Shown here one piece after another: positions 1 through 64,000 of a DNA stretch of 64,000 nucleotides. Location: positions 48,375-112,374 of the IMG/VR virus record IMGVR_UViG_3300037140_000076; one strand, given 5' to 3'. The translations under genes were made by a program, and so were the position numbers. This stretch comes from a virus. The notes under the pieces are model-generated. The model saw only the letters and a program-made list of their open reading frames with translations, had not been told where the DNA came from and searched no databases. Positions within the stretch are counted from its first letter, which is position 1. Each line of letters begins with the position of its first letter.

Positions 1-377
1 AATGATTTACATAGCTCAACCAGGTCAATCATATTGATTGCAATAGTATTAAACTTAGCCCAATCTTTTTCATCAATGCGAGAGGTGTAAGTGAATAGAG
101 AGAGATATTGATTATCGTCAATCACAATTGCCTTGATTTCTGAACGATTATCACTTACATATTTTAGAACTTTGGCAATAGTCTTTGTGCTCTTAGTCAC
201 AAGTAAATTACCCTGGCCGGTCTCCATATTAAATTCTGGATACTTTGTTTCGGAACCTGGGAATGGCAGTTCTTTTCCTACTACATTCACAATGAATGTA
301 TTTTTGGAGGGGAGATTCTTAACCGACCTGGATTTACCAGACGCGCTCTCACCAAGTATTAAACTTACTCTTGCCAT
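1..377 (-). CDS. P-loop ATPase, 3' end cut by window edge
   Basis: Reading leftward from ATG at 377 the frame is open to the window edge (about 125 residues). A Walker A motif (GESASGKS) lies at residues 9-16 and a Walker B-like strand (AIVIDDNQY) near residue 89. This fits the small AAA/RecA-like ATPases common in phage replication and recombination modules. The exact role is unknown. It is the last visible gene of the leftward replication operon. Confidence 0.75.
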   Translation of the reverse strand, partial: MARVSLILGESASGKSRSVKNLPSKNTFIVNVVGKELPFPGSETKYPEFNMETGQGNLLVTKSTKTIAKVLKYVSDNRSEIKAIVIDDNQYLSLFTYTSRIDEKDWAKFNTIAINMIDLVELCKS

Positions 378-395
378 TTGTTGATTTATTTAAAG

Positions 396-403
396 CAAAT
401 ATA
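396..403 (-). promoter_or_regulatory. putative Bacteroidota-type -7 box
   Basis: On the minus strand the sequence TATATTTG matches the Bacteroidota -7 consensus TAnnTTTG and lies 18 nt before the start codon at 377. A clear -33 TTTG was not found, so it is a weak call. Confidence 0.35.
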
Positions 404-446
404 ATAATAATATTTCGAATTCTAAAATGTCTTTGTTAAAGAAATG

Positions 447-677
447 TTAATGTCTATGTCCTCCTCTACCCCCGCCTGAATGTATTCTCCTAACCTGAGA
501 ACGGTATGAATGACGGTAATAACTATCCCCATCATAATAGTGATATGCTTCACGATGACCTCTGTAATAATAGTACCATACCCCCCTTTCATAATAATAC
601 CCATCAGGAGGAGGTGTAGTTCTACAGCTACTTGCTATAGATAGTAAAAAAATAATACTTAATAAAATGTATTTCAT
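447..677 (-). CDS. small Tyr/Gly/His-rich lipoprotein
   Basis: 76 residues. The N-terminus is a lipoprotein signal: MK, hydrophobic stretch, then SIASSC, so Cys18 is the probable lipidated residue. The mature part is unusually rich in Tyr, Arg, His and Gly (YYYERG, WYYYYRG, GGGRGGHRH). It is probably exported to the host envelope; function not recognised. Bacteroidota lipoproteins often reach the cell surface, so superinfection exclusion is a possibility, with no direct support. Confidence 0.7.
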   Translation of the reverse strand: MKYILLSIIFLLSIASSCRTTPPPDGYYYERGVWYYYYRGHREAYHYYDGDSYYRHSYRSQVRRIHSGGGRGGHRH

Positions 678-693
678 ATGTGTGTTTTTAGTT

Positions 694-969
694 TTATAAA
701 TTATTTGCTATTTTAAATGTATCGTTTAATATTGCATCTCCATCCATCTCGGTCTGGACCAAATCAAAACGGGCCACAGACAGGGGAATTGATAATATCA
801 GTTCTTCAAAGAACAGGACCCATTCCCCCGTTTCGACAACTCTTAAAGCTTCTCTTACGGTAAGATAGTCTCCCTTCTTAGGATATTTCAAACCATACCT
901 TTGACGTTCTTCATCAAAGTTATAGTTACATTTAACCATATCTCCTTTCTCAGGTACTCTGTTTTGCAT
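694..969 (-). CDS. hypothetical protein with SH3-like N-terminus
   Basis: 91 residues from the ATG at 969; an upstream ATG at 1017 would overlap the preceding gene much more. The start MQNRVPEKGDMVKC followed by GLKYPKKGDYLTVRE resembles short phage/prophage proteins built on a small beta-barrel. Function unknown. It overlaps the preceding gene by 20 nt, so it is part of the same operon. Confidence 0.6.
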   Translation of the reverse strand: MQNRVPEKGDMVKCNYNFDEERQRYGLKYPKKGDYLTVREALRVVETGEWVLFFEELILSIPLSVARFDLVQTEMDGDAILNDTFKIANNL

Positions 970-1219
970 CGTTTTTGTTTTGTGGATACAATATAAGCTC
1001 ATCTTCATAACAGGCAATGATTATGCTTTTTTCAGTTATTACATAGCATCCTCCTATTTCAAAAATTTCAATATCTTCTTCACCCTCTTTTATTTCTTTT
1101 ACAACAAGAGCAATAGCTGCCTTTATTTCAGGATCAACCCTTCCTATTGTTTTGAGTTCTGCCACAACATTGTCCTCAATCCTGCAAGAAATAATTATAA
1201 TATCTTTATCTGATTTCAT
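950..1219 (-). CDS. hypothetical protein
   Basis: About 89 residues, starting at the ATG at 1219, 2 nt after the stop of the DnaB-like helicase gene. Alternating hydrophobic and acidic residues suggest a compact alpha/beta fold. No family recognised. Its position directly behind the helicase suggests co-expression with the replication genes. Confidence 0.6.
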   Translation of the reverse strand: MKSDKDIIIISCRIEDNVVAELKTIGRVDPEIKAAIALVVKEIKEGEEDIEIFEIGGCYVITEKSIIIACYEDELILYPQNKNDAKQST

Positions 1220-1221
1220 TA

Positions 1222-2376
1222 TCACATTTTTATTCCTTTCAAAGCTAATTCGAGTTGGGGATTTGAAAAATACTCTGAAAACTCAAAAAGATCTCTTCTA
1301 GTTTCAAAGTTTGTATATCTGTTTTTCTTTCTATCAAAACGAAACCTAAGTTCCATTGGAACTCCAACTAATTTTTGTTTTTTAATCTTCTGAGAAGTAA
1401 ATATTACTTGATCATCAATTTTATCTTTTGCGTATACTGGTCTCTGAATTGATAATATATTATCCGTTCCATCTCCCCAGGTTCCCCCTCCCTTGATAGT
1501 ATAATAACTTGGTTTAGGAAAGTAACCGTTATCCTGCATCCTTGGTGTCAATTGGTGCATTACAAGATGTAAGGAGATATTAGTTTGTCGAGCAAAGTCA
1601 GTACACAACGTTGTAACATATCCTGCATATTTATCATCGGCATTCATGAATTCCTTGGGCCTGTTAATCTTTATTATTGGATCTATAACACAAACCGTTA
1701 CTTCTTCCGTCTCAATTAACTTTTCAAATTCCTTTAATACATTTATTAAAGTGTTTTCTGGAGGACGAATATAAACAAAATAAAAATAGTCCTTAATTGA
1801 ATTATATATTCGTCTGTATGTTGATTCCTTAATACATCCCAGGGGGTTATATTTATCCGTTGATCTCCCGGAAGCTGTATGAATTAAATCATCAAAGAAT
1901 TCTTTAGCCGGAAAATCCTCCGGAGCATAAAACGCAACTCTTGTCTTCTCCACAATACACTTTACAAGGCAAAGAAACCGCAAGAATTGAGATTTACCTT
2001 CATTAGTATAACCGGTCCATATATTAAATTCTCCGCGTCTCCAGGTCCAGGCTTCATCCAAACCTTTAATATATGTTGGGGTTCCTTTCTCTTTACCTTT
2101 TTTAAGATCAGAGATCATATCCTCAATACAATCTTCCATCTTAAGAACACTAAAAAGCTCTCTCTTAGCAATATCCATACCAAGCTTGACCTGTTCTCTT
2201 TGGTATTTATCTACAATTGTCTCGTAAGAAAAGCCTTTTACAAGAGCTTTAAATACTCTTTTGTAATCAATAAATTCAGCATTAGGGAACTCATCAGAAA
2301 ATTGTCTGCACTGTGCTATAATATAAGGAGATGAGTTTTCTGCTAATTCAATAAATTCTATGAATTCTTTGATCAT
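1222..2376 (-). CDS. DnaB-like replicative helicase
   Basis: 384 residues from the ATG at 2376, which follows the upstream stop by 4 nt; a longer start at 2427 would overlap that gene. Walker A is TGYTNEGKSQ at residues 121-130, Walker B is VCVIDPI near 228-234, then a DnaB-like HLVMHQLTP motif and a GGGTWGDGTDNILSIQR segment like the DnaB sensor region, ending with an R-finger-like RFRFDRKKNR. This is the RecA-fold hexameric 5'-3' helicase ATPase. No primase domain is visible. It sits beside PolB, an SF2 helicase and a probable loader. Confidence 0.82.
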   Translation of the reverse strand: MIKEFIEFIELAENSSPYIIAQCRQFSDEFPNAEFIDYKRVFKALVKGFSYETIVDKYQREQVKLGMDIAKRELFSVLKMEDCIEDMISDLKKGKEKGTPTYIKGLDEAWTWRRGEFNIWTGYTNEGKSQFLRFLCLVKCIVEKTRVAFYAPEDFPAKEFFDDLIHTASGRSTDKYNPLGCIKESTYRRIYNSIKDYFYFVYIRPPENTLINVLKEFEKLIETEEVTVCVIDPIIKINRPKEFMNADDKYAGYVTTLCTDFARQTNISLHLVMHQLTPRMQDNGYFPKPSYYTIKGGGTWGDGTDNILSIQRPVYAKDKIDDQVIFTSQKIKKQKLVGVPMELRFRFDRKKNRYTNFETRRDLFEFSEYFSNPQLELALKGIKM

Positions 2377-2380
2377 TATA

Positions 2381-3001
2381 TTAAAATAAATCTTTCTTCT
2401 TAATAACCTTAGTTCCCACTTCCTCAAGTTCTTTATTTTGCTGATCTACTTTTTTATCAACAAATGTCTTTGACCACTTCTTATCATTTTCAAGCCAGGT
2501 TCTTAATCTTCTAGTTACATCAAATATTTTCTCAGTTTCAAATCTTAATTTTTTTCCTCCTGGATTCTTTTCTGTCCAATAATCATAAAATTCCGTACAC
2601 ATTTCTTTTTGATAACCTTTCTCTTTTCCAACCTGACGAATAGATTGCCAGAATTCTGATTTACGAGTTTCGATTGGTATAGGTTCGGTTTTAATTTTAA
2701 CTCCAGGATCTTCAGTTACACCGTCTCTAAGTACTGAAATATAAGTTAATAATCTTTCTTCTGTTTTTTGAAACATTTGTTCACTATCTAAACCCATCTG
2801 AAGAGATCTGATAGAAATACCCATATCAAGAGCACCTATTATATCCAGATATACAGATTCTGTTTTAAGAAACACAGACCCATGAAGATCTAACTGATCA
2901 TTAATCTTTTTTAAGAAGAATAAAATAGTTTCATTTGATCCCGAAGCTGTGTTTTTATAACCGCGAGATGACATTATTTGAATTGCTTCTTTTGATTCCA
3001 T
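2381..3001 (-). CDS. putative helicase loader / replication protein
   Basis: 206 residues. The region FYDYWTEKNPGGKKLRFE (about residues 138-155), followed by a charged helix with RRLRTWLEND, matches a motif seen at the C-terminus of phage DnaT/DnaD-like replication proteins. The gene lies immediately upstream of the DnaB-like helicase, as expected for a loader. The N-terminal half is not recognised. Role is inferred from motif and position. Confidence 0.55.
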   Translation of the reverse strand: MESKEAIQIMSSRGYKNTASGSNETILFFLKKINDQLDLHGSVFLKTESVYLDIIGALDMGISIRSLQMGLDSEQMFQKTEERLLTYISVLRDGVTEDPGVKIKTEPIPIETRKSEFWQSIRQVGKEKGYQKEMCTEFYDYWTEKNPGGKKLRFETEKIFDVTRRLRTWLENDKKWSKTFVDKKVDQQNKELEEVGTKVIKKKDLF

Positions 3002-3002
3002 A

Positions 3003-3287
3003 TTAATTTAATTGTGGGTCTTTAGGTAAATCAATAAATTTAACAGAACGTAATCCTCTTAATTCCCGGTCCAGCTTAGTAAACTCTTTTATTTGATCAA
3101 GACATTTAGAAGCATGAACGCCTTTAAGTTGAGGAATAAGTTCCTTCAAACGATTAAACTTTTCAAGATCTTCCTTTGTTTTAATGAAGTCAATATAGTC
3201 TTCATTATATTCTGCAATATAAAAGTCACTCATACTACGTGCGTTTTTAATTCTTTTTAAAGATACTTTTGGGGGTCGTCCTTTCAC
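3003..3287 (-). CDS. hypothetical basic protein
   Basis: 94 residues, overlapping the end of the SF2 helicase gene by 4 nt (ATGA) and ending next to the loader gene. Basic N-terminus (MKGRPPKVSLKRIKN), then helical and charged. Possibly nucleic-acid binding; no family recognised. Confidence 0.6.
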   Translation of the reverse strand: MKGRPPKVSLKRIKNARSMSDFYIAEYNEDYIDFIKTKEDLEKFNRLKELIPQLKGVHASKCLDQIKEFTKLDRELRGLRSVKFIDLPKDPQLN

Positions 3288-4450
3288 AGTTTCAATATTT
3301 TTAAATCTATATTTGATATATTTCCTGTTGCTTTTTCAATCCACCCCTTTACTACCGTTGCTTTCCAAGTTGGAGGAGTAACTGTCGTATTGGGTCTTGG
3401 ATTCTTGATTGGAGACGTTTTAAGATACCAGGGAACCATAAATATTACCTGGGCCACTTCATCAATTCCCAAACGTTTCATTCTACCTGCCTTCTGTTCA
3501 AATTTTGTAGTAGATCCTGACATTGATTCGAAAATTGCTATTTCTGCCTTTTTAAGATTAATACCTCTCTGTATTTTACTTACAACGGACAGAGCATTTA
3601 TCTCACCGTTTTGAAATTTAGTAAGATTATCTTCTCCCTCATTCTTTCCGTGAAAAGAATATTTACAACACCGATTAGCCTGTTCTGTAAGTTCACAAAA
3701 TATAACAACTCGATTGTTTTTATCTCTTTGATAAATGAAATTCAGAATTTTTCTACAATTAAGATAAGAACTTTCAAGTGCATTTAAAAAATGTTTTCGT
3801 TTTCTTAACCAAAACCGCATATCAGGATCTTCAAATCCAACTTCCGCTCTCATAAGAGATGAGATCTTCTTAGTCAAACTCTCATAAACTTTGGATTCCG
3901 CTTCACTCATCTTAAAGTTATAAACATAATATTCTGTTCGGTTTACTACTCCTTTATCCTCAGCATCATCCATAGAAAGCTTAAAGACAATAGGAGCAAT
4001 GACTACCAGGATCTTTTTCTTTTCCGGAGTTAAAGTTCCTGAAGCTAAAATTATATACTTCCAACTATTATTTTGAAAGAACTTTACATAAGAGGGGGTT
4101 AGGGCATAATCAACTTCATCCCCAATAACCAAATCAAACTCTATACCGGTCCATTTGTATGTCGTCTGATAACATTGTAGACTTACTGCGTCTTTGAATT
4201 CAGGTGTACCCCACTTCTCCAATTCAGCCGGGAATCCGTCTTTTTCAGAGTCCCTGAGCCTTCTGTTATCACAAAGATATAAAACATTTTTGATTTTACC
4301 AGCATTGAAGAGTTCCAGGGCTAAGTCAATGAATATCTTGCCTTTACCCGATCCAACGGTGGAAAGGAAGGAAGCGTTATAATTTGCTTTTCTGACGGCA
4401 ATTTTACATTCTTCTTGATTCTTTATCCTAGCTTCCAGTGCTTTATCCAT
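3284..4450 (-). CDS. SF2 (SNF2-like) DNA helicase/ATPase
   Basis: 388 residues. Motif I is STVGSGKGK (30-38), motif II is VIGDEVDY (108-115), motif III is ASGTLTP (about 136-142), and the C-terminal lobe has RGINLKKAEIAIF and QKAGRMKRLG as motifs V and VI. This is the compact form of SNF2/DEAD-type helicases found in phage replication modules. It overlaps the polymerase gene by 1 nt. Role in replication fork restart or recombination is inferred. Confidence 0.8.
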   Translation of the reverse strand: MDKALEARIKNQEECKIAVRKANYNASFLSTVGSGKGKIFIDLALELFNAGKIKNVLYLCDNRRLRDSEKDGFPAELEKWGTPEFKDAVSLQCYQTTYKWTGIEFDLVIGDEVDYALTPSYVKFFQNNSWKYIILASGTLTPEKKKILVVIAPIVFKLSMDDAEDKGVVNRTEYYVYNFKMSEAESKVYESLTKKISSLMRAEVGFEDPDMRFWLRKRKHFLNALESSYLNCRKILNFIYQRDKNNRVVIFCELTEQANRCCKYSFHGKNEGEDNLTKFQNGEINALSVVSKIQRGINLKKAEIAIFESMSGSTTKFEQKAGRMKRLGIDEVAQVIFMVPWYLKTSPIKNPRPNTTVTPPTWKATVVKGWIEKATGNISNIDLKILKL

Positions 4451-6414
4451 TAGAACAATTTTAAATTCTGTGAATGTGGATCAATCGCGTCTATAATTTT
4501 TCTACAAGATTGAGTATAATATTTATAATTTATGTTATATTCCTCCATTGGTTTATCCTGGAATATATTAAAGTAAGTTGTGTTCCACCCCTTCTCAATC
4601 TCTACAGTTCTTCCAGCAAGCTTGGCTTCCATCTTATACTGCTTTTTAAGAGATTTAAATTCTTTGGATACATAATACCGAACTACGGTTTCGTTTATAA
4701 TATCTTTTTCAATCGTGTTGGTTTCAAAATCTACGTAATGTTCTACAAGATTAAAATCCTTTTTAACTTTCACCCCTCCACAGAAATCATAAATGTCCTT
4801 GCAGCTTTTTATGTAATCCTGAATAGGAACGTTGTTAACATAGAATGCTTCCAGGGCTTTGGGTATAACCAGGAAGGAGGGGTTCTTATGATATTCAAGT
4901 TCCTTGTCTTCCGGCTTCATTGAATATGCAAAGAGGCCCTTTCTCTTTACTTTTCCTTTTTCATCAACAGCAAGATAGTTATTAACGTCCATAATAACAA
5001 TCTTTTTATACATCTTATCTTCCAAAGCAAGTTTTGTATACACTTCCCACTTCTTCATACAGTCCTTAACGTTCTGTTCTTGTTCAACCGGATAACCAAT
5101 CGTAACTCCATCTGTATTTATCTGGTAAAAAACAACTCCTTTTACTTTTATGCTTAATACTTCAGCAAGCATCAAAAGAAGAAGCTGACCATTAACAGTA
5201 ATTGCAAACGTGTACTTCGGGTCATGTAAGTAATTATTAGGTTCCTTACTAAGCCCATAAGTTGCGTTAAGAATAATCTTAAATACCAAATTCTCAGGGT
5301 CTTCTTTTGGAATCTCCTGGCGCATCTTAAAAAGATTTTCATAAACGTCACAAAAGACCTCTGAAAGATGTTCGGGATATAATCTGTTTTTAATACCCAA
5401 GTTGGGATAGAAGGAAGTTACATCAATATCTTTAATCTTCCAGGTCTCTGTGCTGTTGTATACCCCAGGCTTTGTACATCCATGTATACCGCCCAGGCCA
5501 GTAACTACTTCCTGGAGGTTGTGAAACTTGAATTCCTTTTTTACCTTCTTTAATTGCATATTGTTCTCTTCGAACTTGTATGGATTAAATTCCAGGTCCT
5601 CATAAAACTTTTTAACTGCGTTGAGGATGGGGTCCCTAAACTTAATATAGTCGAATAGGACATCTATTGTAGCAATCCTGCTGCGATATGTACGTTTCTC
5701 CTTCAAGTCCTTATAACGTATTCTCATTGCTTCAGAAAGGAACTTTCCAAAGATGTCACGGGCCATGCGTGGCTCTGAAGCATTCATAAGATTTAGTTCA
5801 TACTTTTCTGAGAGCTTAAATCTTAAATCAGTTTCAAATTTGTTAAGTTCAAATAATCTATGAGTTGCATGAACATCGTTTGCATCGTATATAACAATCT
5901 GAGTTACCTGTTCCTGAGAAGTTATTTCTTCAGAGTGATGGATCGGCATTGATTCAATGTTTGGAAATCTCATTGTGAATTCCAACCACTTTAATGAACA
6001 ACGTTTGCCCATTCCATCATAATGCTTCTGCTTATATATGTCAATGTGAGGGATGGTAAATTTCCATTCCGGGATAAGGTTCATCCATTTCTCTTCTCCT
6101 TCTTCAAGACCTATTATCCATTGAGCTTTTTCATGAAGTCTCCGGGCAATATCTTCTCCAGACCAGGATCTCAATTTTTTAAAATTGAACATCATGTATT
6201 CAAGTATCTGGCAGTCAAATCCGTTACAATTGAATCCAACCAGGATATAATAATGGTCCTTTAGCTTCCTTAAGAACTTCATCATCTCAAAGAAGTCATT
6301 CTGGAAGGGACTTATTACAAAATACTTTTCCTTCTTCGTGGTCCAATCCATGAAGTACGCTGTGAAACAGTTTGCAAGAGTTTCTAAATCATATATGGTA
6401 TAGCGTTCTTCCAT
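4450..6414 (-). CDS. family B DNA polymerase with 3'-5' exonuclease
   Basis: 654 residues. Exonuclease motifs: YDLETL (8-13, Exo I), GFNCNGFD (60-67, Exo II), YDANDVHATHR (176-186, Exo III). Polymerase motifs: DIDVTSFYP (329-337, motif A), KIILNATYG (379-387, motif B), NTDGVTIGYP (433-442, motif C, with TDG in place of the usual DTD). It is short for the family, as in other compact phage PolB enzymes. This is the replicative polymerase; neighbours are helicases. The altered motif C still has one Asp plus the motif A Asp for metal binding. Confidence 0.88.
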   Translation of the reverse strand: MEERYTIYDLETLANCFTAYFMDWTTKKEKYFVISPFQNDFFEMMKFLRKLKDHYYILVGFNCNGFDCQILEYMMFNFKKLRSWSGEDIARRLHEKAQWIIGLEEGEEKWMNLIPEWKFTIPHIDIYKQKHYDGMGKRCSLKWLEFTMRFPNIESMPIHHSEEITSQEQVTQIVIYDANDVHATHRLFELNKFETDLRFKLSEKYELNLMNASEPRMARDIFGKFLSEAMRIRYKDLKEKRTYRSRIATIDVLFDYIKFRDPILNAVKKFYEDLEFNPYKFEENNMQLKKVKKEFKFHNLQEVVTGLGGIHGCTKPGVYNSTETWKIKDIDVTSFYPNLGIKNRLYPEHLSEVFCDVYENLFKMRQEIPKEDPENLVFKIILNATYGLSKEPNNYLHDPKYTFAITVNGQLLLLMLAEVLSIKVKGVVFYQINTDGVTIGYPVEQEQNVKDCMKKWEVYTKLALEDKMYKKIVIMDVNNYLAVDEKGKVKRKGLFAYSMKPEDKELEYHKNPSFLVIPKALEAFYVNNVPIQDYIKSCKDIYDFCGGVKVKKDFNLVEHYVDFETNTIEKDIINETVVRYYVSKEFKSLKKQYKMEAKLAGRTVEIEKGWNTTYFNIFQDKPMEEYNINYKYYTQSCRKIIDAIDPHSQNLKLF

Positions 6415-6620
6415 TAAATTTCACTTATTTTTACTTTTATAGATATAGAAAAGTTAAAAAGAATTAAAAGACCATTAGTGAATCTTCCCGTTCCTGGGCC
6501 AATCCCCATCCATTTATATTCGTGGTTTTCTCTTGCATATAATAAAATCAATTGTCCATCCGTAGATGAAGGAGAAATTTCTGCACCCGAATTAAATTCA
6601 TAAACTTCTTTAATTTTCAT
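6414..6620 (-). CDS. small hypothetical protein
   Basis: 68 residues from the ATG at 6620; the longer frame to 6743 runs through another gene and is rejected. It ends at the polymerase start codon (1-nt overlap). Beta-rich, no family recognised. Confidence 0.5.
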   Translation of the reverse strand: MKIKEVYEFNSGAEISPSSTDGQLILLYARENHEYKWMGIGPGTGRFTNGLLILFNFSISIKVKISEI

Positions 6621-6621
6621 A

Positions 6622-6786
6622 TTATTTATTTTTACGATTAAAATAAAAAGCCAATACCGAGACCCAGGAAAAGAATACAAAAAAGAAATTGAAAAGCAGT
6701 CCATCCTCTTCCGTTTCTTCATTAAGATATAATGTTCCAGCATATAAACCTCCTAAGATATATAAAAAAAATAATACTTGTTCCAT
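6622..6786 (-). CDS. small two-pass membrane protein
   Basis: 54 residues (MEQVLFFLYILGGL... ending FYFNRKNK). Two hydrophobic segments (about 4-20 and 31-48) are separated by an acidic loop (NEETEEDG). It fits exactly between neighbouring genes on both sides. Function unknown. Confidence 0.55.
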   Translation of the reverse strand: MEQVLFFLYILGGLYAGTLYLNEETEEDGLLFNFFFVFFSWVSVLAFYFNRKNK

Positions 6787-6787
6787 A

Positions 6788-7804
6788 TTATCTATTTAAA
6801 AAGTCTTGTATTGGTGCGCTTAATTCACTATCTTCTAAAAGATCGGCATATTTCATTTTAGCATCTGCTCTTTTTTCTGCAAATCTATTCCTTGCTCCTT
6901 TCCCTAACCAGCTTTCAATTTCTCCTCTAATTAATTCTTCAGCTTTTTTAGGAGTAGTAACAATTGCATTGGCTTCGCATTTTTTTTCTCCTATAGTCCT
7001 TAAATAAGTTTTAACATAAGGAAGTCTATTATTTCTATGGAGAGGGGATGCTAAATTCTTACCTGATCCGGTAATTAGGTTGTCTATCCAAGTATATTTA
7101 TTTTTTATGATAAAATCATAATTTAATCCAAATCTTTTAATTTCCAAATTAGCCGGATCATATCCTGTTTCTCCATCTCCCCAATTAACTTCACTAACTT
7201 GTTCAAGGTTATTACGAAGCGTATCACTTATACGCAATCCGTCCGGATCATGATCACCACAATATAAAAGTACACAAGTTAATCCTTTATATTCGGCTTC
7301 TTTAAATCTCCTGGCATATTCTGCACGTTGCAGGATAGAACTCCATCCCTTTGCATTCGCTACAGGAATATGATACTGAGCACAAATAGGTTCAAATAGA
7401 GTTTTTAAATCTATTTTTTCAACAAGCATTTGTATATAATATTCTTCTCCCTCCCACCAATCAGGAGTATAATATCTATCACCTGTTAAGACATCGTTTA
7501 ACATCCATGCAAGGATGTCTTCCATACTTTTTCCGTCTTCAGAAGACGGTATCTCAACACCTGTAAACGCTCTGGCATCTTCTTCAGCTACAAAGTCAAC
7601 AGGAAGTAATCCTTCCTTTCTACAGCGATTAACTGCTGAATCTACTTTGTCAAACTGGTCCTTATTTATATGACCCGCTTGTTCCATAAGATAACACCAT
7701 CCCCTGGATGATACTTTAAACCCGATTTTATAGCTCATCTCCTGAAGTAGATCCGCAAATTCTTGTAGAGTTTTTTTGGTAAACTTTTTATTAAAGTCAA
7801 ACAT
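6788..7804 (-). CDS. TOPRIM protein resembling Topo VI-A/Spo11
   Basis: 338 residues. The central region has a TOPRIM signature: Glu in MLVEKIDLKTLFEP (residue 129) and, after a Rossmann-like strand, YCGDHDPDGLRISD (181-194) giving the acidic DxDxD triad. The arrangement Glu-Lys...GDxDPDG is typical of topoisomerase VI subunit A/Spo11-like proteins rather than primases. The catalytic Tyr of Spo11 was not located. A role in DNA cleavage or topology during replication is inferred. It sits upstream of the polymerase gene in the same operon. Confidence 0.55.
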   Translation of the reverse strand: MFDFNKKFTKKTLQEFADLLQEMSYKIGFKVSSRGWCYLMEQAGHINKDQFDKVDSAVNRCRKEGLLPVDFVAEEDARAFTGVEIPSSEDGKSMEDILAWMLNDVLTGDRYYTPDWWEGEEYYIQMLVEKIDLKTLFEPICAQYHIPVANAKGWSSILQRAEYARRFKEAEYKGLTCVLLYCGDHDPDGLRISDTLRNNLEQVSEVNWGDGETGYDPANLEIKRFGLNYDFIIKNKYTWIDNLITGSGKNLASPLHRNNRLPYVKTYLRTIGEKKCEANAIVTTPKKAEELIRGEIESWLGKGARNRFAEKRADAKMKYADLLEDSELSAPIQDFLNR

Positions 7805-7807
7805 GAT

Positions 7808-8002
7808 TTATTTTTTATTTAATAATAAACTAATTCCTGCAAGACAGAAAATCATTCCTGTAATAATTTTTAAGTTAAACCAGTAATGAATTATTGGTAC
7901 ATAATAAGGCTCGGTTGTGAACTCAAGTATAATAAGTATAGGACCTAAAAAGAACAGAACAATAAGAAATATAAGTGCTGCTTTAGTTTTGATTTGTTTC
8001 AT
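7808..8002 (-). CDS. two-pass membrane protein
   Basis: 64 residues with hydrophobic segments at about 8-27 and 42-60, Lys at both ends. Unknown function. Confidence 0.55.
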   Translation of the reverse strand: MKQIKTKAALIFLIVLFFLGPILIILEFTTEPYYVPIIHYWFNLKIITGMIFCLAGISLLLNKK

Positions 8003-8044
8003 TCTGTTGGCTTTTTAGATATGTAAATTCCAACAAACAACCAT

Positions 8045-8149
8045 TCAATCTCCAAAGACTTGCTGTGGAAGTTTGCGTTTATAGCGGGGATGAATGCCCA
8101 GAAGTATGGATTAAAATCTACATCTATAATAAATGATATTCTTTTCATA
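8045..8149 (-). CDS. small basic peptide
   Basis: 34 residues (MKRISFIIDVDFNPYFLGI..., C-terminus basic then FGD). Short, so supported mainly by its fit in the gap and AT-rich codon use like its neighbours. Confidence 0.35.
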
Positions 8150-8158
8150 CTAATAATT

Positions 8159-8287
8159 TAATGAGGGTCTGGGTCCAATCGCATCATGATTTATATATGC
8201 ATTCACTATCAAGCAAATAACAAGACTTGCAACTATCCCAAAAAAGATCCATCCCCAAAGCTTTTGTTCTTTATTTAGGTTTGCCAT
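8159..8287 (-). CDS. small single-pass membrane protein
   Basis: 42 residues with a clear hydrophobic helix (WIFFGIVASLVICLIV) at 13-28. Starts inside the end of the upstream gene (17-nt overlap). Function unknown. Confidence 0.45.
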
Positions 8288-9080
8288 CTTTTTCCATTTT
8301 AGCTTTGAAGGATTCTAATTTATCTAAGGAGTCTTTACTGATAAAGGAATAATTTAGTCCAACAATTAAAGGTTCCACCAATCCCCTGGGGTAGAAGGGT
8401 TTGTTATCATATACATATTTCTCTGCTGCTGCTTTGGTAGGGAAGAAAGTATCATATGTAACAACGCTACTCTTCTGAATTTCAAAGGCCATTATCTCAA
8501 AATCTTCAGTAAACACAAACCAATATTTATCTCCCTCAAACAGGTCCACATTCTTTCCATTCTCATCTTTTAAAGTGATTATGGGTTTGCGGAGGGGGAT
8601 TTTTCTTAAATCAGAAATATCATCCCACCCAATAACATCAGAATAATAAACTAGCCATGTTTTATTTTCACCTTTTATCTTATCTGGGCGTACTTTATAT
8701 TCAAATGATTTTATAACATGTTTATAGACTTCGGTTTTGTTAGTAACTTTTTCCCCCACACTCCATTCCACTCCATTTACTGAAATGGTGTGGATTGTTA
8801 TATCGCGTAAATTCATATAAGCTTCAACATATTCCTCATAGGAAATATTTTCCTCATTAAAAGGAAAAATTCTTCCACCGCTGGCTTTAAACGAAACTAT
8901 TCCCGGAAGAACTTCTTCTTCATATACTGGTTCATAAGTTTCTGGATATTGTTCTAACTTTAGAGTTCCCATAATAGTAGAATCAATAGCTATATTCATA
9001 GGATTCTTTTTATATATTTCTCCCTTCTTTACAAAAGGACCATTTACTTTTCCTACGTAATGTTTGATTTTCTTGCTCAT
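8271..9080 (-). CDS. hypothetical protein
   Basis: 269 residues, beta-rich. The C-terminal third contains YWFVFTEDFEIMAFEI followed by FPTKAAAEKYVYDNKP, which looks like a small repeated-type domain seen in Bacteroidota phage proteins. Start at 9080 overlaps the previous stop by 4 nt (ATGA). Function unknown. Confidence 0.6.
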   Translation of the reverse strand: MSKKIKHYVGKVNGPFVKKGEIYKKNPMNIAIDSTIMGTLKLEQYPETYEPVYEEEVLPGIVSFKASGGRIFPFNEENISYEEYVEAYMNLRDITIHTISVNGVEWSVGEKVTNKTEVYKHVIKSFEYKVRPDKIKGENKTWLVYYSDVIGWDDISDLRKIPLRKPIITLKDENGKNVDLFEGDKYWFVFTEDFEIMAFEIQKSSVVTYDTFFPTKAAAEKYVYDNKPFYPRGLVEPLIVGLNYSFISKDSLDKLESFKAKMEKDGKPK

Positions 9081-9406
9081 AAATTCTCAAATTTTAATAT
9101 TAAAAATGATTGTAATTCGGAAATTAAAATATTCCACTGGGCCTGGGTAAGGTCGGTAGTGGAAATCTCTTCTTTAAATAACTCTACGAACAGTTCGCTT
9201 TTCACAAGATCATGCAGCATGTCCTTGGTCCACCCGGTATCATAACTCCATTCCCCCAACTGGGCAAAATAGAGTTTCTGGAAATCCCTTGTAGTTCCAT
9301 TATGCTGCTTAATAAGGCACAAAATATAATCTCCATCAGTCATATGACTAACGGAGCGGTTAAATAGCTTACCATCCTTTATTTTTGCGTTACAATAGTA
9401 TGGCAT
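9077..9406 (-). CDS. possible NinB-like recombination mediator
   Basis: 109 residues. The pattern RDFQKLYFAQLGEWSYDTG, KDMLHDLVKSELF, then LTQAQWNILISELQ resembles the helical part of phage NinB/ssDNA-binding recombination proteins. Coupled to the upstream gene by a TAATG overlap. The assignment is by pattern only. Confidence 0.35.
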   Translation of the reverse strand: MPYYCNAKIKDGKLFNRSVSHMTDGDYILCLIKQHNGTTRDFQKLYFAQLGEWSYDTGWTKDMLHDLVKSELFVELFKEEISTTDLTQAQWNILISELQSFLILKFENL

Positions 9407-9777
9407 TATTTTTTAGGGCGATTTATAACTCTTAAAAGTAATCCTTTTGTCTTTAACAGTCTCCTCAAAAGAGTGATCTTTTGGGAGGGGGTGGTTGTGA
9501 CATCATCATTTATCTTCACTGCTTTACGTGAAAAGATTGTATTAAAATAAATACCGTCTTTTGAATTTAAAAACTGTATTTTTTTCTTTACTTCGCAGGG
9601 AGTAGATGCATTTAATATATCTTTTATAGAACATCCTAATTGTAAAGAAAATTGTCCTAAACAACATTCATATCCTTCTTTATTAAGTAATCTAGTAAAT
9701 CCTATTCCTAGTTGGTTCCTTGAACCAACCTATCCCCCACTCCTCCATTTTGAATAATCCAGTGTTAATGTTTTCAT
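9406..9777 (-). pseudogene. conserved-type ORF interrupted by an in-frame TAG
   Basis: From ATG at 9777 the frame reads MKTLTLDYSKWRSGG, then TAG (9730-9732), then stays open for 107 more codons (VGSRNQLGIGFTRLLNKEGY, ECCLGQFSLQLGCS and onward) to TAA at 9406-9408, coupled by TAATG to the next gene. The combination KWRxGG ... LLNxxGYxCCLGxFxxQxG resembles a small phage protein family read without interruption, so TAG replaces an ordinary residue (CAG to TAG is one change). No ATG follows the TAG nearby. Either a nonsense mutation or read-through/recoding. Confidence 0.6.
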
Positions 9778-9889
9778 TGTTTTTATTTTAGTTAAAAGAA
9801 AAGAAAGCTCGAAGATTTTAGCATCTAAATCCCGACAGTTTTCGATGACACTTTCTTACTGTCCTTTTATAGTAGGACAAACACATAGT
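9778..9889. other. short intergenic region with hairpin
   Basis: Contains a 5-bp inverted repeat (TGTCC...GGACA, near 9859-9880) between two minus-strand genes. No U-tract, so not called a terminator. Confidence 0.3.
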
Positions 9890-10618
9890 TTATACTAAAT
9901 CAAATTCCTTTACCAGGAAATCGTTTAGTTGAATATGTTGTTTCAGATAAAGAGAAGGATGTGCATCTTTCAGAGCAACCGTAACGTTGTTGAAACTATT
10001 CCACAGCGTTCCTTCAATCCCGTAATTGAAAGAGGGATTCTCAATCTCTCTTTTTATAATTCCAAGCTGAGTATCTGTGATTAGGGCTTCTTCGATAAAG
10101 AGCCTTCCCATAAGTTCGGAAGTAGTTCTCTTTGTCATTTCGATCTCCTTCATTCTTTCACGTTGATACTGGAGCCTTTTAAAGGTATCACCAGCTTTAG
10201 CGATATGACCCTGCATTTGATCAATGAATTCCTGGAGGACCGTTCCGGTATGTCTTCGTTTGAAGGCACCCATATCTCCGATTACCATACCATTTTCACA
10301 CACAATAACGTGGCCTCCCATAGCTATACGCAAAGGCATTGTTTTGTTGTAAGAGTTATGGAACATTAGACTGATGTTCATTTGTGAATCACCATGTTGA
10401 AGTTGGTAACGGCCTATCACCTGTTTACAATCCATTGCGGTATTGTACTGTTCGCTTAAAACTACGATACCAGCCTTATCCAGCCCTTCCAGGACTGTAT
10501 TAATGACTATACCATGTGGAACCGGTGCATAAGACTCGGTTGCCAGGGGAAGAGGTGTGGCAATGATTTCAGCCCGGAGTACCCCTGCTGGCAATTGGGA
10601 AGAAAGAAATTTTGACAT
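9890..10618 (-). CDS. DUF932-like phage/plasmid protein
   Basis: 242 residues. The segment QLQHGDSQMNISLMFHNSYNKT... followed by GGHVIVCENGMVIGD and a KRRHTG motif is typical of DUF932 (phage/plasmid-like TIGR03299 group). The biochemical role of this family is not established. It has its own promoter-like element upstream, unlike the coupled genes downstream. Confidence 0.6.
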   Translation of the reverse strand: MSKFLSSQLPAGVLRAEIIATPLPLATESYAPVPHGIVINTVLEGLDKAGIVVLSEQYNTAMDCKQVIGRYQLQHGDSQMNISLMFHNSYNKTMPLRIAMGGHVIVCENGMVIGDMGAFKRRHTGTVLQEFIDQMQGHIAKAGDTFKRLQYQRERMKEIEMTKRTTSELMGRLFIEEALITDTQLGIIKREIENPSFNYGIEGTLWNSFNNVTVALKDAHPSLYLKQHIQLNDFLVKEFDLV

Positions 10619-10647
10619 AATTGTTGATTTTGGGTGATGAATTAGAG

Positions 10648-10655
10648 CAAAGATA
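10648..10655 (-). promoter_or_regulatory. Bacteroidota-type promoter -7 box
   Basis: Minus-strand TATCTTTG is a perfect TAnnTTTG and lies 29 nt upstream of the DUF932-like start codon. A TTGT at the -33 position (about 22 nt upstream) is a partial match. Confidence 0.5.
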
Positions 10656-10708
10656 ACATAGTTTTCCTATATAACAAGAAATGTTAAAGAAATTAACAAT
10701 ATAATAGG

Positions 10709-10939
10709 TTAAAAAGATAGGACCTCAGACTCAATACGAGCCTCATGACGGACCTTTGGAGGGCGGGAAGGGATTATATCCACTTTGGAGTAGATAGGCT
10801 CGTCCTTGGCAGATTTATAGCCAAAGAAGAACACCATACAGGTAAAGATACCCAGGCCAAGGAGGATGAAGGGGACAAGGGGGAAGGATAGAACTATCCA
10901 AACCCCGGTAATTGCGTTGTTGAGTTTTTTATTTCTCAT
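10709..10939 (-). CDS. membrane protein
   Basis: 76 residues; one long hydrophobic stretch at about 12-42, with a basic N-terminus and a polar C-terminal tail. Its start overlaps the NinG-like gene by 11 nt. Unknown function. Confidence 0.55.
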   Translation of the reverse strand: MRNKKLNNAITGVWIVLSFPLVPFILLGLGIFTCMVFFFGYKSAKDEPIYSKVDIIPSRPPKVRHEARIESEVLSF

Positions 10940-11363
10940 ATTGTTTTTTTAGTTTTAAAGTATATTCTTTGATTTTTGGAACCAGGTCCAAATTGTTCTC
11001 GGCCTTTGTATGCGTTTCCCAAGATACTAATATGATGTTCCACTTCTCATATCTAAATTGTGGGTATGCTGATTTTCGTTTGCCCAGGACATGATGGAAG
11101 TATAACGTTAACGGCTCCCCGTATATCGGTTCTCCTGTCTCAAAGTCTATGTGTGGTCGTTCATTCCAAATCTCAGCAAATAAAAGTCTATCCTTCTGAG
11201 TTAGCTTCGCTCTCTCTCCCAAGATTACGCTTTGGTTTTTGCTTACTTTCCGGATAGATTTAGTTCTGTTTAGAGAATACCCTGTTTTACGTTGATGATA
11301 AATACAATATCCTTTTGAAAATACAGGATTATTACATTCTTTATATTGACAGGTCTTAGGCAT
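10929..11363 (-). CDS. NinG/HNH-like zinc recombination nuclease
   Basis: 144 residues. N-terminal CQYKECNNPVFSKGYCIYH is a Cys/His zinc knuckle; the C-terminal part has YFHHVLGKRKSAYPQFRY and the ETHTKAEN helix, the HNH-like core of phage NinG (Rap) proteins, which act on recombination intermediates. Lies with the possible NinB-like gene, as in lambdoid nin regions. Homing activity is a less likely alternative. Confidence 0.6.
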   Translation of the reverse strand: MPKTCQYKECNNPVFSKGYCIYHQRKTGYSLNRTKSIRKVSKNQSVILGERAKLTQKDRLLFAEIWNERPHIDFETGEPIYGEPLTLYFHHVLGKRKSAYPQFRYEKWNIILVSWETHTKAENNLDLVPKIKEYTLKLKKQYEK

Positions 11364-11366
11364 TCG

Positions 11367-11897
11367 TTATGCTGCTTTTTTTACTGGATATTCAGAATCG
11401 TTTTCTAACAGTTTATCCTTAGCAAAATCAAATGTATAACCTGTTTTATCCTTAGCGGTATAATAAGCATATCCTTTCAACTTCTGATCTACTGGAATGT
11501 TATAGGTGTCCTTAAGGAGATTACGAAGCACTCTTTTTATGTTAAGGTTTTCGATTGGAGTCTCAGTTGTTAATTCTAGCTCCTCTACGTGACTTCCTTT
11601 TCCAAGATTAATGGTGATCGTATAAATAAGTTTCAATTTGCTTCTTTTCTTAACGTGGAACTTTCCTTTGATCTTTTTATAGTCAAGATATTTGTAGAAC
11701 ATGTCTCCCAGGTGGAATGAAGGTTTCCTTATCTTCTTTGAAGCTATAGGGGTAGCAGGTGCCACAGCGGGTAATTCCGTTTCTTCTAAAGTAAATTCAT
11801 GATCTACTTTCATATCAAGATCAGTTTTTACTTTTAACTTTTCCATCAATTCTTTTACTTCATCCTCTGTACTAATGTTCTGTTTTGTTCTTGACAT
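11367..11897 (-). CDS. hypothetical protein
   Basis: 176 residues starting at MSRTKQNIS (ATG 11897); an in-frame ATG at 11918 would add seven residues. Acidic N-terminal half, basic middle (KKIKGKFHVKKRSKLK), C-terminus with GYAYYTAKDKTGYTFD. No family recognised. Confidence 0.55.
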   Translation of the reverse strand: MSRTKQNISTEDEVKELMEKLKVKTDLDMKVDHEFTLEETELPAVAPATPIASKKIRKPSFHLGDMFYKYLDYKKIKGKFHVKKRSKLKLIYTITINLGKGSHVEELELTTETPIENLNIKRVLRNLLKDTYNIPVDQKLKGYAYYTAKDKTGYTFDFAKDKLLENDSEYPVKKAA

Positions 11898-12057
11898 ATT
11901 GATAGTTTTTAATTTCAAAAAAAAGGCCCAATATAGAAATACCGGGCCAATACTTATTTCTAAGGTTTGTCAGTGGACTAGTCGGAATTCGAATCCGAGT
12001 CTTCAATACAAAAAATCTTACTTTTCTTTATAGGTTTAGGATAACGATTTAATCTTA

Positions 12058-12156
12058 CTACCGTTCCAAAAGAATTTTCCTACCCTCCACCACTCGGTTT
12101 AGGTCCGAGAACCATGCTACACCAGCCATTTTCTGTTTCAAGGTATGACTACCCAT
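12058..12156 (-). CDS. possible micropeptide (32 aa)
   Basis: Open frame MGSHTLKQKMAGVAWFSDL... ending LLER, stop TAG followed directly by TAA. It starts 3 nt after the stop of another short frame. Supported only by spacing and protein-like composition. Confidence 0.25.
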   Translation of the reverse strand: MGSHTLKQKMAGVAWFSDLNRVVEGRKILLER

Positions 12157-12159
12157 GCA

Positions 12160-12255
12160 TCAAGCTAATTCCAGTTCTTCACTGAAAACCGAAGCGAGTA
12201 TCGCTTCTCCTTCTGCAATACGTTCAGCTTTAGACTTTACGTTTGTTTGTTGCAT
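12160..12255 (-). CDS. possible micropeptide (31 aa)
   Basis: Open frame MQQTNVKSKAERIAEGEAI... ending EELELA, amphipathic helix-like. Lies in an 0.8-kb stretch without large genes. Confidence 0.3.
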   Translation of the reverse strand: MQQTNVKSKAERIAEGEAILASVFSEELELA

Positions 12256-12259
12256 ATTT

Positions 12260-12535
12260 ATTAAGGATGTTATATACTGCATCCACCTAAAATAAAACCT
12301 TTCAATACTGAATCAATAGCCTTTCTAGCCCATAAATTAAAATAGTAGAGAGTCAAAGAGGTACGGATACGTGAAGACTATATTTCCCAATCTTTATAGT
12401 TATTTCCCGTTGCAACAGTAATAACACCTCCAGTTTGTCGGAAGCTTTTTTGATTGGTACATCTCGGACACCGTTTCGACCACGCCCATGATCAGTGGGT
12501 TTGTGCGGTTCTTCATCTACTATTTTAAAAAAGTT
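12260..12535 (-). other. unassigned stretch with competing short reading frames
   Basis: No frame is convincing. On the minus strand, one ATG frame (12516-12400, 38 codons) ends RCYYCCNGK; a second lacks a start but carries KRCPRCTNQKSFRQTGG; a third is open with GRGRNGVRDVPIKK. The 12450-12520 part is more GC-rich than its surroundings. It could be a remodelled gene or an RNA. Confidence 0.3.
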
Positions 12536-12537
12536 AA

Positions 12538-12592
12538 AAAATAAGTCCCTTTCCCTTCACTATCCCAGGGTGGTTAATAAGGACTTATTTTT
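12538..12592 (-). terminator. minus-strand terminator-like inverted repeat
   Basis: AATAAGTCC and GGACTTATT form a 9-bp inverted repeat; on the minus strand the second arm continues into a T-tract. It would end transcription coming from the tRNA-like gene and HNH gene to its right. Confidence 0.5.
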
Positions 12593-12687
12593 ACGTACGC
12601 TGTTTTAGGCTACAGATACCTCATACGTAACCATTGCCGTTAGAATATAGACCGATTTATGATACTATACAACGGTTGGATTTTTCG

Positions 12688-12757
12688 AACATCCAAGAGG
12701 AATCGAACCCCTGCTTCACCCTACACGGGTGCGTCCTCCCACTAGACCATAGATGTT
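12688..12757 (-). tRNA. tRNA-like gene, anticodon possibly TGT (Thr)
   Basis: Acceptor AACATCT/GGATGTT and T-arm AGGGG-TTCGATT-CCTCT fold well, and the D-arm is of the GGTCTAGTGG type. The anticodon arm is unusual: CACCC/GGGTG closes tightly, and a 7-nt loop CGTGTAG gives TGT but places G at position 33. Isotype is uncertain; it may be degenerate. Confidence 0.5.
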
Positions 12758-12806
12758 GCCATAAACACGTTATTCGGAACACAAAGATAAGTAACTTTTT
12801 TGAAAC

Positions 12807-13346
12807 TTACAAATATTTAAATTTATATCCAAATGCGTGTTTTTCAAGACCATTTAAAACATGCCAAATAGTTGATTGTCTTATTTTTAATTGTCTTGAA
12901 GCTTCCCTTTGAGAAATAAATTTTATTTTTTTGTTTTTAGGAGATATAACTAAAATCTTAGTTGGTTTATTTCCCATGACTTTTTTCAATATATCCCTTG
13001 CATGTTGTATATTTTGTTGCCTTGTACACCATTCAAGCTGAGAGGCCCGGTTATCAAGTTTATTTCCTTTCTTATGATTTATATCAAATCCTTTTTTATA
13101 TCCTTTTACAAAATGTTTTCCAACTAATATATGAACCTGGATTTTAGTAGATTTTCCATTTTTGGTTAAATCTAATTGTAAGTATCCTTTAGCATTTGGA
13201 GAAAGAATTCTATTTCTTCCCTTAAATTTTTGTAAAATTCCATGTTTGGTTTTTATTATTCTATCAAGAGATTTAATATTACCATAATTACTTATTTGAT
13301 AATAACCTTTGTATCCTTTTATATCTTTCCATTCTTTTTTCCTCAT
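12807..13346 (-). CDS. HNH homing endonuclease (NUMOD4-HNH-NUMOD1)
   Basis: 179 residues. N-terminal NUMOD4 (EWKDIKGYKGYYQISNYG, 5-22), HNH_3 core (NHKKGNKLDNR, about 92-102, then EWCTRQQNIQHA), and C-terminal NUMOD1-like DNA-binding repeat (FISQREASRQL...IWHVLNG). Its ATG overlaps the upstream stop (CTATGA), so it is co-translated within the operon rather than having its own promoter as the plus-strand HNH genes do. Confidence 0.85.
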   Translation of the reverse strand: MRKKEWKDIKGYKGYYQISNYGNIKSLDRIIKTKHGILQKFKGRNRILSPNAKGYLQLDLTKNGKSTKIQVHILVGKHFVKGYKKGFDINHKKGNKLDNRASQLEWCTRQQNIQHARDILKKVMGNKPTKILVISPKNKKIKFISQREASRQLKIRQSTIWHVLNGLEKHAFGYKFKYL

Positions 13347-13873
13347 AGTTCAGATAATATTATTTTTTGCTCATCAAGATGAAATTTACCAAAGTGTTGT
13401 TTTACACATGCTTGATAAATTATTTCTGATTTAAGAACTTTAGTATACATAATCCAATCTGCACTTGTTCCTGTTAAATAATCTTTACTTAATCCAATCT
13501 GTTCATAATAAGCTTTGACTTCATCTTCTACAGTAAATTCAAACTTATAACGAGCATGAATATAATCATGGATTGCGCGAAACATTAGATTATAAACTGG
13601 ACCCCAAAGTTCACTATCATTTCCTGATACATTAACCTTAATTCTTCCTTTATTAAAGTCAGGAAGAACTTCCTGAATTGATTCATAGTTATAAGGATCA
13701 TCCTTAGTAAAGTCAAAATGAACAGTATGACTTAATGAATCAAACATTTTACAAATCAAAGTTCTGAATTGAATTCTTTGAAATTCACTTATAATATTAA
13801 TTTCATTATCAGCAGTTACGTATCCTTCTGCAATTCTTTTAATTGCGTTAGGTCTTAAGAAATAATTATCCAT
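13343..13873 (-). CDS. conserved-looking hypothetical protein
   Basis: 176 residues. The segment NLMFRAIHDYIHARYKFEFT followed by VEDEVKAYYEQ contains a HDxxH arrangement that could bind metal, with a downstream Glu. No family is certain. Confidence 0.5.
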   Translation of the reverse strand: MDNYFLRPNAIKRIAEGYVTADNEINIISEFQRIQFRTLICKMFDSLSHTVHFDFTKDDPYNYESIQEVLPDFNKGRIKVNVSGNDSELWGPVYNLMFRAIHDYIHARYKFEFTVEDEVKAYYEQIGLSKDYLTGTSADWIMYTKVLKSEIIYQACVKQHFGKFHLDEQKIILSEL

Positions 13874-13878
13874 ATAAA

Positions 13879-14352
13879 TTAATTTTTAACTCCGCTATCA
13901 ATTGCTGAATCACAAATCCAAGCCCAATCGGTTGAATTTTTGTAACCCATTAATATGATAGTAGAAAAATTTTCTTTTATCTGATCCTTTATTCTAAAAT
14001 ATTCAGTCTTGTCATAAGTTTTAGAGGTTCCAACGTCTGTACTACAATAAACATATAGGTAATAAGCAAAACCATTATCCTCATTAACTTTGTTTTCAGC
14101 ATAAACCGTAAAGGTTGTTACACCTGTATAGTTATCCTTTGAATCAAATTTTGCATAAACATTAGTTGCTGTGTTTCCTGTCTTGTAAAAATAGAAAGTA
14201 GCGTTTGTTTGTTCCCATACATTACTCCAGTTTGCATCTGAATCATCTTTGTGACAGATTTTACTAGCGTGAAGGGTGGTGGTGAGAGATTGAGATTTAA
14301 CTCCTGTGATTGCGATCATAATGATGGCAATTAGTAACATGATCTTTTTCAT
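13879..14352 (-). CDS. exported protein
   Basis: 157 residues with a classical signal peptide (MKKIMLLIAIIMIAITGVKS, likely cleavage near residue 20). The mature part is beta-rich with Tyr/Thr and four Cys residues. Unknown function; first of several exported or membrane proteins in a row. Confidence 0.6.
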   Translation of the reverse strand: MKKIMLLIAIIMIAITGVKSQSLTTTLHASKICHKDDSDANWSNVWEQTNATFYFYKTGNTATNVYAKFDSKDNYTGVTTFTVYAENKVNEDNGFAYYLYVYCSTDVGTSKTYDKTEYFRIKDQIKENFSTIILMGYKNSTDWAWICDSAIDSGVKN

Positions 14353-14376
14353 TTGTGTTTGTTGTTTGTTTTTAAT

Positions 14377-14478
14377 TTAAAATAATGCATAACCTATTAA
14401 AGCAATAGCTTCTAATAATAAAAATAATCCAATTGTAAGGAATGGATGCCTCTGCCAAAAACTGTATGGATTCCTCAT
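14377..14478 (-). CDS. small membrane peptide
   Basis: 33 residues, MRNPYSFWQRHP then one hydrophobic helix to the C-terminus. Fits the gap between two exported-protein genes. Confidence 0.4.
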   Translation of the reverse strand: MRNPYSFWQRHPFLTIGLFLLLEAIALIGYALF

Positions 14479-14480
14479 AA

Positions 14481-15389
14481 TCAATTATTTATGTATACTT
14501 GAATGTATTGAAAGTAATTAATAGTTCCATCCTTATCAACTTCTTTGAGCCTAAAGATACCACTTTTTGCGTTAATGTCAAGGGATGCCTTTTGTTCGGT
14601 CTTGGTACAGGATATAGTTCCCAGGGTGAAGACCAGCATTGTAACCATTGACATGAATACTTTCCTATTCTTTCCCAAGGATAGCAGTAACCCGATAATG
14701 AACAGAATCACAAGACCCGAAGCGATCCCGGCCTGTAGTGATCCGTTAACGTTCCCAGTGGCATAGTAGACTGTTGAGGTATACGTACGCTGTATCTGTG
14801 TATCTCCATAAGAGTCATAATGGGCAACCATCCTTTCACTATTATCCGGCATTAGCTGCCAAACTTCATAGTAGCTTACATTCTGCTCCATACTCAAGGT
14901 CCAATCAAATTCAATCTTGTCTGGTGCCTGATACTTGCCAGTAAAACTTAATAGATTGATCGGGAGGGCCAAGCATTGATCCAACAATGTCTTGTAACTA
15001 TATGTCCCGCTCAACCATGTAGGATTCCCAGGCCAGTTATCATTCTCCGTCCCGTATAGATTAGTGATGTAGGAGGGAACGTTAATCTTAAATTCTGCGT
15101 CTCCAATTGCACCAACCGAATCATTCTTACCAGAGGAAGTCTTTTTGCTAAGATCAATTGTAACACTCCAAACGACAGGGTTATTAACCGTTATCGTTGC
15201 ACTACCGTTCTTTGTAGCATAAACGTATCCCTTTAGATTCTTAGTACCTACAGTCCAATCATCCATTTCAATTGTAACTGTTTTGTTTGCCGAACAGTAT
15301 GCAAAGGGAACAATGTAATGGGCTTCTGCTTTGTAGCCGATTAGGGTAGTCAATAGAATTAGAATGACCCCTAAGATTAATTTTTTCAT
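14481..15389 (-). CDS. exported, membrane-anchored surface protein
   Basis: 302 residues. Signal peptide at 1-23 (ending AEA), a beta-rich ectodomain, a transmembrane helix at about 214-232 (AGIASGLVILFIIGLLLSL), another hydrophobic stretch at about 240-258 ending in a Cys, and a polar tail. The segment ALPINLLSFTGKY...DWTLSMEQNVSYYEVW resembles beta-sandwich modules before C-terminal sorting domains in secreted Bacteroidota proteins, suggesting host origin. A surface-altering role during infection is inferred. Confidence 0.55.
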   Translation of the reverse strand: MKKLILGVILILLTTLIGYKAEAHYIVPFAYCSANKTVTIEMDDWTVGTKNLKGYVYATKNGSATITVNNPVVWSVTIDLSKKTSSGKNDSVGAIGDAEFKINVPSYITNLYGTENDNWPGNPTWLSGTYSYKTLLDQCLALPINLLSFTGKYQAPDKIEFDWTLSMEQNVSYYEVWQLMPDNSERMVAHYDSYGDTQIQRTYTSTVYYATGNVNGSLQAGIASGLVILFIIGLLLSLGKNRKVFMSMVTMLVFTLGTISCTKTEQKASLDINAKSGIFRLKEVDKDGTINYFQYIQVYINN

Positions 15390-15408
15390 TTGTGTTTTTT
15401 AAAGTGAA

Positions 15409-15588
15409 TTAATAACCGATGAAGTGAACATTCTCAGGACAGCCCATCTTACGGACTTTAATGTAGTCGTGACCTTTTGTTTCGAACTTTACGTTGGGAT
15501 CATGTTTAACGACAACACATGATGAGAAGGAAAATGATACTGAAAAGAGAAGTACCAATATCCACGCTGTAATAATTACCTTTTTCAT
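15409..15588 (-). CDS. small lipoprotein
   Basis: 59 residues. Hydrophobic leader followed by FSFSSC: lipobox-like, Cys23 lipidated. Mature part is short, with GCPENVHFIGY at the end. Unknown function. Confidence 0.5.
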   Translation of the reverse strand: MKKVIITAWILVLLFSVSFSFSSCVVVKHDPNVKFETKGHDYIKVRKMGCPENVHFIGY

Positions 15589-15605
15589 TTTGTTTGTTTT
15601 TATGT

Positions 15606-15902
15606 TTAAAAGTTTTTACTGTTTTCATCCCCTTCCTTAGCAGGAAGAACATTTTGGAAATTGAATATACTGGTTGAATATTCCGGCTCCTTAACTTTAA
15701 TACTCCTTTCTACAAAGGAAAGATCATACCCTAACACATTAATGACAGATATAAGAACCTCTATACTATAGTTTTTACGATCCTTCTCCATCTCTAATAT
15801 CCTACGATAGCCCACGCCAGCCCTGTCAGCCAGATCATATTGAGATAGTTTCTGCTCAATTCGTTTTTCACGAATGAAGGAGCCGATGTTTGTTTTGTTC
15901 AT
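15606..15902 (-). CDS. Cro/CI (XRE) family transcriptional regulator
   Basis: 98 residues. Helix-turn-helix at about 8-62: IREKRIEQKLSQYDLADRAG, then RRILEMEKDRKNYSIEVL, typical XRE/HipB fold, with a 35-residue tail. Overlaps the upstream gene by 4 nt. It is the only clear DNA-binding regulator in the window and therefore a candidate for the repeated operators, though nothing shows which. Confidence 0.8.
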   Translation of the reverse strand: MNKTNIGSFIREKRIEQKLSQYDLADRAGVGYRRILEMEKDRKNYSIEVLISVINVLGYDLSFVERSIKVKEPEYSTSIFNFQNVLPAKEGDENSKNF

Positions 15903-16132
15903 AAAAATGTATTAGCATATTTGATTTGCTCCCTACGATTTGCAATCTGGGCATAGACCGTATTCTTTTCAATCGGTGACTTGCTTTGTAACTGCTGATT
16001 AAGTTCTATTATTGTTTCTTCCAAATCCGATATGAGGGAATGAGCCTTTTTCTTATTTAATATAACATTGTGTTTAATGAAATAAAGAAAATGCTTCTCA
16101 TCTTCTTCACTTAAAAATTCTGCTTCAATCAT
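15899..16132 (-). CDS. hypothetical helical protein
   Basis: 77 residues, strongly helical, coiled-coil-like (SLISDLEETIIELNQQLQ). Coupled to the XRE regulator by a 4-nt overlap, so it may modulate it, as an antirepressor or antitoxin would; this is inference from position. Confidence 0.5.
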   Translation of the reverse strand: MIEAEFLSEEDEKHFLYFIKHNVILNKKKAHSLISDLEETIIELNQQLQSKSPIEKNTVYAQIANRREQIKYANTFL

Positions 16133-16148
16133 AAAATTGATTTAGTTG

Positions 16149-17042
16149 TTATACCAAATATTTTTTTGAATATTCGAAACGTTCCTTAAGATTTTTAACT
16201 TTACCTTGTGCTACCAATCTATTATAATCAAACTCTAATTGCTTACAAGCCTCTTTCAATTCATTAACAGCATAATCCGCTGTATATGATTTTTTATTTT
16301 TTCGATGAACAATTATTGTTTTTCCTTTGTTAGTTATATCCCATATCCAATTTAAAAGATGCAGAGCAAAGTCTACATGTAATTCCATTTCTTTTACTGT
16401 CTTAGGCATTACAAAAAATCTCAATTCAATTCTTCGAATATCATTATATAGGTGAGAATTAAGAGAATTAAGAGTCCTCCAAGAATAAAAATCTTCTAAA
16501 GTATCACCATCACTGTCCCTTAATGTCATAAAATCTCCCTTGCATAATAATAATGGATCAGACATAGAAATAACAGAACTTTTATTATCTGTTGGTGCAA
16601 GAAAAGCCCATACTATAGAAGGATTTCTAATAATAAAATTCCTAAGATTATAAAAAAAGGTTTCAATAAGAATTTGATTCTTAATTCTAGGCATAGTTAC
16701 ATTCAAATGACATCCTCCTTCCGTCTCCATATCAATACAGGATGAAGGAACAAATTGAAAGTTATTGCGTAAATAATTAATCATCTTTTCATAATCAATT
16801 AAGAAGTTTCTTTTATATGAATAGATGGTAGAAGGAATTTCTAAATGACCTCCATCCTCATAGGCTTTACGAAACCACGGATGATCATATCTGAATTTCG
16901 TTTTCAACTTATTCTCTAACCAGTCTACTGCATCACATATAACATAAGATTCTGAATGATTATAGAAAAAAGGAAGATTAAAGTTTTTTGCATTAGCACT
17001 GAATGTTGGTTCAACAGCAAATTTTTTGAATACCTTTTTCAT
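16149..17042 (-). CDS. putative amidoligase-fold enzyme
   Basis: 297 residues. Three elements match the Amidoligase_2 (COOH-NH2 ligase) pattern: EDGGHLEIPS near 60-70 (substrate strand), EGGCHLNVTM near 108-117 (CGLHVHV-like), and RRIELRFFVMP near 203-213 (TVEFRLF-like). Members of this fold join amines to carboxylates using ATP, often on peptides or peptidoglycan. The match is by motif order only. Confidence 0.45.
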   Translation of the reverse strand: MKKVFKKFAVEPTFSANAKNFNLPFFYNHSESYVICDAVDWLENKLKTKFRYDHPWFRKAYEDGGHLEIPSTIYSYKRNFLIDYEKMINYLRNNFQFVPSSCIDMETEGGCHLNVTMPRIKNQILIETFFYNLRNFIIRNPSIVWAFLAPTDNKSSVISMSDPLLLCKGDFMTLRDSDGDTLEDFYSWRTLNSLNSHLYNDIRRIELRFFVMPKTVKEMELHVDFALHLLNWIWDITNKGKTIIVHRKNKKSYTADYAVNELKEACKQLEFDYNRLVAQGKVKNLKERFEYSKKYLV

Positions 17043-17053
17043 AATGGATAACT

Positions 17054-17278
17054 TTATTTACCATTAATAAATCCTGTTGCTTTCTGAAAACCATTAAGAT
17101 CAACTTTGTGAAAAATTCCATCCACTTTAAAGCCATCCAATATAATGGAAGCCTTTGCACCTGCTTGTTTACGAAGTGTATTAACTGCTTCTTGATCTAT
17201 TGCTTTAACTTCAAAAAACTCAGTATAAGTTCCTGTCTTATCTGTTGTTCTTACTTTGAAAACCGTTGTAACTTCCAT
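17054..17278 (-). CDS. small hypothetical protein
   Basis: 74 residues from MEVTTVFKVRT (17278); a longer frame to 17311 adds a run that looks like leader sequence. Beta-strand-rich, ends GFINGK. Unknown. Confidence 0.5.
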   Translation of the reverse strand: MEVTTVFKVRTTDKTGTYTEFFEVKAIDQEAVNTLRKQAGAKASIILDGFKVDGIFHKVDLNGFQKATGFINGK

Positions 17279-17312
17279 GATTGTATATTTATAAATACAT
17301 GCATCCCGCATG

Positions 17313-17516
17313 TTAGGATTTTTTTAAAAATCTGCCAAGGAAAATAATTAGTTCTATTGCACTTTCTTCATTGACTGCTATCCATTTTGTATCATTTCCA
17401 CCACTATCAATCCCTCTTATTTTTATAGCGTAACCATAATCCGGGGAGGGATTAAGATATTCAATTTGTTCCTTATAATAGTTATAGGGAACCTTTTCTT
17501 TAGTGTTAGTGTTCAT
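17313..17516 (-). CDS. small hypothetical protein
   Basis: 67 residues, ending in KKS. Its start overlaps the stop of the membrane protein gene upstream by 4 nt. No family recognised. Confidence 0.45.
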   Translation of the reverse strand: MNTNTKEKVPYNYYKEQIEYLNPSPDYGYAIKIRGIDSGGNDTKWIAVNEESAIELIIFLGRFLKKS

Positions 17517-17656
17517 TTCGTTGGCGTTTTAAAGATTCTGTAAAAGATATATAGTCCTAATCCTATAAATGCAATCCCTAGCCATGTTATCCTATCTAAA
17601 ATATAGATGCCTATCATGATTGATCCCATAGCTGAAAGTAGTGTGAACTTTTCCAT
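17513..17656 (-). CDS. two-pass membrane peptide
   Basis: 47 residues from MEKFTLLSAMGS; two hydrophobic segments (about 4-18 and 22-38), then a basic tail. Starts shortly after the upstream gene; the longer frame to 17713 overlaps that gene and is rejected. Confidence 0.45.
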   Translation of the reverse strand: MEKFTLLSAMGSIMIGIYILDRITWLGIAFIGLGLYIFYRIFKTPTK

Positions 17657-17664
17657 TGTAGTTA

Positions 17665-18051
17665 TTAATATGGGTAAAGATAAACAATAGTAATGTCTCT
17701 TTTCTTCGCACAATCGTAGATGGCAATCTGTTCGTTGTCGAACCCTCTACTATATGCCTCTTCAAACTCTTTAACGTTATACACAACGTCTATATATAAT
17801 TCGTTGTCATGTTTCCAACAACCTACAAAGGCATTTTCATTATCAACCAGAACATCAAAGGTATTACGATCAAATAGAAACACCCTAACATAATTTTTAA
17901 ATTCTTCAAATGTTGCAGGGATAGAAAACTTTTGTTCGTGTCCTTTAGTGGCAACCATATATCCGGTTGTTGGGTTAAGTTCTCCGGTATTAACGTTGTA
18001 AGACGCACCACCGGAATTCTTAAGACTTTCCCACAGGTGTTTAAAATTCAT
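17665..18051 (-). CDS. hypothetical protein
   Basis: 128 residues, mixed alpha/beta, with GGASYNVNTGELNPTTGY near 13-30. A 62-aa frame inside it on the same strand is a shadow. Unknown. Confidence 0.55.
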   Translation of the reverse strand: MNFKHLWESLKNSGGASYNVNTGELNPTTGYMVATKGHEQKFSIPATFEEFKNYVRVFLFDRNTFDVLVDNENAFVGCWKHDNELYIDVVYNVKEFEEAYSRGFDNEQIAIYDCAKKRDITIVYLYPY

Positions 18052-18058
18052 TGTAGTA

Positions 18059-18334
18059 TTATTTATTTATGTCCGAAAATATTGTTAATGCATCTATTAA
18101 ACTAAGTTCATCAAGTACATAGGAATTGTTACGGCCTAATAGGTGTACTCTGAATGCGTCTACACCTGTTACCTTCCTTCCGTTGGTGTCCTCCCATATC
18201 TTATAAGAAAACATAACCTTGCCTTTTAATTCTCTTTTAATTGAATGTACAATGTTTTGCCTTAATTCTTCCTTGTCCGAAAATGGATCATTGTATTCTA
18301 AAAATGCTTGTTCGGGGGACATTTGCTTTAACAT
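18059..18334 (-). CDS. hypothetical protein
   Basis: 91 residues; AFLEYNDPFSDKEELRQN near the start, then beta-rich. No family recognised; adjacent genes are closely packed on the same strand. Confidence 0.5.
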   Translation of the reverse strand: MLKQMSPEQAFLEYNDPFSDKEELRQNIVHSIKRELKGKVMFSYKIWEDTNGRKVTGVDAFRVHLLGRNNSYVLDELSLIDALTIFSDINK

Positions 18335-18343
18335 AGATTCAAT

Positions 18344-18631
18344 TTAGAATGTGAAATGCAATGGCTTTTCAAGTCCCACACGATTTGCAGTAGTGTTAAG
18401 GAACTTGTTTGCCTTCTTACCATATTCCAGTTGCCTATCTTCCTTATTACGTATCTTCAATGTAAGAAGCAAGTCCTTTTCTTCCTTAGTCTTTTTAAAG
18501 ATATTAAAATCAATGTCGTAAAAGACTCCGGGCGCGGCCATATACCCATTTTGAATTGCTGGAACTACTTTAAAGACCCCGTTAATAAATCCGCTTTGCT
18601 CAATTTTTGTGTTAGTTCTAATTGCTTGCAT
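18344..18631 (-). CDS. hypothetical protein
   Basis: 95 residues, basic, with a central charged helix (FKKTKEEKDLLLTLKIRNKE). Unknown. Confidence 0.5.
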   Translation of the reverse strand: MQAIRTNTKIEQSGFINGVFKVVPAIQNGYMAAPGVFYDIDFNIFKKTKEEKDLLLTLKIRNKEDRQLEYGKKANKFLNTTANRVGLEKPLHFTF

Positions 18632-18661
18632 GTGTTTATTTTAATAATTAAGACAATATTT

Positions 18662-19126
18662 TTATGCTGATTCAAAGATACCTTCCCCATTAGAGAAGGA
18701 CCCTATCTTCTTAAGCGAATTTTTTCCAAATGCTTCGTTTATTTTTTTGTTGATCTTAGGCCATACTTGATTAATCCAATGCCTTGCCAAATTTTCATTA
18801 ACGAAATACATCTCACTAACTCTAATTGATACAGAGACTAATCCGCAATATTCAGATAGTCCTATTTCCGCATGATTATTTTCAAGTATAATATTAACTT
18901 CTCCTCCTTCACATCTTTTTGATTTATCAAGGGATGGACAAATATCTTGAATAATTTCAATTATATAATCTTCAAAATCGTCCCAAAGTTCCTTTAAAAT
19001 ATAATAATCCGTTGTCTCTACTTCAATTTCCTTGCCCTCTTCATCCTCTACTAAACTCATTACAGGTTCCATACTAATGTATGCAACATAAGAGGCATGG
19101 TTTAAATAATCTACTGAACGTCCCAT
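18662..19126 (-). CDS. hypothetical protein
   Basis: 154 residues, beginning MGRSVDYLNHASYVAYISM; acidic, alternating hydrophobic pattern. The combination of VDYLNHA start and ARHWINQVWPKI is reminiscent of a phage protein seen in several large Bacteroidota and marine phages, but no function is known to me. Confidence 0.5.
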   Translation of the reverse strand: MGRSVDYLNHASYVAYISMEPVMSLVEDEEGKEIEVETTDYYILKELWDDFEDYIIEIIQDICPSLDKSKRCEGGEVNIILENNHAEIGLSEYCGLVSVSIRVSEMYFVNENLARHWINQVWPKINKKINEAFGKNSLKKIGSFSNGEGIFESA

Positions 19127-19144
19127 AAAATTAATTTAGTGTTA

Positions 19145-19822
19145 TTAAAAAGGATTTTCGTTTGTAAAAGGTTTCCATTCTGTTGTTGTGTCGTGTTTCT
19201 TTAAGTCTCTTATCCTGCGATATGTTACCCATGTTATGGCCTGTAATTGGTGCGGTAATATGTCTAACTGTTTTGCAGCCTGTATAAAGCAATGTTGAAA
19301 GAAGTCATATTGCGCCCTTGTTAATTTCCCAGACTTTACACTTAAAGCATAAACGTTATCAGGGTTCTGTATACAACATGCTATAGCATGTCTGTCTATT
19401 GTTACGTCCGTAATTATATCAGGATTAATCATATTAAGGAAAAACCCCTTAGTTTTAAATCCTGCATTCGCAATTGAAAGGGCATTATAAATATCCGGTT
19501 CCGCACTCAAGTTAAGAATTCTCTTAGCTTTGTTCGTTTGAACTAGGGATTTAATACGTCTGGTTGGATTATAAAGGAATGACAAGGCAAAGCGTTTATT
19601 TTCGACCCAACCGGTTTGGGGGCTGAATGCTGCAATGATTCCCGCAGCCTGTTGCAAGCTTATGCCGAACCTTGCAGCAAGTTCCCTGCAATACTTGTTA
19701 GCTTCATTATACCAGCTTAAACCGTCCCGTAATTCGCTTAGGGAGGCAAGTTCATAGAACCGAAGGATCGAATTGATACACTTCTTTTCTGTCAACAATT
19801 CGCCTTTAAATTTTTGCTTCAT
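19145..19822 (-). CDS. HhH-GPD glycosylase-like protein
   Basis: 225 residues from MKQKFKGEL. Helical; GISLQQAAGIIAAFSPQTGW (53-72) and, after a short hairpin-like segment, ITDVTIDRHA (137-146), where Asp143 sits as the catalytic Asp does in HhH-GPD DNA glycosylases (the VDTHV motif). The usual Lys and a complete hairpin signature are not obvious, so the catalytic role is inferred. Possible functions: base excision during replication or acting on modified bases. Confidence 0.45.
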   Translation of the reverse strand: MKQKFKGELLTEKKCINSILRFYELASLSELRDGLSWYNEANKYCRELAARFGISLQQAAGIIAAFSPQTGWVENKRFALSFLYNPTRRIKSLVQTNKAKRILNLSAEPDIYNALSIANAGFKTKGFFLNMINPDIITDVTIDRHAIACCIQNPDNVYALSVKSGKLTRAQYDFFQHCFIQAAKQLDILPHQLQAITWVTYRRIRDLKKHDTTTEWKPFTNENPF

Positions 19823-19832
19823 AACATGAATT

Positions 19833-20027
19833 TTAAAGGTTAGCAATATTGCCTCTTATTGTAAAAATAAACTCTTCATCTTCATTAAGAGAATCTGTAA
19901 TTCCTTCCCAGTCTATATTTTCCTCAATGTCCCCTATAAAAGCAGTATAATAGTTTTCTGCTGCAATTTTTTTGTACTTGTCAACAAGTTCACTGAACTT
20001 GTATAATTTAATTCTTACGGTTTTCAT
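19833..20027 (-). CDS. small acidic protein
   Basis: 64 residues, basic N-terminus (MKTVRIKLYKF) and acidic middle. Unknown. Confidence 0.45.
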   Translation of the reverse strand: MKTVRIKLYKFSELVDKYKKIAAENYYTAFIGDIEENIDWEGITDSLNEDEEFIFTIRGNIANL

Positions 20028-20089
20028 TTTATTTTTACGCCTGTTATAGTCTGCGCCTGACTTTTATTTAAAAATTGGTTGTATGGTTA

Positions 20090-20197
20090 TTAATCTAACT
20101 TGAAAGTAATACTTGCCTCAATATCATGGCCTGAAGGAAGTTTGTGATATTCTTTGTGTAATGACATAAAAGTTTGTTTATAGTTAATTGATTGCAT
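20090..20197 (-). CDS. possible micropeptide (35 aa)
   Basis: Frame MQSINYKQTFMSLHKEYHKL... ending FKLD. Lies between similar short genes on the same strand; modest support. Confidence 0.35.
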   Translation of the reverse strand: MQSINYKQTFMSLHKEYHKLPSGHDIEASITFKLD

Positions 20198-20221
20198 TTG
20201 CGTTCAGTCAGTAATTGATTT

Positions 20222-20395
20222 TTAAACCTTTGTTTTTTCATTGAAGATTTGTTTTGCCCATTGGTTGAAGTCTCCATAATCGTCTGGTACTTCAATATGG
20301 TGGATTGTTTTGTTTGGCTTAATACCCTTTGGTTGCAGATAGGGATCATAACCAAACAATCTAATTAGGATTAACCGAATAGTTTTCTTTACCAT
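20222..20395 (-). CDS. small hypothetical protein
   Basis: 57 residues, MVKKTIRLILIRLFGYDPYL... ending NEKTKV. Starts 4 nt downstream of the previous stop. An overlapping frame at 20095-20355 is rejected as a shadow because this frame and the next fit the spacing. Confidence 0.45.
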   Translation of the reverse strand: MVKKTIRLILIRLFGYDPYLQPKGIKPNKTIHHIEVPDDYGDFNQWAKQIFNEKTKV

Positions 20396-20399
20396 AAAA

Positions 20400-20669
20400 T
20401 TATTTTAGGGGATTAAATGTAGTTGAAATAAATATCCATTCTGTTTTCCCTTCGCCCTTGCCTATAATTTCAAAGCCTTTTTTCTGCAACCACATCTTTG
20501 CATTTTCCCATACGGAATAATCCCAATCATGATTTATAGTTATAGATTCACGAAATCGGAATGAAGATATTTTAATCCTTTCCCCACGCGAATTAGATTC
20601 AGGAATATATTTTGCTGTGATAAGATGGAAATTAGGAAGGGAGAGGGCCTTCATATCTTTTAAATTCAT
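20400..20669 (-). CDS. hypothetical protein
   Basis: 89 residues with a compact alpha/beta look (DWDYSVWENAKMWLQKKGFE near 48-67). Unknown. Confidence 0.5.
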   Translation of the reverse strand: MNLKDMKALSLPNFHLITAKYIPESNSRGERIKISSFRFRESITINHDWDYSVWENAKMWLQKKGFEIIGKGEGKTEWIFISTTFNPLK

Positions 20670-20675
20670 GATTTT

Positions 20676-20831
20676 TTATTTAATTGAATGATGTGAAATA
20701 TAATGAAGGCAATGATGTTTACCATATTGAGGTAAAGGAAAGAAAAAAGTGCAAGTGAAGTAAGCTATTAAGAAACCCATTACAGCCCCTATCAATATAA
20801 CAGAGACATCTAGTAATATTCTTTTAATCAT
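20676..20831 (-). CDS. small membrane protein
   Basis: 51 residues; hydrophobic helix at about 9-33, C-terminus His-rich. Overlaps the upstream gene by 4 nt (ATGA). Confidence 0.45.
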   Translation of the reverse strand: MIKRILLDVSVILIGAVMGFLIAYFTCTFFFPLPQYGKHHCLHYISHHSIK

Positions 20832-21064
20832 TTCAATTTTGTTTTAAGTGAATCTAATTCCAGCCTTGTAAGATAATCTAATCCTACTGTATCTTTGTCT
20901 TGAACAAAAATAACAGAGGTATACCCTCTATTATCTGTGATTTGTTTTATTATCTTGTTTGGGTTAATGTTTGTTTTTATACCAGTTAAGATCAACATTA
21001 GTGAAATAATTGGTGTAAGCAAAGCAAAAAGTAAGATTGATTCGTCTCTGTAAGTTTGTTTCAT
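20828..21064 (-). CDS. membrane-anchored protein
   Basis: 78 residues; one hydrophobic helix at about 8-28 then a polar domain with many Lys and Asp. Unknown. Confidence 0.5.
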   Translation of the reverse strand: MKQTYRDESILLFALLTPIISLMLILTGIKTNINPNKIIKQITDNRGYTSVIFVQDKDTVGLDYLTRLELDSLKTKLK

Positions 21065-21078
21065 GGGATTGATTTTAA

Positions 21079-21477
21079 TTATCCGTAAATTATTTCATTC
21101 ATAACTGCTAATTGAAACCATGCATCCGCTGTGCTTGCATCATAATTTTGCTGTAATATTTCTGCAAGATCATAGGCATATTTTTCACTCATTGTTTGTT
21201 CTCCCTGTTCTATAGAATTCATAGATAATTTACCAATTTCTTCGCTTGTTTCAATATCGTGAACGGGAATTTCAAGTCCTGCTTTTAATGCACTCCAAAG
21301 TTTCCAAACAAAAGTACCATCAAAACAAGATTCCTTTGTTGTAGGTAATTCGGGAACACTGTTAATTAAATTACCTGCATGTTCTTCGAACATATACCAA
21401 TAATTTGAACCTCCTTCAATGGCTGAAGTTAATAGATTAGTACGTTGTTCGTCTGTTAGATTGATTGTGATAGGCAT
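21079..21477 (-). CDS. hypothetical protein, first gene of left arm
   Basis: 132 residues. MPITINLTDEQRTNLLTSAI at the N-terminus, then GGSNYWYMFEEH. Similar openings occur in small phage proteins of unknown function. It is the first translated gene after the control region and just downstream of the terminator-like hairpin of the candidate large RNA. Confidence 0.55.
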   Translation of the reverse strand: MPITINLTDEQRTNLLTSAIEGGSNYWYMFEEHAGNLINSVPELPTTKESCFDGTFVWKLWSALKAGLEIPVHDIETSEEIGKLSMNSIEQGEQTMSEKYAYDLAEILQQNYDASTADAWFQLAVMNEIIYG

Positions 21478-21496
21478 AAGATATAATTTAGATAAT

Positions 21497-21534
21497 TGAA
21501 TAAAAAGAAAAGGGAGAATGTAGAAACATTCCCC
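21497..21534 (-). terminator. terminator ending the minus-strand RNA
   Basis: On the minus strand GGGGAATGT-TTCT-ACATTCTCCC forms a hairpin followed by TTTTCTTTTT. It lies between the structured region and the first left-arm gene. Confidence 0.65.
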
Positions 21535-22345
21535 CTGCTAAGAAACCCATTGAAAACTAAAAGAATGACCGTCCGTAATAAGATAAAGCAAAGGTACTTG
21601 TTATTGGTTATAGTGTTGAAACATTAGGCGAAGGCTTATAGCTTCAGCGTCCTTGCGATTTGTTAAACTAGTTAACTCTGTGTCCTTAAAGGTAAGGTTA
21701 CCTTTGCTTTAAAGGTCTGGAAGGTAGCAATTGAGCTACTACACTTGTTAAGGTGTAAGATTCTGAATTACTCCCAGACACACTATTCCCGAAGGAATAG
21801 ATTTAAAGATCTTTAATTTTTCACGCCCTTTTAAACTTCGGAATAACATAGTATTCTTACTAGGTCAGCGATTAGTTAACGCTTACTACTTTCCTGCAAC
21901 CTGTAAAAACTCTATGTCGTTTTCACTATCTAATTGCCCGGATTTTATTCACGTTCAAACATTAACCCGAATGCATCCTATGCATTCATAAGGGTGAAAG
22001 GGAAATAAAATCTTTGGTTCGTCCCTTCCTTCGCTCCATTGCCGATTGTCGCACCTATTCGGGCATCCAATTTTCAGGCAATTCAATACAGGTACCGACC
22101 TGCTAACGTGTGGTTACTATCAGATTCACCACGCTAATCCGTTCCGTTCGTTCTAAAAATACGGTTCTCAGGCCGTTAACTACTTCACCATATACTCAAT
22201 TACTGACTTAACAAGGTCAGATGAGAACATGGCCGGAATAATGATAAGAATTTAGCGAACACACGATTCCCAGGATGGGAAGTGGGCATCAATACCCTCA
22301 ACTCATTCGCATATACAATATTACAACTATGCGCTGAAACGTACA
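21535..22345 (-). ncRNA. candidate large structured RNA (~0.8 kb)
   Basis: No open frame of note on either strand. Read on the minus strand it contains many stable helices: CTATTCC-TTCG-GGAATAG (21784-21801, a UUCG tetraloop, which fixes the strand), a GAATGCA/TGCATTC hairpin closed by ACCC/GGGT (21965-21995), GTCTGG/CCAGAC closing a multibranch domain with two 5-bp hairpins (21715-21779), and a 12-bp long-range pair AAAGCAAAGGTA/TACCTTTGCTTT (about 21585-21596 with 21699-21710). It is bounded by a promoter-like box at 22350 and the terminator at 21497. Size and phage context recall GOLLD and ROOL RNAs, but I cannot match it to either. Confidence 0.6.
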
Positions 22346-22349
22346 AGAG

Positions 22350-22379
22350 TAAATATACTCATTCTTTAATAATAGCCAA
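22350..22379 (-). promoter_or_regulatory. putative promoter for the large RNA
   Basis: Minus-strand TTGG (22376-22379), 18 nt, then TATATTTA (22350-22357), close to the TTTG/TAnnTTTG consensus. The first copy of the 14-bp repeat lies just downstream (22331-22344), around the expected start site. Confidence 0.45.
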
Positions 22380-22447
22380 TATATAGTTATCCACAATATT
22401 TGGAAGTCTCAATATTATTTCGTATGCGCTAAAACGTACTATGCGAA

Positions 22448-22455
22448 TATCTTTG
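22448..22455 (+). promoter_or_regulatory. plus-strand promoter -7 box
   Basis: TATCTTTG is a perfect TAnnTTTG; the copy of the 14-bp motif at 22426-22439 occupies the spacer upstream, with a TTTC at about 22418 as weak -33. It would drive rightward transcription from the control region. Confidence 0.45.
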
Positions 22456-22459
22456 TATA

Positions 22460-22985
22460 TGTGACAGGATATTTGATTGATCCTATTAGCCCCCTTTGGG
22501 GGTTGGGGGCTGTAGACAACCAGAAGGAATAAATAATGAATTCCCCCTCCCCGCTTCAATCCATTACCGACAACCTGTCATAATCTTATGCGCTAAAACG
22601 TATATGCGCTATAACGTACATGGATTGGAATTAGTCCTGTTGTGGGGTTTTGGGCCTTTTAATAGACAATATTCTCTAAAAGGGACCGCATTCCCAGGAC
22701 GGTCCTATCCTCCCAAAACAAACCACCACCCCCATCCCCAGACTCATTCCGGTATGTACACTTTAACGCATATACATTATAAATCATATTGGTTATGTCA
22801 ACTACTATGTATTACCATGTATGTTTTAGCGCATATTCCCAATCCCCCACTTATTTTTAAAATTGGACAGAATCTAGGATTGGGAATTGAAAACAGAATT
22901 GGGAACGATGCCGGGGGTGGGAGGGCAGTCCCAAAGTTGGACGGCACCCAAGTTGATGGTGCGTGTATTGGAGGGTATATATAAT
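22460..22985. other. non-coding control region between arms
   Basis: Carries five of the eight 14-bp repeats. A 162-codon frame (22496-22984) exists but has the wrong composition (many Pro, His, Gly, Cys), runs through the repeats and has no family resemblance, so it is not called a gene. Confidence 0.5.
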
Positions 22986-22989
22986 ATAT

Positions 22990-23020
22990 TTTGAAATGTA
23001 AATTTAACCTATTATCTTTA
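22990..23020 (+). promoter_or_regulatory. promoter of the first plus-strand HNH gene
   Basis: TTTG (22990-22993), 19 nt, TATCTTTA (23013-23020); the ATG follows 4 nt later, so the transcript would be leaderless or nearly so. Confidence 0.55.
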
Positions 23021-23024
23021 TATT

Positions 23025-23426
23025 ATGGATCAACAATGGAAAGACATACCAGGATATGAAGAATTGTATCAGGTGAGCGATATGGGTCATATTAGGGGCC
23101 TCAAACCCTCTCCCCGCTTAAAGGGTACCTATCTCATACCTGTCTTACATAATGGAAAGTATCATCGTGTACGCTTTTTCAAGGAAGGTAAGAGAAAATC
23201 ATTTTTTATACATATACTTGTTGGTAAAGCGTTCGTTCCCAACCCCTTAAACCTTACAGAGATTAATCATAAGAAGGGTAATAAACTTGATAATAGGGCT
23301 TCAGAACTTGAATGGACTACAAGGCAAAATAATATTCTTCACTCTTATAGAGTGCTCGGTACTAAATCAAAAGGGAGAAGTTACCCATGTTGTAGATTAA
23401 AACCAGGTTATTTTTCAGTTATATAA
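23025..23426 (+). CDS. HNH homing endonuclease (NUMOD4-HNH)
   Basis: 133 residues. NUMOD4 at 3-20 (QQWKDIPGYEELYQVSDMG), HNH_3 core with EINHKKGNKLDNRASELEW near 83-101, then RQNNILHS. No C-terminal NUMOD1, so it is a shorter relative of the minus-strand enzyme at 12807. It lies in the control region with its own promoter and terminator, as a mobile element would. Confidence 0.85.
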   Translation: MDQQWKDIPGYEELYQVSDMGHIRGLKPSPRLKGTYLIPVLHNGKYHRVRFFKEGKRKSFFIHILVGKAFVPNPLNLTEINHKKGNKLDNRASELEWTTRQNNILHSYRVLGTKSKGRSYPCCRLKPGYFSVI

Positions 23427-23430
23427 TTTT

Positions 23431-23457
23431 CCCGCTTCTAATCTAAGCGGGTTTTTT
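23431..23457 (+). terminator. rho-independent terminator after HNH gene
   Basis: CCCGCTT-CTAATCT-AAGCGGG followed by TTTTTT, 4 nt after the HNH stop codon. Confidence 0.85.
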
Positions 23458-23513
23458 GGGTCCTGTTTAAAAACTTTAACATTCCTTTGGGAATTTAATT
23501 GATTTAAAAACCG

Positions 23514-23610
23514 TATCTTTGCCACCGGCCTTCCGTACTAAGGCCCTAACAGGCCGCACAAGGACGGTAAGATGGGGGATACTATATAAAAGACCCCCCC
23601 CCTCCTCTTC
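23514..23610 (+). promoter_or_regulatory. promoter and structured leader or small RNA
   Basis: TATCTTTG (23514-23521) is a perfect -7 box. Downstream are the hairpins GGCCTT/AAGGCC (23527-23545) and GGGGG/CCCCC (about 23574-23603), and then the 14-bp repeat pair. No open frame begins here. Could be a short RNA or a 5' leader for the genes from 23794. Confidence 0.4.
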
Positions 23611-23742
23611 TCTCTAACAATAATGTACGCTTTAGCGCATATGCGTTAAAACGTACATAGACAATGTGTCCAACATAATGTCCGAGTTATGCTTTGTAGC
23701 TGGATAAGGACTTTAAAGACAACCGGGAGGGGGAAAATTAAA

Positions 23743-23774
23743 TTTGGATATTAAAAAAACTCTTGTTACCTTTA
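23743..23774 (+). promoter_or_regulatory. promoter upstream of cupin-like gene
   Basis: TTTG (23743-23746), 20 nt, TACCTTTA (23767-23774); ATG at 23794. Confidence 0.55.
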
Positions 23775-23793
23775 TTCCTAAAATCATAACAGT

Positions 23794-24282
23794 ATGAAAG
23801 GATTGGGAAGATTATGGAAAATGAAAAAGGATACCTCTTATTCTGAGGAGTCCGAGAACTCCTTTCAGTTCCTTAAAAGACAAAAGATATACCGGGAGAC
23901 CGGGGATCTTTACCTGGATAGGTTAATTATAATTCGCTGTTTTCTGGGATCAATTATGTTTCATAAGATCTATCTGACGGACAGCGATTGTATGCATGAC
24001 CATCCCTGGAGCTTCAGAACTATCATTTTAAAGGGAGGATATTTCGAGCAGATTCCCCGGTTCAAAAAAGGTTGTTCATTTTGGCATAATGAACATATTG
24101 AAAAATGGTATAAACCAGGCACAATCCTCTATCGTCCAGCAGGTTGGGTTCATAGATTAAGGATTACAAAGCCAGCTTGGACCTTGGTATTCACCGGTCC
24201 CACCAAACGGGAGTGGGGATTCTGGACTCCGAAGGGATGGCTCAAGTCAAACAAATATAAAAATGTTGGGAATTGTCAATAA
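23794..24282 (+). CDS. cupin-like protein
   Basis: 162 residues. A cupin-type barrel pattern: DSDCMHDHPWSF (about 62-73), ILKGGYFEQ, WYKPGTILYRPAGWVHRL (about 105-122), LVFTGPTKREWGFWTP. Two HxH/H clusters (HDH and VHR) fit metal binding. Cupins in phages have no established role; a small-molecule or sugar modification is conceivable. Confidence 0.6.
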   Translation: MKGLGRLWKMKKDTSYSEESENSFQFLKRQKIYRETGDLYLDRLIIIRCFLGSIMFHKIYLTDSDCMHDHPWSFRTIILKGGYFEQIPRFKKGCSFWHNEHIEKWYKPGTILYRPAGWVHRLRITKPAWTLVFTGPTKREWGFWTPKGWLKSNKYKNVGNCQ

Positions 24283-24301
24283 TTAAATGTATATTCGCAT
24301 T

Positions 24302-24400
24302 ATGCTCAATAAGAACCTTTTAAATTTTACCCTGGTTGTTTTCTCATATGGTGCTATCTTATTGACAGTCTTATACTTAAAAGATAAATCGAAGAAATGA
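24302..24400 (+). CDS. small membrane peptide
   Basis: 32 residues, one hydrophobic helix (LNFTLVVFSYGAILLTVLYL). The context TATATTCGCATTATG precedes it; the same 15 bases precede the gene at 25406, pointing to a promoter at 24290-24297 and a near-leaderless start. An upstream in-frame ATG at 24287 lies inside that element. Stop overlaps the next start (ATGA). Confidence 0.45.
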   Translation: MLNKNLLNFTLVVFSYGAILLTVLYLKDKSKK

Positions 24401-24600
24401 AAAAAATCCTGATTGATTTCACAACTGTTTTAAAAAAGAAAGATAGATTTACAGATCATGCCGGGGTTGAACATAAGATAAAAGAAGTAACGTATGCCCC
24501 CTCCAACGGGACGGTATATATAGAGACGACAGAAGGGAAGATGATTAACCTTACTAAAGCGTTGATTAACAAAGATATATTATGTCTACTCAAGAAATGA
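24397..24600 (+). CDS. small hypothetical protein
   Basis: 67 residues, beta-rich, basic. First of a chain of overlapping short genes to 24856. Confidence 0.5.
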   Translation: MKKILIDFTTVLKKKDRFTDHAGVEHKIKEVTYAPSNGTVYIETTEGKMINLTKALINKDILCLLKK

Positions 24601-24737
24601 TTCGTTGGATACCTTTAGAAGAATATAAAATAATGCAACAATCTGAAGAGGAATGGAAAAAGATGAATTATAGAATATTCATGAGTACTTTTTGGGGTAT
24701 GGAAATACCTAAACCATTAATAAATAAAGAGTTATGA
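24582..24737 (+). CDS. small hypothetical protein
   Basis: 51 residues, MSTQEMIRWIPLEEYKIMQQ... rich in Met, Glu and Trp. Overlaps both neighbours (19 nt and 4 nt), which supports translational coupling. Confidence 0.45.
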   Translation: MSTQEMIRWIPLEEYKIMQQSEEEWKKMNYRIFMSTFWGMEIPKPLINKEL

Positions 24738-24856
24738 TTAACACCCTTCTTTGTTTTTTAGGTATTCATAGATGGCATTCCGTTAGAAATGGACCTAAAA
24801 TCCCTTTTTCAAGATGTAGATATATTTTTTGTACTCGTTGCGGAAAACAAAAATAA
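24734..24856 (+). CDS. small zinc-ribbon-like peptide (DUF1660-like)
   Basis: 40 residues: MINTLLCFLGIHRWH, then CRYIFCTRCGKQK. The order LCxxxGxHxW...CxxCGK matches the short prophage DUF1660-type pattern, with Cys/His suited to one zinc. Coupled to the upstream gene by ATGA. Confidence 0.45.
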   Translation: MINTLLCFLGIHRWHSVRNGPKIPFSRCRYIFCTRCGKQK

Positions 24857-24877
24857 CACACTGATAAATAAAGACTT

Positions 24878-25141
24878 ATGAACTTTGCAAAACTCTTCTC
24901 TATTGATGACGATACCCAGGTGCTTGTTAGGCTCGAAGATGGGTTTGATGAAACCACCGGAGAAGAAATTACAAACGTTACTCAAACAACTGAGTACAAC
25001 GGAGTTACAATGGAATGTTCTAAAGGATTCCTGGAAGTAAAAGACGCTGAAGAATATTTTAAAAAGTTCTCCCTGGCTCTTGCCATTACTTTTCATGAGG
25101 ATGCCCGGAAGGTTATTTTCGATATGGTGGAGGAAGGCTGA
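24878..25141 (+). CDS. hypothetical acidic protein
   Basis: 87 residues, acidic (DDDTQVLVRLEDGFDETTGEE). No family recognised. Confidence 0.5.
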   Translation: MNFAKLFSIDDDTQVLVRLEDGFDETTGEEITNVTQTTEYNGVTMECSKGFLEVKDAEEYFKKFSLALAITFHEDARKVIFDMVEEG

Positions 25142-25178
25142 TTTGGAATTGTGAAGGTTTTGTTATAATTTTATACCT

Positions 25179-25370
25179 ATGCCTGAATTAACCTATGCCT
25201 TTCAAATCCTCACTGCAACTGATCTGATGGTCCTTCAAGACGATATGAACGATCTTGGTATATGTGGATACACAGCGGTTGGGGGAGTGACCTATTCCTT
25301 CTTTGATCCAAACAGCCCTAGTGGATTTACCTACGTCCAGGTTATGAAATTAATAATAAAGAACTTTTAA
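25179..25370 (+). CDS. small hypothetical protein
   Basis: 63 residues, MPELTYAFQILTATDLMVLQ; no family recognised. Confidence 0.4.
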   Translation: MPELTYAFQILTATDLMVLQDDMNDLGICGYTAVGGVTYSFFDPNSPSGFTYVQVMKLIIKNF

Positions 25371-25393
25371 CTTTTTGTTAACTTTAGATTGAT

Positions 25394-25401
25394 TATATTC
25401 G
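25394..25401 (+). promoter_or_regulatory. promoter -7 box with short leader
   Basis: TATATTCG, with TTTG about 17 nt upstream; the ATG of the next gene follows 4 nt later. The 15-base context is identical to that at 24290. Confidence 0.45.
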
Positions 25402-25405
25402 CATT

Positions 25406-25684
25406 ATGAAAGAACATAGATCAAAACAAATGGGACCTGGAGGCGGTGGATGGCTTTCAGACCTGGAAAGAGATCAACCTATAAAATCAGGAGCAACACC
25501 CCTTACATTACCAGGCACCACCTCAACAAGGTTTGAAGTTTTCTTTCAATTCAATGATGATGCACCGGTTAGGTTTGCAGAAACAAGAACAGGACTTAGG
25601 ATAGACCTAACTGAAGATGGTCAAGACGTTGAATGGAGGGATGGGGATAAGAGATTTAGAATTTTTTTAAAAAAGAAGACATGA
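25406..25684 (+). CDS. hypothetical protein
   Basis: 92 residues. Gly-rich start (KQMGPGGGGWLSDLERDQPI), then a beta-sheet-like part. Stop overlaps the next start by 4 nt. Confidence 0.5.
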   Translation: MKEHRSKQMGPGGGGWLSDLERDQPIKSGATPLTLPGTTSTRFEVFFQFNDDAPVRFAETRTGLRIDLTEDGQDVEWRDGDKRFRIFLKKKT

Positions 25685-26127
25685 CAAAAATAAAACCAGA
25701 CGTCACCGAAACTAACCCATTCGTTATCTATCCCCCCGATTCCAATGTAATTTTAAATCTTCCAAAACCAAATTCTGTATCTAATTTTGAAAAGGATTTG
25801 CTTGAAAAGTTTAACGAATATGATGGTCCTAAAAGCACCCGTGGTAAAGTACCCGATGAAATTCAACCTCTTAAAGATAAAGAAAATATTTTTCAAGATA
25901 CCCATGCTATAAACAATTCAATGGTTTTGCAAAAATTAGGATTTGAAGAAAGATCAGCTACCCAATGGTATCACCCAGTTCTTGGAGATGATATGGAACA
26001 TAACTGGCTTCATTTTGATACTCAATATGATGATACTGAATCTATTGTACCAAAGATTTATAAAACAGGATTTGTACAAGGTCAGAAAAATATTCGGATG
26101 GGTATTAAAAAGGTACTCGATATTTAA
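25681..26127 (+). CDS. hypothetical protein
   Basis: 148 residues, polar, with many Pro and Asn in the first half. No family recognised. Confidence 0.5.
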   Translation: MTKIKPDVTETNPFVIYPPDSNVILNLPKPNSVSNFEKDLLEKFNEYDGPKSTRGKVPDEIQPLKDKENIFQDTHAINNSMVLQKLGFEERSATQWYHPVLGDDMEHNWLHFDTQYDDTESIVPKIYKTGFVQGQKNIRMGIKKVLDI

Positions 26128-26140
26128 AAACAACAATTAC

Positions 26141-26356
26141 ATGGCAGCTAAAAAAGAAACTAGAAAATCATTTTGTATTACCGCTAAGATTATTATCACA
26201 ACAAGTATTGAAGTTTATGCTAATACGTTTACTGAAGCTGTGGATTTATCAAGAGGTTTAGGAGTAGATAATTTTGTTGAAGTCATTGGTGATCACATTG
26301 ATAGTGAATTCGGCATAGAAGGTATTTCTGCTTTTCCGAATACCGCAACACTTTAA
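26141..26356 (+). CDS. small hypothetical protein
   Basis: 71 residues from MAAKKETRKSF (ATG 26141). A longer frame from 25943 lies in the coding region of the upstream gene and is not used. Central VYANTFTEAVDLSRGLGVD. Unknown. Confidence 0.45.
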   Translation: MAAKKETRKSFCITAKIIITTSIEVYANTFTEAVDLSRGLGVDNFVEVIGDHIDSEFGIEGISAFPNTATL

Positions 26357-26358
26357 TT

Positions 26359-26475
26359 ATGTACGAAGACTTATTAAAGGACCCTCCCGACACTGAGGAA
26401 GATATTCCAGATATACTTCAACCCCCAGGCCCCGCTGTTCCGGTGGCTGGATTATGTTTTGCTGAAAGATTATAA
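26359..26475 (+). CDS. small acidic Pro-rich peptide
   Basis: 38 residues, MYEDLLKDPPDTEEDIPDIL then PPGPAVPVAG. Two bases separate it from the upstream stop. Unknown. Confidence 0.4.
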   Translation: MYEDLLKDPPDTEEDIPDILQPPGPAVPVAGLCFAERL

Positions 26476-26521
26476 CAAAACTCAGTGATAATTATCATTG
26501 GATTTAGTGATAAAAATAAAA

Positions 26522-26543
26522 TTATAACAAAATTTTGTTATAA
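26522..26543 (+). promoter_or_regulatory. 22-bp palindromic operator, perfect copy
   Basis: Perfect palindrome with half-site TTATAACAAAA; the most symmetric member of the dispersed family. Two degenerate half-site clusters lie just upstream (26471-26512). Confidence 0.7.
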
Positions 26544-26545
26544 AA

Positions 26546-26577
26546 TTTGGTAGATTAAAAAATTCTTCTTAGGTTTG
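26546..26577 (+). promoter_or_regulatory. promoter downstream of palindrome
   Basis: TTTG (26546-26549), 20 nt, TAGGTTTG (26570-26577). The palindrome ends 2 nt before the -33 box. Confidence 0.65.
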
Positions 26578-26595
26578 TAGTCTAAATGATTTTTT

Positions 26596-26742
26596 ATGGT
26601 AGTAGGTATAATAATTGGTTTCGTTGCTGGCTTTGTAATTGGAGCACTTGTGTTCAGAAACAATACTACAAAAGCTAATGCCGTAATAGCAACTGTTCAG
26701 GCAGATACTGCAACCGTAGTAGCTGACGCTAAAAAAGTTTAA
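26596..26742 (+). CDS. small membrane peptide
   Basis: 48 residues with one N-terminal helix (VVGIIIGFVAGFVIGALVF), then an Ala/Thr/Val-rich amphipathic tail ending ADAKKV. First gene under the palindrome-linked promoter. A holin or spanin role is possible on shape alone, not shown. Confidence 0.5.
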   Translation: MVVGIIIGFVAGFVIGALVFRNNTTKANAVIATVQADTATVVADAKKV

Positions 26743-26773
26743 TCAAATGGGTGGAGACGCTTAAAATATTACA

Positions 26774-26851
26774 ATGCAACAATTTACAATGATAGTGGAT
26801 AATAGAATTAATGCCGGAGGCGAAAATCGTCTTTCAGGGATTCTATTGTAA
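26774..26851 (+). CDS. possible micropeptide (25 aa)
   Basis: MQQFTMIVDNRINAGGENRL... before the terminator. Very short, little support. Confidence 0.2.
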   Translation: MQQFTMIVDNRINAGGENRLSGILL

Positions 26852-26879
26852 CATCATTAATAATATGTTAAACCTTTAG

Positions 26880-26909
26880 AACCCTGGATAATAAATCCAG
26901 GGTTTTTTA
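26880..26909 (+). terminator. rho-independent terminator
   Basis: ACCCTGGAT-AATA-AATCCAGGGT followed by a T-tract, 5 nt before tRNA-Val. Confidence 0.8.
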
Positions 26910-26913
26910 TTTT

Positions 26914-26985
26914 AGACAATTAGCTCATCGGGAGAGCGGAGCCTTTACACGGCTTGCGTAGAGGGTTCAATTCCTTCATTGTCTA
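26914..26985 (+). tRNA. tRNA-Val(TAC)
   Basis: Acceptor AGACAAT/ATTGTCT, anticodon loop TTTACAC, T-arm GAGGG-TTCAATT-CCTTC. CCA not encoded. Confidence 0.85.
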
Positions 26986-27041
26986 CATAATGACCGTTAT
27001 AACGGACATTCTCCCCAGGAAATGACCGCTATAACAAACAT

Positions 27042-27112
27042 TTTCCTCTCGTTCAATGGAAGGACGACTGCCTTCTAAGCAGTGAATAAGTGTTCGACTC
27101 ACTTGGGGAAAA
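27042..27112 (+). tRNA. tRNA-Arg(TCT)
   Basis: Acceptor TTTCCTC/GGGGAAA, anticodon stem ACTGC/GCAGT with loop CTTCTAA, T-arm AAGTG-TTCGACT-CACTT. Reads AGA, a common codon in AT-rich phages. Confidence 0.85.
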
Positions 27113-27117
27113 CATAA

Positions 27118-27191
27118 GGCTTGTTAGCTCAGTGGCCCAGAGCGGGACTTTGTTAAAGTTCGGGTCCTTGGTTCGAATCCAAGACGAGCCT
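27118..27191 (+). tRNA. tRNA-Asn(GTT)
   Basis: Acceptor GGCTTGT/ACGAGCC, anticodon loop TTGTTAA, T-arm CTTGG-TTCGAAT-CCAAG. Confidence 0.85.
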
Positions 27192-27238
27192 CAAAATTAA
27201 TTTGGATATGTCACAAACTTTATGTATATTGTGTCATA

Positions 27239-27640
27239 ATGAAAATTTGTACACGATGTAAAGATAAAAAAGAACTATCTGAGTTCTATAAAAGTCCAGG
27301 CAGTAAGGATGGTTATCGCATTTATTGTAAAACATGTTATAGTAAGTTACGAAAGAGGACATATAATTTTCAAAAAGCAAAGAAATTATTTTTAAAAAGT
27401 AAATACAAAATAACTTTAGAAGAATTGGAAGTTTTATTTTTAAAACAAAAGAAAAAATGTGCTATTTGTAATGAACCAAATGAAGAAGTGTCTACTAGAA
27501 GTGGGTTACATATAGACCATGATCATGTTACAGGAAAAGTCAGAGGTTTACTTTGTAAAAACTGTAATCAATTGATAGGCAATGCTAAAGATAATATAAA
27601 TATTTTAGAAAATAGTATAAAATATTTATTATGTTCTTAA
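27239..27640 (+). CDS. HNH endonuclease, endonuclease VII-like
   Basis: 133 residues. N-terminal zinc knuckle CTRCKDKKELSEFY, central C-A-I-C at about 78-81 and the core HIDHDHVTGKVRGLLC-KNCN (about 98-117), i.e. the His-Asp-His of phage recombination endonuclease VII-like HNH enzymes. It sits between tRNA genes with its own promoter (TTTG, 20 nt, TATATTGT about 10 nt upstream of the ATG), suggesting a mobile gene. It overlaps the next gene by 10 nt. Confidence 0.85.
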   Translation: MKICTRCKDKKELSEFYKSPGSKDGYRIYCKTCYSKLRKRTYNFQKAKKLFLKSKYKITLEELEVLFLKQKKKCAICNEPNEEVSTRSGLHIDHDHVTGKVRGLLCKNCNQLIGNAKDNINILENSIKYLLCS

Positions 27641-28437
27641 CATTCACAGAAGAAGGGCATTCGTATGAGTCAATTCCAGCCGTTTCCTGGACTTCTGTGA
27701 CTAAATTAATAGAAAGCTACTGCAATCCTTTTGATGAGGAGGATCAAGCTCTGAGGAGTTCACAGAATATGAATTCAAAATGGTTTGGGATGGACCCAGT
27801 GGAGATTATCAAACTCTGGAAGGCTGAAAACCTTCGTTCCACTGATGCCGGAACCTGGGTCCACAACAAATGGGAAAAAAATGTTAGCTCTTTAAAGCAC
27901 AAAGAGTGGGAAGGAAAGAAATTAAAAGTTTTTCCTGGAAAATGGGAAGGAGAAACTAAAATTGCACCGGCCCAGGAACTTGAAGAAGGGGTTTACCCTG
28001 AACATATTATATATAATGAAAATCTTCAGGTGTGTGGACAGGCTGATATTGTTAATGTTAGGGATGGTTTTGTAGATGTAATTGATTATAAGACTAGTAA
28101 GGAGATTGAGGACCACTCTTATGGATTCAAGTATGGAAATGCGAGTATGATGTTGGAACCGGTGAACCATTTAGAGGATTGCAACCTTTCTCATTATGTT
28201 CTTCAGCTTGGTATCTATATGAGGCTCATCCTGTTAAAGAATCCGGCTCTGAAACCTGGTAAACTGATCCTCATTCATGTAAAAATGGATATTAATGAGC
28301 TTGATCAATATGGATTTCCTATCCTAAAAAGGACAAAAGAAAACGGATATAAAATTAAAAGAACAAAAAATTATAATATAAAATACATTGAGAATGAAGT
28401 TCGTAGTGTATTAAAAGATCATTATTTAAAATTGTAG
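27631..28437 (+). CDS. PD-(D/E)XK nuclease (RecB/Cas4-like)
   Basis: 268 residues. The fold signature is present: YPEHIIYNE (122-130), CGQADIVNV (135-143, Asp139), FVDVIDYKTSK (147-157, Asp152 and Lys154), then helices with YVLQLGIYMRL like the RecB-type QxxxY motif. Likely a 5'-3' exonuclease/recombination nuclease. It is separated from the main replication genes and lies among tRNAs. Its stop codon overlaps the first bases of the next tRNA-like gene. Confidence 0.75.
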   Translation: MFLTFTEEGHSYESIPAVSWTSVTKLIESYCNPFDEEDQALRSSQNMNSKWFGMDPVEIIKLWKAENLRSTDAGTWVHNKWEKNVSSLKHKEWEGKKLKVFPGKWEGETKIAPAQELEEGVYPEHIIYNENLQVCGQADIVNVRDGFVDVIDYKTSKEIEDHSYGFKYGNASMMLEPVNHLEDCNLSHYVLQLGIYMRLILLKNPALKPGKLILIHVKMDINELDQYGFPILKRTKENGYKIKRTKNYNIKYIENEVRSVLKDHYLKL

Positions 28438-28582
28438 GGTGGCGAAATTGGCAGACGCAACCGCTTGTCTCGCGGTCGTGGATAAGGAAATAGATAGTAG
28501 ATAGACGGTTGACCAGCAATGAATTAACTTCTTTTGTCTCCTGTTGAATCCCCACTTAATGGTTCGAATCCATTTTCTACAG
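28433..28582 (+). tRNA. 150-nt tRNA-like gene with giant variable region
   Basis: Acceptor TGTAGGG/TTCTACA, a Leu-type D-arm (GCG-AAATTGGCAGA-CGC), anticodon arm ACCGC-TTGTCTC-GCGGT (anticodon would be GTC), T-arm AATGG-TTCGAAT-CCATT. Between the anticodon stem and T-arm lie about 80 nt instead of 5-20, which can fold (GTGG/CCAC, AGGA/TCCT). D-arm says Leu, anticodon says Asp, base 73 is G. Isotype unknown; an intron-like insertion or altered tRNA are both possible. Confidence 0.5.
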
Positions 28583-28702
28583 CAATTGATCAGTATGTTG
28601 CAGATAGAATCTGATCTGGCCCTACGCACTGCAAAGCGTTGAGGGAGCGCGTCCGGGATAAGTAGACCTGGTAAGACTACGCTAGGAAAAAGTCTTTTAT
28701 AT

Positions 28703-28777
28703 TGCGGGATAGAGTAAATGGATAACTCGAAGGTCTCATAAGCCTTGTCTATGTCGGATCGTACCCGGCTCCCGCAA
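28703..28777 (+). tRNA. tRNA-Met(CAT)
   Basis: Acceptor TGCGGGA/TCCCGCA, anticodon stem AAGGT/GCCTT with loop CTCATAA. Whether elongator or a lysidine-modified Ile(CAT) cannot be decided by eye. Confidence 0.8.
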
Positions 28778-28888
28778 CGGTGGTGTCTTGAACGTAGTCC
28801 TGGGAAACAACAAGGGAAGTACAACTAACGGGTTACTGAAAGGGCTTTGTAGTTCAAGAATTAAACAGGTAAAGCTGGCCGCTACTTT

Positions 28889-28959
28889 GCGCCATACGCA
28901 TTCCGGTAGTGTGCCTGGCTTCCAACCAGGATGAGTCGGTTCGATTCCGACATGACGCA
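28889..28959 (+). tRNA. tRNA-Gly(TCC)
   Basis: Anticodon arm CCTGG-CTTCCAA-CCAGG and T-arm GTCGG-TTCGATT-CCGAC are perfect; acceptor GCGCCAT/ATGACGC has one C-A mismatch. Confidence 0.75.
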
Positions 28960-28969
28960 CCAGGACAAG

Positions 28970-29040
28970 ACGGAGGTTCGAATCCTCCCGGCTATGTATC
29001 CGTAATTGGGTGACGCAGTAGTTTAGTGGTTAGAATATGT
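28970..29040 (+). other. tRNA fragments
   Basis: An orphan T-arm (GGAGG-TTCGAAT-CCTCC, 28972-28988) is followed by an orphan D-arm-like stretch (AGTAGTTTAGTGGTTAGAAT, about 29018-29037). Neither completes a cloverleaf with adjacent sequence. They look like debris of tRNA gene gain and loss; a permuted tRNA was considered but the acceptor halves do not pair. Confidence 0.45.
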
Positions 29041-29045
29041 CCAAT

Positions 29046-29117
29046 GCTCCTTTCGTCTACTGGCTAGGACATCACTCTTTCCAAGTGATTAAGACAGATC
29101 GAAACTGTCAGGGAGTA
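29046..29117 (+). tRNA. tRNA-Glu(TTC)
   Basis: Acceptor GCTCCTT/AGGGAGT, D-arm CGTCTACTGGCTAGGAC, anticodon arm TCACT-CTTTCCA-AGTGA, T-arm GACAG-ATCGAAA-CTGTC. Confidence 0.8.
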
Positions 29118-29123
29118 CAATAT

Positions 29124-29198
29124 GGTACATTAGGGGAGTCCGGAGTCCCTGCCTCACTGTCTATGAGGAGATCATCGGTTCAAATCCGATATGTACTG
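29124..29198 (+). tRNA. tRNA-Asp(GTC)
   Basis: Acceptor GGTACAT/ATGTACT, anticodon arm CCTCA-CTGTCTA-TGAGG, T-arm ATCGG-TTCAAAT-CCGAT, base 73 G as expected for Asp. Confidence 0.8.
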
Positions 29199-29199
29199 C

Positions 29200-29249
29200 A
29201 AGATGGAACGTTTAGTACGTCTGAACACGAAATAATGGTTCCCCATCTT
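29200..29249 (+). repeat. 50-nt element closed by AAGATGG/CCATCTT
   Basis: A perfect 7-bp terminal pairing with an inner ACGT-TTAGT-ACGT hairpin, directly after tRNA-Asp and before tRNA-Ile. Looks like a shrunken tRNA lacking anticodon and T arms. Confidence 0.35.
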
Positions 29250-29255
29250 TTCTAT

Positions 29256-29330
29256 ATTCGGATAACTCAGTCTGGTCAGAGGGCGACTCTTATAAGGTCG
29301 CAGTCAGTGGTTCAAATCCACTTCCGAATA
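29256..29330 (+). tRNA. tRNA-Ile(TAT)
   Basis: Acceptor ATTCGGA/TCCGAAT, anticodon arm CGACT-CTTATAA-GGTCG, T-arm AGTGG-TTCAAAT-CCACT. Reads ATA. Confidence 0.8.
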
Positions 29331-29353
29331 CTGGTTCGTATAAAGGCACGAAT

Positions 29354-29399
29354 TGTTCGAAAGATTCGTGTAAATACGTAATTTGCAAATTGCAAATTA
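29354..29399 (+). repeat. two short inverted repeats
   Basis: CACGAAT/ATTCGTG (about 29347-29370) and TAATTTGC/GCAAATTA (about 29379-29399), between two tRNA-Ile genes. Possible processing or termination hairpins. Confidence 0.4.
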
Positions 29400-29402
29400 T
29401 AC

Positions 29403-29476
29403 TGACCTATGGCGCAGCTTGGTAGCGCAGCACTCTGATAAGGTGAAGGTCCCTGGTTCAAATCCAGGTGGGTCAA
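29403..29476 (+). tRNA. tRNA-Ile(GAT)
   Basis: Acceptor TGACCTA/TGGGTCA, D-arm GCGC...AGCGC, anticodon loop CTGATAA, T-arm CCTGG-TTCAAAT-CCAGG. Confidence 0.85.
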
Positions 29477-29519
29477 CTCTGTTCATATTTTTTCTCTGTT
29501 CACGAAAAGTGAACAACCT

Positions 29520-29590
29520 GGGCCAGATCCCGAAGGCAGGGCATCTCGCTTGCACCGAGAATGAAGCGGGTTCGATTCCCCATGTGTCCA
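29520..29590 (+). tRNA. tRNA-Ala(TGC), degenerate acceptor
   Basis: Anticodon arm TCTCG-CTTGCAC-CGAGA is clear. Acceptor GGGCCAG/TGTGTCC pairs only partly, but the first three pairs include the G3-T70 pair and A73 that identify tRNA-Ala. T-stem has only three good pairs. A GTTCAC/GTGAAC hairpin lies just upstream (29498-29514). Confidence 0.55.
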
Positions 29591-29661
29591 CTTTTTTCCC
29601 AAATTTGGAAATGTGAAAAATTTTCACTATATTGAATTCTTCACATCCAAATTTAAATAAT

Positions 29662-30159
29662 ATGTTAAAGTTCATCCTAGACAACCCAGAGAAGACACTT
29701 TTCGGTAAGATTAGAAACATTGGTTTTGTATTTGCACTGGAATTAATTTACTTAAGTATCATTGTTTTTTTATTGAAACAACTAGATCCCTTTGATCTAT
29801 ATACTCTTATGCATCAATATAGTTTACCACATGTTATAGACGCTAATGCTATTGGGATATTTTTCTTTGCTTGTATTTGGGCACCCCTATGGGAAGAAGC
29901 GGCTTTCAGGTATGCTCCTATAACGATTGCCAAGAACTTTGGACCTCAATTTTTGTTCCCGGTTATAATAATTAGTAGTGTTTTATTTGGTTGGGGTCAT
30001 GGATCTGGACCTGTTAGTCTTCTTATTCAGGGAGTTGGGGGATTCTTGTTTTCCCTGCTTTATATTAAAAATGGTTTTAGTTATAAATCTTCAGTAACTG
30101 CCCACTTCCTTTGGAACCTTTCTCTTATGTTCCTCCTTCCTGTTTTAATAGCAAATTAA
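29662..30159 (+). CDS. CPBP/CAAX-type intramembrane protease
   Basis: 166 residues from ATG 29662 (an upstream TTG is possible). Four or five membrane helices. Catalytic pattern of the CPBP (Abi) family: WEEAAFR (77-83, Glu78, Glu79, Arg83), LFGWGHG (109-114, His113) and AHFLWN near 150-155. In bacteria these are linked to bacteriocin immunity and prenyl-protein processing; in a phage an envelope-modifying or exclusion role is conceivable. Upstream there is a GTGAAAA/TTTTCAC inverted repeat. Confidence 0.7.
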   Translation: MLKFILDNPEKTLFGKIRNIGFVFALELIYLSIIVFLLKQLDPFDLYTLMHQYSLPHVIDANAIGIFFFACIWAPLWEEAAFRYAPITIAKNFGPQFLFPVIIISSVLFGWGHGSGPVSLLIQGVGGFLFSLLYIKNGFSYKSSVTAHFLWNLSLMFLLPVLIAN

Positions 30160-30210
30160 ATTTTGTAATATCAATTCTTTTAAGTACTTTAGGGTCATAA
30201 TTTAGTTATT

Positions 30211-30990
30211 ATGGCCCTAATTGCTATGGCGGTATACTCAACTGAGGAGAACGGAAAAAATGAATATCTGGATAAAACTCTTCAATCATTGGAAGAGACT
30301 GTAGATTTTACTAAACATCGTCTAATTCTATCTGTTAATGCTTATACAGCAGAAACTCTTTTGATATTCAGAAGATTTAAAGGCATGTTTGAATTGATTT
30401 TCAATAAAGAAAATCTTGGAACCGCTGAAGCAATTAACCTTGCTTGGAAAGATCAATGGCCGGGAGAAAATCTCATTAAGATGGATGATGATGTTGTCAT
30501 AAATGTTAATGGATGGGTTGATCGCATGGAAGAAGCTATTCAGAGAGATCCAACGATAGGTCAATGTGGTCTAAAAAGAAGAGATTGTACAGAAACTCCC
30601 TGGAATCCCGACCCCTTTTATAAATCAAAACTTGAAATGCTTCCTCACTCCCCCGGTGAGAAATGGATTGTAGTAGAAGAAGTATCTCACGTTATGGGGA
30701 CTTGTGTCATGCACTCTGCTGCACTACTTCACAAAGTAGGATACCTTTATCAACCAAAACTTTATGGATTTGATGATTCGTTTATGAGTCTTCGGTCCCG
30801 AATTGCGGGATTTAGAAATGTATTTTTGCCTGGTATAGATATTGAGCATATTGATAGAGGAGATACCGGGTTTCAAAAATGGAAAGAGAAACATGCTGGA
30901 GAGTGTTGGCAAGAATATATGCAAGTGGTAAGAGATTATACATCAGGTAAAAAAAGCGTTTATTATAATCCATTCGAAAATGATAAATGA
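30211..30990 (+). CDS. family 2 (GT-A) glycosyltransferase
   Basis: 259 residues. N-terminal Rossmann-like half with NKENLGTAEAINLAW (66-80), the nucleotide-sugar motif IKMDDDVVIN (89-98, Asp92-94), a central VSHVMGTCVM strand and a C-terminal GFDDSFMSLRSR / DIEHIDRGDTG acceptor region. Overlaps the next gene by 11 nt. Opens a four-gene sugar-related cassette. Confidence 0.75.
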   Translation: MALIAMAVYSTEENGKNEYLDKTLQSLEETVDFTKHRLILSVNAYTAETLLIFRRFKGMFELIFNKENLGTAEAINLAWKDQWPGENLIKMDDDVVINVNGWVDRMEEAIQRDPTIGQCGLKRRDCTETPWNPDPFYKSKLEMLPHSPGEKWIVVEEVSHVMGTCVMHSAALLHKVGYLYQPKLYGFDDSFMSLRSRIAGFRNVFLPGIDIEHIDRGDTGFQKWKEKHAGECWQEYMQVVRDYTSGKKSVYYNPFENDK

Positions 30991-31684
30991 TACAATAGTT
31001 CTTACTGCAATATATCATGAGTTTTGGGGAACAGAACAGTTTAGAAAATCTGTTGAGAGAGTAGGTCTGGATGTTTATAATGTATTTCCTGAAAACACCC
31101 CATATAGAGGAAACGGTTTTATTTATCAATACTTTTACAAAGCCTTTTTAGATCTTAAAGATAAATATAAAACAGTTATTTATTCGGATGGAGCAGATAC
31201 AGTTTTTCAAAAAGCATTTGTACCACCAACTGATAGAATAATTTATTCTGTTGAAAAAGCAATATGGCCTCCTGCCGAACGCTTCCCACATCTTAAAGTT
31301 CTTTATGATAACTATTATAACAAACACTGGCGTAGAAATGATTGGCCTTGGAAATATTTGAATGGGGGAAACTGGTGTGGTCCCATTCATCTATTAATTG
31401 AATGGTATGAACGATACGGATTGAAAGATTTGACAGGAGATATAAATGGTCAGAGAGAGCAAGCCGAAGCTTTTATGAAAGCAGATGCAGATGGTTTTCC
31501 AATTAAGTTCGATCATAATTGCGAATATTTTCAGACAACAGGTTTTGAAAATCAAGGAGATTTCAGTTTAGCGGAAGATGGAAAATCAATTATAAATAAT
31601 TTAACAGGGACGATTCCTTGCGTTCTTCATGGGAACGGGCGAACTCCGATGAATGCCATATATAATAGATATAACGTACAATAA
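30980..31684 (+). CDS. PLOD-type glycosyltransferase-like protein
   Basis: 234 residues. Motifs match the glycosyltransferase domain of lysyl hydroxylase/procollagen galactosyltransferase-like enzymes: VIYSDGADTVF (66-76, metal-binding Asp), YLNGGNWCGP (126-135), HGNG (about 217-220). Substrate unknown. Paired with a GT2 enzyme and followed by an oxygenase two genes later. Confidence 0.6.
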   Translation: MINDTIVLTAIYHEFWGTEQFRKSVERVGLDVYNVFPENTPYRGNGFIYQYFYKAFLDLKDKYKTVIYSDGADTVFQKAFVPPTDRIIYSVEKAIWPPAERFPHLKVLYDNYYNKHWRRNDWPWKYLNGGNWCGPIHLLIEWYERYGLKDLTGDINGQREQAEAFMKADADGFPIKFDHNCEYFQTTGFENQGDFSLAEDGKSIINNLTGTIPCVLHGNGRTPMNAIYNRYNVQ

Positions 31685-31685
31685 A

Positions 31686-32741
31686 ATGACGAACAAAGAA
31701 AAAGCAAAACGACAAAGAGACCGAAGAAAAACCTATTCATTGTCAAAAAGAAAAAAAATAGCAAAGCAGGTGAAGGCGTATGCCGAAGCAAATAAAGAAA
31801 GACTTTCTTTTTTAAAAGCAGAAATGTATAGAATAAATAGAGAGTATATTTTACACTTCAAAGCAACACATCCTTGTGTAATTTGTGGACAGACTGATCC
31901 TTTCGTTTTAGACTTTGACCATTTAGATCCTTCTAAAAAGGAAGCAACGGTTGCAAATATGTTAGGTAGAACAGCTTCTCTAGAAAAAATAAAAAAAGAG
32001 ATAGCCAAATGCCAGATATTGTGTGCTAATTGTCATAGAAGAAAACATTTTTATGAAAAGAACAAATACAATTTTAAACAAAATATTGTTTTAATCGGAG
32101 GCGGTAATCATGTTCAGTACTGTATTGATATAATTAAAAAACAAAACAAATACAATATTGTCGGTATCATTGATTCAGTTAAAGATATTGGAGAAATTGT
32201 ATACGATTATCCTGTCATAGGAAGACAAAAAAATATTGTTGAACTTTCAAAACAATATGGGTTTGAAAGTGGTATAATTACTGTTGGAGATAATTGGGCA
32301 AGATATAAAATATATGGAGATATTATTGAGGCTTATCCATCATTTATGTTTGTAAACGCAATTCATCCTTCAGTATTAATAGGCAATAATGTAAAGATAG
32401 GTAAAGGAGTAATAGCAATGGCGGGTGTAATATTTAATCCTGGAGCAAATATTGGAGATTTTACTTTCTTTGCAACAGGTGCGCAAGTAGAACACGATTG
32501 TATAATAGAACATTTTGCAAGTGTATCAGCGGGGTCTATTCTTGGTGGTCATGTTCATATAAAAGAGTTTGCTGCTATTACTCTAGGGGTAACAATAATT
32601 GATCGTCTTACTATTGGATGGAATACAGTAATTGGATCAGGGTCTCTTGTAACAAAAGATATAGATGATAATGTGTTGGCATATGGAAGCCCTGCGAAAG
32701 TAATAAGAATAAGACAACAAGGAGAAAGATTTTTAAAATAA
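31686..32741 (+). CDS. fusion of HNH nuclease and NeuD/PglD-type acyltransferase
   Basis: 351 residues from ATG 31686 (an in-frame ATG at 31653 lies inside the previous gene). Residues 1-125: basic helices, then CVICGQTDPFVLDFDHLDPS and CANCHRRKH, an HNH nuclease like the one at 34613. From about 131: KQNIVLIGGGNHVQYCIDII, the start of a NeuD/PglD sugar O-acyltransferase with a hexapeptide left-handed beta-helix (HPSVLIGNNVKIGKGVIA, then HDC and GSGSLVTKDI). No ATG restarts the second part in frame, so it is one chain. Confidence 0.75.
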   Translation: MTNKEKAKRQRDRRKTYSLSKRKKIAKQVKAYAEANKERLSFLKAEMYRINREYILHFKATHPCVICGQTDPFVLDFDHLDPSKKEATVANMLGRTASLEKIKKEIAKCQILCANCHRRKHFYEKNKYNFKQNIVLIGGGNHVQYCIDIIKKQNKYNIVGIIDSVKDIGEIVYDYPVIGRQKNIVELSKQYGFESGIITVGDNWARYKIYGDIIEAYPSFMFVNAIHPSVLIGNNVKIGKGVIAMAGVIFNPGANIGDFTFFATGAQVEHDCIIEHFASVSAGSILGGHVHIKEFAAITLGVTIIDRLTIGWNTVIGSGSLVTKDIDDNVLAYGSPAKVIRIRQQGERFLK

Positions 32742-32746
32742 TAAAT

Positions 32747-33538
32747 ATGTCACCATCCCACGCAATAGAATTAAACCATAGAGGTTATACTATTATACCA
32801 AATTTGATACCGCCTATTATTGTTGATGGATTGAGATATGCGTTGAACTTTTCATTTGATAAACACAGACAGATACAAATTGATAATAATAATGATATAG
32901 TTACGGAAGGCGTTGCTCTACATGTTTTATTAGATAATAGAAGATTTATTGAATTCTTACAATATCTTATGTTTGATATTAAGTTGTATTCCTTTCTGGA
33001 AGAAAATTATTTTAAATCAAAATTCATATTGAATTCGATGAGTGGCTTGAATAACTTACCAAACCAACCAAACTTTTCGTCCATAGTTCACCGTGATTTG
33101 AGATTTTATACTGGCGAAATACCAGTCATGATAAATGCCCTTGTGATGGTTGACGAATTCACTGAAGATAATGGTCCCACCTTGTTATTACCATATTCTC
33201 ATATTGATTTCGAAGAAAAACCAACCAATGAATACTTTCGAAGAAGTTCAGTGAAAGCTCTCGGTGAAGCCGGTAGTGTTTTATTATTTAATGCAAACGT
33301 TTGGCACGCATCTAGCTTAAATACTTCTCGTAACGGAAGAAGAGCATTACCAATAACATTCACTAAATCACTTATAAAGCAGTTATTGGATTATCCCAGG
33401 GCTTTAGGATACGATAGAATGGAAAGCTTTAGCGAACCAATGCAACAGCTTCTTGGGTATCATGCCCGTGTACCAGCCAACTTAGATGAATGGTATCAAC
33501 CTTTTGATAAACGATTTTATAAAAAAAACCAAGATTAA
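32747..33538 (+). CDS. PhyH-type Fe(II)/2-oxoglutarate dioxygenase
   Basis: 263 residues. Jelly-roll with HRDLRF (115-120; His115 and Asp117), LLLPYSHIDFEE (146-157), FNANVWHASSLN (181-192, His187) and NGRRALPITF (Arg for 2-oxoglutarate). This is a phytanoyl-CoA-hydroxylase-like enzyme that hydroxylates small molecules or nucleobase/protein side chains. Its place next to PLOD-like and GT2 genes suggests hydroxylation followed by glycosylation. Confidence 0.7.
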   Translation: MSPSHAIELNHRGYTIIPNLIPPIIVDGLRYALNFSFDKHRQIQIDNNNDIVTEGVALHVLLDNRRFIEFLQYLMFDIKLYSFLEENYFKSKFILNSMSGLNNLPNQPNFSSIVHRDLRFYTGEIPVMINALVMVDEFTEDNGPTLLLPYSHIDFEEKPTNEYFRRSSVKALGEAGSVLLFNANVWHASSLNTSRNGRRALPITFTKSLIKQLLDYPRALGYDRMESFSEPMQQLLGYHARVPANLDEWYQPFDKRFYKKNQD

Positions 33539-33548
33539 AATAAACCAT

Positions 33549-33794
33549 ATGCCAATATTAATTTCTCGAAAACAGAATATAGTTCGATCATATACTTTTG
33601 AACTTAATCCAATAGAAACTCAAAAATTTGAAGATGAGATTTTGAGTAATTTTTGGGATGCAACCAAAATTCCTGAAGACGAAAGAGCAGAGTTCAAAGT
33701 AACGTATACTATAGATTTTTATAAAAAACCAGTAGAAGAAGAACCCCAACCCCAGGATGGGTCACATATTATACTAGGATTACCTTCTATCTAA
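33549..33794 (+). CDS. small hypothetical protein
   Basis: 81 residues from MPILISRKQN (ATG 33549); the longer frame from 33486 overlaps the oxygenase gene. Ends after EEEPQPQDGSHIILGLPSI. Unknown. Confidence 0.45.
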   Translation: MPILISRKQNIVRSYTFELNPIETQKFEDEILSNFWDATKIPEDERAEFKVTYTIDFYKKPVEEEPQPQDGSHIILGLPSI

Positions 33795-33796
33795 TA

Positions 33797-33828
33797 TTTG
33801 GTAATTTCAATTATTTTACATATATTTG
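33797..33828 (+). promoter_or_regulatory. consensus promoter of a short transcript
   Basis: TTTG (33797-33800), 20 nt, TATATTTG (33821-33828): a perfect Bacteroidota-type promoter. Confidence 0.75.
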
Positions 33829-33832
33829 TTTT

Positions 33833-33966
33833 ATGAAACATATCAATTCATATTATTCACTGAGTCTACTCTTATCGTCTTACGATACGGACCTGGGATA
33901 ATATTGAATTAACCGAACTGATTCGGAAAAGTTATTACCCTGGGATTTTTATCCTGGGGTTTTTTG
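33833..33966 (+). ncRNA. candidate small RNA or leaderless micropeptide
   Basis: Only about 130 nt lie between the perfect promoter and the terminator (CCCTGGGAT/ATCCTGGGG plus T-tract, 33938-33966). The sole frame is 22 codons from 33833. A CCGAA-CTGA-TTCGG hairpin (33912-33925) lies inside. Confidence 0.5.
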
Positions 33967-33967
33967 T
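33936..33967 (+). terminator. rho-independent terminator
   Basis: CCCTGGGAT-TTTT-ATCCTGGGG followed by TTTTTTG, just before tRNA-Leu(CAA). Confidence 0.8.
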
Positions 33968-33970
33968 TTT

Positions 33971-34044
33971 AGGGATGTGCTGCAATTGGTAGATAGCTAC
34001 GCCTCAAAAGCGCATGTGTGTGGGTTCGAATCCCTCCTTCCCTA
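33971..34044 (+). tRNA. tRNA-Leu(CAA), short variable arm
   Basis: Acceptor AGGGATG/CTTCCCT, Leu-type D-loop (AATTGGTAGA), loop CTCAAAA, T-arm GTGGG-TTCGAAT-CCCTC. Variable region is only 5 nt, unusual for tRNA-Leu. Confidence 0.75.
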
Positions 34045-34046
34045 CT

Positions 34047-34067
34047 AAAAGCGTTACTAACGCTTTT
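34047..34067 (+). repeat. hairpin AAAAGCGTT/AACGCTTTT
   Basis: Perfect 9-bp stem with a 3-nt loop between two tRNA-Leu genes; processing or termination signal. Confidence 0.6.
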
Positions 34068-34073
34068 CAGTAT

Positions 34074-34153
34074 ACCTTCGTGACTTATACGAAATGGCAC
34101 AGTTACCGGTCTTAGAAACCGGGTCCTTGTGGGTTCGACTCCCACCGAAGGTA
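34074..34153 (+). tRNA. tRNA-Leu(TAG)
   Basis: Acceptor ACCTTCG/CGAAGGT, anticodon arm CCGGT-CTTAGAA-ACCGG, T-arm GTGGG-TTCGACT-CCCAC, A73. Reads CTA, not the TAG stop. Confidence 0.8.
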
Positions 34154-34190
34154 CAATGTTTCCCTTATTAATGAGGTAAACAATTTATAA

Positions 34191-34270
34191 CCCTCTGTGG
34201 CTTATAGAAATAGGTACACTTAACCGACTTAAAATCGGAGCTTGTCATGGTTCGAATCCATGCAGGGGGA
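34191..34270 (+). tRNA. tRNA-Leu(TAA)
   Basis: Acceptor CCCTCTG/CAGGGGG, loop CTTAAAA, T-arm CATGG-TTCGAAT-CCATG. Short variable arm again. Confidence 0.8.
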
Positions 34271-34275
34271 CATAC

Positions 34276-34362
34276 GGAAGGCCCCAGTTGACTGAGGTAC
34301 ACGGTCCTGAACACCGCTAGGAGGCTAATACCCTTGTAAGAGTTGGACTCTCTTGCTTTCCG
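34276..34362 (+). tRNA. tRNA-Ser(TGA)
   Basis: Acceptor GGAAGGC/GCTTTCC, anticodon loop CCTGAAC (C at position 33), long variable arm, T-arm AAGAG-TTGGACT-CTCTT, G73. Confidence 0.75.
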
Positions 34363-34480
34363 CTTTATATCTTTTAACATATAAAATCAGTAATATATTA
34401 CCGATTATATCTAATAACGTATAATAAGGTAGAATATTTTGCAACAATCGGCAATTTATTACCGATTTTGCCGAAAGTTT

Positions 34481-34564
34481 GGAAAGTTAATTAGCAAGAG
34501 CTAACCCTCCCCGCTAAGGAGTGGGACCGGGAAACTGGTTGTGGTTCGTGTCCACAACTTTCCG
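34481..34564 (+). tRNA. tRNA-Ser(GCT)
   Basis: Acceptor GGAAAGT/ACTTTCC, D-stem TTAGC/GCTAA, loop CCGCTAA (C33), variable hairpin, T-arm TGTGG-TTCGTGT-CCACA, G73. A TCGGCAA/TTGCCGA inverted repeat lies upstream (34447-34474). Confidence 0.75.
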
Positions 34565-34576
34565 CAAGAGGAAACA

Positions 34577-34608
34577 TTTGGAAGTTTCCTCTTTATTTCG
34601 TATGTTTG
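34577..34608 (+). promoter_or_regulatory. consensus promoter of HNH gene
   Basis: TTTG (34577-34580), 20 nt, TATGTTTG (34601-34608); ATG 4 nt later. Confidence 0.7.
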
Positions 34609-34612
34609 TAAA

Positions 34613-35059
34613 ATGAAAAAGATATGTTCAAAATGCAATATTGAAAAAGAAGTACAAGATTTCAATAAACGCACAAACAGTAAAGACGGATATGATCCAA
34701 GATGTAGAACTTGTACAAAAGAACGAGATGTTTTAAGATATACTAAAAATCCCAAACTTTTTAAAGAAAGGGCAAAAGTTAAAAACACTTTTATAAGAGA
34801 TAGAAACAGACAATTTTTAATTGAATATTTAATTGATAAATCATGTATTGATTGTGGAGAAACCGATGCTGTTGTATTGGAGTTCGATCATATAGAACCT
34901 TCAACAAAAATTGATTGTATTTCAGAAATGATTCCACGATCAAGTATTGAAAATATTAAAACTGAATTAAATAAATGTGAAATAAGATGTGCAAATTGTC
35001 ATAGAAGAAAAACAGCTAAACAATTTGGCTGGAAAAGAAAACACCTGGAATTATGTTAA
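34613..35059 (+). CDS. HNH endonuclease
   Basis: 148 residues from ATG 34613; the longer frame from 34541 runs into tRNA-Ser. N-terminal zinc knuckle (CSKCNIEKEVQDFNKR...CRTC) and C-terminal HNH with SCIDCGETDAVVLEFDHIEP and CANCHRRK. Very similar in layout to the N-terminal half of the fusion at 31686. Own promoter, between tRNA genes: a free-standing mobile endonuclease. Confidence 0.85.
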   Translation: MKKICSKCNIEKEVQDFNKRTNSKDGYDPRCRTCTKERDVLRYTKNPKLFKERAKVKNTFIRDRNRQFLIEYLIDKSCIDCGETDAVVLEFDHIEPSTKIDCISEMIPRSSIENIKTELNKCEIRCANCHRRKTAKQFGWKRKHLELC

Positions 35060-35083
35060 GATTAGATAAAACTTTACTCTTAT

Positions 35084-35154
35084 TGATTGAATACCAGGGC
35101 AGTAGGCACTGTCTGTAAAACAGAGGCACGTAGGTTCGAGTCCTACTCAGTCAA
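35084..35154 (+). tRNA. tRNA-Tyr(GTA)
   Basis: Acceptor TGATTGA/TCAGTCA, loop CTGTAAA, T-arm GTAGG-TTCGAGT-CCTAC. Confidence 0.8.
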
Positions 35155-35158
35155 CAAA

Positions 35159-35180
35159 TTATAACTGAATTTTGTTATAA
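35159..35180 (+). promoter_or_regulatory. 22-bp palindromic operator, imperfect copy
   Basis: Half-sites TTATAACTGAA and TTTTGTTATAA; 1 nt before a -33 box. Confidence 0.65.
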
Positions 35181-35181
35181 A

Positions 35182-35213
35182 TTTGGAAATTTGAAAAAGT
35201 ATTATTAAGTTTG
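35182..35213 (+). promoter_or_regulatory. promoter downstream of palindrome
   Basis: TTTG (35182-35185), 20 nt, TAAGTTTG (35206-35213). Confidence 0.7.
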
Positions 35214-35224
35214 CAGTTAAGATT

Positions 35225-35317
35225 ATGAAACAGACTATCAACACGCGATTTTTTTGGCATCAACCGACCCCTCAAGGTCCAAGGGCTAAAGTTATGCGTG
35301 ATACAGATATAGGTTAA
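35225..35317 (+). CDS. micropeptide (30 aa) in a promoter-terminator unit
   Basis: MKQTINTRFFWHQPTPQGPR... ending DIG, basic and aromatic. Promoter 11 nt upstream and a terminator at 35346 make a self-contained unit between tRNAs. Confidence 0.45.
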   Translation: MKQTINTRFFWHQPTPQGPRAKVMRDTDIG

Positions 35318-35345
35318 ATAATCTCTTTTCTGCTTGCAACTTTTC

Positions 35346-35378
35346 AACCCTTGATTTTTCTAAACCGAGGGTTTTTTA
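35346..35378 (+). terminator. rho-independent terminator
   Basis: AACCCTTG ... CGAGGGTT followed by TTTTT, just before tRNA-Pro. Confidence 0.75.
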
Positions 35379-35381
35379 TTT

Positions 35382-35457
35382 CTAGTAATGGAGGAGTCCG
35401 GCCATCCTCGCGTGCCCTGGAAGCATGAGAACCCAGGTTCAAATCCTGGTTACTAGA
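35382..35457 (+). tRNA. tRNA-Pro(TGG)
   Basis: Acceptor CTAGTAA/TTACTAG, D-stem GAGG/CCTC, anticodon arm CGTGC-CCTGGAA-GCATG (C33), T-arm CCAGG-TTCAAAT-CCTGG. Confidence 0.8.
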
Positions 35458-35462
35458 CAAAT

Positions 35463-35534
35463 TCCTCTTAAGCTTTAATGGTGAAGCTCCAGTTTTGTAA
35501 ACTGGTGAATGGGGATCGTTACCTCAAAGAGGAT
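35463..35534 (+). tRNA. tRNA-Thr(TGT)
   Basis: Acceptor TCCTCTT/AAGAGGA, anticodon arm CCAGT-TTTGTAA-ACTGG, T-arm TGGGG-ATCGTTA-CCTCA. Confidence 0.8.
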
Positions 35535-35618
35535 CGAAGCCGGTTACCAAAATGTAAAAAAGCCGCCAGAACGTGTCTGGTTACTTGTTAAGACAAGTTG
35601 TAAAAAAGTTTGGGTTAT

Positions 35619-35693
35619 GTGTCTTGGGCAGGTCTGGTGACATTGCATCCGTTTGAAGAACGGACTAACAAGGTTCGATTCCTTGAGGATACG
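35619..35693 (+). tRNA. tRNA-Phe(GAA)
   Basis: Acceptor GTGTCTT/AGGATAC, anticodon arm TCCGT-TTGAAGA-ACGGA, T-arm CAAGG-TTCGATT-CCTTG. The 85 nt before it carry two small hairpins (CCAGA/TCTGG and ACTTGT/ACAAGT). Confidence 0.8.
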
Positions 35694-35698
35694 CTTAT

Positions 35699-35770
35699 TC
35701 CTGGATCGTATAACGTGTAGTACAGCCGTCTCTGACACGGTTAGCAATTGTTCGACTCAGTTTCCGGGAA
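35699..35770 (+). tRNA. tRNA-Gln(CTG)
   Basis: Acceptor TCCTGGA/TCCGGGA, anticodon arm GCCGT-CTCTGAC-ACGGT, T-arm AATTG-TTCGACT-CAGTT. Confidence 0.75.
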
Positions 35771-35775
35771 CTTAA

Positions 35776-35846
35776 ACCCCTTTAGCATAAAGGTAATGCT
35801 GGTGGCCTTGACCCACCAGAAGTTCGGTCGGTACGAGCAGGGGGTT
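35776..35846 (+). tRNA. tRNA-Gln(TTG)
   Basis: Acceptor ACCCCTT/AGGGGGT, D-arm AGCA/TGCT, anticodon arm GGTGG-CCTTGAC-CCACC (C33), T-arm GTTCG-GTCGGTA-CGAGC with an atypical T-loop. Confidence 0.7.
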
Positions 35847-35848
35847 CT

Positions 35849-35918
35849 GTGAATCTAGTTCAATGGTAGAACGGCTGGCTGTGAACCAGGCAATTAGGGT
35901 TCGATCCCCGGTTTCACA
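35849..35918 (+). tRNA. tRNA-His(GTG)
   Basis: Acceptor GTGAATC/GTTTCAC, D-arm GTTC/GAAC, loop CTGTGAA, T-loop TTCGATC with an imperfect stem. Confidence 0.75.
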
Positions 35919-35922
35919 CAAC

Positions 35923-35949
35923 GCATGAATTTTTAATAAAAATTCATGC
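35923..35949 (+). repeat. hairpin with 12-bp perfect stem
   Basis: GCATGAATTTTT/AAAAATTCATGC around a 3-nt loop, between tRNA-His and tRNA-Arg. Confidence 0.65.
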
Positions 35950-35964
35950 AAAATATTAACATAA

Positions 35965-36036
35965 CCTCCTTTCGTTCAACGAATAGGACCTCTGGCAACG
36001 AACCAGAAAATAAAGGTTTGATTCCTTTAGGGAGGT
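35965..36036 (+). tRNA. tRNA-Arg(ACG)
   Basis: Acceptor CCTCCTT/AGGGAGG, anticodon arm TCTGG-CAACGAA-CCAGA (A at position 33), T-arm AAAGG-TTTGATT-CCTTT. Confidence 0.75.
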
Positions 36037-36041
36037 CAATT

Positions 36042-36110
36042 ACGTGCCAGGCTAAGGCAGCCAAGCAAACTCCAAATCTGTAGGAGATAGTTCGATTCTA
36101 TCGGTGCGTG
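36042..36110 (+). tRNA. tRNA-Trp(CCA)
   Basis: Acceptor ACGTGCC/GGTGCGT, D-stem GGCT/AGCC, loop CTCCAAA with one mismatch in the stem, T-arm GATAG-TTCGATT-CTATC, G73. Confidence 0.7.
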
Positions 36111-36115
36111 CAAAT

Positions 36116-36176
36116 TATAACAAAAAGCAATTATAATTACTTTTTGTGATAATATTCACACAAAATTTTGTGATAA
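36116..36176 (+). promoter_or_regulatory. two palindromic operator copies
   Basis: A split copy (TTATAACAAAAAG at 36116 and CTTTTTGTGATAA at 36141-36153) and a compact copy at 36155-36176 with core CACAAAATTTTGTG. Downstream, TTGG (36180-36183) and TTACTTTG (36203-36210) form a weak promoter. Confidence 0.6.
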
Positions 36177-36259
36177 ATGTTGGAAGTGTCAAAAGTATTG
36201 TTTTACTTTGCACCCAACTTTCACCAGTAAAGGACACGCCACCACGAAAAAACAATGAT

Positions 36260-36343
36260 ATGAAGTGGCGCAACTACGTCTTGGCTTTTTTTGGGGGAAC
36301 CTACGGAGGGGGGCCTCACCCCTCTCATATTATTGATTTATAA
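36260..36343 (+). CDS. possible micropeptide (27 aa)
   Basis: MKWRNYVLAFFGGTYGGGPH... ending IIDL; the Gly/Pro-coding part contains a GAGGGG/CCCCTC inverted repeat, so it may instead be a terminator of a short transcript. Confidence 0.3.
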   Translation: MKWRNYVLAFFGGTYGGGPHPSHIIDL

Positions 36344-36392
36344 TACGTTAAATGATTACCGGGTAATTTACTGGGCCTGGTAAAGCTTATAA

Positions 36393-36424
36393 TTTGGTTA
36401 TGTGCTTTGAATTACATATATTTA
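36393..36424 (+). promoter_or_regulatory. promoter of candidate ncRNA
   Basis: TTTG (36393-36396), 20 nt, TATATTTA (36417-36424). Confidence 0.6.
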
Positions 36425-36429
36425 CAGAG

Positions 36430-36620
36430 GTAAAAAGCACAAAAAATATAAAAAGAGATTCAAGGGGATCATTTAAGATATTACCATCACAAAAATTCCT
36501 ATCTGGTTATAATCAAAAAACGTAATCTGCGTCCATTTAAAACGTTTAAGCAGATGGCAGTGAATTAGGAAACACTGTTGCCCGGTGGTATAAAAGATGC
36601 AATTTATTGCATCTTTTTTT
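36430..36620 (+). ncRNA. candidate ~190-nt non-coding RNA
   Basis: Between the promoter above and a strong terminator there is no frame longer than a few codons. The region has a GGCAGTG ... CACTG-TT-GCC hairpin near 36555-36582. It ends before the promoter of the gene at 36675. Confidence 0.5.
36592..36620 (+). terminator. rho-independent terminator
   Basis: AAAAGATGCAA-TTTA-TTGCATCTTTT plus T-tract. Confidence 0.85.
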
Positions 36621-36638
36621 ATTTAACATAGTCTTAAC

Positions 36639-36669
36639 TTGGTTTTATAATAAAAAACAGTTACATTTG
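36639..36669 (+). promoter_or_regulatory. promoter of pre-terminase operon
   Basis: TTGG (36639-36642), 19 nt, TACATTTG (36662-36669); ATG 5 nt later at 36675. Confidence 0.6.
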
Positions 36670-36674
36670 CAAGT

Positions 36675-37022
36675 ATGAGAGCGTTGAAGATAGAAAAAAA
36701 GACTGATTCGAAAACTCAACAGATAAAGCTTGTATTATCAATCATTTGTCTATTGAATAATATTACTCTCTCAGAAACAGATTATATATCTCTTGCTTTT
36801 TTTATTCAGTATAAAATGAGCCACAAAACCGATGATTTGATAATCAAGAGTGGGGTGGTCAAGAACATGGACGTTTTAAGAAACGTTAAAACCAGGTTAT
36901 GTAAGAAAGGATTTTTAAAAAGAGATCCTAAAGAATACAAAACCTATGATTTGAACATGAGTGCGGGGGAGTTTAATTGGGAAGACAATGATATTCGATT
37001 AATTATAAAACTCAATAATTGA
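36675..37022 (+). CDS. possible winged-helix DNA-binding protein
   Basis: 115 residues, basic, helical: KLVLSIICLLNNITLSETDY then LRNVKTRLCKKGFLKRD, which resembles a helix-turn-helix with wing. First gene of the pre-terminase operon. Regulator role is inferred. Confidence 0.45.
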   Translation: MRALKIEKKTDSKTQQIKLVLSIICLLNNITLSETDYISLAFFIQYKMSHKTDDLIIKSGVVKNMDVLRNVKTRLCKKGFLKRDPKEYKTYDLNMSAGEFNWEDNDIRLIIKLNN

Positions 37023-37372
37023 AAAATATTGACTATATAATTTTGAAGACCTCCAGGGACATGGATATTCCTAAAGAAAAGGTTAAGATAATAGTGGATA
37101 CCTATTGGGATGGAGTGTATAAAAAACTTTTAAATTTAGATTCTACAACTGTTTTTATAAGGAATGTGGGGCTGATAACAATAAGTAAATTTAAATTAAG
37201 AAAGTTTATTTATAAATTTATTGATAAAATAAGATTTTTAAATAAAGGAGATAATTATTCTGAACAACAAAAACAAAAACTCAATCCTCTTTATATTAAA
37301 AAATTGAGGAAAGCTCTTTCTCAAAGAAACATTATTGCTAAAGACTACGCTAAAAAATTTGGAAACACATGA
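37019..37372 (+). CDS. HU/IHF-like DNA-binding protein
   Basis: 117 residues from TTG 37019 (overlapping the previous stop); ATG 37061 is an alternative. DIPKEKVKIIVDTYWDGVYK then TTVFIRNVGLITISKFKLRK follows the HU/IHF helix-helix-beta order with the xxGxIxxxxxRK turn. crAss-like phages carry IHF-like genes near virion genes, which fits. Confidence 0.5.
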   Translation: MKNIDYIILKTSRDMDIPKEKVKIIVDTYWDGVYKKLLNLDSTTVFIRNVGLITISKFKLRKFIYKFIDKIRFLNKGDNYSEQQKQKLNPLYIKKLRKALSQRNIIAKDYAKKFGNT

Positions 37373-37758
37373 GTTTAAGAAAAACTTTTGGTGAGTATTT
37401 GGACATGGTGAAGAATGGTTTTAAAAACAAAGATAAGATCATTGAAGCAATGCAGGTCTCTGCTATGATAAAGAACGGGAAGATTGGAAATGGTTTGGAG
37501 GTTACTAATGAGGCTGTTGCTGAAATACTTAAAAGGAAAGATATTTGTGCTGAGTGTCCTTTCAATAGTAGAAACACAAATAAAGAAACTTATAAATCTA
37601 ATTTACCCTGGGAGCATTGTACTCTTTGTAAATGCAGGATAGGATATGATGATAGCAAAGAATATTGTTTATCTTGTGTATGTGGAGCCGAAGCCTGGAA
37701 TGAAATGAATCCTGATATGGAACCGATGGAAGTGAAATGGACAGCATTTAAAAACTAA
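37369..37758 (+). CDS. Cys-rich zinc-binding protein
   Basis: 129 residues. After a helical N-terminus, seven Cys plus His: CAECPFNSRN, HCTLCKCRIG, EYCLSCVCGAEAW. Spacing suits two zinc sites. Function unknown; overlaps the HU-like gene by 4 nt. Confidence 0.6.
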   Translation: MSLRKTFGEYLDMVKNGFKNKDKIIEAMQVSAMIKNGKIGNGLEVTNEAVAEILKRKDICAECPFNSRNTNKETYKSNLPWEHCTLCKCRIGYDDSKEYCLSCVCGAEAWNEMNPDMEPMEVKWTAFKN

Positions 37759-37769
37759 AAATAAATATT

Positions 37770-38102
37770 ATGTGCGTAGTTAGTATGGTAGGAGATCATT
37801 ACTCCGATAAATTTAAGGATGATTGGTATAAAAGGTTTGTACCTTGGACTCCTCCTTCTACTTCCCCTTATACGCCAAATCCTTTGAGTATACCAACATT
37901 TATTCCAATGGCAACAAAGGAAGAGTTTGATGTTTTAAAGAAAGAAGTTGAAGAAATGAAAAAACTTTTAATTAGAGCAAAGATATACGATGAAAAAAAC
38001 AATGAACCAGATTGCGAAATAGATGCCAAGATAGAGCTTCTTAAAAAGTTTGCAGAGTTGGTTGGTATAGACTTAAGTGACATTTTTAAAAAAACAACAT
38101 GA
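37770..38102 (+). CDS. coiled-coil protein
   Basis: 110 residues; Pro-rich middle (WTPPSTSPYTPNPLSIPTF), then a heptad helix (ATKEEFDVLKKEVEEMKKLL). Possibly a virion or assembly protein. Confidence 0.5.
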   Translation: MCVVSMVGDHYSDKFKDDWYKRFVPWTPPSTSPYTPNPLSIPTFIPMATKEEFDVLKKEVEEMKKLLIRAKIYDEKNNEPDCEIDAKIELLKKFAELVGIDLSDIFKKTT

Positions 38103-38578
38103 AAAAAAGCACAAAGATTATTTTATTTGTAATATTTCTTGTAAGTATCCTTTTTTATAGTATCTTTGTATCAGCACAAAACCCAATAAAGAAGTTTCAT
38201 CCTGCGACTTATGAATCTGATAGTGTTGTTTATGTTCGTGGTGATCAAACTATTTCTGTAAATGATAGCATTGATGTAATTTTTACAGATACTGCAAACT
38301 TAATAAGAATTGTTAATATAACTAAAAAAACAATTCTTAATGTTGAAATAGTACACGCGGTACGTTCAGAAGTTATTGAATCATATAATGAGAAAGGAGA
38401 AAAAGAAAATTTAACTGTAGGTTGGTTTTATTGTTTAGTAAACGATCAAGAGCAAATGGTATTTACAACAATATCTCTTCAAGATGGAGAGATCGCGGGG
38501 GTTGGTATAGGCACCGAAACATATTTTACAGTCATGTCATTAAAAAGAAAGAAACAATACGATAAAAAACTTAAATAA
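38099..38578 (+). CDS. exported or membrane-anchored protein
   Basis: 159 residues; N-terminal hydrophobic helix (IILFVIFLVSILFYSIFVSA), then a beta-rich domain outside the membrane and a basic C-terminus. Function unknown. Confidence 0.55.
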   Translation: MKKSTKIILFVIFLVSILFYSIFVSAQNPIKKFHPATYESDSVVYVRGDQTISVNDSIDVIFTDTANLIRIVNITKKTILNVEIVHAVRSEVIESYNEKGEKENLTVGWFYCLVNDQEQMVFTTISLQDGEIAGVGIGTETYFTVMSLKRKKQYDKKLK

Positions 38579-38583
38579 ACAGT

Positions 38584-38853
38584 ATGACCACAGAAAGAAC
38601 GCTTCCAGGTAAGCCTGATAAGCAAAGAATGCAGACCACACAGCAGATTTTTCATAATCTTCTGGAGATCGTGGAACTTTATCCTCAGTATTCTGTGGCC
38701 CAACATGTGGCTGCAATCAGTCGAAGAAAAAGTTCAACCGGTAAAGATTTATTTCATTGGTCTGATGATGAACTTCTTAAAAAGATCGAAGCTCACAAGA
38801 CAGAACTCGAAGGAGAAGACATTATGAATTATGATGATGGTGAAATTGATTAA
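38584..38853 (+). CDS. hypothetical pre-terminase protein
   Basis: 89 residues, helical; VAAISRRKSSTGKDLFHWSD then DELLKKIEAHKTELEGED. Position before TerL would suit a small terminase subunit, but no motif shows it. Confidence 0.4.
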   Translation: MTTERTLPGKPDKQRMQTTQQIFHNLLEIVELYPQYSVAQHVAAISRRKSSTGKDLFHWSDDELLKKIEAHKTELEGEDIMNYDDGEID

Positions 38854-38861
38854 AATATTTT

Positions 38862-39218
38862 ATGACCATAAAGAAAACGTTTTATATAGACATTTATAGT
38901 TGTAATGTGCATGTAACGGCGGCTGATGATGTAAGACGATCAATAAATTATTATTTAAAAAAACACGGAGAAAAAATCATAGAGTATGATGTAGAAGGAC
39001 TTTTTTTCGTTCCTATAGATCAAGTTTCTGATTATTATTTATTTTTTAATCTTAAAGGTTTAGATGTAAATACTTTGAATCATGAAATATCTCATCTTAT
39101 TGAAGAAATTTTAATACATCGTCATATTAAAGCATCAGGAGAACAGAGAGCGTACTTACACGGATCTACATGTGAAAGAATATATAATTTCTTTAAAAAG
39201 AAAAAATGTATTAAATAA
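38862..39218 (+). CDS. small HExxH metallopeptidase-like protein
   Basis: 118 residues. LNHEISHLIEEIL (72-84) carries HExxH (His74, Glu75, His78), the zinc-protease motif; a further Glu in SGEQRAYLHG could be the third ligand. The protein is short. Possible capsid-maturation or host-targeting protease; inferred. Confidence 0.5.
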   Translation: MTIKKTFYIDIYSCNVHVTAADDVRRSINYYLKKHGEKIIEYDVEGLFFVPIDQVSDYYLFFNLKGLDVNTLNHEISHLIEEILIHRHIKASGEQRAYLHGSTCERIYNFFKKKKCIK

Positions 39219-39219
39219 C

Positions 39220-39295
39220 GGCCAGGTACCCAATGCTGGACGCGGGGTTAGTCTGCAAAACTTACTTAACACCAGTTCGATTCTGGTTCTGGTCT
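39220..39295 (+). tRNA. tRNA-Cys(GCA)
   Basis: Acceptor GGCCAGG/TCTGGTC, loop CTGCAAA, T-arm ACCAG-TTCGATT-CTGGT; isolated from the other clusters, just before the virion genes. Confidence 0.75.
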
Positions 39296-39307
39296 CAAAA
39301 AACAATT

Positions 39308-39751
39308 ATGCCAGCAAAGAAAAAAACAAATTTTGTATCTTACGAACTTGCTCGTCTTGATAAATATCTAAAACAACTTACTTCTTATCTTGATGCCCAC
39401 CCTCCCGATAAAATGGAAGATAGAATAGAGTGGATTGAGACTCCCAGAGGTGCAGAAATTCCAAAAGTTATTTCTTCAATAGAAACACAACTCAAAGTGT
39501 TTATGTCTACACTGGAAAAACTTCCAAAACTTTTATCTGACGTTAATAATCTTCGTAAAGAAGTAGAGGGAGGACCAAAAGAAATTGAATTAAGAGGAGG
39601 AGCAGAACGCCCAGGATTTATGGATAATGATGAACAAACCGGAGATGAATTTGAAGATATTCCAAACGACAAAACACTTCCCCCTTCCACCACAGAAGAA
39701 ATTAAGGACCCGGAATTTGATGATGAAACGTACTGGCAGGAGCCTGATTAA
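39308..39751 (+). CDS. acidic protein upstream of terminase
   Basis: 147 residues from MPAKKKTNF; frames starting earlier run through tRNA-Cys. Coiled-coil middle (TLEKLPKLLSDVNNLRKEVE), acidic disordered C-terminus. Two nt before TerL; may be a terminase accessory or small subunit. Confidence 0.5.
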   Translation: MPAKKKTNFVSYELARLDKYLKQLTSYLDAHPPDKMEDRIEWIETPRGAEIPKVISSIETQLKVFMSTLEKLPKLLSDVNNLRKEVEGGPKEIELRGGAERPGFMDNDEQTGDEFEDIPNDKTLPPSTTEEIKDPEFDDETYWQEPD

Positions 39752-39753
39752 TT

Positions 39754-41856
39754 ATGAGTATAATAACCAGTCCGGAGTTTTTTATTAATATAAAAAAGAT
39801 ACCGGATAAAGCTTCCAAAGAATATCTGCCCTTCTTCAGGGCAGAAATGAATAAAGTAAAACAGGGTGTAACCATTGCTGGAGTAAGAATTCCAGGATGG
39901 TTATATTGGCATATAAACCACTGGGTAATTGATATAGATGTTCCAGTACAAGGCACAAATATTAATTATGTTGAGCGTAGACCATCACATCCTTTTTTAA
40001 GGGATAATGATTGGATTATTGCAGAACATATTGAAAGAGCAGAAAGTTTAAAAAAAGGTGTATTACTTCTTGGTACTCGTCAGCTTGGTAAAAGCGAAAT
40101 AGGAGCTTCTTATAACGGGAGAAGAGGTATTGCTTTTGAAAATAGTCAAAATGTTATTGCTGGTCTTTCTGATCCGGATTTAAAACTTCTTCTTGGTAAG
40201 TTGGATAGAGGGTTTACAAATCTTCATCCCTATTTTAAACCAATAAAAATAATAAACGATCCTAAGAAAGAAATTATTCTTGGATATAAAGACCCCCAGG
40301 GAGAAAGAGTTAAATATTCTGAATTCCTAATTCGAAATTTAGATTCAGGAAAGAATACTGAAAACTTAGCGGGTCCTACTACTTCTTCACTTACTTTGGA
40401 TGAGTGTGGTAAAGGAGATTTCCTTGAAGCCTTCATTGCTGCTAAACCTGCTCTTGAAACCGCTTATGGTTGGAGAGGTATGCCTTTATTTATAGGGACC
40501 TCTGGTAGCTTTGATAAGGCTGAGGATCTTCAAAGGTTCCGGGAAAATCTTGACACTTATAATTTTATTGAAGTTGAACTTAAGGATGAAAAAAAACAGG
40601 ATATATATTTTATTCCAGGTTGGATGTCATCTCGTGCGAAAAGAAAAAAAATAAGATTATCTACTTATAAAAAAGTACCCAAAGGAAGCGAACTTGATAC
40701 TATTGCTATTCATGTTGTAGAAAACCCTGAAGAAGAAATACAAAGAATTTTAGATTATAGAGAGTCATTAAAAGTTGCTGGAGAAATAACATTGATGAAG
40801 AAAGAGACAATGTATTATCCTTTAAATGAAGAGGAATTATTTTTAATTGATGATAGTGATAATATATTTTCTGATGTAAAAGAAATATGTAAAGCTCATT
40901 TACTTTATTTGGAAACAATTGAAGTGAGTGAAGAATATGGATGGATGACAAGAGACGAAAATGGTAAACCAAAATTCGTTCCAACTAAGAATGCTTTTCC
41001 TATTAAAGATTTTCCTGCTGGAGAACATGAAGATAAAGATGCCCCTATTATTATATGGTCCCATCCTATGGAAGGCCAAGAATTCGGGATTTTGCATGTA
41101 GGTGGAATTGACCCTTATAACCAGGATGAATCATTTTATTCCCCTTCCCTGGGAACCCTATATATTTATCGTAGGACATATGATCCTTTAAAAGGCAATC
41201 ATCAAGAATCATTTGTTGCTTCATATTCTGCTCGTACAAAGACTATATCTAAATGGAGGGAGCAAGTAAGACTTCTTTTAGAATATTACGGAGCTACTGC
41301 TTTACCGGAAAATGAAGAGCCGGGTCTTATTCGTTGGTTTGATGAAAAACATATTGGACATTATCTTGAAGACGGTCTTGATCTAGCAAAGGAAATAAAC
41401 CCCAATACCACCAGTAATAGAAATAAAGGATTATCAGCTACTACAGCAAATATAAGATATGGAAATGGTCTTTTAAAATCTCATATTAACGAAGATCTGG
41501 TTATGGGCCAGGACCCTTTAAGCGGGGAGAATATAATAAAGAAAGGAGTAATCCGGATAAAGGATAAGGTTTTATTAAAAGAGGTAATTGCTTATACCCC
41601 TGCCATGAGCATTAAAAGTAGGGCAGGGACCTCTTCAAATGCAAGGACTAAAAAGAAAGCTACCAACGTTGACCGGATTGTAGGGGCAAGACATGCTCTG
41701 ATCCTGGCAAAATTAAAAGATAAATATTTTCCCCTTGCTAAGATAAAGAACCCCCTCTCTACAAATAAGCCTGAAAAAAAGGCTATTAAAAGCCCTTTTA
41801 CAGGTATAAACAGTCCTTTCGGATCTCGAAGATTTCCCTTCGGTGGAAAATTATAA
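39754..41856 (+). CDS. terL: terminase large subunit
   Basis: 700 residues. ATPase: LLGTRQLGKSEIG (105-117, Walker A), SLTLDECGKGDF (212-223, Walker B with Glu), and a coupling region after. Nuclease half: HVGGIDPYNQDE near 448-459 (metal-binding Asp) and IRWFDEKHIG near 523-532. Packages DNA through the portal encoded next. Ends inside the first copy of the 22-bp palindrome. Confidence 0.88.
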   Translation: MSIITSPEFFINIKKIPDKASKEYLPFFRAEMNKVKQGVTIAGVRIPGWLYWHINHWVIDIDVPVQGTNINYVERRPSHPFLRDNDWIIAEHIERAESLKKGVLLLGTRQLGKSEIGASYNGRRGIAFENSQNVIAGLSDPDLKLLLGKLDRGFTNLHPYFKPIKIINDPKKEIILGYKDPQGERVKYSEFLIRNLDSGKNTENLAGPTTSSLTLDECGKGDFLEAFIAAKPALETAYGWRGMPLFIGTSGSFDKAEDLQRFRENLDTYNFIEVELKDEKKQDIYFIPGWMSSRAKRKKIRLSTYKKVPKGSELDTIAIHVVENPEEEIQRILDYRESLKVAGEITLMKKETMYYPLNEEELFLIDDSDNIFSDVKEICKAHLLYLETIEVSEEYGWMTRDENGKPKFVPTKNAFPIKDFPAGEHEDKDAPIIIWSHPMEGQEFGILHVGGIDPYNQDESFYSPSLGTLYIYRRTYDPLKGNHQESFVASYSARTKTISKWREQVRLLLEYYGATALPENEEPGLIRWFDEKHIGHYLEDGLDLAKEINPNTTSNRNKGLSATTANIRYGNGLLKSHINEDLVMGQDPLSGENIIKKGVIRIKDKVLLKEVIAYTPAMSIKSRAGTSSNARTKKKATNVDRIVGARHALILAKLKDKYFPLAKIKNPLSTNKPEKKAIKSPFTGINSPFGSRRFPFGGKL

Positions 41857-41894
41857 CAAAATTTAGTGATAATTATAACAAAATTTTGTGATAA
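41851..41894 (+). promoter_or_regulatory. tandem pair of palindromic operators
   Basis: Two adjacent 22-bp copies (41851-41872 and 41873-41894), each with half-site TTATAACAAAA, followed by a further half-site (TTTGTTATAA). Confidence 0.7.
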
Positions 41895-41927
41895 TTTGTT
41901 ATAATTTAAAAATAATTGGTAATTTTG
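41895..41927 (+). promoter_or_regulatory. promoter upstream of portal gene
   Basis: TTTG (41895-41898), 21 nt, TAATTTTG (41920-41927); ATG of the portal gene at 41962. Confidence 0.6.
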
Positions 41928-41961
41928 TAGTTACTTTAATTATAATTTGTTATAACTCAAT

Positions 41962-44619
41962 ATGTTACCTGAAAGTACACCAATAGATTCGTTACCGGCC
42001 CAGATGATTTCTTATAAGCAGAAGGTAGCGAAGAATAAAAAATGGGGTAAGGCTTGCATGGATGCCTTGGAAACGCTTGGTCGTAGACAATTCTATGAAA
42101 ATCTGCGTTTTGTAGAGAACTATCAGATGGTGAATGGTAAATTTATGCCCCACCATTATATTGAAGAAGAAGGGTATAAGGACATGATTACCCAGTTGAC
42201 CAGGGAGTTCGAGATTCCGTCAACATTAAGACATTACGACATTATAGGTAAGCTCATCAATAATCTCACAGAAAAGCTTAGTGAATTCCCCGATGTATTC
42301 CGGGTTGAAGAAATATTCGAATCAGATTTAACGAACGAATATGTCCGTACTCAAACGGATCTTATGCATAAATCGGTACAGGCCGATATTAACAACGAAA
42401 TAATGGCCCGTTTAGTGGCTGAAGGGATTGATCCCAATAAACAAGATTTTAAATCTGAAGACGAAGCTATGCAGTATCAGAAAGAGATTCAGGACCTTAA
42501 GCAGTCCATGACTCCTCCTCAGATACAGAATTATATGGCTACCTCCTGGCAAAGTCAGGGAGAAATATGGGGGGAACATCAACTTACCCTGGACCGTCAA
42601 AGATATAAGCTGGATGATATGGAACGTAAAGAGTTTAGAGATATGCTCTTTACTGATCGTTGTTTTCGTCATTACTTTCTTACTGCTGACGGTTTTGAAC
42701 AGGAGACATGGAATCCATTAAATACTTTTGTTCATCTGGCTCCGGAACTTGATTGGGTTCAGGACGGAGATTATGCAGGACGCATAATATACTATACAAA
42801 GGCAGATATTATTAAAAGATATGGTTGGAGAATGAATGATAAAGATCTCAAGGCCCTGGAATCGTTGGATGAGGATGAGGCCGAGAATCTGGATTTTAGT
42901 GGTTATCCTTATAAAACTTATGCTCCTTTCGCAGATCATAAAGCTTATGATATTATAAGAAGAACAAGCGGTTATGATCCAATTCAGAACATACCACTTC
43001 TCGGAGATGATACTCTTTTTCAAATAACTAATAATCTTCCTTTTGTAGATCGTCAGGCTGGTTTATTTAGGGTAACTGAATCATATTGGCTTAGTCAAAA
43101 GAAAATTTCAAAATGGGTTTATATTGATCCTCAAACAGGGATGTTAACAAAAGATCTCGTAGATGAAAATTTTGTTTTACCAGACGGAGCCACTGAAGTG
43201 AAAGGTGATTTTTTGGATGGTAGTGATGTCAATACATTATATACTACCTGGGCAGATGAGCTTTGGTTTGGAATAAAGATTTGTTTTGCTGTTAAGGATA
43301 CTGACGCTATTTATCTGGGTCTGGAACCATGCGATTTTCAATTTAGAAGTGATGAAAATCCATTCCTGGCAAAATTGCCGGTATGTGGACGTATATTCAA
43401 TAATCGTAATGCTCAATCAATGTCCCTGGTAGATATGGTTAAACCGCATCAGATTGGATATACTATGTGTATGAATCAAGCTTATCAAATACTTGAAAAA
43501 GAAATCGGAAAGTTCATGGTTTGGGATGTAGCATTTTTTAACACCTTAAAAGATTGGGGTGGAGAAGATAGTTTCCAGAAAGTGGCATTACTTGCTAAGG
43601 AACTCGGTCATGTGTTCGGAGATACTTCTCCGACTAATATGAAAGGAGCCAATCCAGGAAATACTTTACCGAAAATGGTAGATATGGATCTTACTGCTCA
43701 ACTTGTTAGTCGTATGAAGGCAGCAGACTATTTTGAACAAAAGGCACTTTCACAATTAGGTATTAGTGAACAATTTATAGGGCAAACAAAGGCTACTGAA
43801 ACGGCTGAAGGAATAAAGAGTTCTATCAGTCAGACTCAGCTTACTGTTCAGAAATATTATACAGATTTTTTCCAGTATAAACAACAGTGTCTTTCAATGA
43901 ATTTAGATATTGCTCAATATGTCCAATCTAAAAATAAAGATTTTACAATTAATTATACTAAATCTGATCAGAGCCGTGTATTTATTAAGATGCTTGGTAC
44001 TGATCTTTTGTTAAGAGATCTTCATGTGTATGTTGTTAATTCTCAACAACTATTGCAGCAAATGCAACAGTTGAAACAGTTATTCATGAGTAGTAACACA
44101 ACAGGAGCTTCACCTCTTGATCTGGCAGAGGTTATTACTGCTACCTCTCCATCAGCTATAAAGGTCAAGCTCAAAGAATCTTTTGAAAAACAACAGCAGC
44201 AACAGCAGCAGGAATTCCAGCAGAAGCAAGATCAGATTAAGGGTGAACAAGACACCGCTATGGAGAAGGAAAATCGCCAGGATAATAGAAATGATCAAAA
44301 CAATACAACTAAGATCCAGGTTGCTGAGATTTTGGCTACTAAGGGTTCTACTAAAGAAGCGGCCCCTGAACGTTATGATCAGCAAAGCCAGGGAGATTAT
44401 GCCCGTTTCAATGCTAAGGCTCAAGTGGATAGCGATAAAACAAACTTGCAGCGTGAAAAAAACGAGATCGAAAGAGAAAAGAATACAAACACTAATGTAT
44501 TAAAAGCTAAAGAATTAGATATAAAGAGGGAAGCAATCGCTGCTAAGAATAGAGAATCTAGTGCAAAAGTTCACGTAGAAAAAATAATTCACAATAAACG
44601 TGACCGGAAGACGAAATGA
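41962..44619 (+). CDS. portal protein
   Basis: 885 residues, large as in crAss-like phages. Long mixed alpha/beta core; C-terminal quarter has many Gln and charged coiled-coil (KQQQQQQQEF...EIEREKN). Assigned from position between TerL and the capsid gene and from size; no short diagnostic motif. Forms the vertex dodecamer. Confidence 0.75.
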   Translation: MLPESTPIDSLPAQMISYKQKVAKNKKWGKACMDALETLGRRQFYENLRFVENYQMVNGKFMPHHYIEEEGYKDMITQLTREFEIPSTLRHYDIIGKLINNLTEKLSEFPDVFRVEEIFESDLTNEYVRTQTDLMHKSVQADINNEIMARLVAEGIDPNKQDFKSEDEAMQYQKEIQDLKQSMTPPQIQNYMATSWQSQGEIWGEHQLTLDRQRYKLDDMERKEFRDMLFTDRCFRHYFLTADGFEQETWNPLNTFVHLAPELDWVQDGDYAGRIIYYTKADIIKRYGWRMNDKDLKALESLDEDEAENLDFSGYPYKTYAPFADHKAYDIIRRTSGYDPIQNIPLLGDDTLFQITNNLPFVDRQAGLFRVTESYWLSQKKISKWVYIDPQTGMLTKDLVDENFVLPDGATEVKGDFLDGSDVNTLYTTWADELWFGIKICFAVKDTDAIYLGLEPCDFQFRSDENPFLAKLPVCGRIFNNRNAQSMSLVDMVKPHQIGYTMCMNQAYQILEKEIGKFMVWDVAFFNTLKDWGGEDSFQKVALLAKELGHVFGDTSPTNMKGANPGNTLPKMVDMDLTAQLVSRMKAADYFEQKALSQLGISEQFIGQTKATETAEGIKSSISQTQLTVQKYYTDFFQYKQQCLSMNLDIAQYVQSKNKDFTINYTKSDQSRVFIKMLGTDLLLRDLHVYVVNSQQLLQQMQQLKQLFMSSNTTGASPLDLAEVITATSPSAIKVKLKESFEKQQQQQQQEFQQKQDQIKGEQDTAMEKENRQDNRNDQNNTTKIQVAEILATKGSTKEAAPERYDQQSQGDYARFNAKAQVDSDKTNLQREKNEIEREKNTNTNVLKAKELDIKREAIAAKNRESSAKVHVEKIIHNKRDRKTK

Positions 44620-44716
44620 TAATGCGAGTATGCGTTGAAATTTAGACTTGCTTTTATAATTTCAAAAACATTATATACTTTTACGATCTGCTCAACAAAT
44701 TAAACCAACAAAGAAT

Positions 44717-46063
44717 ATGTTTGACAATTTATCAACTGCGGTAATACCCGCAACCGAAGAAGACATATTATCAGTCTTTGGTGATGAAACAAAGGACAAA
44801 AAAGATAAGAAAACTCCTGATAAAAATCAAGACCCGAAGGATTTTAAAACAAAGAATCAACCTTCAGGTAAAACCAAAGATAAGAAAACCACATCTGCAA
44901 CGGGAAATACTGACCTAGTAACAAAGAAAAATACTCTTACTGATTTTTCTGAAGCGGATGACAAAGATGTTTTTGAATCTCAGGATGACGATGATGATGA
45001 CGATGATGAACCAGAAGAGGATACAACTAAAAAGAAAGTTGTAAAAAAGAAAGATGATGAGGAAGAAGATACTTCTGACGATAATGAGGATAATGAAGAT
45101 AATGAGGATGCAGAAGACGATAATGAAGATAAAAATGAGGATGACGATGAGGAAGAAGGTGCTGATGCCGTAGATGAGGAAGCTCAGATAAAGAATTTTT
45201 TGAAAACAAGGGCCGATTTTCTTATAAAGAACGGAGAATGGGTTGATTTTGAAGGAAGTGAAGACGTTGATTGGACTGAAGAAGAATTTGCTAAGATCGA
45301 AATTGATCAAAGAAATTATCAGAAACAACAAATGTCTGATGAAATCCTGGATAGCTTTGGACCAATCGGAAGAGACATTGCTACTTACGCACAAAATGGC
45401 GGGGACCCTGACAAGCTCATTGATATTTTTAAAGAACAACAGCGCGTTGAAAATCTTTCAGTTGAAACTGAAGATGGACAAAAAGCTGTAGTACTTAAGT
45501 ACCAAACTGAATTCCTTAATCAGAAACCGGAACGTGTAAAAAAATACATTGATTCTCTGATTGCTGATAAAGATCTTGCTGCTGCTGCAAAAGAAGCTAA
45601 AGAAGAAATGGAAGGCATTTTGACTCAACAATCTGATGAATTACAGAAACAACAGGATACTAAAATAAAAGCTCAAAGAGATAATCAGAAAGCAAGTATT
45701 CAAAAGTTTTCAACAGACGTTACTAAACTCATAACAGCGGATGCTACCATTCCTGAAGATGAAAAGAAGAAACTGATAAAAGTTCTTACAAAGTACGATA
45801 AGAGACTTCCAAATGGAACTCCTGTAAATGAATTTTATCAAATATTTGCAGATTTAAAAAAAGATTTACCTGGTTATATAAAGTTTGTACGTTTCGCAAT
45901 GAATCCTGAAAAGTATGAAAAGGCTTTGAAAACAAAAGGTAATAATGAAGCAACCGATAAAGATTTTAAATTGATTCGGACTGCAAACAAAATAAAGAAA
46001 ATTAAATCGAAAGACACCGCCTCTAAAAGCGGAAAGATTGGAACTAAATTCCAGTTATTATAA
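44717..46063 (+). CDS. acidic scaffold-like protein
   Basis: 448 residues. Residues about 90-150 are a D/E-rich tract (DDDDDDEPEEDT and similar); Lys-rich blocks flank it, and the C-terminal half is helical with coiled-coil. Position between portal and capsid and composition suit a scaffold or capsid-assembly protein. Confidence 0.55.
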   Translation: MFDNLSTAVIPATEEDILSVFGDETKDKKDKKTPDKNQDPKDFKTKNQPSGKTKDKKTTSATGNTDLVTKKNTLTDFSEADDKDVFESQDDDDDDDDEPEEDTTKKKVVKKKDDEEEDTSDDNEDNEDNEDAEDDNEDKNEDDDEEEGADAVDEEAQIKNFLKTRADFLIKNGEWVDFEGSEDVDWTEEEFAKIEIDQRNYQKQQMSDEILDSFGPIGRDIATYAQNGGDPDKLIDIFKEQQRVENLSVETEDGQKAVVLKYQTEFLNQKPERVKKYIDSLIADKDLAAAAKEAKEEMEGILTQQSDELQKQQDTKIKAQRDNQKASIQKFSTDVTKLITADATIPEDEKKKLIKVLTKYDKRLPNGTPVNEFYQIFADLKKDLPGYIKFVRFAMNPEKYEKALKTKGNNEATDKDFKLIRTANKIKKIKSKDTASKSGKIGTKFQLL

Positions 46064-46082
46064 AAAGTAAAAGCAGAATAAT

Positions 46083-47732
46083 ATGTCAACTTTCTCTCTC
46101 CCAAGTTTCGCCTCACAGAATGGCTATACCGTCATTGCTCGCCATAAAATGGATTGGGGCAAATTTACAGACAGTAATCACATCTATCAGGCTCTTGGAC
46201 AGCAAGCGTTCATTGATAACCTGGGCTTGGTAACTCCTTTTAATCAGTATGGTTTGGTGAACACACCAATTCTTAATCTGATTAACGTTAAGAAATCTGC
46301 ATTATATCTGGATAATGTTGAAGGTAAATTCCGCTTCCAGATGCCGTATAAGCGTGGTCTTCCTTATGTTGTTGACACATTTTATACAAGTACTATTGAA
46401 AGACCCGGATTAGACGGTGCTCGTTTTATCATTAAATTGAGCGAACCATATACTAACGGTGATGTAATAAGCACAGATCTTCGTAATTCTCCTTCCTTGG
46501 TTGTAACTGAAGAAGAAGTTGTTTATGAACAAGATGGTTGGTTACACACTGTAGAAGTTGCTTCTCAGAATCGTAAGAATACTTACTACTCTAAGAGATG
46601 GCTTAAACCCGGATCTCAGTTCATTAAAATTGATCATGCGATTGACGAATATTCTTCTCAAGGATCTTCTGTTACTTCTCAGCGTTTAGGTTGGTTAGAA
46701 ATGGAAGCAAATCTTGGTTCTGGAGAACGTAAAGTTGAACACTGGATTACTTTGCAAGGTGCTATCATGGCCCTGGCTGCTGACGATAAATTGAAATCAA
46801 AAATCAATGGTCAGTATGACTTAACAAGTCTTGGTTCTATCCTGGCATTCTTTAATAGAGATAAGAAAGGTAAAAATATTCCTGGCTCTGGTTCATGGTT
46901 GGCTACTATTGATGCAATGGTACTTGCTGAACTTATGGCAATGCAGGAAATGAGTTTCATGTGGGGTAAAGGTGGTGAAGTAAGAGTTTCTGGTCGTAAG
47001 ACCGTTAAACTTGGGCTTGGTATCTACGAACAGTTGCGTACCGGTAACAGAATCACTTATTCTCGTGGACGTTTGAATTTGGATTTGATTGATGCTGCAA
47101 TTGCGAATTTGTACCGTGGTACAGGTATTCCAGTTGAAGATCGTAGAACAACTCTGGAAGTTGGTAGTGGTTTCTTAACTGAAATCTCTAAACTTATCCA
47201 GTTGGAAGCTACAAGTAAGAATATTGGTATCGTTAACACTGATCAGTTAGGTATTATATCTGGTAAGGACCCGATGAATTTAACTTTCGGTTTCAGATTT
47301 ACCTCATTGAGGTTCCCGAATGCCGGTCTAGTTGAATTCCGTTTGAACCAGGCTTTTGATACTGAATATGGACTTCGTAACACTGATCGCCTGTATGGTG
47401 AATTCCCTGACTATTCTTATTCAGCGGCTATCCTGGACGTAACTGATGCAAGAGCTTCAAACTCTGCTAAGAAATTTGAAAAGAATGAAATTCGTAATGC
47501 AACCGATTTTAACAAAGAAAGCAATTTCTATCTTGTTAAACCACGCGCTGCTTCTGAAGATTATTGGGGTTATATAGCTGGATCGGTTTCTCCTTATGGT
47601 CTATCAAGAACTAAGGGTGCTCTCCACGCTTCTAACAGACCTGGTTACGGTATGTTTGCTTACAACTTTGGTAACGTTTGGGTGAAAGATCCATCACGTA
47701 CCCTGTTGATTGAAATTGACGAGACTTGCTAA
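46083..47732 (+). CDS. major capsid protein
   Basis: 549 residues, no low-complexity tract, even composition; coding uses more C-ending codons than its neighbours, as expected for a strongly expressed virion gene. Third after TerL, in the crAss-like order. HK97-fold membership is assumed, not shown. Confidence 0.72.
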   Translation: MSTFSLPSFASQNGYTVIARHKMDWGKFTDSNHIYQALGQQAFIDNLGLVTPFNQYGLVNTPILNLINVKKSALYLDNVEGKFRFQMPYKRGLPYVVDTFYTSTIERPGLDGARFIIKLSEPYTNGDVISTDLRNSPSLVVTEEEVVYEQDGWLHTVEVASQNRKNTYYSKRWLKPGSQFIKIDHAIDEYSSQGSSVTSQRLGWLEMEANLGSGERKVEHWITLQGAIMALAADDKLKSKINGQYDLTSLGSILAFFNRDKKGKNIPGSGSWLATIDAMVLAELMAMQEMSFMWGKGGEVRVSGRKTVKLGLGIYEQLRTGNRITYSRGRLNLDLIDAAIANLYRGTGIPVEDRRTTLEVGSGFLTEISKLIQLEATSKNIGIVNTDQLGIISGKDPMNLTFGFRFTSLRFPNAGLVEFRLNQAFDTEYGLRNTDRLYGEFPDYSYSAAILDVTDARASNSAKKFEKNEIRNATDFNKESNFYLVKPRAASEDYWGYIAGSVSPYGLSRTKGALHASNRPGYGMFAYNFGNVWVKDPSRTLLIEIDETC

Positions 47733-47733
47733 T

Positions 47734-47791
47734 AAAGAGAGGGAGGGTATCCGAACAGTCGAAAGGCAGGTGACCCTTCCGGACACTCTTT
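47734..47791 (+). terminator. stem-loop after capsid gene
   Basis: AAAGAG/CTCTTT closes a longer structure containing GGAGGGT/ACCCTTCC. It may limit read-through from the capsid gene; the T-tract is weak. Confidence 0.45.
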
Positions 47792-47816
47792 CATATAATA
47801 AAAAAACAACAACAAA

Positions 47817-48701
47817 ATGGAATCTAAGATTATCATTAAACAGGTAGCTAATCCTGATAACCCACAGTTATCAGTAAAGTACATTGGATCAAAAGAATAC
47901 GCTACTCCAAAACTAGGTAAAGACGGAAAAATAATTACAGGGTTTGATGAAAACTCTTATGAACTTTTAAGTGCTCAGGATAAGGACGATGAGACAGGCA
48001 AGGAAGCTAAAAAGAAACAAAACGCTATAAAAAAACTTAGGGAAGAACTTGAAAGACTTTTAAGTGTTTCGCTTACTACGGATTCTTCTTTTTGGAATGA
48101 ATTCTTTATAGTTCTTGAAGATGAAAGGGAACTTGATCCTTTGAATCCAAGAGATATTCTTCATGAGAAGTTTTTATTAGCCAATAAATATGTGGCTCCT
48201 TCTTTTGAAGCCGTTACAACTGATCCTGAATATTTTAATTGTTTATTTTATATTCATAGAGAAAAAGAAGAAACAGCAAAGAAGGCCCAGAGTGAACGTA
48301 AACTTGATAAAGCTACTTCAATTCTTTATGCTCTTAGTGAGGAAAATCCGAATAAGTTACAGCAAGTTAGTGCTGATATATTTGGTTATGATGCTCATGA
48401 GATTTCACCTGATACTGCTTATATTAAACTTAAAGAGTATTTAGAAAATTCTGATGAAACACTTCAGAAACAAAACATAGCTCGTTTCTTATTGACAGTT
48501 CAAAAGACTCCAGAAGAAATAGCAATAAAAAAGATTTTTGATAAAGCTTTAAAAAAGAGATTTGTTACTTCCAAAGGTAATGTGTTCCGTAGAGGAGATC
48601 TTATTTATGGAAATAATTATGATGAAGCTCTGGAGTTTTTAGGATCACCGGAAAACTCTGGTGAATTGATTTCCTTGCAGAAGCAAACGGATAAAGCCTA
48701 A
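47817..48701 (+). CDS. virion-region protein
   Basis: 294 residues, helical, Lys- and Glu-rich, no family recognised. It follows the capsid gene and overlaps nothing; probably structural or assembly-related. Confidence 0.5.
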   Translation: MESKIIIKQVANPDNPQLSVKYIGSKEYATPKLGKDGKIITGFDENSYELLSAQDKDDETGKEAKKKQNAIKKLREELERLLSVSLTTDSSFWNEFFIVLEDERELDPLNPRDILHEKFLLANKYVAPSFEAVTTDPEYFNCLFYIHREKEETAKKAQSERKLDKATSILYALSEENPNKLQQVSADIFGYDAHEISPDTAYIKLKEYLENSDETLQKQNIARFLLTVQKTPEEIAIKKIFDKALKKRFVTSKGNVFRRGDLIYGNNYDEALEFLGSPENSGELISLQKQTDKA

Positions 48702-48703
48702 AA

Positions 48704-49384
48704 ATGACAGTACAAGAATTATATAAGAGGTTTTTATTAATGCTTAATAAAAACGATACTAACGAAGGTATCAATATTGCACCAGGGGTGTTTGTACTTT
48801 TATATAACTCTGAAATGTTGAGATGGTTAGATGAGGAGTTAAAGAAGGATGAGGATAACATAGATGTAAATAAGATTGAATTTTTATATCAAGGTGATTT
48901 TCCTGTAGTTCCCGCTGGCCCTCCCGATAAAAGAAAAAAGTTCATTGAATTTACATTACCGGCTGATTTCTACCAACTTTATGGATCTTACTCTTATGCT
49001 GATAAAGGCAGATGTAAAGATGTTATAATTTGGAATTGGGAAAAGAAACCGGGCGAAAATATTGCTGCTCGTTCTGATGAAAACAGCAAACCTTCGTTTG
49101 ATTATCAGGAAGCTCCTTTTGTAGTTGGTGCTGATAAGATGAAGATTTATTTCGATGATTATATTGTTAAAGATACATTCATAAATTATTACAGAACAGC
49201 AAGAAAAATTGACATAAAAGGATACATTCATTTTGATGGAACGGCATCAGTGAATATTGATCCAGAGTTAGATGATGATCTAACAATGGAAATCCTTGAA
49301 AGAACAGTGTTGGAAGTGACTAGAGAAGTTGTAGATGCAGAAGGATTTCAACTTGCAAAAGACCGTAAAGACGAAGACTATTAA
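48704..49384 (+). CDS. putative head-tail connector protein
   Basis: 226 residues. TVQELYKRFLLMLNKNDTN and a C-terminal half with LTMEILERTVLEVTREVVD, the helix-bundle type of head-completion proteins. Inferred from position. Confidence 0.45.
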   Translation: MTVQELYKRFLLMLNKNDTNEGINIAPGVFVLLYNSEMLRWLDEELKKDEDNIDVNKIEFLYQGDFPVVPAGPPDKRKKFIEFTLPADFYQLYGSYSYADKGRCKDVIIWNWEKKPGENIAARSDENSKPSFDYQEAPFVVGADKMKIYFDDYIVKDTFINYYRTARKIDIKGYIHFDGTASVNIDPELDDDLTMEILERTVLEVTREVVDAEGFQLAKDRKDEDY

Positions 49385-49412
49385 GAATTTTAATAATTAA
49401 ATTTAGATTAAC

Positions 49413-51356
49413 ATGGGAAACGCTAAATCGTTTAGAGACGTATTTGTTGTAAACAATCCCGCTCTCTTAGGATCAGGTGCAAGTTCAGACGAATTGGCAA
49501 TCAGCCAAATCGGTATTTTTAACTATGACGTTAAAAAGGATCGTTTGTCAACAAGTGCTCCGAATTATAATGTAGATAAAGCTATTCAGCTTATTGTTGG
49601 TACTCCTGAAGTACCTACCAACTTGCTTGGTGCAGTAGCTGATGCAAGTAAAGTTTCTAAACCTATTAAAGGTAAGAAAATTACAAGTTGGAGCGGTCGT
49701 GCTGCTCAACGTGGTCAAACTCAGATCTTAACCCTTGGTTATGATGGTTTTGATACATTTAAGACGATTCGTTCTCATTGTAACGAACATAAAACCGTAT
49801 TTTTGAAATTGTCTGGTGGACCAATTGACCAGGGATTCCATACTGAAGGTCGTGGCCTGGTACGTGAATACTCTATATATAGTGGTTGCTGTGATGATTG
49901 CGGAGTTGATTGTGATAATGTATCTGCTGAACGTATGGCCGATGATTTAGTTTATCGGATCAATACTGACCCAATTTTATCTTTGGGTTCAGCTACAAAT
50001 CATCCTTACTCTCAAAAGAGCTTTACTAATAGATTAGTAAGAGCTAAAAAGATAACATCCTTGGCACCTCCCGTTCCAACTTCAACAGGTACTGGATACT
50101 TGTTACCAGTTTGTGATAACGGTGATGATACTTCTCTCGGTGCGGTTCAGGCTCAGTATCCTGGTGTACACATTAAAAGGCTAAATAGACTTGGTTCTAC
50201 CTCTACCTACGGGCAGATATTGCCATCTCTTTCTCCGGCTCCGGCTGCTTTTAATGATTCTGGTATTCCTATCATTACTGATTGTCCTACATGTCCTTCT
50301 GGATATACTGAAGTAAACGGACAATACGTTACTGAAGTTAGTCGTTTGGATGCTGGTAATGGTGCTGCTTTGATCGCAGTAGGTGCCGCTTATGGTGCTA
50401 CCGGTGTAACAGCCGTTGTTTCTCGTATAATTTATCAATTCGGTACTTCTACTTATATAATCGTTACTCCTTTTGAGATAACTTCTCCAATTGGAAGCGA
50501 CAGTATACTAGAACTTGGTTTTACTCGTAATAGTTGCGTGTTGACTACTCCGATTAGTATTCCTTGGAATGTCGGTGCTACTTTCGATGTATTTAGCAGA
50601 ACATATCAGATAACTTTAGAAGATAATGTTTGCGGAGTAAGCCGTTTGGCTGAACTTCAAACTGCTTATCCTGATCTCGTGATCACAGATAATGGCCCTG
50701 GTACTGGTGGTGGTGTATGCGTACACAACTTCTCTACCGTTGTATCTTCTAACTTTGTAGAACCTGGATGTCCAGCAGATGCTCCAATTTATATTCATCC
50801 GGATGCTTATCTGGGTATTTGTTGGAAACCAATCTTTACTCCTGAAACAGCTACAGTAGTTGGGGTTGTGGTTGAAGCTGCATATGTTGACTTAATTGCC
50901 AGCGAATGTGCATTCATCTTCTGGAGATATGATGCTGAACCTGTGTTCATTGAAATTTCTCAACATAGCCAGAACTATAATGACAATCCAACAATTTGTC
51001 ACGATGAATGGCCTACAACTGAGATCCAGCCTGTTAAGTTACCAATCGGTGTTGGTAGCCAGGTACGTGAAGAAGAAGCTTACTTCAAAGGATACGAAAG
51101 AAAGTACTGGGATATTAATCCTATCGTTCGTCAATATCAGGATTCTCTGTTACAGGCTGATCCGCTGAGATATTACGATCAGTACACAATAGCATTTGAA
51201 TTTGATTACCACGAATTCTGGTTCTCTGAAAAGTATACTGACAGCTATCGTGTTGAAGTATATTTCCCAGAAGGAACCGGTGGTGCATTCCAGAACGCAA
51301 TTAATTCATACGTTGCGAGTGTTGGAATTGACCTGGACCCTGTGGTTATTGTATAA
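49413..51356 (+). CDS. large virion structural protein
   Basis: 647 residues. Conserved-looking start (FRDVFVVNNPALLGSGASSD), a Cys cluster (YSGCCDDCGVDC) near 153-164 and a long beta-rich C-terminal part. Ends at a strong terminator. Probably a tail or head auxiliary protein. Confidence 0.55.
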   Translation: MGNAKSFRDVFVVNNPALLGSGASSDELAISQIGIFNYDVKKDRLSTSAPNYNVDKAIQLIVGTPEVPTNLLGAVADASKVSKPIKGKKITSWSGRAAQRGQTQILTLGYDGFDTFKTIRSHCNEHKTVFLKLSGGPIDQGFHTEGRGLVREYSIYSGCCDDCGVDCDNVSAERMADDLVYRINTDPILSLGSATNHPYSQKSFTNRLVRAKKITSLAPPVPTSTGTGYLLPVCDNGDDTSLGAVQAQYPGVHIKRLNRLGSTSTYGQILPSLSPAPAAFNDSGIPIITDCPTCPSGYTEVNGQYVTEVSRLDAGNGAALIAVGAAYGATGVTAVVSRIIYQFGTSTYIIVTPFEITSPIGSDSILELGFTRNSCVLTTPISIPWNVGATFDVFSRTYQITLEDNVCGVSRLAELQTAYPDLVITDNGPGTGGGVCVHNFSTVVSSNFVEPGCPADAPIYIHPDAYLGICWKPIFTPETATVVGVVVEAAYVDLIASECAFIFWRYDAEPVFIEISQHSQNYNDNPTICHDEWPTTEIQPVKLPIGVGSQVREEEAYFKGYERKYWDINPIVRQYQDSLLQADPLRYYDQYTIAFEFDYHEFWFSEKYTDSYRVEVYFPEGTGGAFQNAINSYVASVGIDLDPVVIV

Positions 51357-51377
51357 TAATTTATGATTTAGTTTTTG

Positions 51378-51425
51378 AGGCACTGTGGAAGTGGTATTTA
51401 ACCTGACCACAGTGCCTTTATTTTT
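51378..51425 (+). terminator. strong terminator
   Basis: AGGCACTGTGG/CCACAGTGCCT, 11 bp, followed by a T-rich run. Ends the capsid/virion unit. Confidence 0.85.
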
Positions 51426-51478
51426 AATATTATTTATTCATATTAAATTTTATCAGTTTTTAAAAAACTGTTCTAATT

Positions 51479-52183
51479 ATGCCAAAGATTATAGATTTTC
51501 CATCTCAGTTGCACTTTCATACGGATTCAAGACATTCAAGATTTTTAAAAGAACTTAAAAAGATTCTTATATTTTTAGGAGTTCCTTTTTCTGATCCGTG
51601 TTGTTCAAATAATCCAACACCTCCGGTATATCCAGTTTGTACAGATGATGTTACAATACTAGGAAATGGTTTACCAGGAAACTGTCTTCGTGTTGGTGTT
51701 CCACCTCCTTCATTTGGAGGACCATTTGCTAATTTTTATGGTTTGACAGCAGGAACCGGTAACGGTGGACCAACTGATTATGCTGCAACAGTTGCAGTTA
51801 AAACTTCAGCGGGTACAGGTAGAGTTCCATTTCCAAGAAATGGTGCAACTACAGGTGGTGCCGTTAACATTGATGGTTCAAGTTTCAGATTACCTAATAT
51901 AGGAATATATGAAGTTACTTTTGATGTACAAACTACTGAACCGGGTCAATTAGAACTTGAGCTTAATGGTGCTGATTTACCAGCAACTGCTACAGGTAAT
52001 CAGAACCCAACTTCTGGTGGACATCTATTCAGTGCTACATTTATTATTACAACTGTTGTAATAAATTCAGTATTGGCTGTAATTAATCCTGAAGGTAACT
52101 CACCTGCTTTGACAATTGTTCCGGCTTCCGGATCAAGCACTCATGCAAATGCTCAGAATTTGATCATTAGACAGATTGGATAA
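51479..52183 (+). CDS. fibre-like protein with BclA C-terminal domain
   Basis: 234 residues. Short N-terminus (DFPSQLHFHTDSRHSRF), Cys pair CCSNN, then from about 65 a BclA_C-type C1q/TNF-like trimerising domain: FYGLTAGTGNGGPTDYAAT, GTGRVPFPRNGATTGG, SSFRLPNIGIYEVTF, TEPGQLELELNG. This domain caps collagen-like spore and surface fibres. No collagen repeat here. Confidence 0.7.
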   Translation: MPKIIDFPSQLHFHTDSRHSRFLKELKKILIFLGVPFSDPCCSNNPTPPVYPVCTDDVTILGNGLPGNCLRVGVPPPSFGGPFANFYGLTAGTGNGGPTDYAATVAVKTSAGTGRVPFPRNGATTGGAVNIDGSSFRLPNIGIYEVTFDVQTTEPGQLELELNGADLPATATGNQNPTSGGHLFSATFIITTVVINSVLAVINPEGNSPALTIVPASGSSTHANAQNLIIRQIG

Positions 52184-52264
52184 TAATATTTTTAAGCAGA
52201 AGATGTATGGTTTGAGAATCCGTTTAACTTCTTCTCTGAACTATACAAAGCAAAAATAATTAAT

Positions 52265-52849
52265 ATGCCATTAGGATTATATCGTAATAATTTAGATTTT
52301 GAGATATTAGAAACTGGAAATCCATCAACATTAGTTTTTGTAGATTCTTCACAATATATCGAACCTCCTGATAGACCTCTCCTTGAGGTTTTTATCCCAG
52401 GGTATTCTAAATACCTACTCGTTAATATAATACCTAATCAGGTAAATACATTCAATTCTAGCACACTTAGATTATCAGAAGCTTTACGTATAAGTCATTT
52501 AACTATTCTTCCAGACGGAGTTTGGAATTTTAAATATAAGATTTGTCCTTATGAATATGTCTTTATTGAAAAGAGCATAATGAGAACAACGCTTATAAAT
52601 CAAAAATTGGATAGAGCATATAATGAAATTGATCTTGAAAGATGTACTGATAAAACAAGTACATTTATTTTAGATCAATTAACAAGGGTTCAAATTTTAA
52701 TTAGAGGATCAAAAGCTGTTGTGAGAAAGGATCAAAAAAGAGCTTCTGAATATTACAATCTGGCTGATAGATTGCTGGATCAGGTATTAGATAAATTTTG
52801 TAAAAATTGTAATCAATGGGGTGCTCAACTTGCGGCCAACAGGGAGTAA
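52265..52849 (+). CDS. virion-region protein
   Basis: 194 residues; acidic N-terminal half with beta strands, C-terminal helix. Ends FCKNCNQWGAQLAANRE and overlaps the next gene by 34 nt. Confidence 0.5.
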   Translation: MPLGLYRNNLDFEILETGNPSTLVFVDSSQYIEPPDRPLLEVFIPGYSKYLLVNIIPNQVNTFNSSTLRLSEALRISHLTILPDGVWNFKYKICPYEYVFIEKSIMRTTLINQKLDRAYNEIDLERCTDKTSTFILDQLTRVQILIRGSKAVVRKDQKRASEYYNLADRLLDQVLDKFCKNCNQWGAQLAANRE

Positions 52850-53145
52850 CGCCTGAACCTTATCAGTTTAAATATCATCCTCATATTCAGACACCGGTTG
52901 ATCCTCCAGTGGATGAAAATTGTGAATATACAACAAGTCAGCTTAATGTGTGGCTTTCTAAGTTAATTTGTTGTAAGGATACTGGTCTTTATGTTACATT
53001 AAAGATTAAGGCTTCAACGTTAAATAAATATTTGGGTATCGTAGGGTCGGCAATAAATTATAAATCCCATCCTTGTTGGTTTAAAAAAGAATTAGACAAT
53101 ATTGCGAATATAATAATTATTATTGAAAATAGTGGGAAATGTTAG
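52816..53145 (+). CDS. Cys-rich small protein
   Basis: 109 residues, MGCSTCGQQG at the start, a second Cys pair at ICCKD. CxxC openings recur in this block (54361, 55145), suggesting a shared zinc or disulfide feature of the fibre module. Confidence 0.5.
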   Translation: MGCSTCGQQGVTPEPYQFKYHPHIQTPVDPPVDENCEYTTSQLNVWLSKLICCKDTGLYVTLKIKASTLNKYLGIVGSAINYKSHPCWFKKELDNIANIIIIIENSGKC

Positions 53146-53324
53146 ATTTGAATCAAAAATTTATTTCATTAGCGGAGAGTGTGAGGGCAGAAGCTCTTTA
53201 TGATATGGCTTTTATTATTAGCGCGAATGAATTTCATTCATTAGACTTTTTTAAAGAACTATCTGATCAACGTAATTTAAACTTTAACATCTATACAAAT
53301 CATATACAGAATGCTCCTTTGTGA
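53139..53324 (+). CDS. small hypothetical protein
   Basis: 61 residues, helical, between two overlapping genes (7 and 14 nt overlap). Confidence 0.4.
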   Translation: MLDLNQKFISLAESVRAEALYDMAFIISANEFHSLDFFKELSDQRNLNFNIYTNHIQNAPL

Positions 53325-54345
53325 TAAAGCTAAATATAATTGTGGATTAATAGTTCCTTCATCTTGTGTTCCTTATACAGGGACAGATTTGACCGTATTA
53401 AGAGATCCTTCCTTATTACCTTGTAATGCAAACATTAATGAAGTTATAGGAGTTTTTGATTTTATTTTAAAAGAAGTTATAGATGGTAATGATCTTACAA
53501 ATTTAAATGCAAGATGTTTAGCTTTTACTCCTTCTATTGTAAAAATAAATCAACTTCATCAAATTGAAATTGATCAGATTTGTGCTAATACTGCGTCCTT
53601 ATCTTCGTTACAAACACAATTTAATGATTTAAATATTGGAACAGAGCCTATACAAATAAATTTGTTGTGTTTAACTCCGGCTGCTGCTGCTTGTTTGACA
53701 CCACCTAATACTTATCCATTAATTGCTGTATTAAATACAATAGTTAATGAAATTTGTACATTAATAACAGACGTTGCAGATATTTCAATACCTCAAATTT
53801 GTACAGACGGTGTTACAATACTGGGAAATGGTACACTAGGTAACTGTCTTCGTACAGGAACCGTTCCTCCTTCTTCTCTTCCGTTTGCTGATTTCTTTGG
53901 ATTAACAGCAGGAACGGGGAATGTTGGACCGACTGATTATCCGTCAACTATTCCGGTTAAAACGGGTGTTGGTACTGGTAGGATTCCATTTCCAAGAAAT
54001 GGAGCAACCATTGCTGGTGCGGCTACAAGAATTGATTCGTCAAGTTTTACGTTACCTAACGTTGGAACTTACGAAATCATATTCTCAGTTCATACAACAG
54101 AACCAGGTCAGTTGCAAGTTGAATTGAATGGCGTTGATATAGCAGAATCGGTTACTCCGAACATGAATCCAACTGCGGGTGGACATCCTATGTTTGGTTA
54201 TATTATTGTTACGACTACTTTACCAAATGAAATAGTAGCAATAGTTAATGCTGACGGTAATTCAACAGCTTTGACAATTACTCCTCCTAATGGGGCAAAC
54301 ACTCATGCGAACGCACAAAGATTAATAATTAAACAAATTGCCTAA
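53311..54345 (+). CDS. second fibre-like protein with BclA C-terminal domain
   Basis: 344 residues. N-terminal 180 residues form a unique helical/Cys region (MLLCDKAKYNCGLIV...); from about 186 it repeats the arrangement of the protein at 51479: ICTDGVTILGNGTLGNCLR, FFGLTAGTGNVGPTDY, TGRIPFPRNGATI, SSFTLPNVGTYEI. A duplicated C-terminal module on a different stalk. Confidence 0.7.
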   Translation: MLLCDKAKYNCGLIVPSSCVPYTGTDLTVLRDPSLLPCNANINEVIGVFDFILKEVIDGNDLTNLNARCLAFTPSIVKINQLHQIEIDQICANTASLSSLQTQFNDLNIGTEPIQINLLCLTPAAAACLTPPNTYPLIAVLNTIVNEICTLITDVADISIPQICTDGVTILGNGTLGNCLRTGTVPPSSLPFADFFGLTAGTGNVGPTDYPSTIPVKTGVGTGRIPFPRNGATIAGAATRIDSSSFTLPNVGTYEIIFSVHTTEPGQLQVELNGVDIAESVTPNMNPTAGGHPMFGYIIVTTTLPNEIVAIVNADGNSTALTITPPNGANTHANAQRLIIKQIA

Positions 54346-54360
54346 TTAAAGTTATATACT

Positions 54361-55131
54361 ATGTGGAACAATAATAATGGATTTTTACATTGCGACTCTT
54401 GTGGTGGAAGAGGATGTGATCGTTGCCGTGGAAGTTATCCCTTTCCTGCTGAACCGTGTAGTCCACGTTTTTCATCATGTGGTAATGATGGATGTCCAAT
54501 TTTATTAGATACTTCTTGTTCTATTTATCATAAAAATAAGAATCAAATTTCAGGTTTAATTAATTTGAATTTACCAAACGGATCTACTCTTCAATTAATA
54601 CTTGAAACTATTGATGCTCAGTTAGGAAGCCTAAATGTTAATAATTGGAATATTCCTTTCTTAAGATCTGTTCCCTATACTATAAATAATTTGCCACAAT
54701 TTGCTGGTGCCGTGGATAGTGAATTTTCATTAATCGCTGGACAGATCACTACTTTACAAGCTGATGTAAATATACCAAATACTTCTACAGATACTTCTAC
54801 TGTTCATTTTGTTTTAACGGGAACACTAAGTAGAAATATAAGTGCAGATGTAAAAGTATCGGCTGTAGCAGGTAATCAATTATCTATTCAACCGGATGGA
54901 TTGTTCTCCCAGGCTCAAAATCTATCAATAGACTACATAGCCAAGACCTTGACCATTACAGACGGCAATACAGTAGACTTTTCATCTATTGTTAATGGTA
55001 ATGCTGGCTTCTTAGGAAACTTTACGGGATCTGATCCAACGGCTACTGACGGACAATATTGGTATAGAACAGATACTACTCAATTGAAAATAAAAGTAGG
55101 TGGAGTTGTGAAAATAATAACCATAAGCTAA
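54361..55131 (+). CDS. fibre/adaptor protein with CxxC N-terminus
   Basis: 256 residues. N-terminal CDSCGGRGCDRCRG zinc-knuckle-like repeat, then a module with DTSCSIYHKN, LINLNLPNGSTLQ, ETIDAQLG, and later DTSTVHFVLTG and NQLSIQPDGLF. The same module begins the next protein. C-terminus ends in a short strand repeat (GFLGNFTGSDPTATDGQYW). Confidence 0.6.
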   Translation: MWNNNNGFLHCDSCGGRGCDRCRGSYPFPAEPCSPRFSSCGNDGCPILLDTSCSIYHKNKNQISGLINLNLPNGSTLQLILETIDAQLGSLNVNNWNIPFLRSVPYTINNLPQFAGAVDSEFSLIAGQITTLQADVNIPNTSTDTSTVHFVLTGTLSRNISADVKVSAVAGNQLSIQPDGLFSQAQNLSIDYIAKTLTITDGNTVDFSSIVNGNAGFLGNFTGSDPTATDGQYWYRTDTTQLKIKVGGVVKIITIS

Positions 55132-55144
55132 ATTAATTAAAGAT

Positions 55145-56524
55145 ATGTGCTCAATTTGTGGACGGCCTGATTATGTAAGATGTGATTGTCAAAGCGCACA
55201 GCCTTTTTGTGACCAGTGTGCTGAGGATAGTGTATGTCTTGATAAATTAGATTCAGCATGTCTTATATATCATTTTGGTAATCCTGCTTTACCTACTCGT
55301 CTTATTAATTTAGATTTACCTAACGGATCATCTGCTCAAACAATATTTGAAGCTATAGATGCAGCACTCGGTAGATCTGGAAGTGGCCCATTATCATCAA
55401 CCGATACTAATGCGATTCATCTATTATTAGACGGCCCAGGTAATCGTCATATAACTGCTACTTTAATTCTTTCTGCACAATCAGGAAATACCGCTGTAAT
55501 AAACAGTGATGGTTTATTTGTTCCTCTCCCAAATAATTTATATAAGGTTCAAGTTGATGGAAGTCACATTCCATATTATCTTGAAGATGCTCTTATTGGA
55601 GGAACTGATGGAATTGTATCTCTTAGTTTTGAACCATCAAACGGAATATTGTTTGGATTACCGTCAATAAATATGACGGCTGTTGTAGATGCTATAACAG
55701 GAAATCAGGCATTGATAGATTCTTTGTCGGGTTCTATACTAAATGATCTATTAAATAATCCTTCATATTTCTCTCAATTACTGGGTGCAATTGAAACTGG
55801 TATATTAAATGATCCTAATTTCATTACTGCTCTTACTCAGGCTATCTTGAATAACCCGGCAGCTAAAGCACTGCTTTGTAGCGAACTTGAAGCTTGTCTT
55901 AATCCAACAGGAAGCACTTGTAATGCCCCTATAATTACTGATGCAACAACAATGATTTCAAGTACCGGAGTTACTGTTGTATTGACTATTACTTACACAG
56001 ATGCTTCTCCATTACCTGATGACGGATACTTAGTATTCTATAGAAAGTTTGGAAGCTTGGGTGCATATACATCTGCTGGACCATTCCCTAATAGTTCAAG
56101 CCCGATTATAATACCTGGACTTTCTCCTTCCGATTATGAAGGTTATGTGGAATCTGATTGTGATGGATCATTCAGTAGTGGTGCAACATTTGTAACAAAT
56201 GATTATTATAATGTTGATATAACAAATGATCTTCCAAATCTGGTTATAACAAACGTCACTGGAATAGGAGGCTTCACATTTAGTGGACCGGTGGGCGTAG
56301 GTGGAAGAGATACAGGCGTTCATACAGGATTTACAGGAATTATTCAGGTTACCACAACAGGAACCGCTGCAATAACTGGAAATCTAGCCCTTGTTAAGAA
56401 TGGTGTAGTTGTAGATTGTATAAATATAACTGCAAGTAGTACCCCAGGAACCTTGACGTTTACTTCACAGACATTCCTTTCTACCGATCTTATACAGATT
56501 GAGCTTAATACAGGAACTTGTTAA
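55145..56524 (+). CDS. fibre/receptor-binding-like protein, paralogue of upstream gene
   Basis: 459 residues. CSICGRPDYVRCDC start, then DSACLIYHFGN, LINLDLPNGSSAQ, EAIDAALG, DTNAIHLLLDG, AVINSDGLF, i.e. the same N-terminal module as the protein at 54361. The C-terminal half has an Fn3-like segment (VVLTITYTDASPLPDDGYLV) and a second beta domain. Different C-termini on a common base suit virion attachment of alternative tips. Confidence 0.6.
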   Translation: MCSICGRPDYVRCDCQSAQPFCDQCAEDSVCLDKLDSACLIYHFGNPALPTRLINLDLPNGSSAQTIFEAIDAALGRSGSGPLSSTDTNAIHLLLDGPGNRHITATLILSAQSGNTAVINSDGLFVPLPNNLYKVQVDGSHIPYYLEDALIGGTDGIVSLSFEPSNGILFGLPSINMTAVVDAITGNQALIDSLSGSILNDLLNNPSYFSQLLGAIETGILNDPNFITALTQAILNNPAAKALLCSELEACLNPTGSTCNAPIITDATTMISSTGVTVVLTITYTDASPLPDDGYLVFYRKFGSLGAYTSAGPFPNSSSPIIIPGLSPSDYEGYVESDCDGSFSSGATFVTNDYYNVDITNDLPNLVITNVTGIGGFTFSGPVGVGGRDTGVHTGFTGIIQVTTTGTAAITGNLALVKNGVVVDCINITASSTPGTLTFTSQTFLSTDLIQIELNTGTC

Positions 56525-56572
56525 TAAATTAAAAGGACTGAGTTTTGTTGGTTTTTTCTCAGCACTCTTTCT

Positions 56573-56602
56573 ATCCCGGTTTCTACCGGGATTTTTGTTT
56601 TT
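56573..56602 (+). terminator. rho-independent terminator
   Basis: ATCCCGG-TTTCTA-CCGGGAT followed by TTTTG-TTTTT. Confidence 0.8.
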
Positions 56603-56624
56603 ATGAAATATTGTATTATATTTA
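56594..56624 (+). promoter_or_regulatory. promoter of HNH gene
   Basis: TTTG (56594-56597), 19 nt, TATATTTA (56617-56624); ATG 4 nt later. The -33 box lies in the T-tract of the terminator. Confidence 0.6.
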
Positions 56625-56628
56625 CATT

Positions 56629-57060
56629 ATGGAACAATGGAAGGACATAAAGGGTTATGAGGGTTTATATAAAATTAGTAGTCATGGAAGAGTAAAATCT
56701 TTGAAATTTAATAAAAAACGAATATTAAAATTTTGTTATGCTGGTGATGGTCGTTATTTAAAAGTTATATTGTTTAATAATGGAAAATTAAAAGGTTTTA
56801 GAATTCATAGATTAGTAGCGGAAACGTTTATTTCTAATTTTGAAAATAAATTAGAAGTTAATCATAAAGATGGAAACGCTTTTAATAATAATGTATCTAA
56901 TTTGGAATGGGTTACGCATAAAGAAAATATACATCATTCGAGACATATAAGTAAAAGTGGTGCTGTAATTTCTGTTAAAAAGATTAAATTGTTACATTTT
57001 AAAAATCCTAATTTAATATTACAAGATTTTGTTAATTTATTGATAAATAATTGTAATTAA
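56629..57060 (+). CDS. HNH homing endonuclease (NUMOD4-HNH)
   Basis: 143 residues from ATG 56629; the longer frame to 56545 runs through the terminator. NUMOD4 (QWKDIKGYEGLYKISSHG, 3-20), HNH_3 core (EVNHKDGNAFNNNVSNLEW, about 83-101). Inserted in a terminator-promoter boundary between the fibre genes and the phosphoesterase. Confidence 0.85.
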   Translation: MEQWKDIKGYEGLYKISSHGRVKSLKFNKKRILKFCYAGDGRYLKVILFNNGKLKGFRIHRLVAETFISNFENKLEVNHKDGNAFNNNVSNLEWVTHKENIHHSRHISKSGAVISVKKIKLLHFKNPNLILQDFVNLLINNCN

Positions 57061-57076
57061 TTTTTGTTATAAATTC

Positions 57077-57106
57077 TTTGTTTTACCGATAATTGTATTA
57101 TATTTG
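57077..57106 (+). promoter_or_regulatory. promoter of metallophosphoesterase gene
   Basis: TTTG (57077-57080), 18 nt, TATATTTG (57099-57106); preceded by a palindrome half-site (TTTTTGTTATAAA, 57061-57073). Confidence 0.6.
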
Positions 57107-57123
57107 TATAAAATGTGTCCATT

Positions 57124-58491
57124 ATGAGTAATTTCTCTTCGAATAAGGAAACGTTAAGTCAACAAATTAATACTTTTATTAAGGAAAACCCTATAAAATA
57201 CAGAGAAAGAGGATGTTATAACCAGTGTGCTGAGAGATTTGGATTAACTGCTGAACAGGTTAGGAGGATATACAGAACTTTAAAGTCCAGGGACGTTAAT
57301 TTTTGTCATGTAGAGGGAACTGAAATTCCAAAAACTACTTTAACAACAGCTTCGAATACAAACAGTTTTAAAGAAAATGTTAAAACTGGAGAAGCCGATC
57401 TTATAACTGTCACTAATAAGCGTATCAAGACCCTGGGTGATCTTATCGCAATTTGCGAGATAGATCTTGAAGTTTGGGATATTGTTTCATGGGAGTGTAA
57501 CAAATGGGAGGTTGGTGCCAAGAACGCAGCTAAAGAAATCGTTGTATCGCCCCTTTTCCAGGTCAAGGCGAAGCTATCTCGTAGGAAGATAGATACTGAC
57601 CTTCGTTTACAGAAAGAAGCCCTCCTTGAGGAGCTAAAGGGCTTTAAACCCAATTACGATCTGGATGTCATTAATCGTATACATACCGGGATTCTGAGAC
57701 CGGATAATCAAAGGCTCCTGGAGATCTGTATTTTTGATCCTCACTTTGGTAAGCTGTCCTGGAGAGAAGAAGCCGGGGAGGATTATGACATCAAGATCGC
57801 AGAAAAGAGGGTTAAGGACGCAATTAAAGATTTACTGAGCGAAGTTAACCTATCTACAGTTGAAAGAATCCTGTTACCCCTTGGTAATGATCTCATTAAC
57901 GTAGACAGCAGCAATAATATGACTTTCGCTGGTACCCCACAGAGCACCGATGTAAGGTATCCTAAAATAATCAAGGTCGTTCGTAGAGTCCTGACCCAGA
58001 TCATTTTAGATCTTTCCCTAATCGCTCCTGTGGATGTGGTAATTGTACCAGGGAACCACGATACGATCTCCTCCTTCATGATGGGAGAGATCCTGGACGC
58101 TACATTTTCCAGTAACCCGCGTGTAAACGTGGATAACGGTCCAAAATTAAGAAAATACTACAGATACGGTCTAAATTCTTTTCAATTTTCTCACGGAAAT
58201 GAAGAGAGGCATGAGGCTCTTGGATTAATCTTTGCTACAGAAGAAAAGAACCTTTGGGCGGCAACAAAGTTCAGATTCTCGCAACTCGGTCATTATCATA
58301 AGAATAAGAAGATCAATTATGTTAGCGTGGATGAACACCAGGGATTCCAGATTCAGATTTTGCCCAGTTTATCGGGGGTAGATGCATGGCACTACAAGAA
58401 GGGATACAAATCTCTTCATCAGGCCAAGGCACTCCTTTACGATAAAGATAAGGGGCCAGTCGGTGAATTTACCACAACCTCAACCCTTTAG
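57124..58491 (+). CDS. metallophosphoesterase with N-terminal HTH
   Basis: 455 residues from ATG 57124 (a GTG at 57115 is also in frame). N-terminal helix-turn-helix-like (CAERFGLTAEQVRRIYRTLK), then calcineurin-type motifs: FDPHFGK (204-210), GND (254-256), PGNHDT (309-314), FSHGNE and GHYHK near 395. Two metal-binding His/Asp sets are complete. Similar enzymes occur in virion regions of several phage groups; the substrate is unknown. Stop is TAG, TAA two codons later. Confidence 0.75.
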   Translation: MSNFSSNKETLSQQINTFIKENPIKYRERGCYNQCAERFGLTAEQVRRIYRTLKSRDVNFCHVEGTEIPKTTLTTASNTNSFKENVKTGEADLITVTNKRIKTLGDLIAICEIDLEVWDIVSWECNKWEVGAKNAAKEIVVSPLFQVKAKLSRRKIDTDLRLQKEALLEELKGFKPNYDLDVINRIHTGILRPDNQRLLEICIFDPHFGKLSWREEAGEDYDIKIAEKRVKDAIKDLLSEVNLSTVERILLPLGNDLINVDSSNNMTFAGTPQSTDVRYPKIIKVVRRVLTQIILDLSLIAPVDVVIVPGNHDTISSFMMGEILDATFSSNPRVNVDNGPKLRKYYRYGLNSFQFSHGNEERHEALGLIFATEEKNLWAATKFRFSQLGHYHKNKKINYVSVDEHQGFQIQILPSLSGVDAWHYKKGYKSLHQAKALLYDKDKGPVGEFTTTSTL

Positions 58492-58497
58492 ATATAA

Positions 58498-58518
58498 CCC
58501 CCTTTTAGGGGGTTTTTT
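58498..58518 (+). terminator. rho-independent terminator
   Basis: CCCCC-TTTTA-GGGGG followed by TTTTTT. Confidence 0.85.
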
Positions 58519-58522
58519 ATTT

Positions 58523-58616
58523 TTATAACAAAATTTTGTGATAATTTTCGCATTTAAGAAAATATTCCATAATTTTGATCATTCCTGATCAAATTTATCA
58601 CAAAATTTTGTTATAA
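58523..58616 (+). promoter_or_regulatory. two palindromic operators flanking a promoter
   Basis: Copies at 58523-58544 and 58595-58616 flank a TAATTTTG -7 box (58570-58577) and a TTTGATC/GATCAAA inverted repeat (58575-58594). The second copy would overlap the transcription start. Confidence 0.65.
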
Positions 58617-58624
58617 TTTTTATT

Positions 58625-59317
58625 ATGCCTACCGTTTCTCAAGTAATATCCGATGTAAGACAAACTTTAAATGCTGTAAGTCTGGATGGATATATTCCTG
58701 CCAAGTACTTACATTCCAAGCTGTTAGACGCTGCTAAACTCTTTATTAAAAGAGAAGCTGATGATCGTAGGCTTTATTTATACCCAAATGTTTGGGTAAC
58801 AATTGACGATCTTGAATTGGCCGAAACCGAACTCATAGGATGTGCCGATATTGCGGTTCCCTACTGTACCAAGATAATGAAGTCCACAGTTAGGCTTCCT
58901 GAAATCTATACCACTCGGTATGGTTATCTTTTAAATATTAGTTCAGTAGACTATACAAGGAACTATATTCAGACTACTCCCAAACAATACAATTCCATAA
59001 AAAATAGAAAATATCAAGATCCTAATCTTAGATATTTTTGGATTTATAATAATCACCTGGTCATTCCGGAGGCAATGGTTAAGTCTGTTACTCTGAGGGC
59101 AATGTTCTGCGATAAGGCTCAAGGGCTTAGAATCGAAGGTTGTAAGGACCCAGGTTGTATTAAGACGCTGGATCAGGAATTTACTGTACCTGGTCATCTT
59201 CTTGATAATGTTAAAGATTATACTATACAAAAAATTGCAGGTGTTAAATTAAAAATACCTAAAGACGAATACCCTAATCTAAACGAAGGTAGAAAACAAG
59301 GGGACGAAACCAAATAA
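58625..59317 (+). CDS. head-tail connector/tail-hub-like protein
   Basis: 230 residues. Helical N-terminus, then YYLSNxxYxTR-like central part (TRNYIQTTPKQYNSIKNRKY, FWIYNNHLVIPE) that looks like the ring or adaptor proteins of crAss-like and P22-type podoviruses. First gene of the tail operon. Confidence 0.6.
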   Translation: MPTVSQVISDVRQTLNAVSLDGYIPAKYLHSKLLDAAKLFIKREADDRRLYLYPNVWVTIDDLELAETELIGCADIAVPYCTKIMKSTVRLPEIYTTRYGYLLNISSVDYTRNYIQTTPKQYNSIKNRKYQDPNLRYFWIYNNHLVIPEAMVKSVTLRAMFCDKAQGLRIEGCKDPGCIKTLDQEFTVPGHLLDNVKDYTIQKIAGVKLKIPKDEYPNLNEGRKQGDETK

Positions 59318-59319
59318 TA

Positions 59320-59844
59320 ATGCCAGCCAAAGGATCAGTTCTAAAATACGGGAATAGGGATTACGTGGTTAATAAAGATTTCTATAATAAACTTATAGAA
59401 AAAAATGATATTGGCCTTTCCTATTCAGAGGTATCAAACGTTATAAAAGAACATACAAAAAACATAGCCGAAGTAGTCGAAGACGAGCTTGATGGTTTTA
59501 AACTACCAAAGGGTCTTGGCTATATCTGTGTAGTCAAATATAAATCTACAAAGCTATTAATAAACTTTAGAAAAACAAAAGAGATTGGTAAAAAAGTATA
59601 TTTTACTAATCTTGATACAATGGGTTTTTGTGTATCTGTAAAGTTATTTAGAGTAGGGAGACCAGGTAATAATTCTTTTTATGATCTCTTTATGTTTAAG
59701 CCTTGTAAAAAGATAATGCAATCTGTTGTAAGAAAATTTAAATTGGGAAAACTTTATTCAGATTATACTATTTCCGATTTTATGGAAAAAAGCCGGTTAG
59801 AAAATTTATATTCTAAAAGATACAGAAAAGATTTAAAGAAATAA
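59320..59844 (+). CDS. hypothetical tail-region protein
   Basis: 174 residues, basic, beta-strand rich (KLPKGLGYICVVKYKSTKLL). Two nt after the upstream gene. No family recognised. Confidence 0.5.
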   Translation: MPAKGSVLKYGNRDYVVNKDFYNKLIEKNDIGLSYSEVSNVIKEHTKNIAEVVEDELDGFKLPKGLGYICVVKYKSTKLLINFRKTKEIGKKVYFTNLDTMGFCVSVKLFRVGRPGNNSFYDLFMFKPCKKIMQSVVRKFKLGKLYSDYTISDFMEKSRLENLYSKRYRKDLKK

Positions 59845-59845
59845 T

Positions 59846-60796
59846 ATGGGAGTTATTAATCCAGAAAACACGCTTCAGTTTAGATCCACTGCACAACTGT
59901 TCAGCAGGGTTAAAGATAAGCTGAAGTCATTTGATTCTCAAAACATGATTGATGAAGGAACCTTCTTTGATCATGTTGCTTATATATTGGGTCAATTGGG
60001 TGCTGCTGTTTATAAGGAATGTGAAGCTGTTATTGAGGTTAGAGATCACAGAGCGGCATTACCTTGTAATTTTAAATTGTGGTATGCAGCATACAAATGT
60101 CATCGTGGTCATGAGGGACAAGGTGCTCCAGATATAAATGAACAAAACAATTTTGGTCAACCTTTTATATTTATACAGCAGATAGAAGAATCTGTTATTT
60201 GTCCTGAAAATTGTTGTATAAGCTGCGATAGAGGTAATGAAAAATCAAGAATAGTTGTAAGAAACTTTGTAAACGGACATAGATTTGAAAATCATTTTCA
60301 TGAACCTATGCCTCTTATTCTTAGTCCAAACGTAAAAGATAAATGTGCTCCTGAGTGTATGAAAGTTGTTCATGCTGGATGGAATGAGGTTACAATAGCT
60401 GATGGATTTATAAGAACGAAGTTTGACAAAGATTGTATTTATATGCAATACTTCGGTATACCGATTGATAAGGATTATCTTCCTATGATCCCAGATGAAG
60501 AAAGTATTGAAAAAGCAATCGAATATTATATTTACAAAATGCTTTTTGAAGAGTGGTATTTAAATTCAGCCGTTCAGAATATTGTTCAACAACTACAATA
60601 CGCTTCTGCTGAATATGATAAATATCTTACCCAGGCAAGATATTGGTGTAGACTTCCATCATTCCAGAAATGTTTACAGATGGTTAGAATTCAGAGACAG
60701 AATAACAAATTTTATCAATTCAATGTTGATAAAACAGTAGTAGGTTCAAATTATTTTGGATGGGGTGGTGAGCATGGAGGTTATCGTAGATTTTAA
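59846..60796 (+). CDS. structural tail-region protein
   Basis: 316 residues; Cys-rich middle (CPENCCISCDRGN) and a helical C-terminus (EYYIYKMLFEEWYLNSAVQ). Probably a virion component between connector and the very large protein. Confidence 0.5.
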   Translation: MGVINPENTLQFRSTAQLFSRVKDKLKSFDSQNMIDEGTFFDHVAYILGQLGAAVYKECEAVIEVRDHRAALPCNFKLWYAAYKCHRGHEGQGAPDINEQNNFGQPFIFIQQIEESVICPENCCISCDRGNEKSRIVVRNFVNGHRFENHFHEPMPLILSPNVKDKCAPECMKVVHAGWNEVTIADGFIRTKFDKDCIYMQYFGIPIDKDYLPMIPDEESIEKAIEYYIYKMLFEEWYLNSAVQNIVQQLQYASAEYDKYLTQARYWCRLPSFQKCLQMVRIQRQNNKFYQFNVDKTVVGSNYFGWGGEHGGYRRF

Positions 60797-60807
60797 AATA
60801 ACAATTA

Positions 60808-63800
60808 GTGGCAAATCGTTCTAAAAGTATATCACAGACAATAAAGGGTATGATCTGGGACCTGCATCCAATGCACTTCTCAGACGGCATGTATGCTTTT
60901 GCTCAGAATGCTGTTGTAGAGGGTATTGATGGTAATGGTTTTCCGGTTTTGCAGAACGAACCAAGTAATACGCTTGGTGTCAATTTTCCTTCCGGCTCTA
61001 CTGTAGTAGGGTTTACTGTTGTTCCCGAACAAAGTCGTATTATTTGGATGTTAGCCTTTCCTGAAACAGGAATGTCTGAAATAGGAGAAACCCTAAATCC
61101 TGATATTTGTCGTCAGTTTGCTAAGAACGCCCTGGGAAGCTGTGATGATTGCTCTTTGAATTTATTGGAAACAACTCCTTTGGAAAGCGGTCCACAAACC
61201 CCTTGTGCTAATTATACTACAATACAACCAGACGCATGTCTTAATTTTACTACTGCATTTCCTGTAACATCCAGTACATATAGGTTAACAGACTGTACTT
61301 TACAATTGGTGTTTACTGATGCTAATAATGCAAGAAGATATTTGGAATTTAATTACGTAAATGATGATCCTACGCAAGGATTGGTTATAAGAAACATTTT
61401 TTATCAAATAATTGGTTTTGCAAACCCTCCTTGTGATAATCCTATATATGGTCCTAATTTAGATTGTAATGCTTTAAACATACAGCCTAATTTTGAAACA
61501 CCTTGTATTCAGTTTGACGGTTTAACGGGGGGAGGATCTAACCTGGCCGGGGTATATCAGTTCTTTATTGCAATGTCTGATATTAACGGAGTTACCCTTT
61601 CTTCTTATTTATCGGCTACAAACCCAATACCTATTTTTACTAAGGCGGTTACTGTTGCTACAAATTATCCTACAGACCGGTCAATAAAGTTGACGATTGA
61701 GAATTTGGACCCAACTGGAGCATTTCAATATTATACTCTTGCTGTTGCAAAAACTATTGATGGAGTAACTTCATTCTTTTTAGTGGGGAACTTCCCTGTT
61801 ACTCAAACACTATATACCTACACAGGAAACAACCCATCTGAAATACCTTTAACAGCAGAGGTTATTTTTGCTTTATACCCATATTATGAAACTGCTGGAA
61901 CAGTAGGGCAATCAAATGGTATATTGTTTTTTGGAAATGTTAAAGAATATCCTAGACCAAATCTTCAAAGGGTTGCAAATGAAATTATCCTTCAATGGCA
62001 AACAATTGCCATACCTGAAGAAGTTTATTATGACCCAAACAACGTTGTAGAGTTTAGGAGTGCCATGAGAGATGAGGTTTACCCTTATGGTATTCAATTT
62101 ATCTGGGCGTGGGGTGATGAATCAAACGCATATCATATACCGGGTCGTGTAGCAATAGCTTCTGATTTGGAAATAATAACTAATGATGACGTTGTATCCC
62201 CAGATAATTGTTCAGGAACCCCTTTAGATCAAAGATGGCAGGTATATAATACGGCTACTATTTTAGGTGGAGATCTTTCTATTTATAATGGTTGTATAGA
62301 ATCTTGTTATCAATATGGAGATTTCTCTTATTGGGAATCAACCGAAACTTATCCAAACCTTCCTTTAATTTGGGGAGAACTTTGTGGTTTCCCTATTCGT
62401 CATCATAAATTTCCTGATTCATTAGTTACCCATATTCATAATCGTCAGAACGGGACTGTTGATGCATCTGGGGCAACTTTTCATCAGAATAATATTGTAT
62501 ATCCTATTGGGGTTAAGGTAGATCATGATAGTGTTAGAGCGGCAATAGCAAACGCGGTTACCCTGGGGTTAATAACGGCTACTGATGCTGCAAATATAGT
62601 CGGTTACAGAATTTTGAGGGGGAACAGGGTTGGTAATAAATCGGTAATTGCAAAAGGTTTACTATATGATGTTAACCAATATCAAAGAGTTGATATGGGG
62701 AATGGTAATAATTCTGTTGTTGACCTGGAACCTATTTTCTTTGCTAATTATCCATATAATGATTTAAGGTCAAATCCTTTTTTGACAAATAACTTTGAGA
62801 ACTATGCGTTAAATAATATACCAGAGGGTCCTGATTTACCTTTTACCTTTTCTAATAGATACACCTTCCATTCCCCTGACACTCATTTTAATCAACCTGG
62901 GCTTGGTACAGAGTTAAAATTGGAGACTGTAGAATACGGACAGTCACAAGGATTTTATAATAAATGTCAAAAACAACCTAAAGAAAAATTATTATCTGAG
63001 TTTTCTTATGGTCTTGCTTTTACTGGCGGTACCGCTCTTGCGATAGCGAAATTGGCTCCTCCAAGAACCTCTTCATATACGGTAAAAGGAACTATTGAAA
63101 CAACAGGTACTATACCAGAGATGCAATTTGCAGATGGTACTTCTTCTACCACCCTTCCATCAACTCCGGCAGATTATGATTTAATGGCAAAACATTTACC
63201 TCTTGCTGATGATACAATTTTGGATAGAGGGTTTGGTACTAAAACATATGATCCGTTAATTGCCGATGAGTATACTATTGTAAATACACCTTCTGCTGTG
63301 TTTCAAAATCTTAGCCCAACTGCGGCAGATGCTATTGGACAGGGTTCAGATAACCCTGATATGGCTGCTCTTGGGGTATTTGCTTCTGCACTGGGTATTA
63401 TAGGTTTATTAGGAGGATTAGTATTTATACTTAGTCAGATATTATCTGAAATGACTGTGATACTTGATCTTATAGATGCTCTTGTTCCTTATAAAGATTG
63501 GGCGATTCAATATAATTCGATTGGAAAATATAATGAATATACAACAGTCGCAAACGATAATGGAGTTAAAAGAAGAGTTATTTCAGCTTGGGATTATTTA
63601 GATGATACAAATCAATTTGTAAATGAACCAGTAGATCCAATAACAGGATTATTTGATGCTATTAAATTTAATAACCTATATAGAGAAGACTCTGTTTATT
63701 TAAAATACGCAGGAGACGCTTTTCCAGATGCGGGAACATCTTCTGGAATTGTAGATACAAGTAGGACGAGATTATCTGATTTCCCTTTTAATTGTACACT

Positions 63801-64000
63801 AAATGTTCCAAAGTATGAACCAATTTCTTCTTATTATGCGTCTATTAAAAATTATATTCCCGATCAATATGGGACGATTTATAATATTCAATATTTAAGA
63901 ACAGGTTCTTGTGCGTTCGATATGAATGTTCCGAATAGTTTATGTCGCGGAGTGTATGGTGGGGATACTTTTATAAGTAGATTTGCGCTTAAAATAAAAG
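60808..64000 (+). CDS. very large virion/tail protein, C-terminus outside window
   Basis: GTG start at 60808 (12 nt after the previous stop); the frame stays open to the end, over 1060 residues. The N-terminus (QTIKGMIWDLHPMHFSDGMY, then AFAQNAVVEG) looks like tail stabilisation/tubular proteins of P22-type podoviruses; the body is beta-rich with repeated YPYG/NNP turns. Around residues 852-875 there is a membrane-like helix (ALGVFASALGIIGLLGGLVF). A role in tail or DNA ejection is inferred. Confidence 0.6.
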   Translation, partial: MANRSKSISQTIKGMIWDLHPMHFSDGMYAFAQNAVVEGIDGNGFPVLQNEPSNTLGVNFPSGSTVVGFTVVPEQSRIIWMLAFPETGMSEIGETLNPDICRQFAKNALGSCDDCSLNLLETTPLESGPQTPCANYTTIQPDACLNFTTAFPVTSSTYRLTDCTLQLVFTDANNARRYLEFNYVNDDPTQGLVIRNIFYQIIGFANPPCDNPIYGPNLDCNALNIQPNFETPCIQFDGLTGGGSNLAGVYQFFIAMSDINGVTLSSYLSATNPIPIFTKAVTVATNYPTDRSIKLTIENLDPTGAFQYYTLAVAKTIDGVTSFFLVGNFPVTQTLYTYTGNNPSEIPLTAEVIFALYPYYETAGTVGQSNGILFFGNVKEYPRPNLQRVANEIILQWQTIAIPEEVYYDPNNVVEFRSAMRDEVYPYGIQFIWAWGDESNAYHIPGRVAIASDLEIITNDDVVSPDNCSGTPLDQRWQVYNTATILGGDLSIYNGCIESCYQYGDFSYWESTETYPNLPLIWGELCGFPIRHHKFPDSLVTHIHNRQNGTVDASGATFHQNNIVYPIGVKVDHDSVRAAIANAVTLGLITATDAANIVGYRILRGNRVGNKSVIAKGLLYDVNQYQRVDMGNGNNSVVDLEPIFFANYPYNDLRSNPFLTNNFENYALNNIPEGPDLPFTFSNRYTFHSPDTHFNQPGLGTELKLETVEYGQSQGFYNKCQKQPKEKLLSEFSYGLAFTGGTALAIAKLAPPRTSSYTVKGTIETTGTIPEMQFADGTSSTTLPSTPADYDLMAKHLPLADDTILDRGFGTKTYDPLIADEYTIVNTPSAVFQNLSPTAADAIGQGSDNPDMAALGVFASALGIIGLLGGLVFILSQILSEMTVILDLIDALVPYKDWAIQYNSIGKYNEYTTVANDNGVKRRVISAWDYLDDTNQFVNEPVDPITGLFDAIKFNNLYREDSVYLKYAGDAFPDAGTSSGIVDTSRTRLSDFPFNCTLNVPKYEPISSYYASIKNYIPDQYGTIYNIQYLRTGSCAFDMNVPNSLCRGVYGGDTFISRFALKIK

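Follow-up and report, generated by a model that had tools for sequence, protein, structure and literature searches.

The candidate noncoding RNA ahead of the terminase-ward operon is real as a conserved RNA structure, and its transcription is predicted. It lies in the window, the whole stretch of 64,000 nt analyzed here, which is part of the 112-kb virus record IMGVR_UViG_3300037140_000076 (positions 48,375-112,374). The earlier note had proposed an ncRNA gene at this place, and the proposal was supported by a conserved fold, by the same order of tRNA-Trp, RNA, terminator, promoter and p115, and by the lack of a conserved reading frame. Covariation in relatives, which had been named beforehand as a test, was positive across three phages, namely that of the window and its relatives L003 and L021. 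Since the shape rather than the exact letters was preserved in two related phages, the phage apparently needs the RNA.

The RNA core and its pairing in three phages

The core (36482-36590, about 110 nt) contains five helices, P1, P2, P3, P4 and PK (Table 1). P1 closes the core, P2 and P3 interleave as an H-type pseudoknot, and PK forms a second pseudoknot in which the P4 loop pairs back to the 5' side. A full-size five-helix descriptor, written after the locus had been seen, gave no match in 42.8 Mb of shuffled window and a single one, the RNA locus, on the two real strands. A looser structural descriptor matched shuffled and real DNA at similar rates and revealed no further homologues. Pseudoknot-free energy folding preferred a competing helix in the window, and the folding z-scores, calculated under a model without pseudoknots, were modest (-1.4 and -1.7 for the window, -2.6 for L021).

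Table 1. Features of the small-RNA locus and its flanks (window coordinates).
Feature	Position	Strand	Remarks
tRNA-Trp (CCA), last of the upstream tRNA array	36042-36110	+	Rfam 25.1 bits, under the gathering score
Bacteroidota-type promoter of the RNA, TTGG-N19-TATATTTA	36394-36424	+	pattern scan; conserved in L003
Predicted 5' extension (about 50 nt) with small hairpin GATTC/GGATC	36431-36481	+	start predicted from the promoter
P1 5' strand UACCAUC	36482-36488	+	pairs with 36584-36590
PK 5' strand UUCCUA	36496-36501	+	pairs with P4 loop 36566-36571
P2 5' strand AACGU	36519-36523	+	complementary to 36542-36546
P3 5' strand AUCUGC, interleaved with P2	36525-36530	+	pairs with 36550-36555
P2 3' strand ACGUU	36542-36546	+	three-way alignment
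P3 3' strand GCAGAU	36550-36555	+	three-way alignment
P4 hairpin CAGUG-loop-CACUG	36558-36577	+	arms 36558-36562/36573-36577; loop holds PK 3' strand 36566-36571
P1 3' strand GGUGGUA	36584-36590	+	pairs with 36482-36488
Intrinsic terminator of the RNA	36592-36617	+	AAAAGATGCAA-TTTA-TTGCATCTTTT, then T-rich tail
Separate promoter of the p115/terminase operon, TTGG-N19-TACATTTG	36639-36669	+	pattern scan
p115, first ORF of the terminase-ward operon	36675-37022	+	homologous in relatives

The near relative L003 from IMG/VR, which is 94.6% identical to the window over 10 kb, was compared over 36479-36592. Six of its eight substitutions formed three compensatory pairs (36496/36497 with 36570/36571, and 36559 with 36576), the other two (36490 and 36580) were unpaired, and no pair was broken. 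When up to eight substitutions were placed at random one million times, the 29 pairs all survived in 1.6% of the sets, and a lone set combined this with three compensatory pairs.

A covariance model of the nested helices P1, P3 and P4 was trained on the window and L003 and run over 25 loci. Outside the training set, one match was well below E = 1, at 5600-5707 of L021 (E 1.1e-5; 2e-6 in a search of the whole record), covering the full length with all 18 modelled pairs standard. The terminase (TerL) of L021 is 56% identical to that of the window, and the homologue lies between its tRNA-Trp and p115 with a promoter and a terminator of its own.

In the three-way alignment, a sample of three genomes of which two are nearly identical, nine of the 29 pairs changed on both sides, two changed on one side and none was broken. 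All cells were paired (100%), which was reached by none of 500 shuffles, and controls with the partner slid along were 30-45% paired, none equalling the real alignment. The changes on both sides were distributed as three in P1, four in PK, one each in P3 and P4 and none in P2. Both one-sided changes fell in P1, where L021 also carries the three double changes, while in P3 one pair went from G-C to A-U in L021 and in P4 an A-U to G-C change was compensatory in L003 and L021. PK reads UUCCUA/UAGGAA in the window, CACCUA/UAGGUG in L003 and CACCCU/AGGGUG in L021, so that four of its six pairs covary. PK was absent from the model that made the alignment, and its covariation is therefore not a product of the fit. 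P2 was likewise outside the model, and because it is identical in all three phages and never varies, its case consists of complementarity and conservation. A cause of the paired changes that is independent of structure is improbable.

Predicted transcript boundaries and genomic neighborhood

The window's phage is a relative of the crAss-like group. Family matches were obtained for its terminase (a large-terminase family) and for its major head protein (head-protein families); among named phages, the best terminase relatives were Leptolyngbya phage Lbo-JY46 (41%), phage csAssE-Sib, Cellulophaga phages phi17:2 and phi4:1, and crAss-like phages. The RNA locus sits in a gap of about 565 nt between tRNA-Trp and p115. 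The long tRNA array upstream ends with tRNA-Arg(acg) and then the weak tRNA-Trp(cca), which was missed by ARAGORN and is syntenic with the tRNA-Trp of L011, L012, L013, L016, L020 and L021. On the other side p115, for which no Pfam or PHROG family was found, is the first in a series of small genes that extends to the terminase; terminase and portal belong to this operon downstream of the RNA.

The earlier note had described a promoter and a strong terminator around a unit of about 190 nt. The terminator is present with -10.9 kcal/mol and is identical in L003; in L021 a terminator of different sequence occupies the same place (about 5709-5735). As to the promoter, a Bacteroidota-type site was found, and no sigma-70 site in the scan fits; the TATAAT-like string at 36388 is TATAAAT in L003. 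The published Bacteroidota consensus has TTTG at -33 and TAnnTTTG at -7 (PMC7366714). The site of the RNA has TTGG at 36394 and TATATTTA at 36417-36424, with a spacing of 20 nt counted from TTG and the last base off consensus. Relaxed matches to this type numbered 16 in the 64 kb compared with 6.9 in shuffles, so the motif by itself is weak evidence, and it gains weight from its conservation in L003 and from an equivalent, TTGG-N19-TATCTTCG, just upstream of the L021 homologue (5567-5597). The promoter of the p115 operon is the better of the two in the window; it has an equivalent at 5805 of L021, and in both lineages it lies after the terminator.

From the RNA promoter, the transcript start is predicted at about 36431, which agrees with the proposed length when counted to the terminator end. 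The RNA would thus be about 190 nt long in the window and about 135 nt in L021, where the 5' extension is absent and the promoter directly precedes P1. The hairpin of the extension is retained with changes in L003.

A promoter-like TTGG-N19-TTACTTTG also occurs at 36180, and the sequence after it is identical in L003 to about 36280. Within this region (36180-36343), the segment 36281-36335 is GC-rich and hypervariable relative to L003, and lies inside a possible 27-codon ORF, MKWRNYVLAFFGGTYGGGPHPSHIIDL, for which L003 has a different frame. A single 400-nt RNA from the 36180 promoter is not favored because this hypervariable middle differs between two 95%-identical phages. Immediately 5' of the 36180 site is one copy of a repeated palindrome, ACAAAATTTTGT(T/G)AT, found at 26524-26541, 36160-36174, 41853-41892, 58525-58542 and 58597-58614 of the window. 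It gave 12 matches with at most one mismatch on both strands against 0.29 expected and is operator-like, and one palindrome of this type lies in the p115 promoter region of L005 (6850). Elsewhere in the window, a phage-encoded tmRNA gene was observed on the minus strand at 11971-12331 (Rfam RF00023, 48.9 bits, gathering 47), with the ARAGORN tag peptide VKSKAERIAEGEAILASVFSEELELA and adjoining tRNA-Thr at 12687-12756; five related records and the Leptolyngbya phage gave no tmRNA above the cutoff.

Distribution of the RNA

The comparison with Rfam proposed in the earlier note returned no matching family over the RNA: in Rfam 15 nothing was at or above the gathering score, and only weak, chance-level matches fell on the terminator palindrome. 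The L021 homologue had no Rfam match either. The Rfam profiles of ROOL and GOLLD did not match the RNA, whose bracketed unit is about 190 nt compared with the several hundred expected. No additional copy turned up in the other related phage records, which were searched over their whole length, or in 73 more related loci. Degenerate DNA patterns recovered only L003 and L021 besides chance matches among IMG/VR viral contigs, and in GTDB genome contigs chance matches only, none of which was matched by the covariance model. BLASTN against phages gave nothing convincing. No match was obtained in 395 genomes from the phylum of the Ignavibacteriales genome G013, which is weak evidence since this phylum has no positive control.

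In L005, L013 and L020, the tRNAs and p115 are in the same order and the RNA is absent, with only the terminator and the promoter there, while L011, L012 and L016 carry other inserts at the same spot. Since phages sharing this gene order can lack the RNA, it appears to be an accessory gene in a variable slot rather than a core component of packaging. A structured element that follows the last tRNAs in the Leptolyngbya phage PP438436 (L005, about 6715-6785) is not a homologue; it is tRNA-Trp. Between the tRNA-Trp and the RNA homologue of L021 (4672-5560), there is an ORF of about 100 aa without a Pfam match and a stretch of about 540 nt, poor in ORFs and richer in GC, that has short inverted repeats and no Rfam match; this part of L021 is possibly a mobile or structured insert. 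L012 (4665-4790) and L016 (4635-4760) bear a different short, promoter-preceded stretch with a motif that by eye is repeated, CGCGGAGYMGCA/CGCGAGAGYMGC.

Possible modes of action and relation to known RNAs

We consider it probable, at roughly two in three, that the locus of this crAss-like phage is a small-RNA gene in its own right, with a product that is trans-acting, accessory and fold-based. The RNA would be transcribed as a separate stable species of about 190 nt, and its folded surface would act in trans by binding a host or phage protein, the ribosome or another RNA. Its function would be accessory in some phages of the group, not that of an essential virion or packaging component. A trans-acting fold is favored by the promoters and terminators being separate, by the pairing being kept and by the RNA being optional; trans action itself is read from this layout. 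A more specific and rather doubtful proposal is that it represents a new class of compact double-pseudoknot RNA, which phages would carry as accessory cargo at a variable position separating the tRNA array from the virion operon. Such an RNA may, for example, act as a folded decoy for, or an inhibitor of, a host RNA-binding protein or an anti-phage defence.

Pseudoknotted cores of this compact kind are typical of riboswitches, and the RNA immediately precedes an operon and a terminator. It might then be a cis-acting attenuator or riboswitch, whose fold senses a ligand or tRNA in the leader and controls the terminator at 36592; such control would set how much transcription of the tRNA operon reads through into the p115/terminase operon. 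This reading seems unlikely. P1 and the terminator stem do not overlap, and no alternative pairing that involves the terminator arms was conserved among the window, L003 and L021 (the 3' arm of L021 was no better than shuffled sequence and the window marginal only). Moreover, L005 and L020 have the terminator and the p115 promoter without the RNA. With no competition between P1 and the terminator, no conserved antiterminator and a p115 operon with its own promoter past the terminator in both lineages, an attenuator is less likely than a trans-acting RNA.

A regulatory RNA that acts by base pairing is improbable too. Its single-stranded parts would pair with host or phage mRNAs and the fold would be a scaffold for stability, in keeping with the A-rich 5' extension and unpaired stretches of the window RNA and with the many terminator-ended intergenic sRNAs of Bacteroides (PMC7366714). 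However, the phage's own genome holds no extended antisense match, only the RNA's own terminator palindrome, and it is the folded core that is conserved, the 5' extension being absent in L021.

Lying ahead of the operon for terminase and portal, the RNA would suit a packaging role like that of the pRNA of phi29, made beside the terminase operon, but relatives whose terminase, portal and gene order are homologous lack it, and it matches no known RNA in Rfam. A motor part should not be optional, and this role is very unlikely.

Instead of an RNA gene, inverted repeats arising by chance or a small coding sequence would be conceivable in AT-rich DNA, which gives many weak hairpins, and with a 43-codon frame open from TTG (36394-36525), yet these readings can practically be set aside: the covariation is hard to reconcile with chance, and the frame, the only same-strand ORF of at least 30 aa inside, begins in the promoter, differs from L003 only by changes that alter amino acids (read by hand) and is missing in L021. 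The description of the unit as free of ORFs therefore held, and comparison of L003 and L021 revealed no conserved reading frame; a conserved start codon and frame had been named as a refutation. The pair changes and the non-nested pairing, which is impossible in a DNA cruciform, reject the coding and cruciform readings.

Among known systems, the pRNA of phi29 is likewise a small phage RNA near packaging genes, whereas the RNA here is accessory, belongs to an unrelated phage type and has no Rfam match. ToxI antitoxin RNAs of type III toxin-antitoxin systems are short tandem repeats before a toxin gene; the phage RNA forms one larger unit, next to which no toxin gene was recognized. The two are alike in being small pseudoknot RNAs, and ToxI binds a protein (PMC5772629). 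With the GibS-type intergenic sRNAs of Bacteroides the RNA shares the intergenic position, an intrinsic terminator and, as predicted, a TAnnTTTG-type promoter, but GibS is reported to be relatively unfolded with a mainly single-stranded 5' part (PMC7366714), in contrast to the conserved pseudoknotted core here, and the present RNA is encoded by a phage. As in Bacteroidota-type terminator-ended sRNAs, an own intrinsic terminator is present, also in L021; the candidate promoter is consensus-like and conserved, with a motif that taken alone is near chance.

Few phage-encoded structured RNAs are known. Its size makes the RNA accessible to probing, structure determination and mutagenesis, with covariation-backed helices to mutate; its optional presence within the phage group makes a comparison of gain and loss possible, and related phages bear differing inserts at the site that separates the tRNA array from the late operon. 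The RNA is filed as a new small family among the phage structured ncRNAs near tRNA islands. ROOL and GOLLD are similarly phage-encoded, structured and pseudoknotted, lie near tRNA islands and have no assigned function, but GOLLD often exceeds 800 nt and ROOL has stems P1 to P19 (PMC12286853), compared with a core of about 110 nt and five helices in the present RNA.
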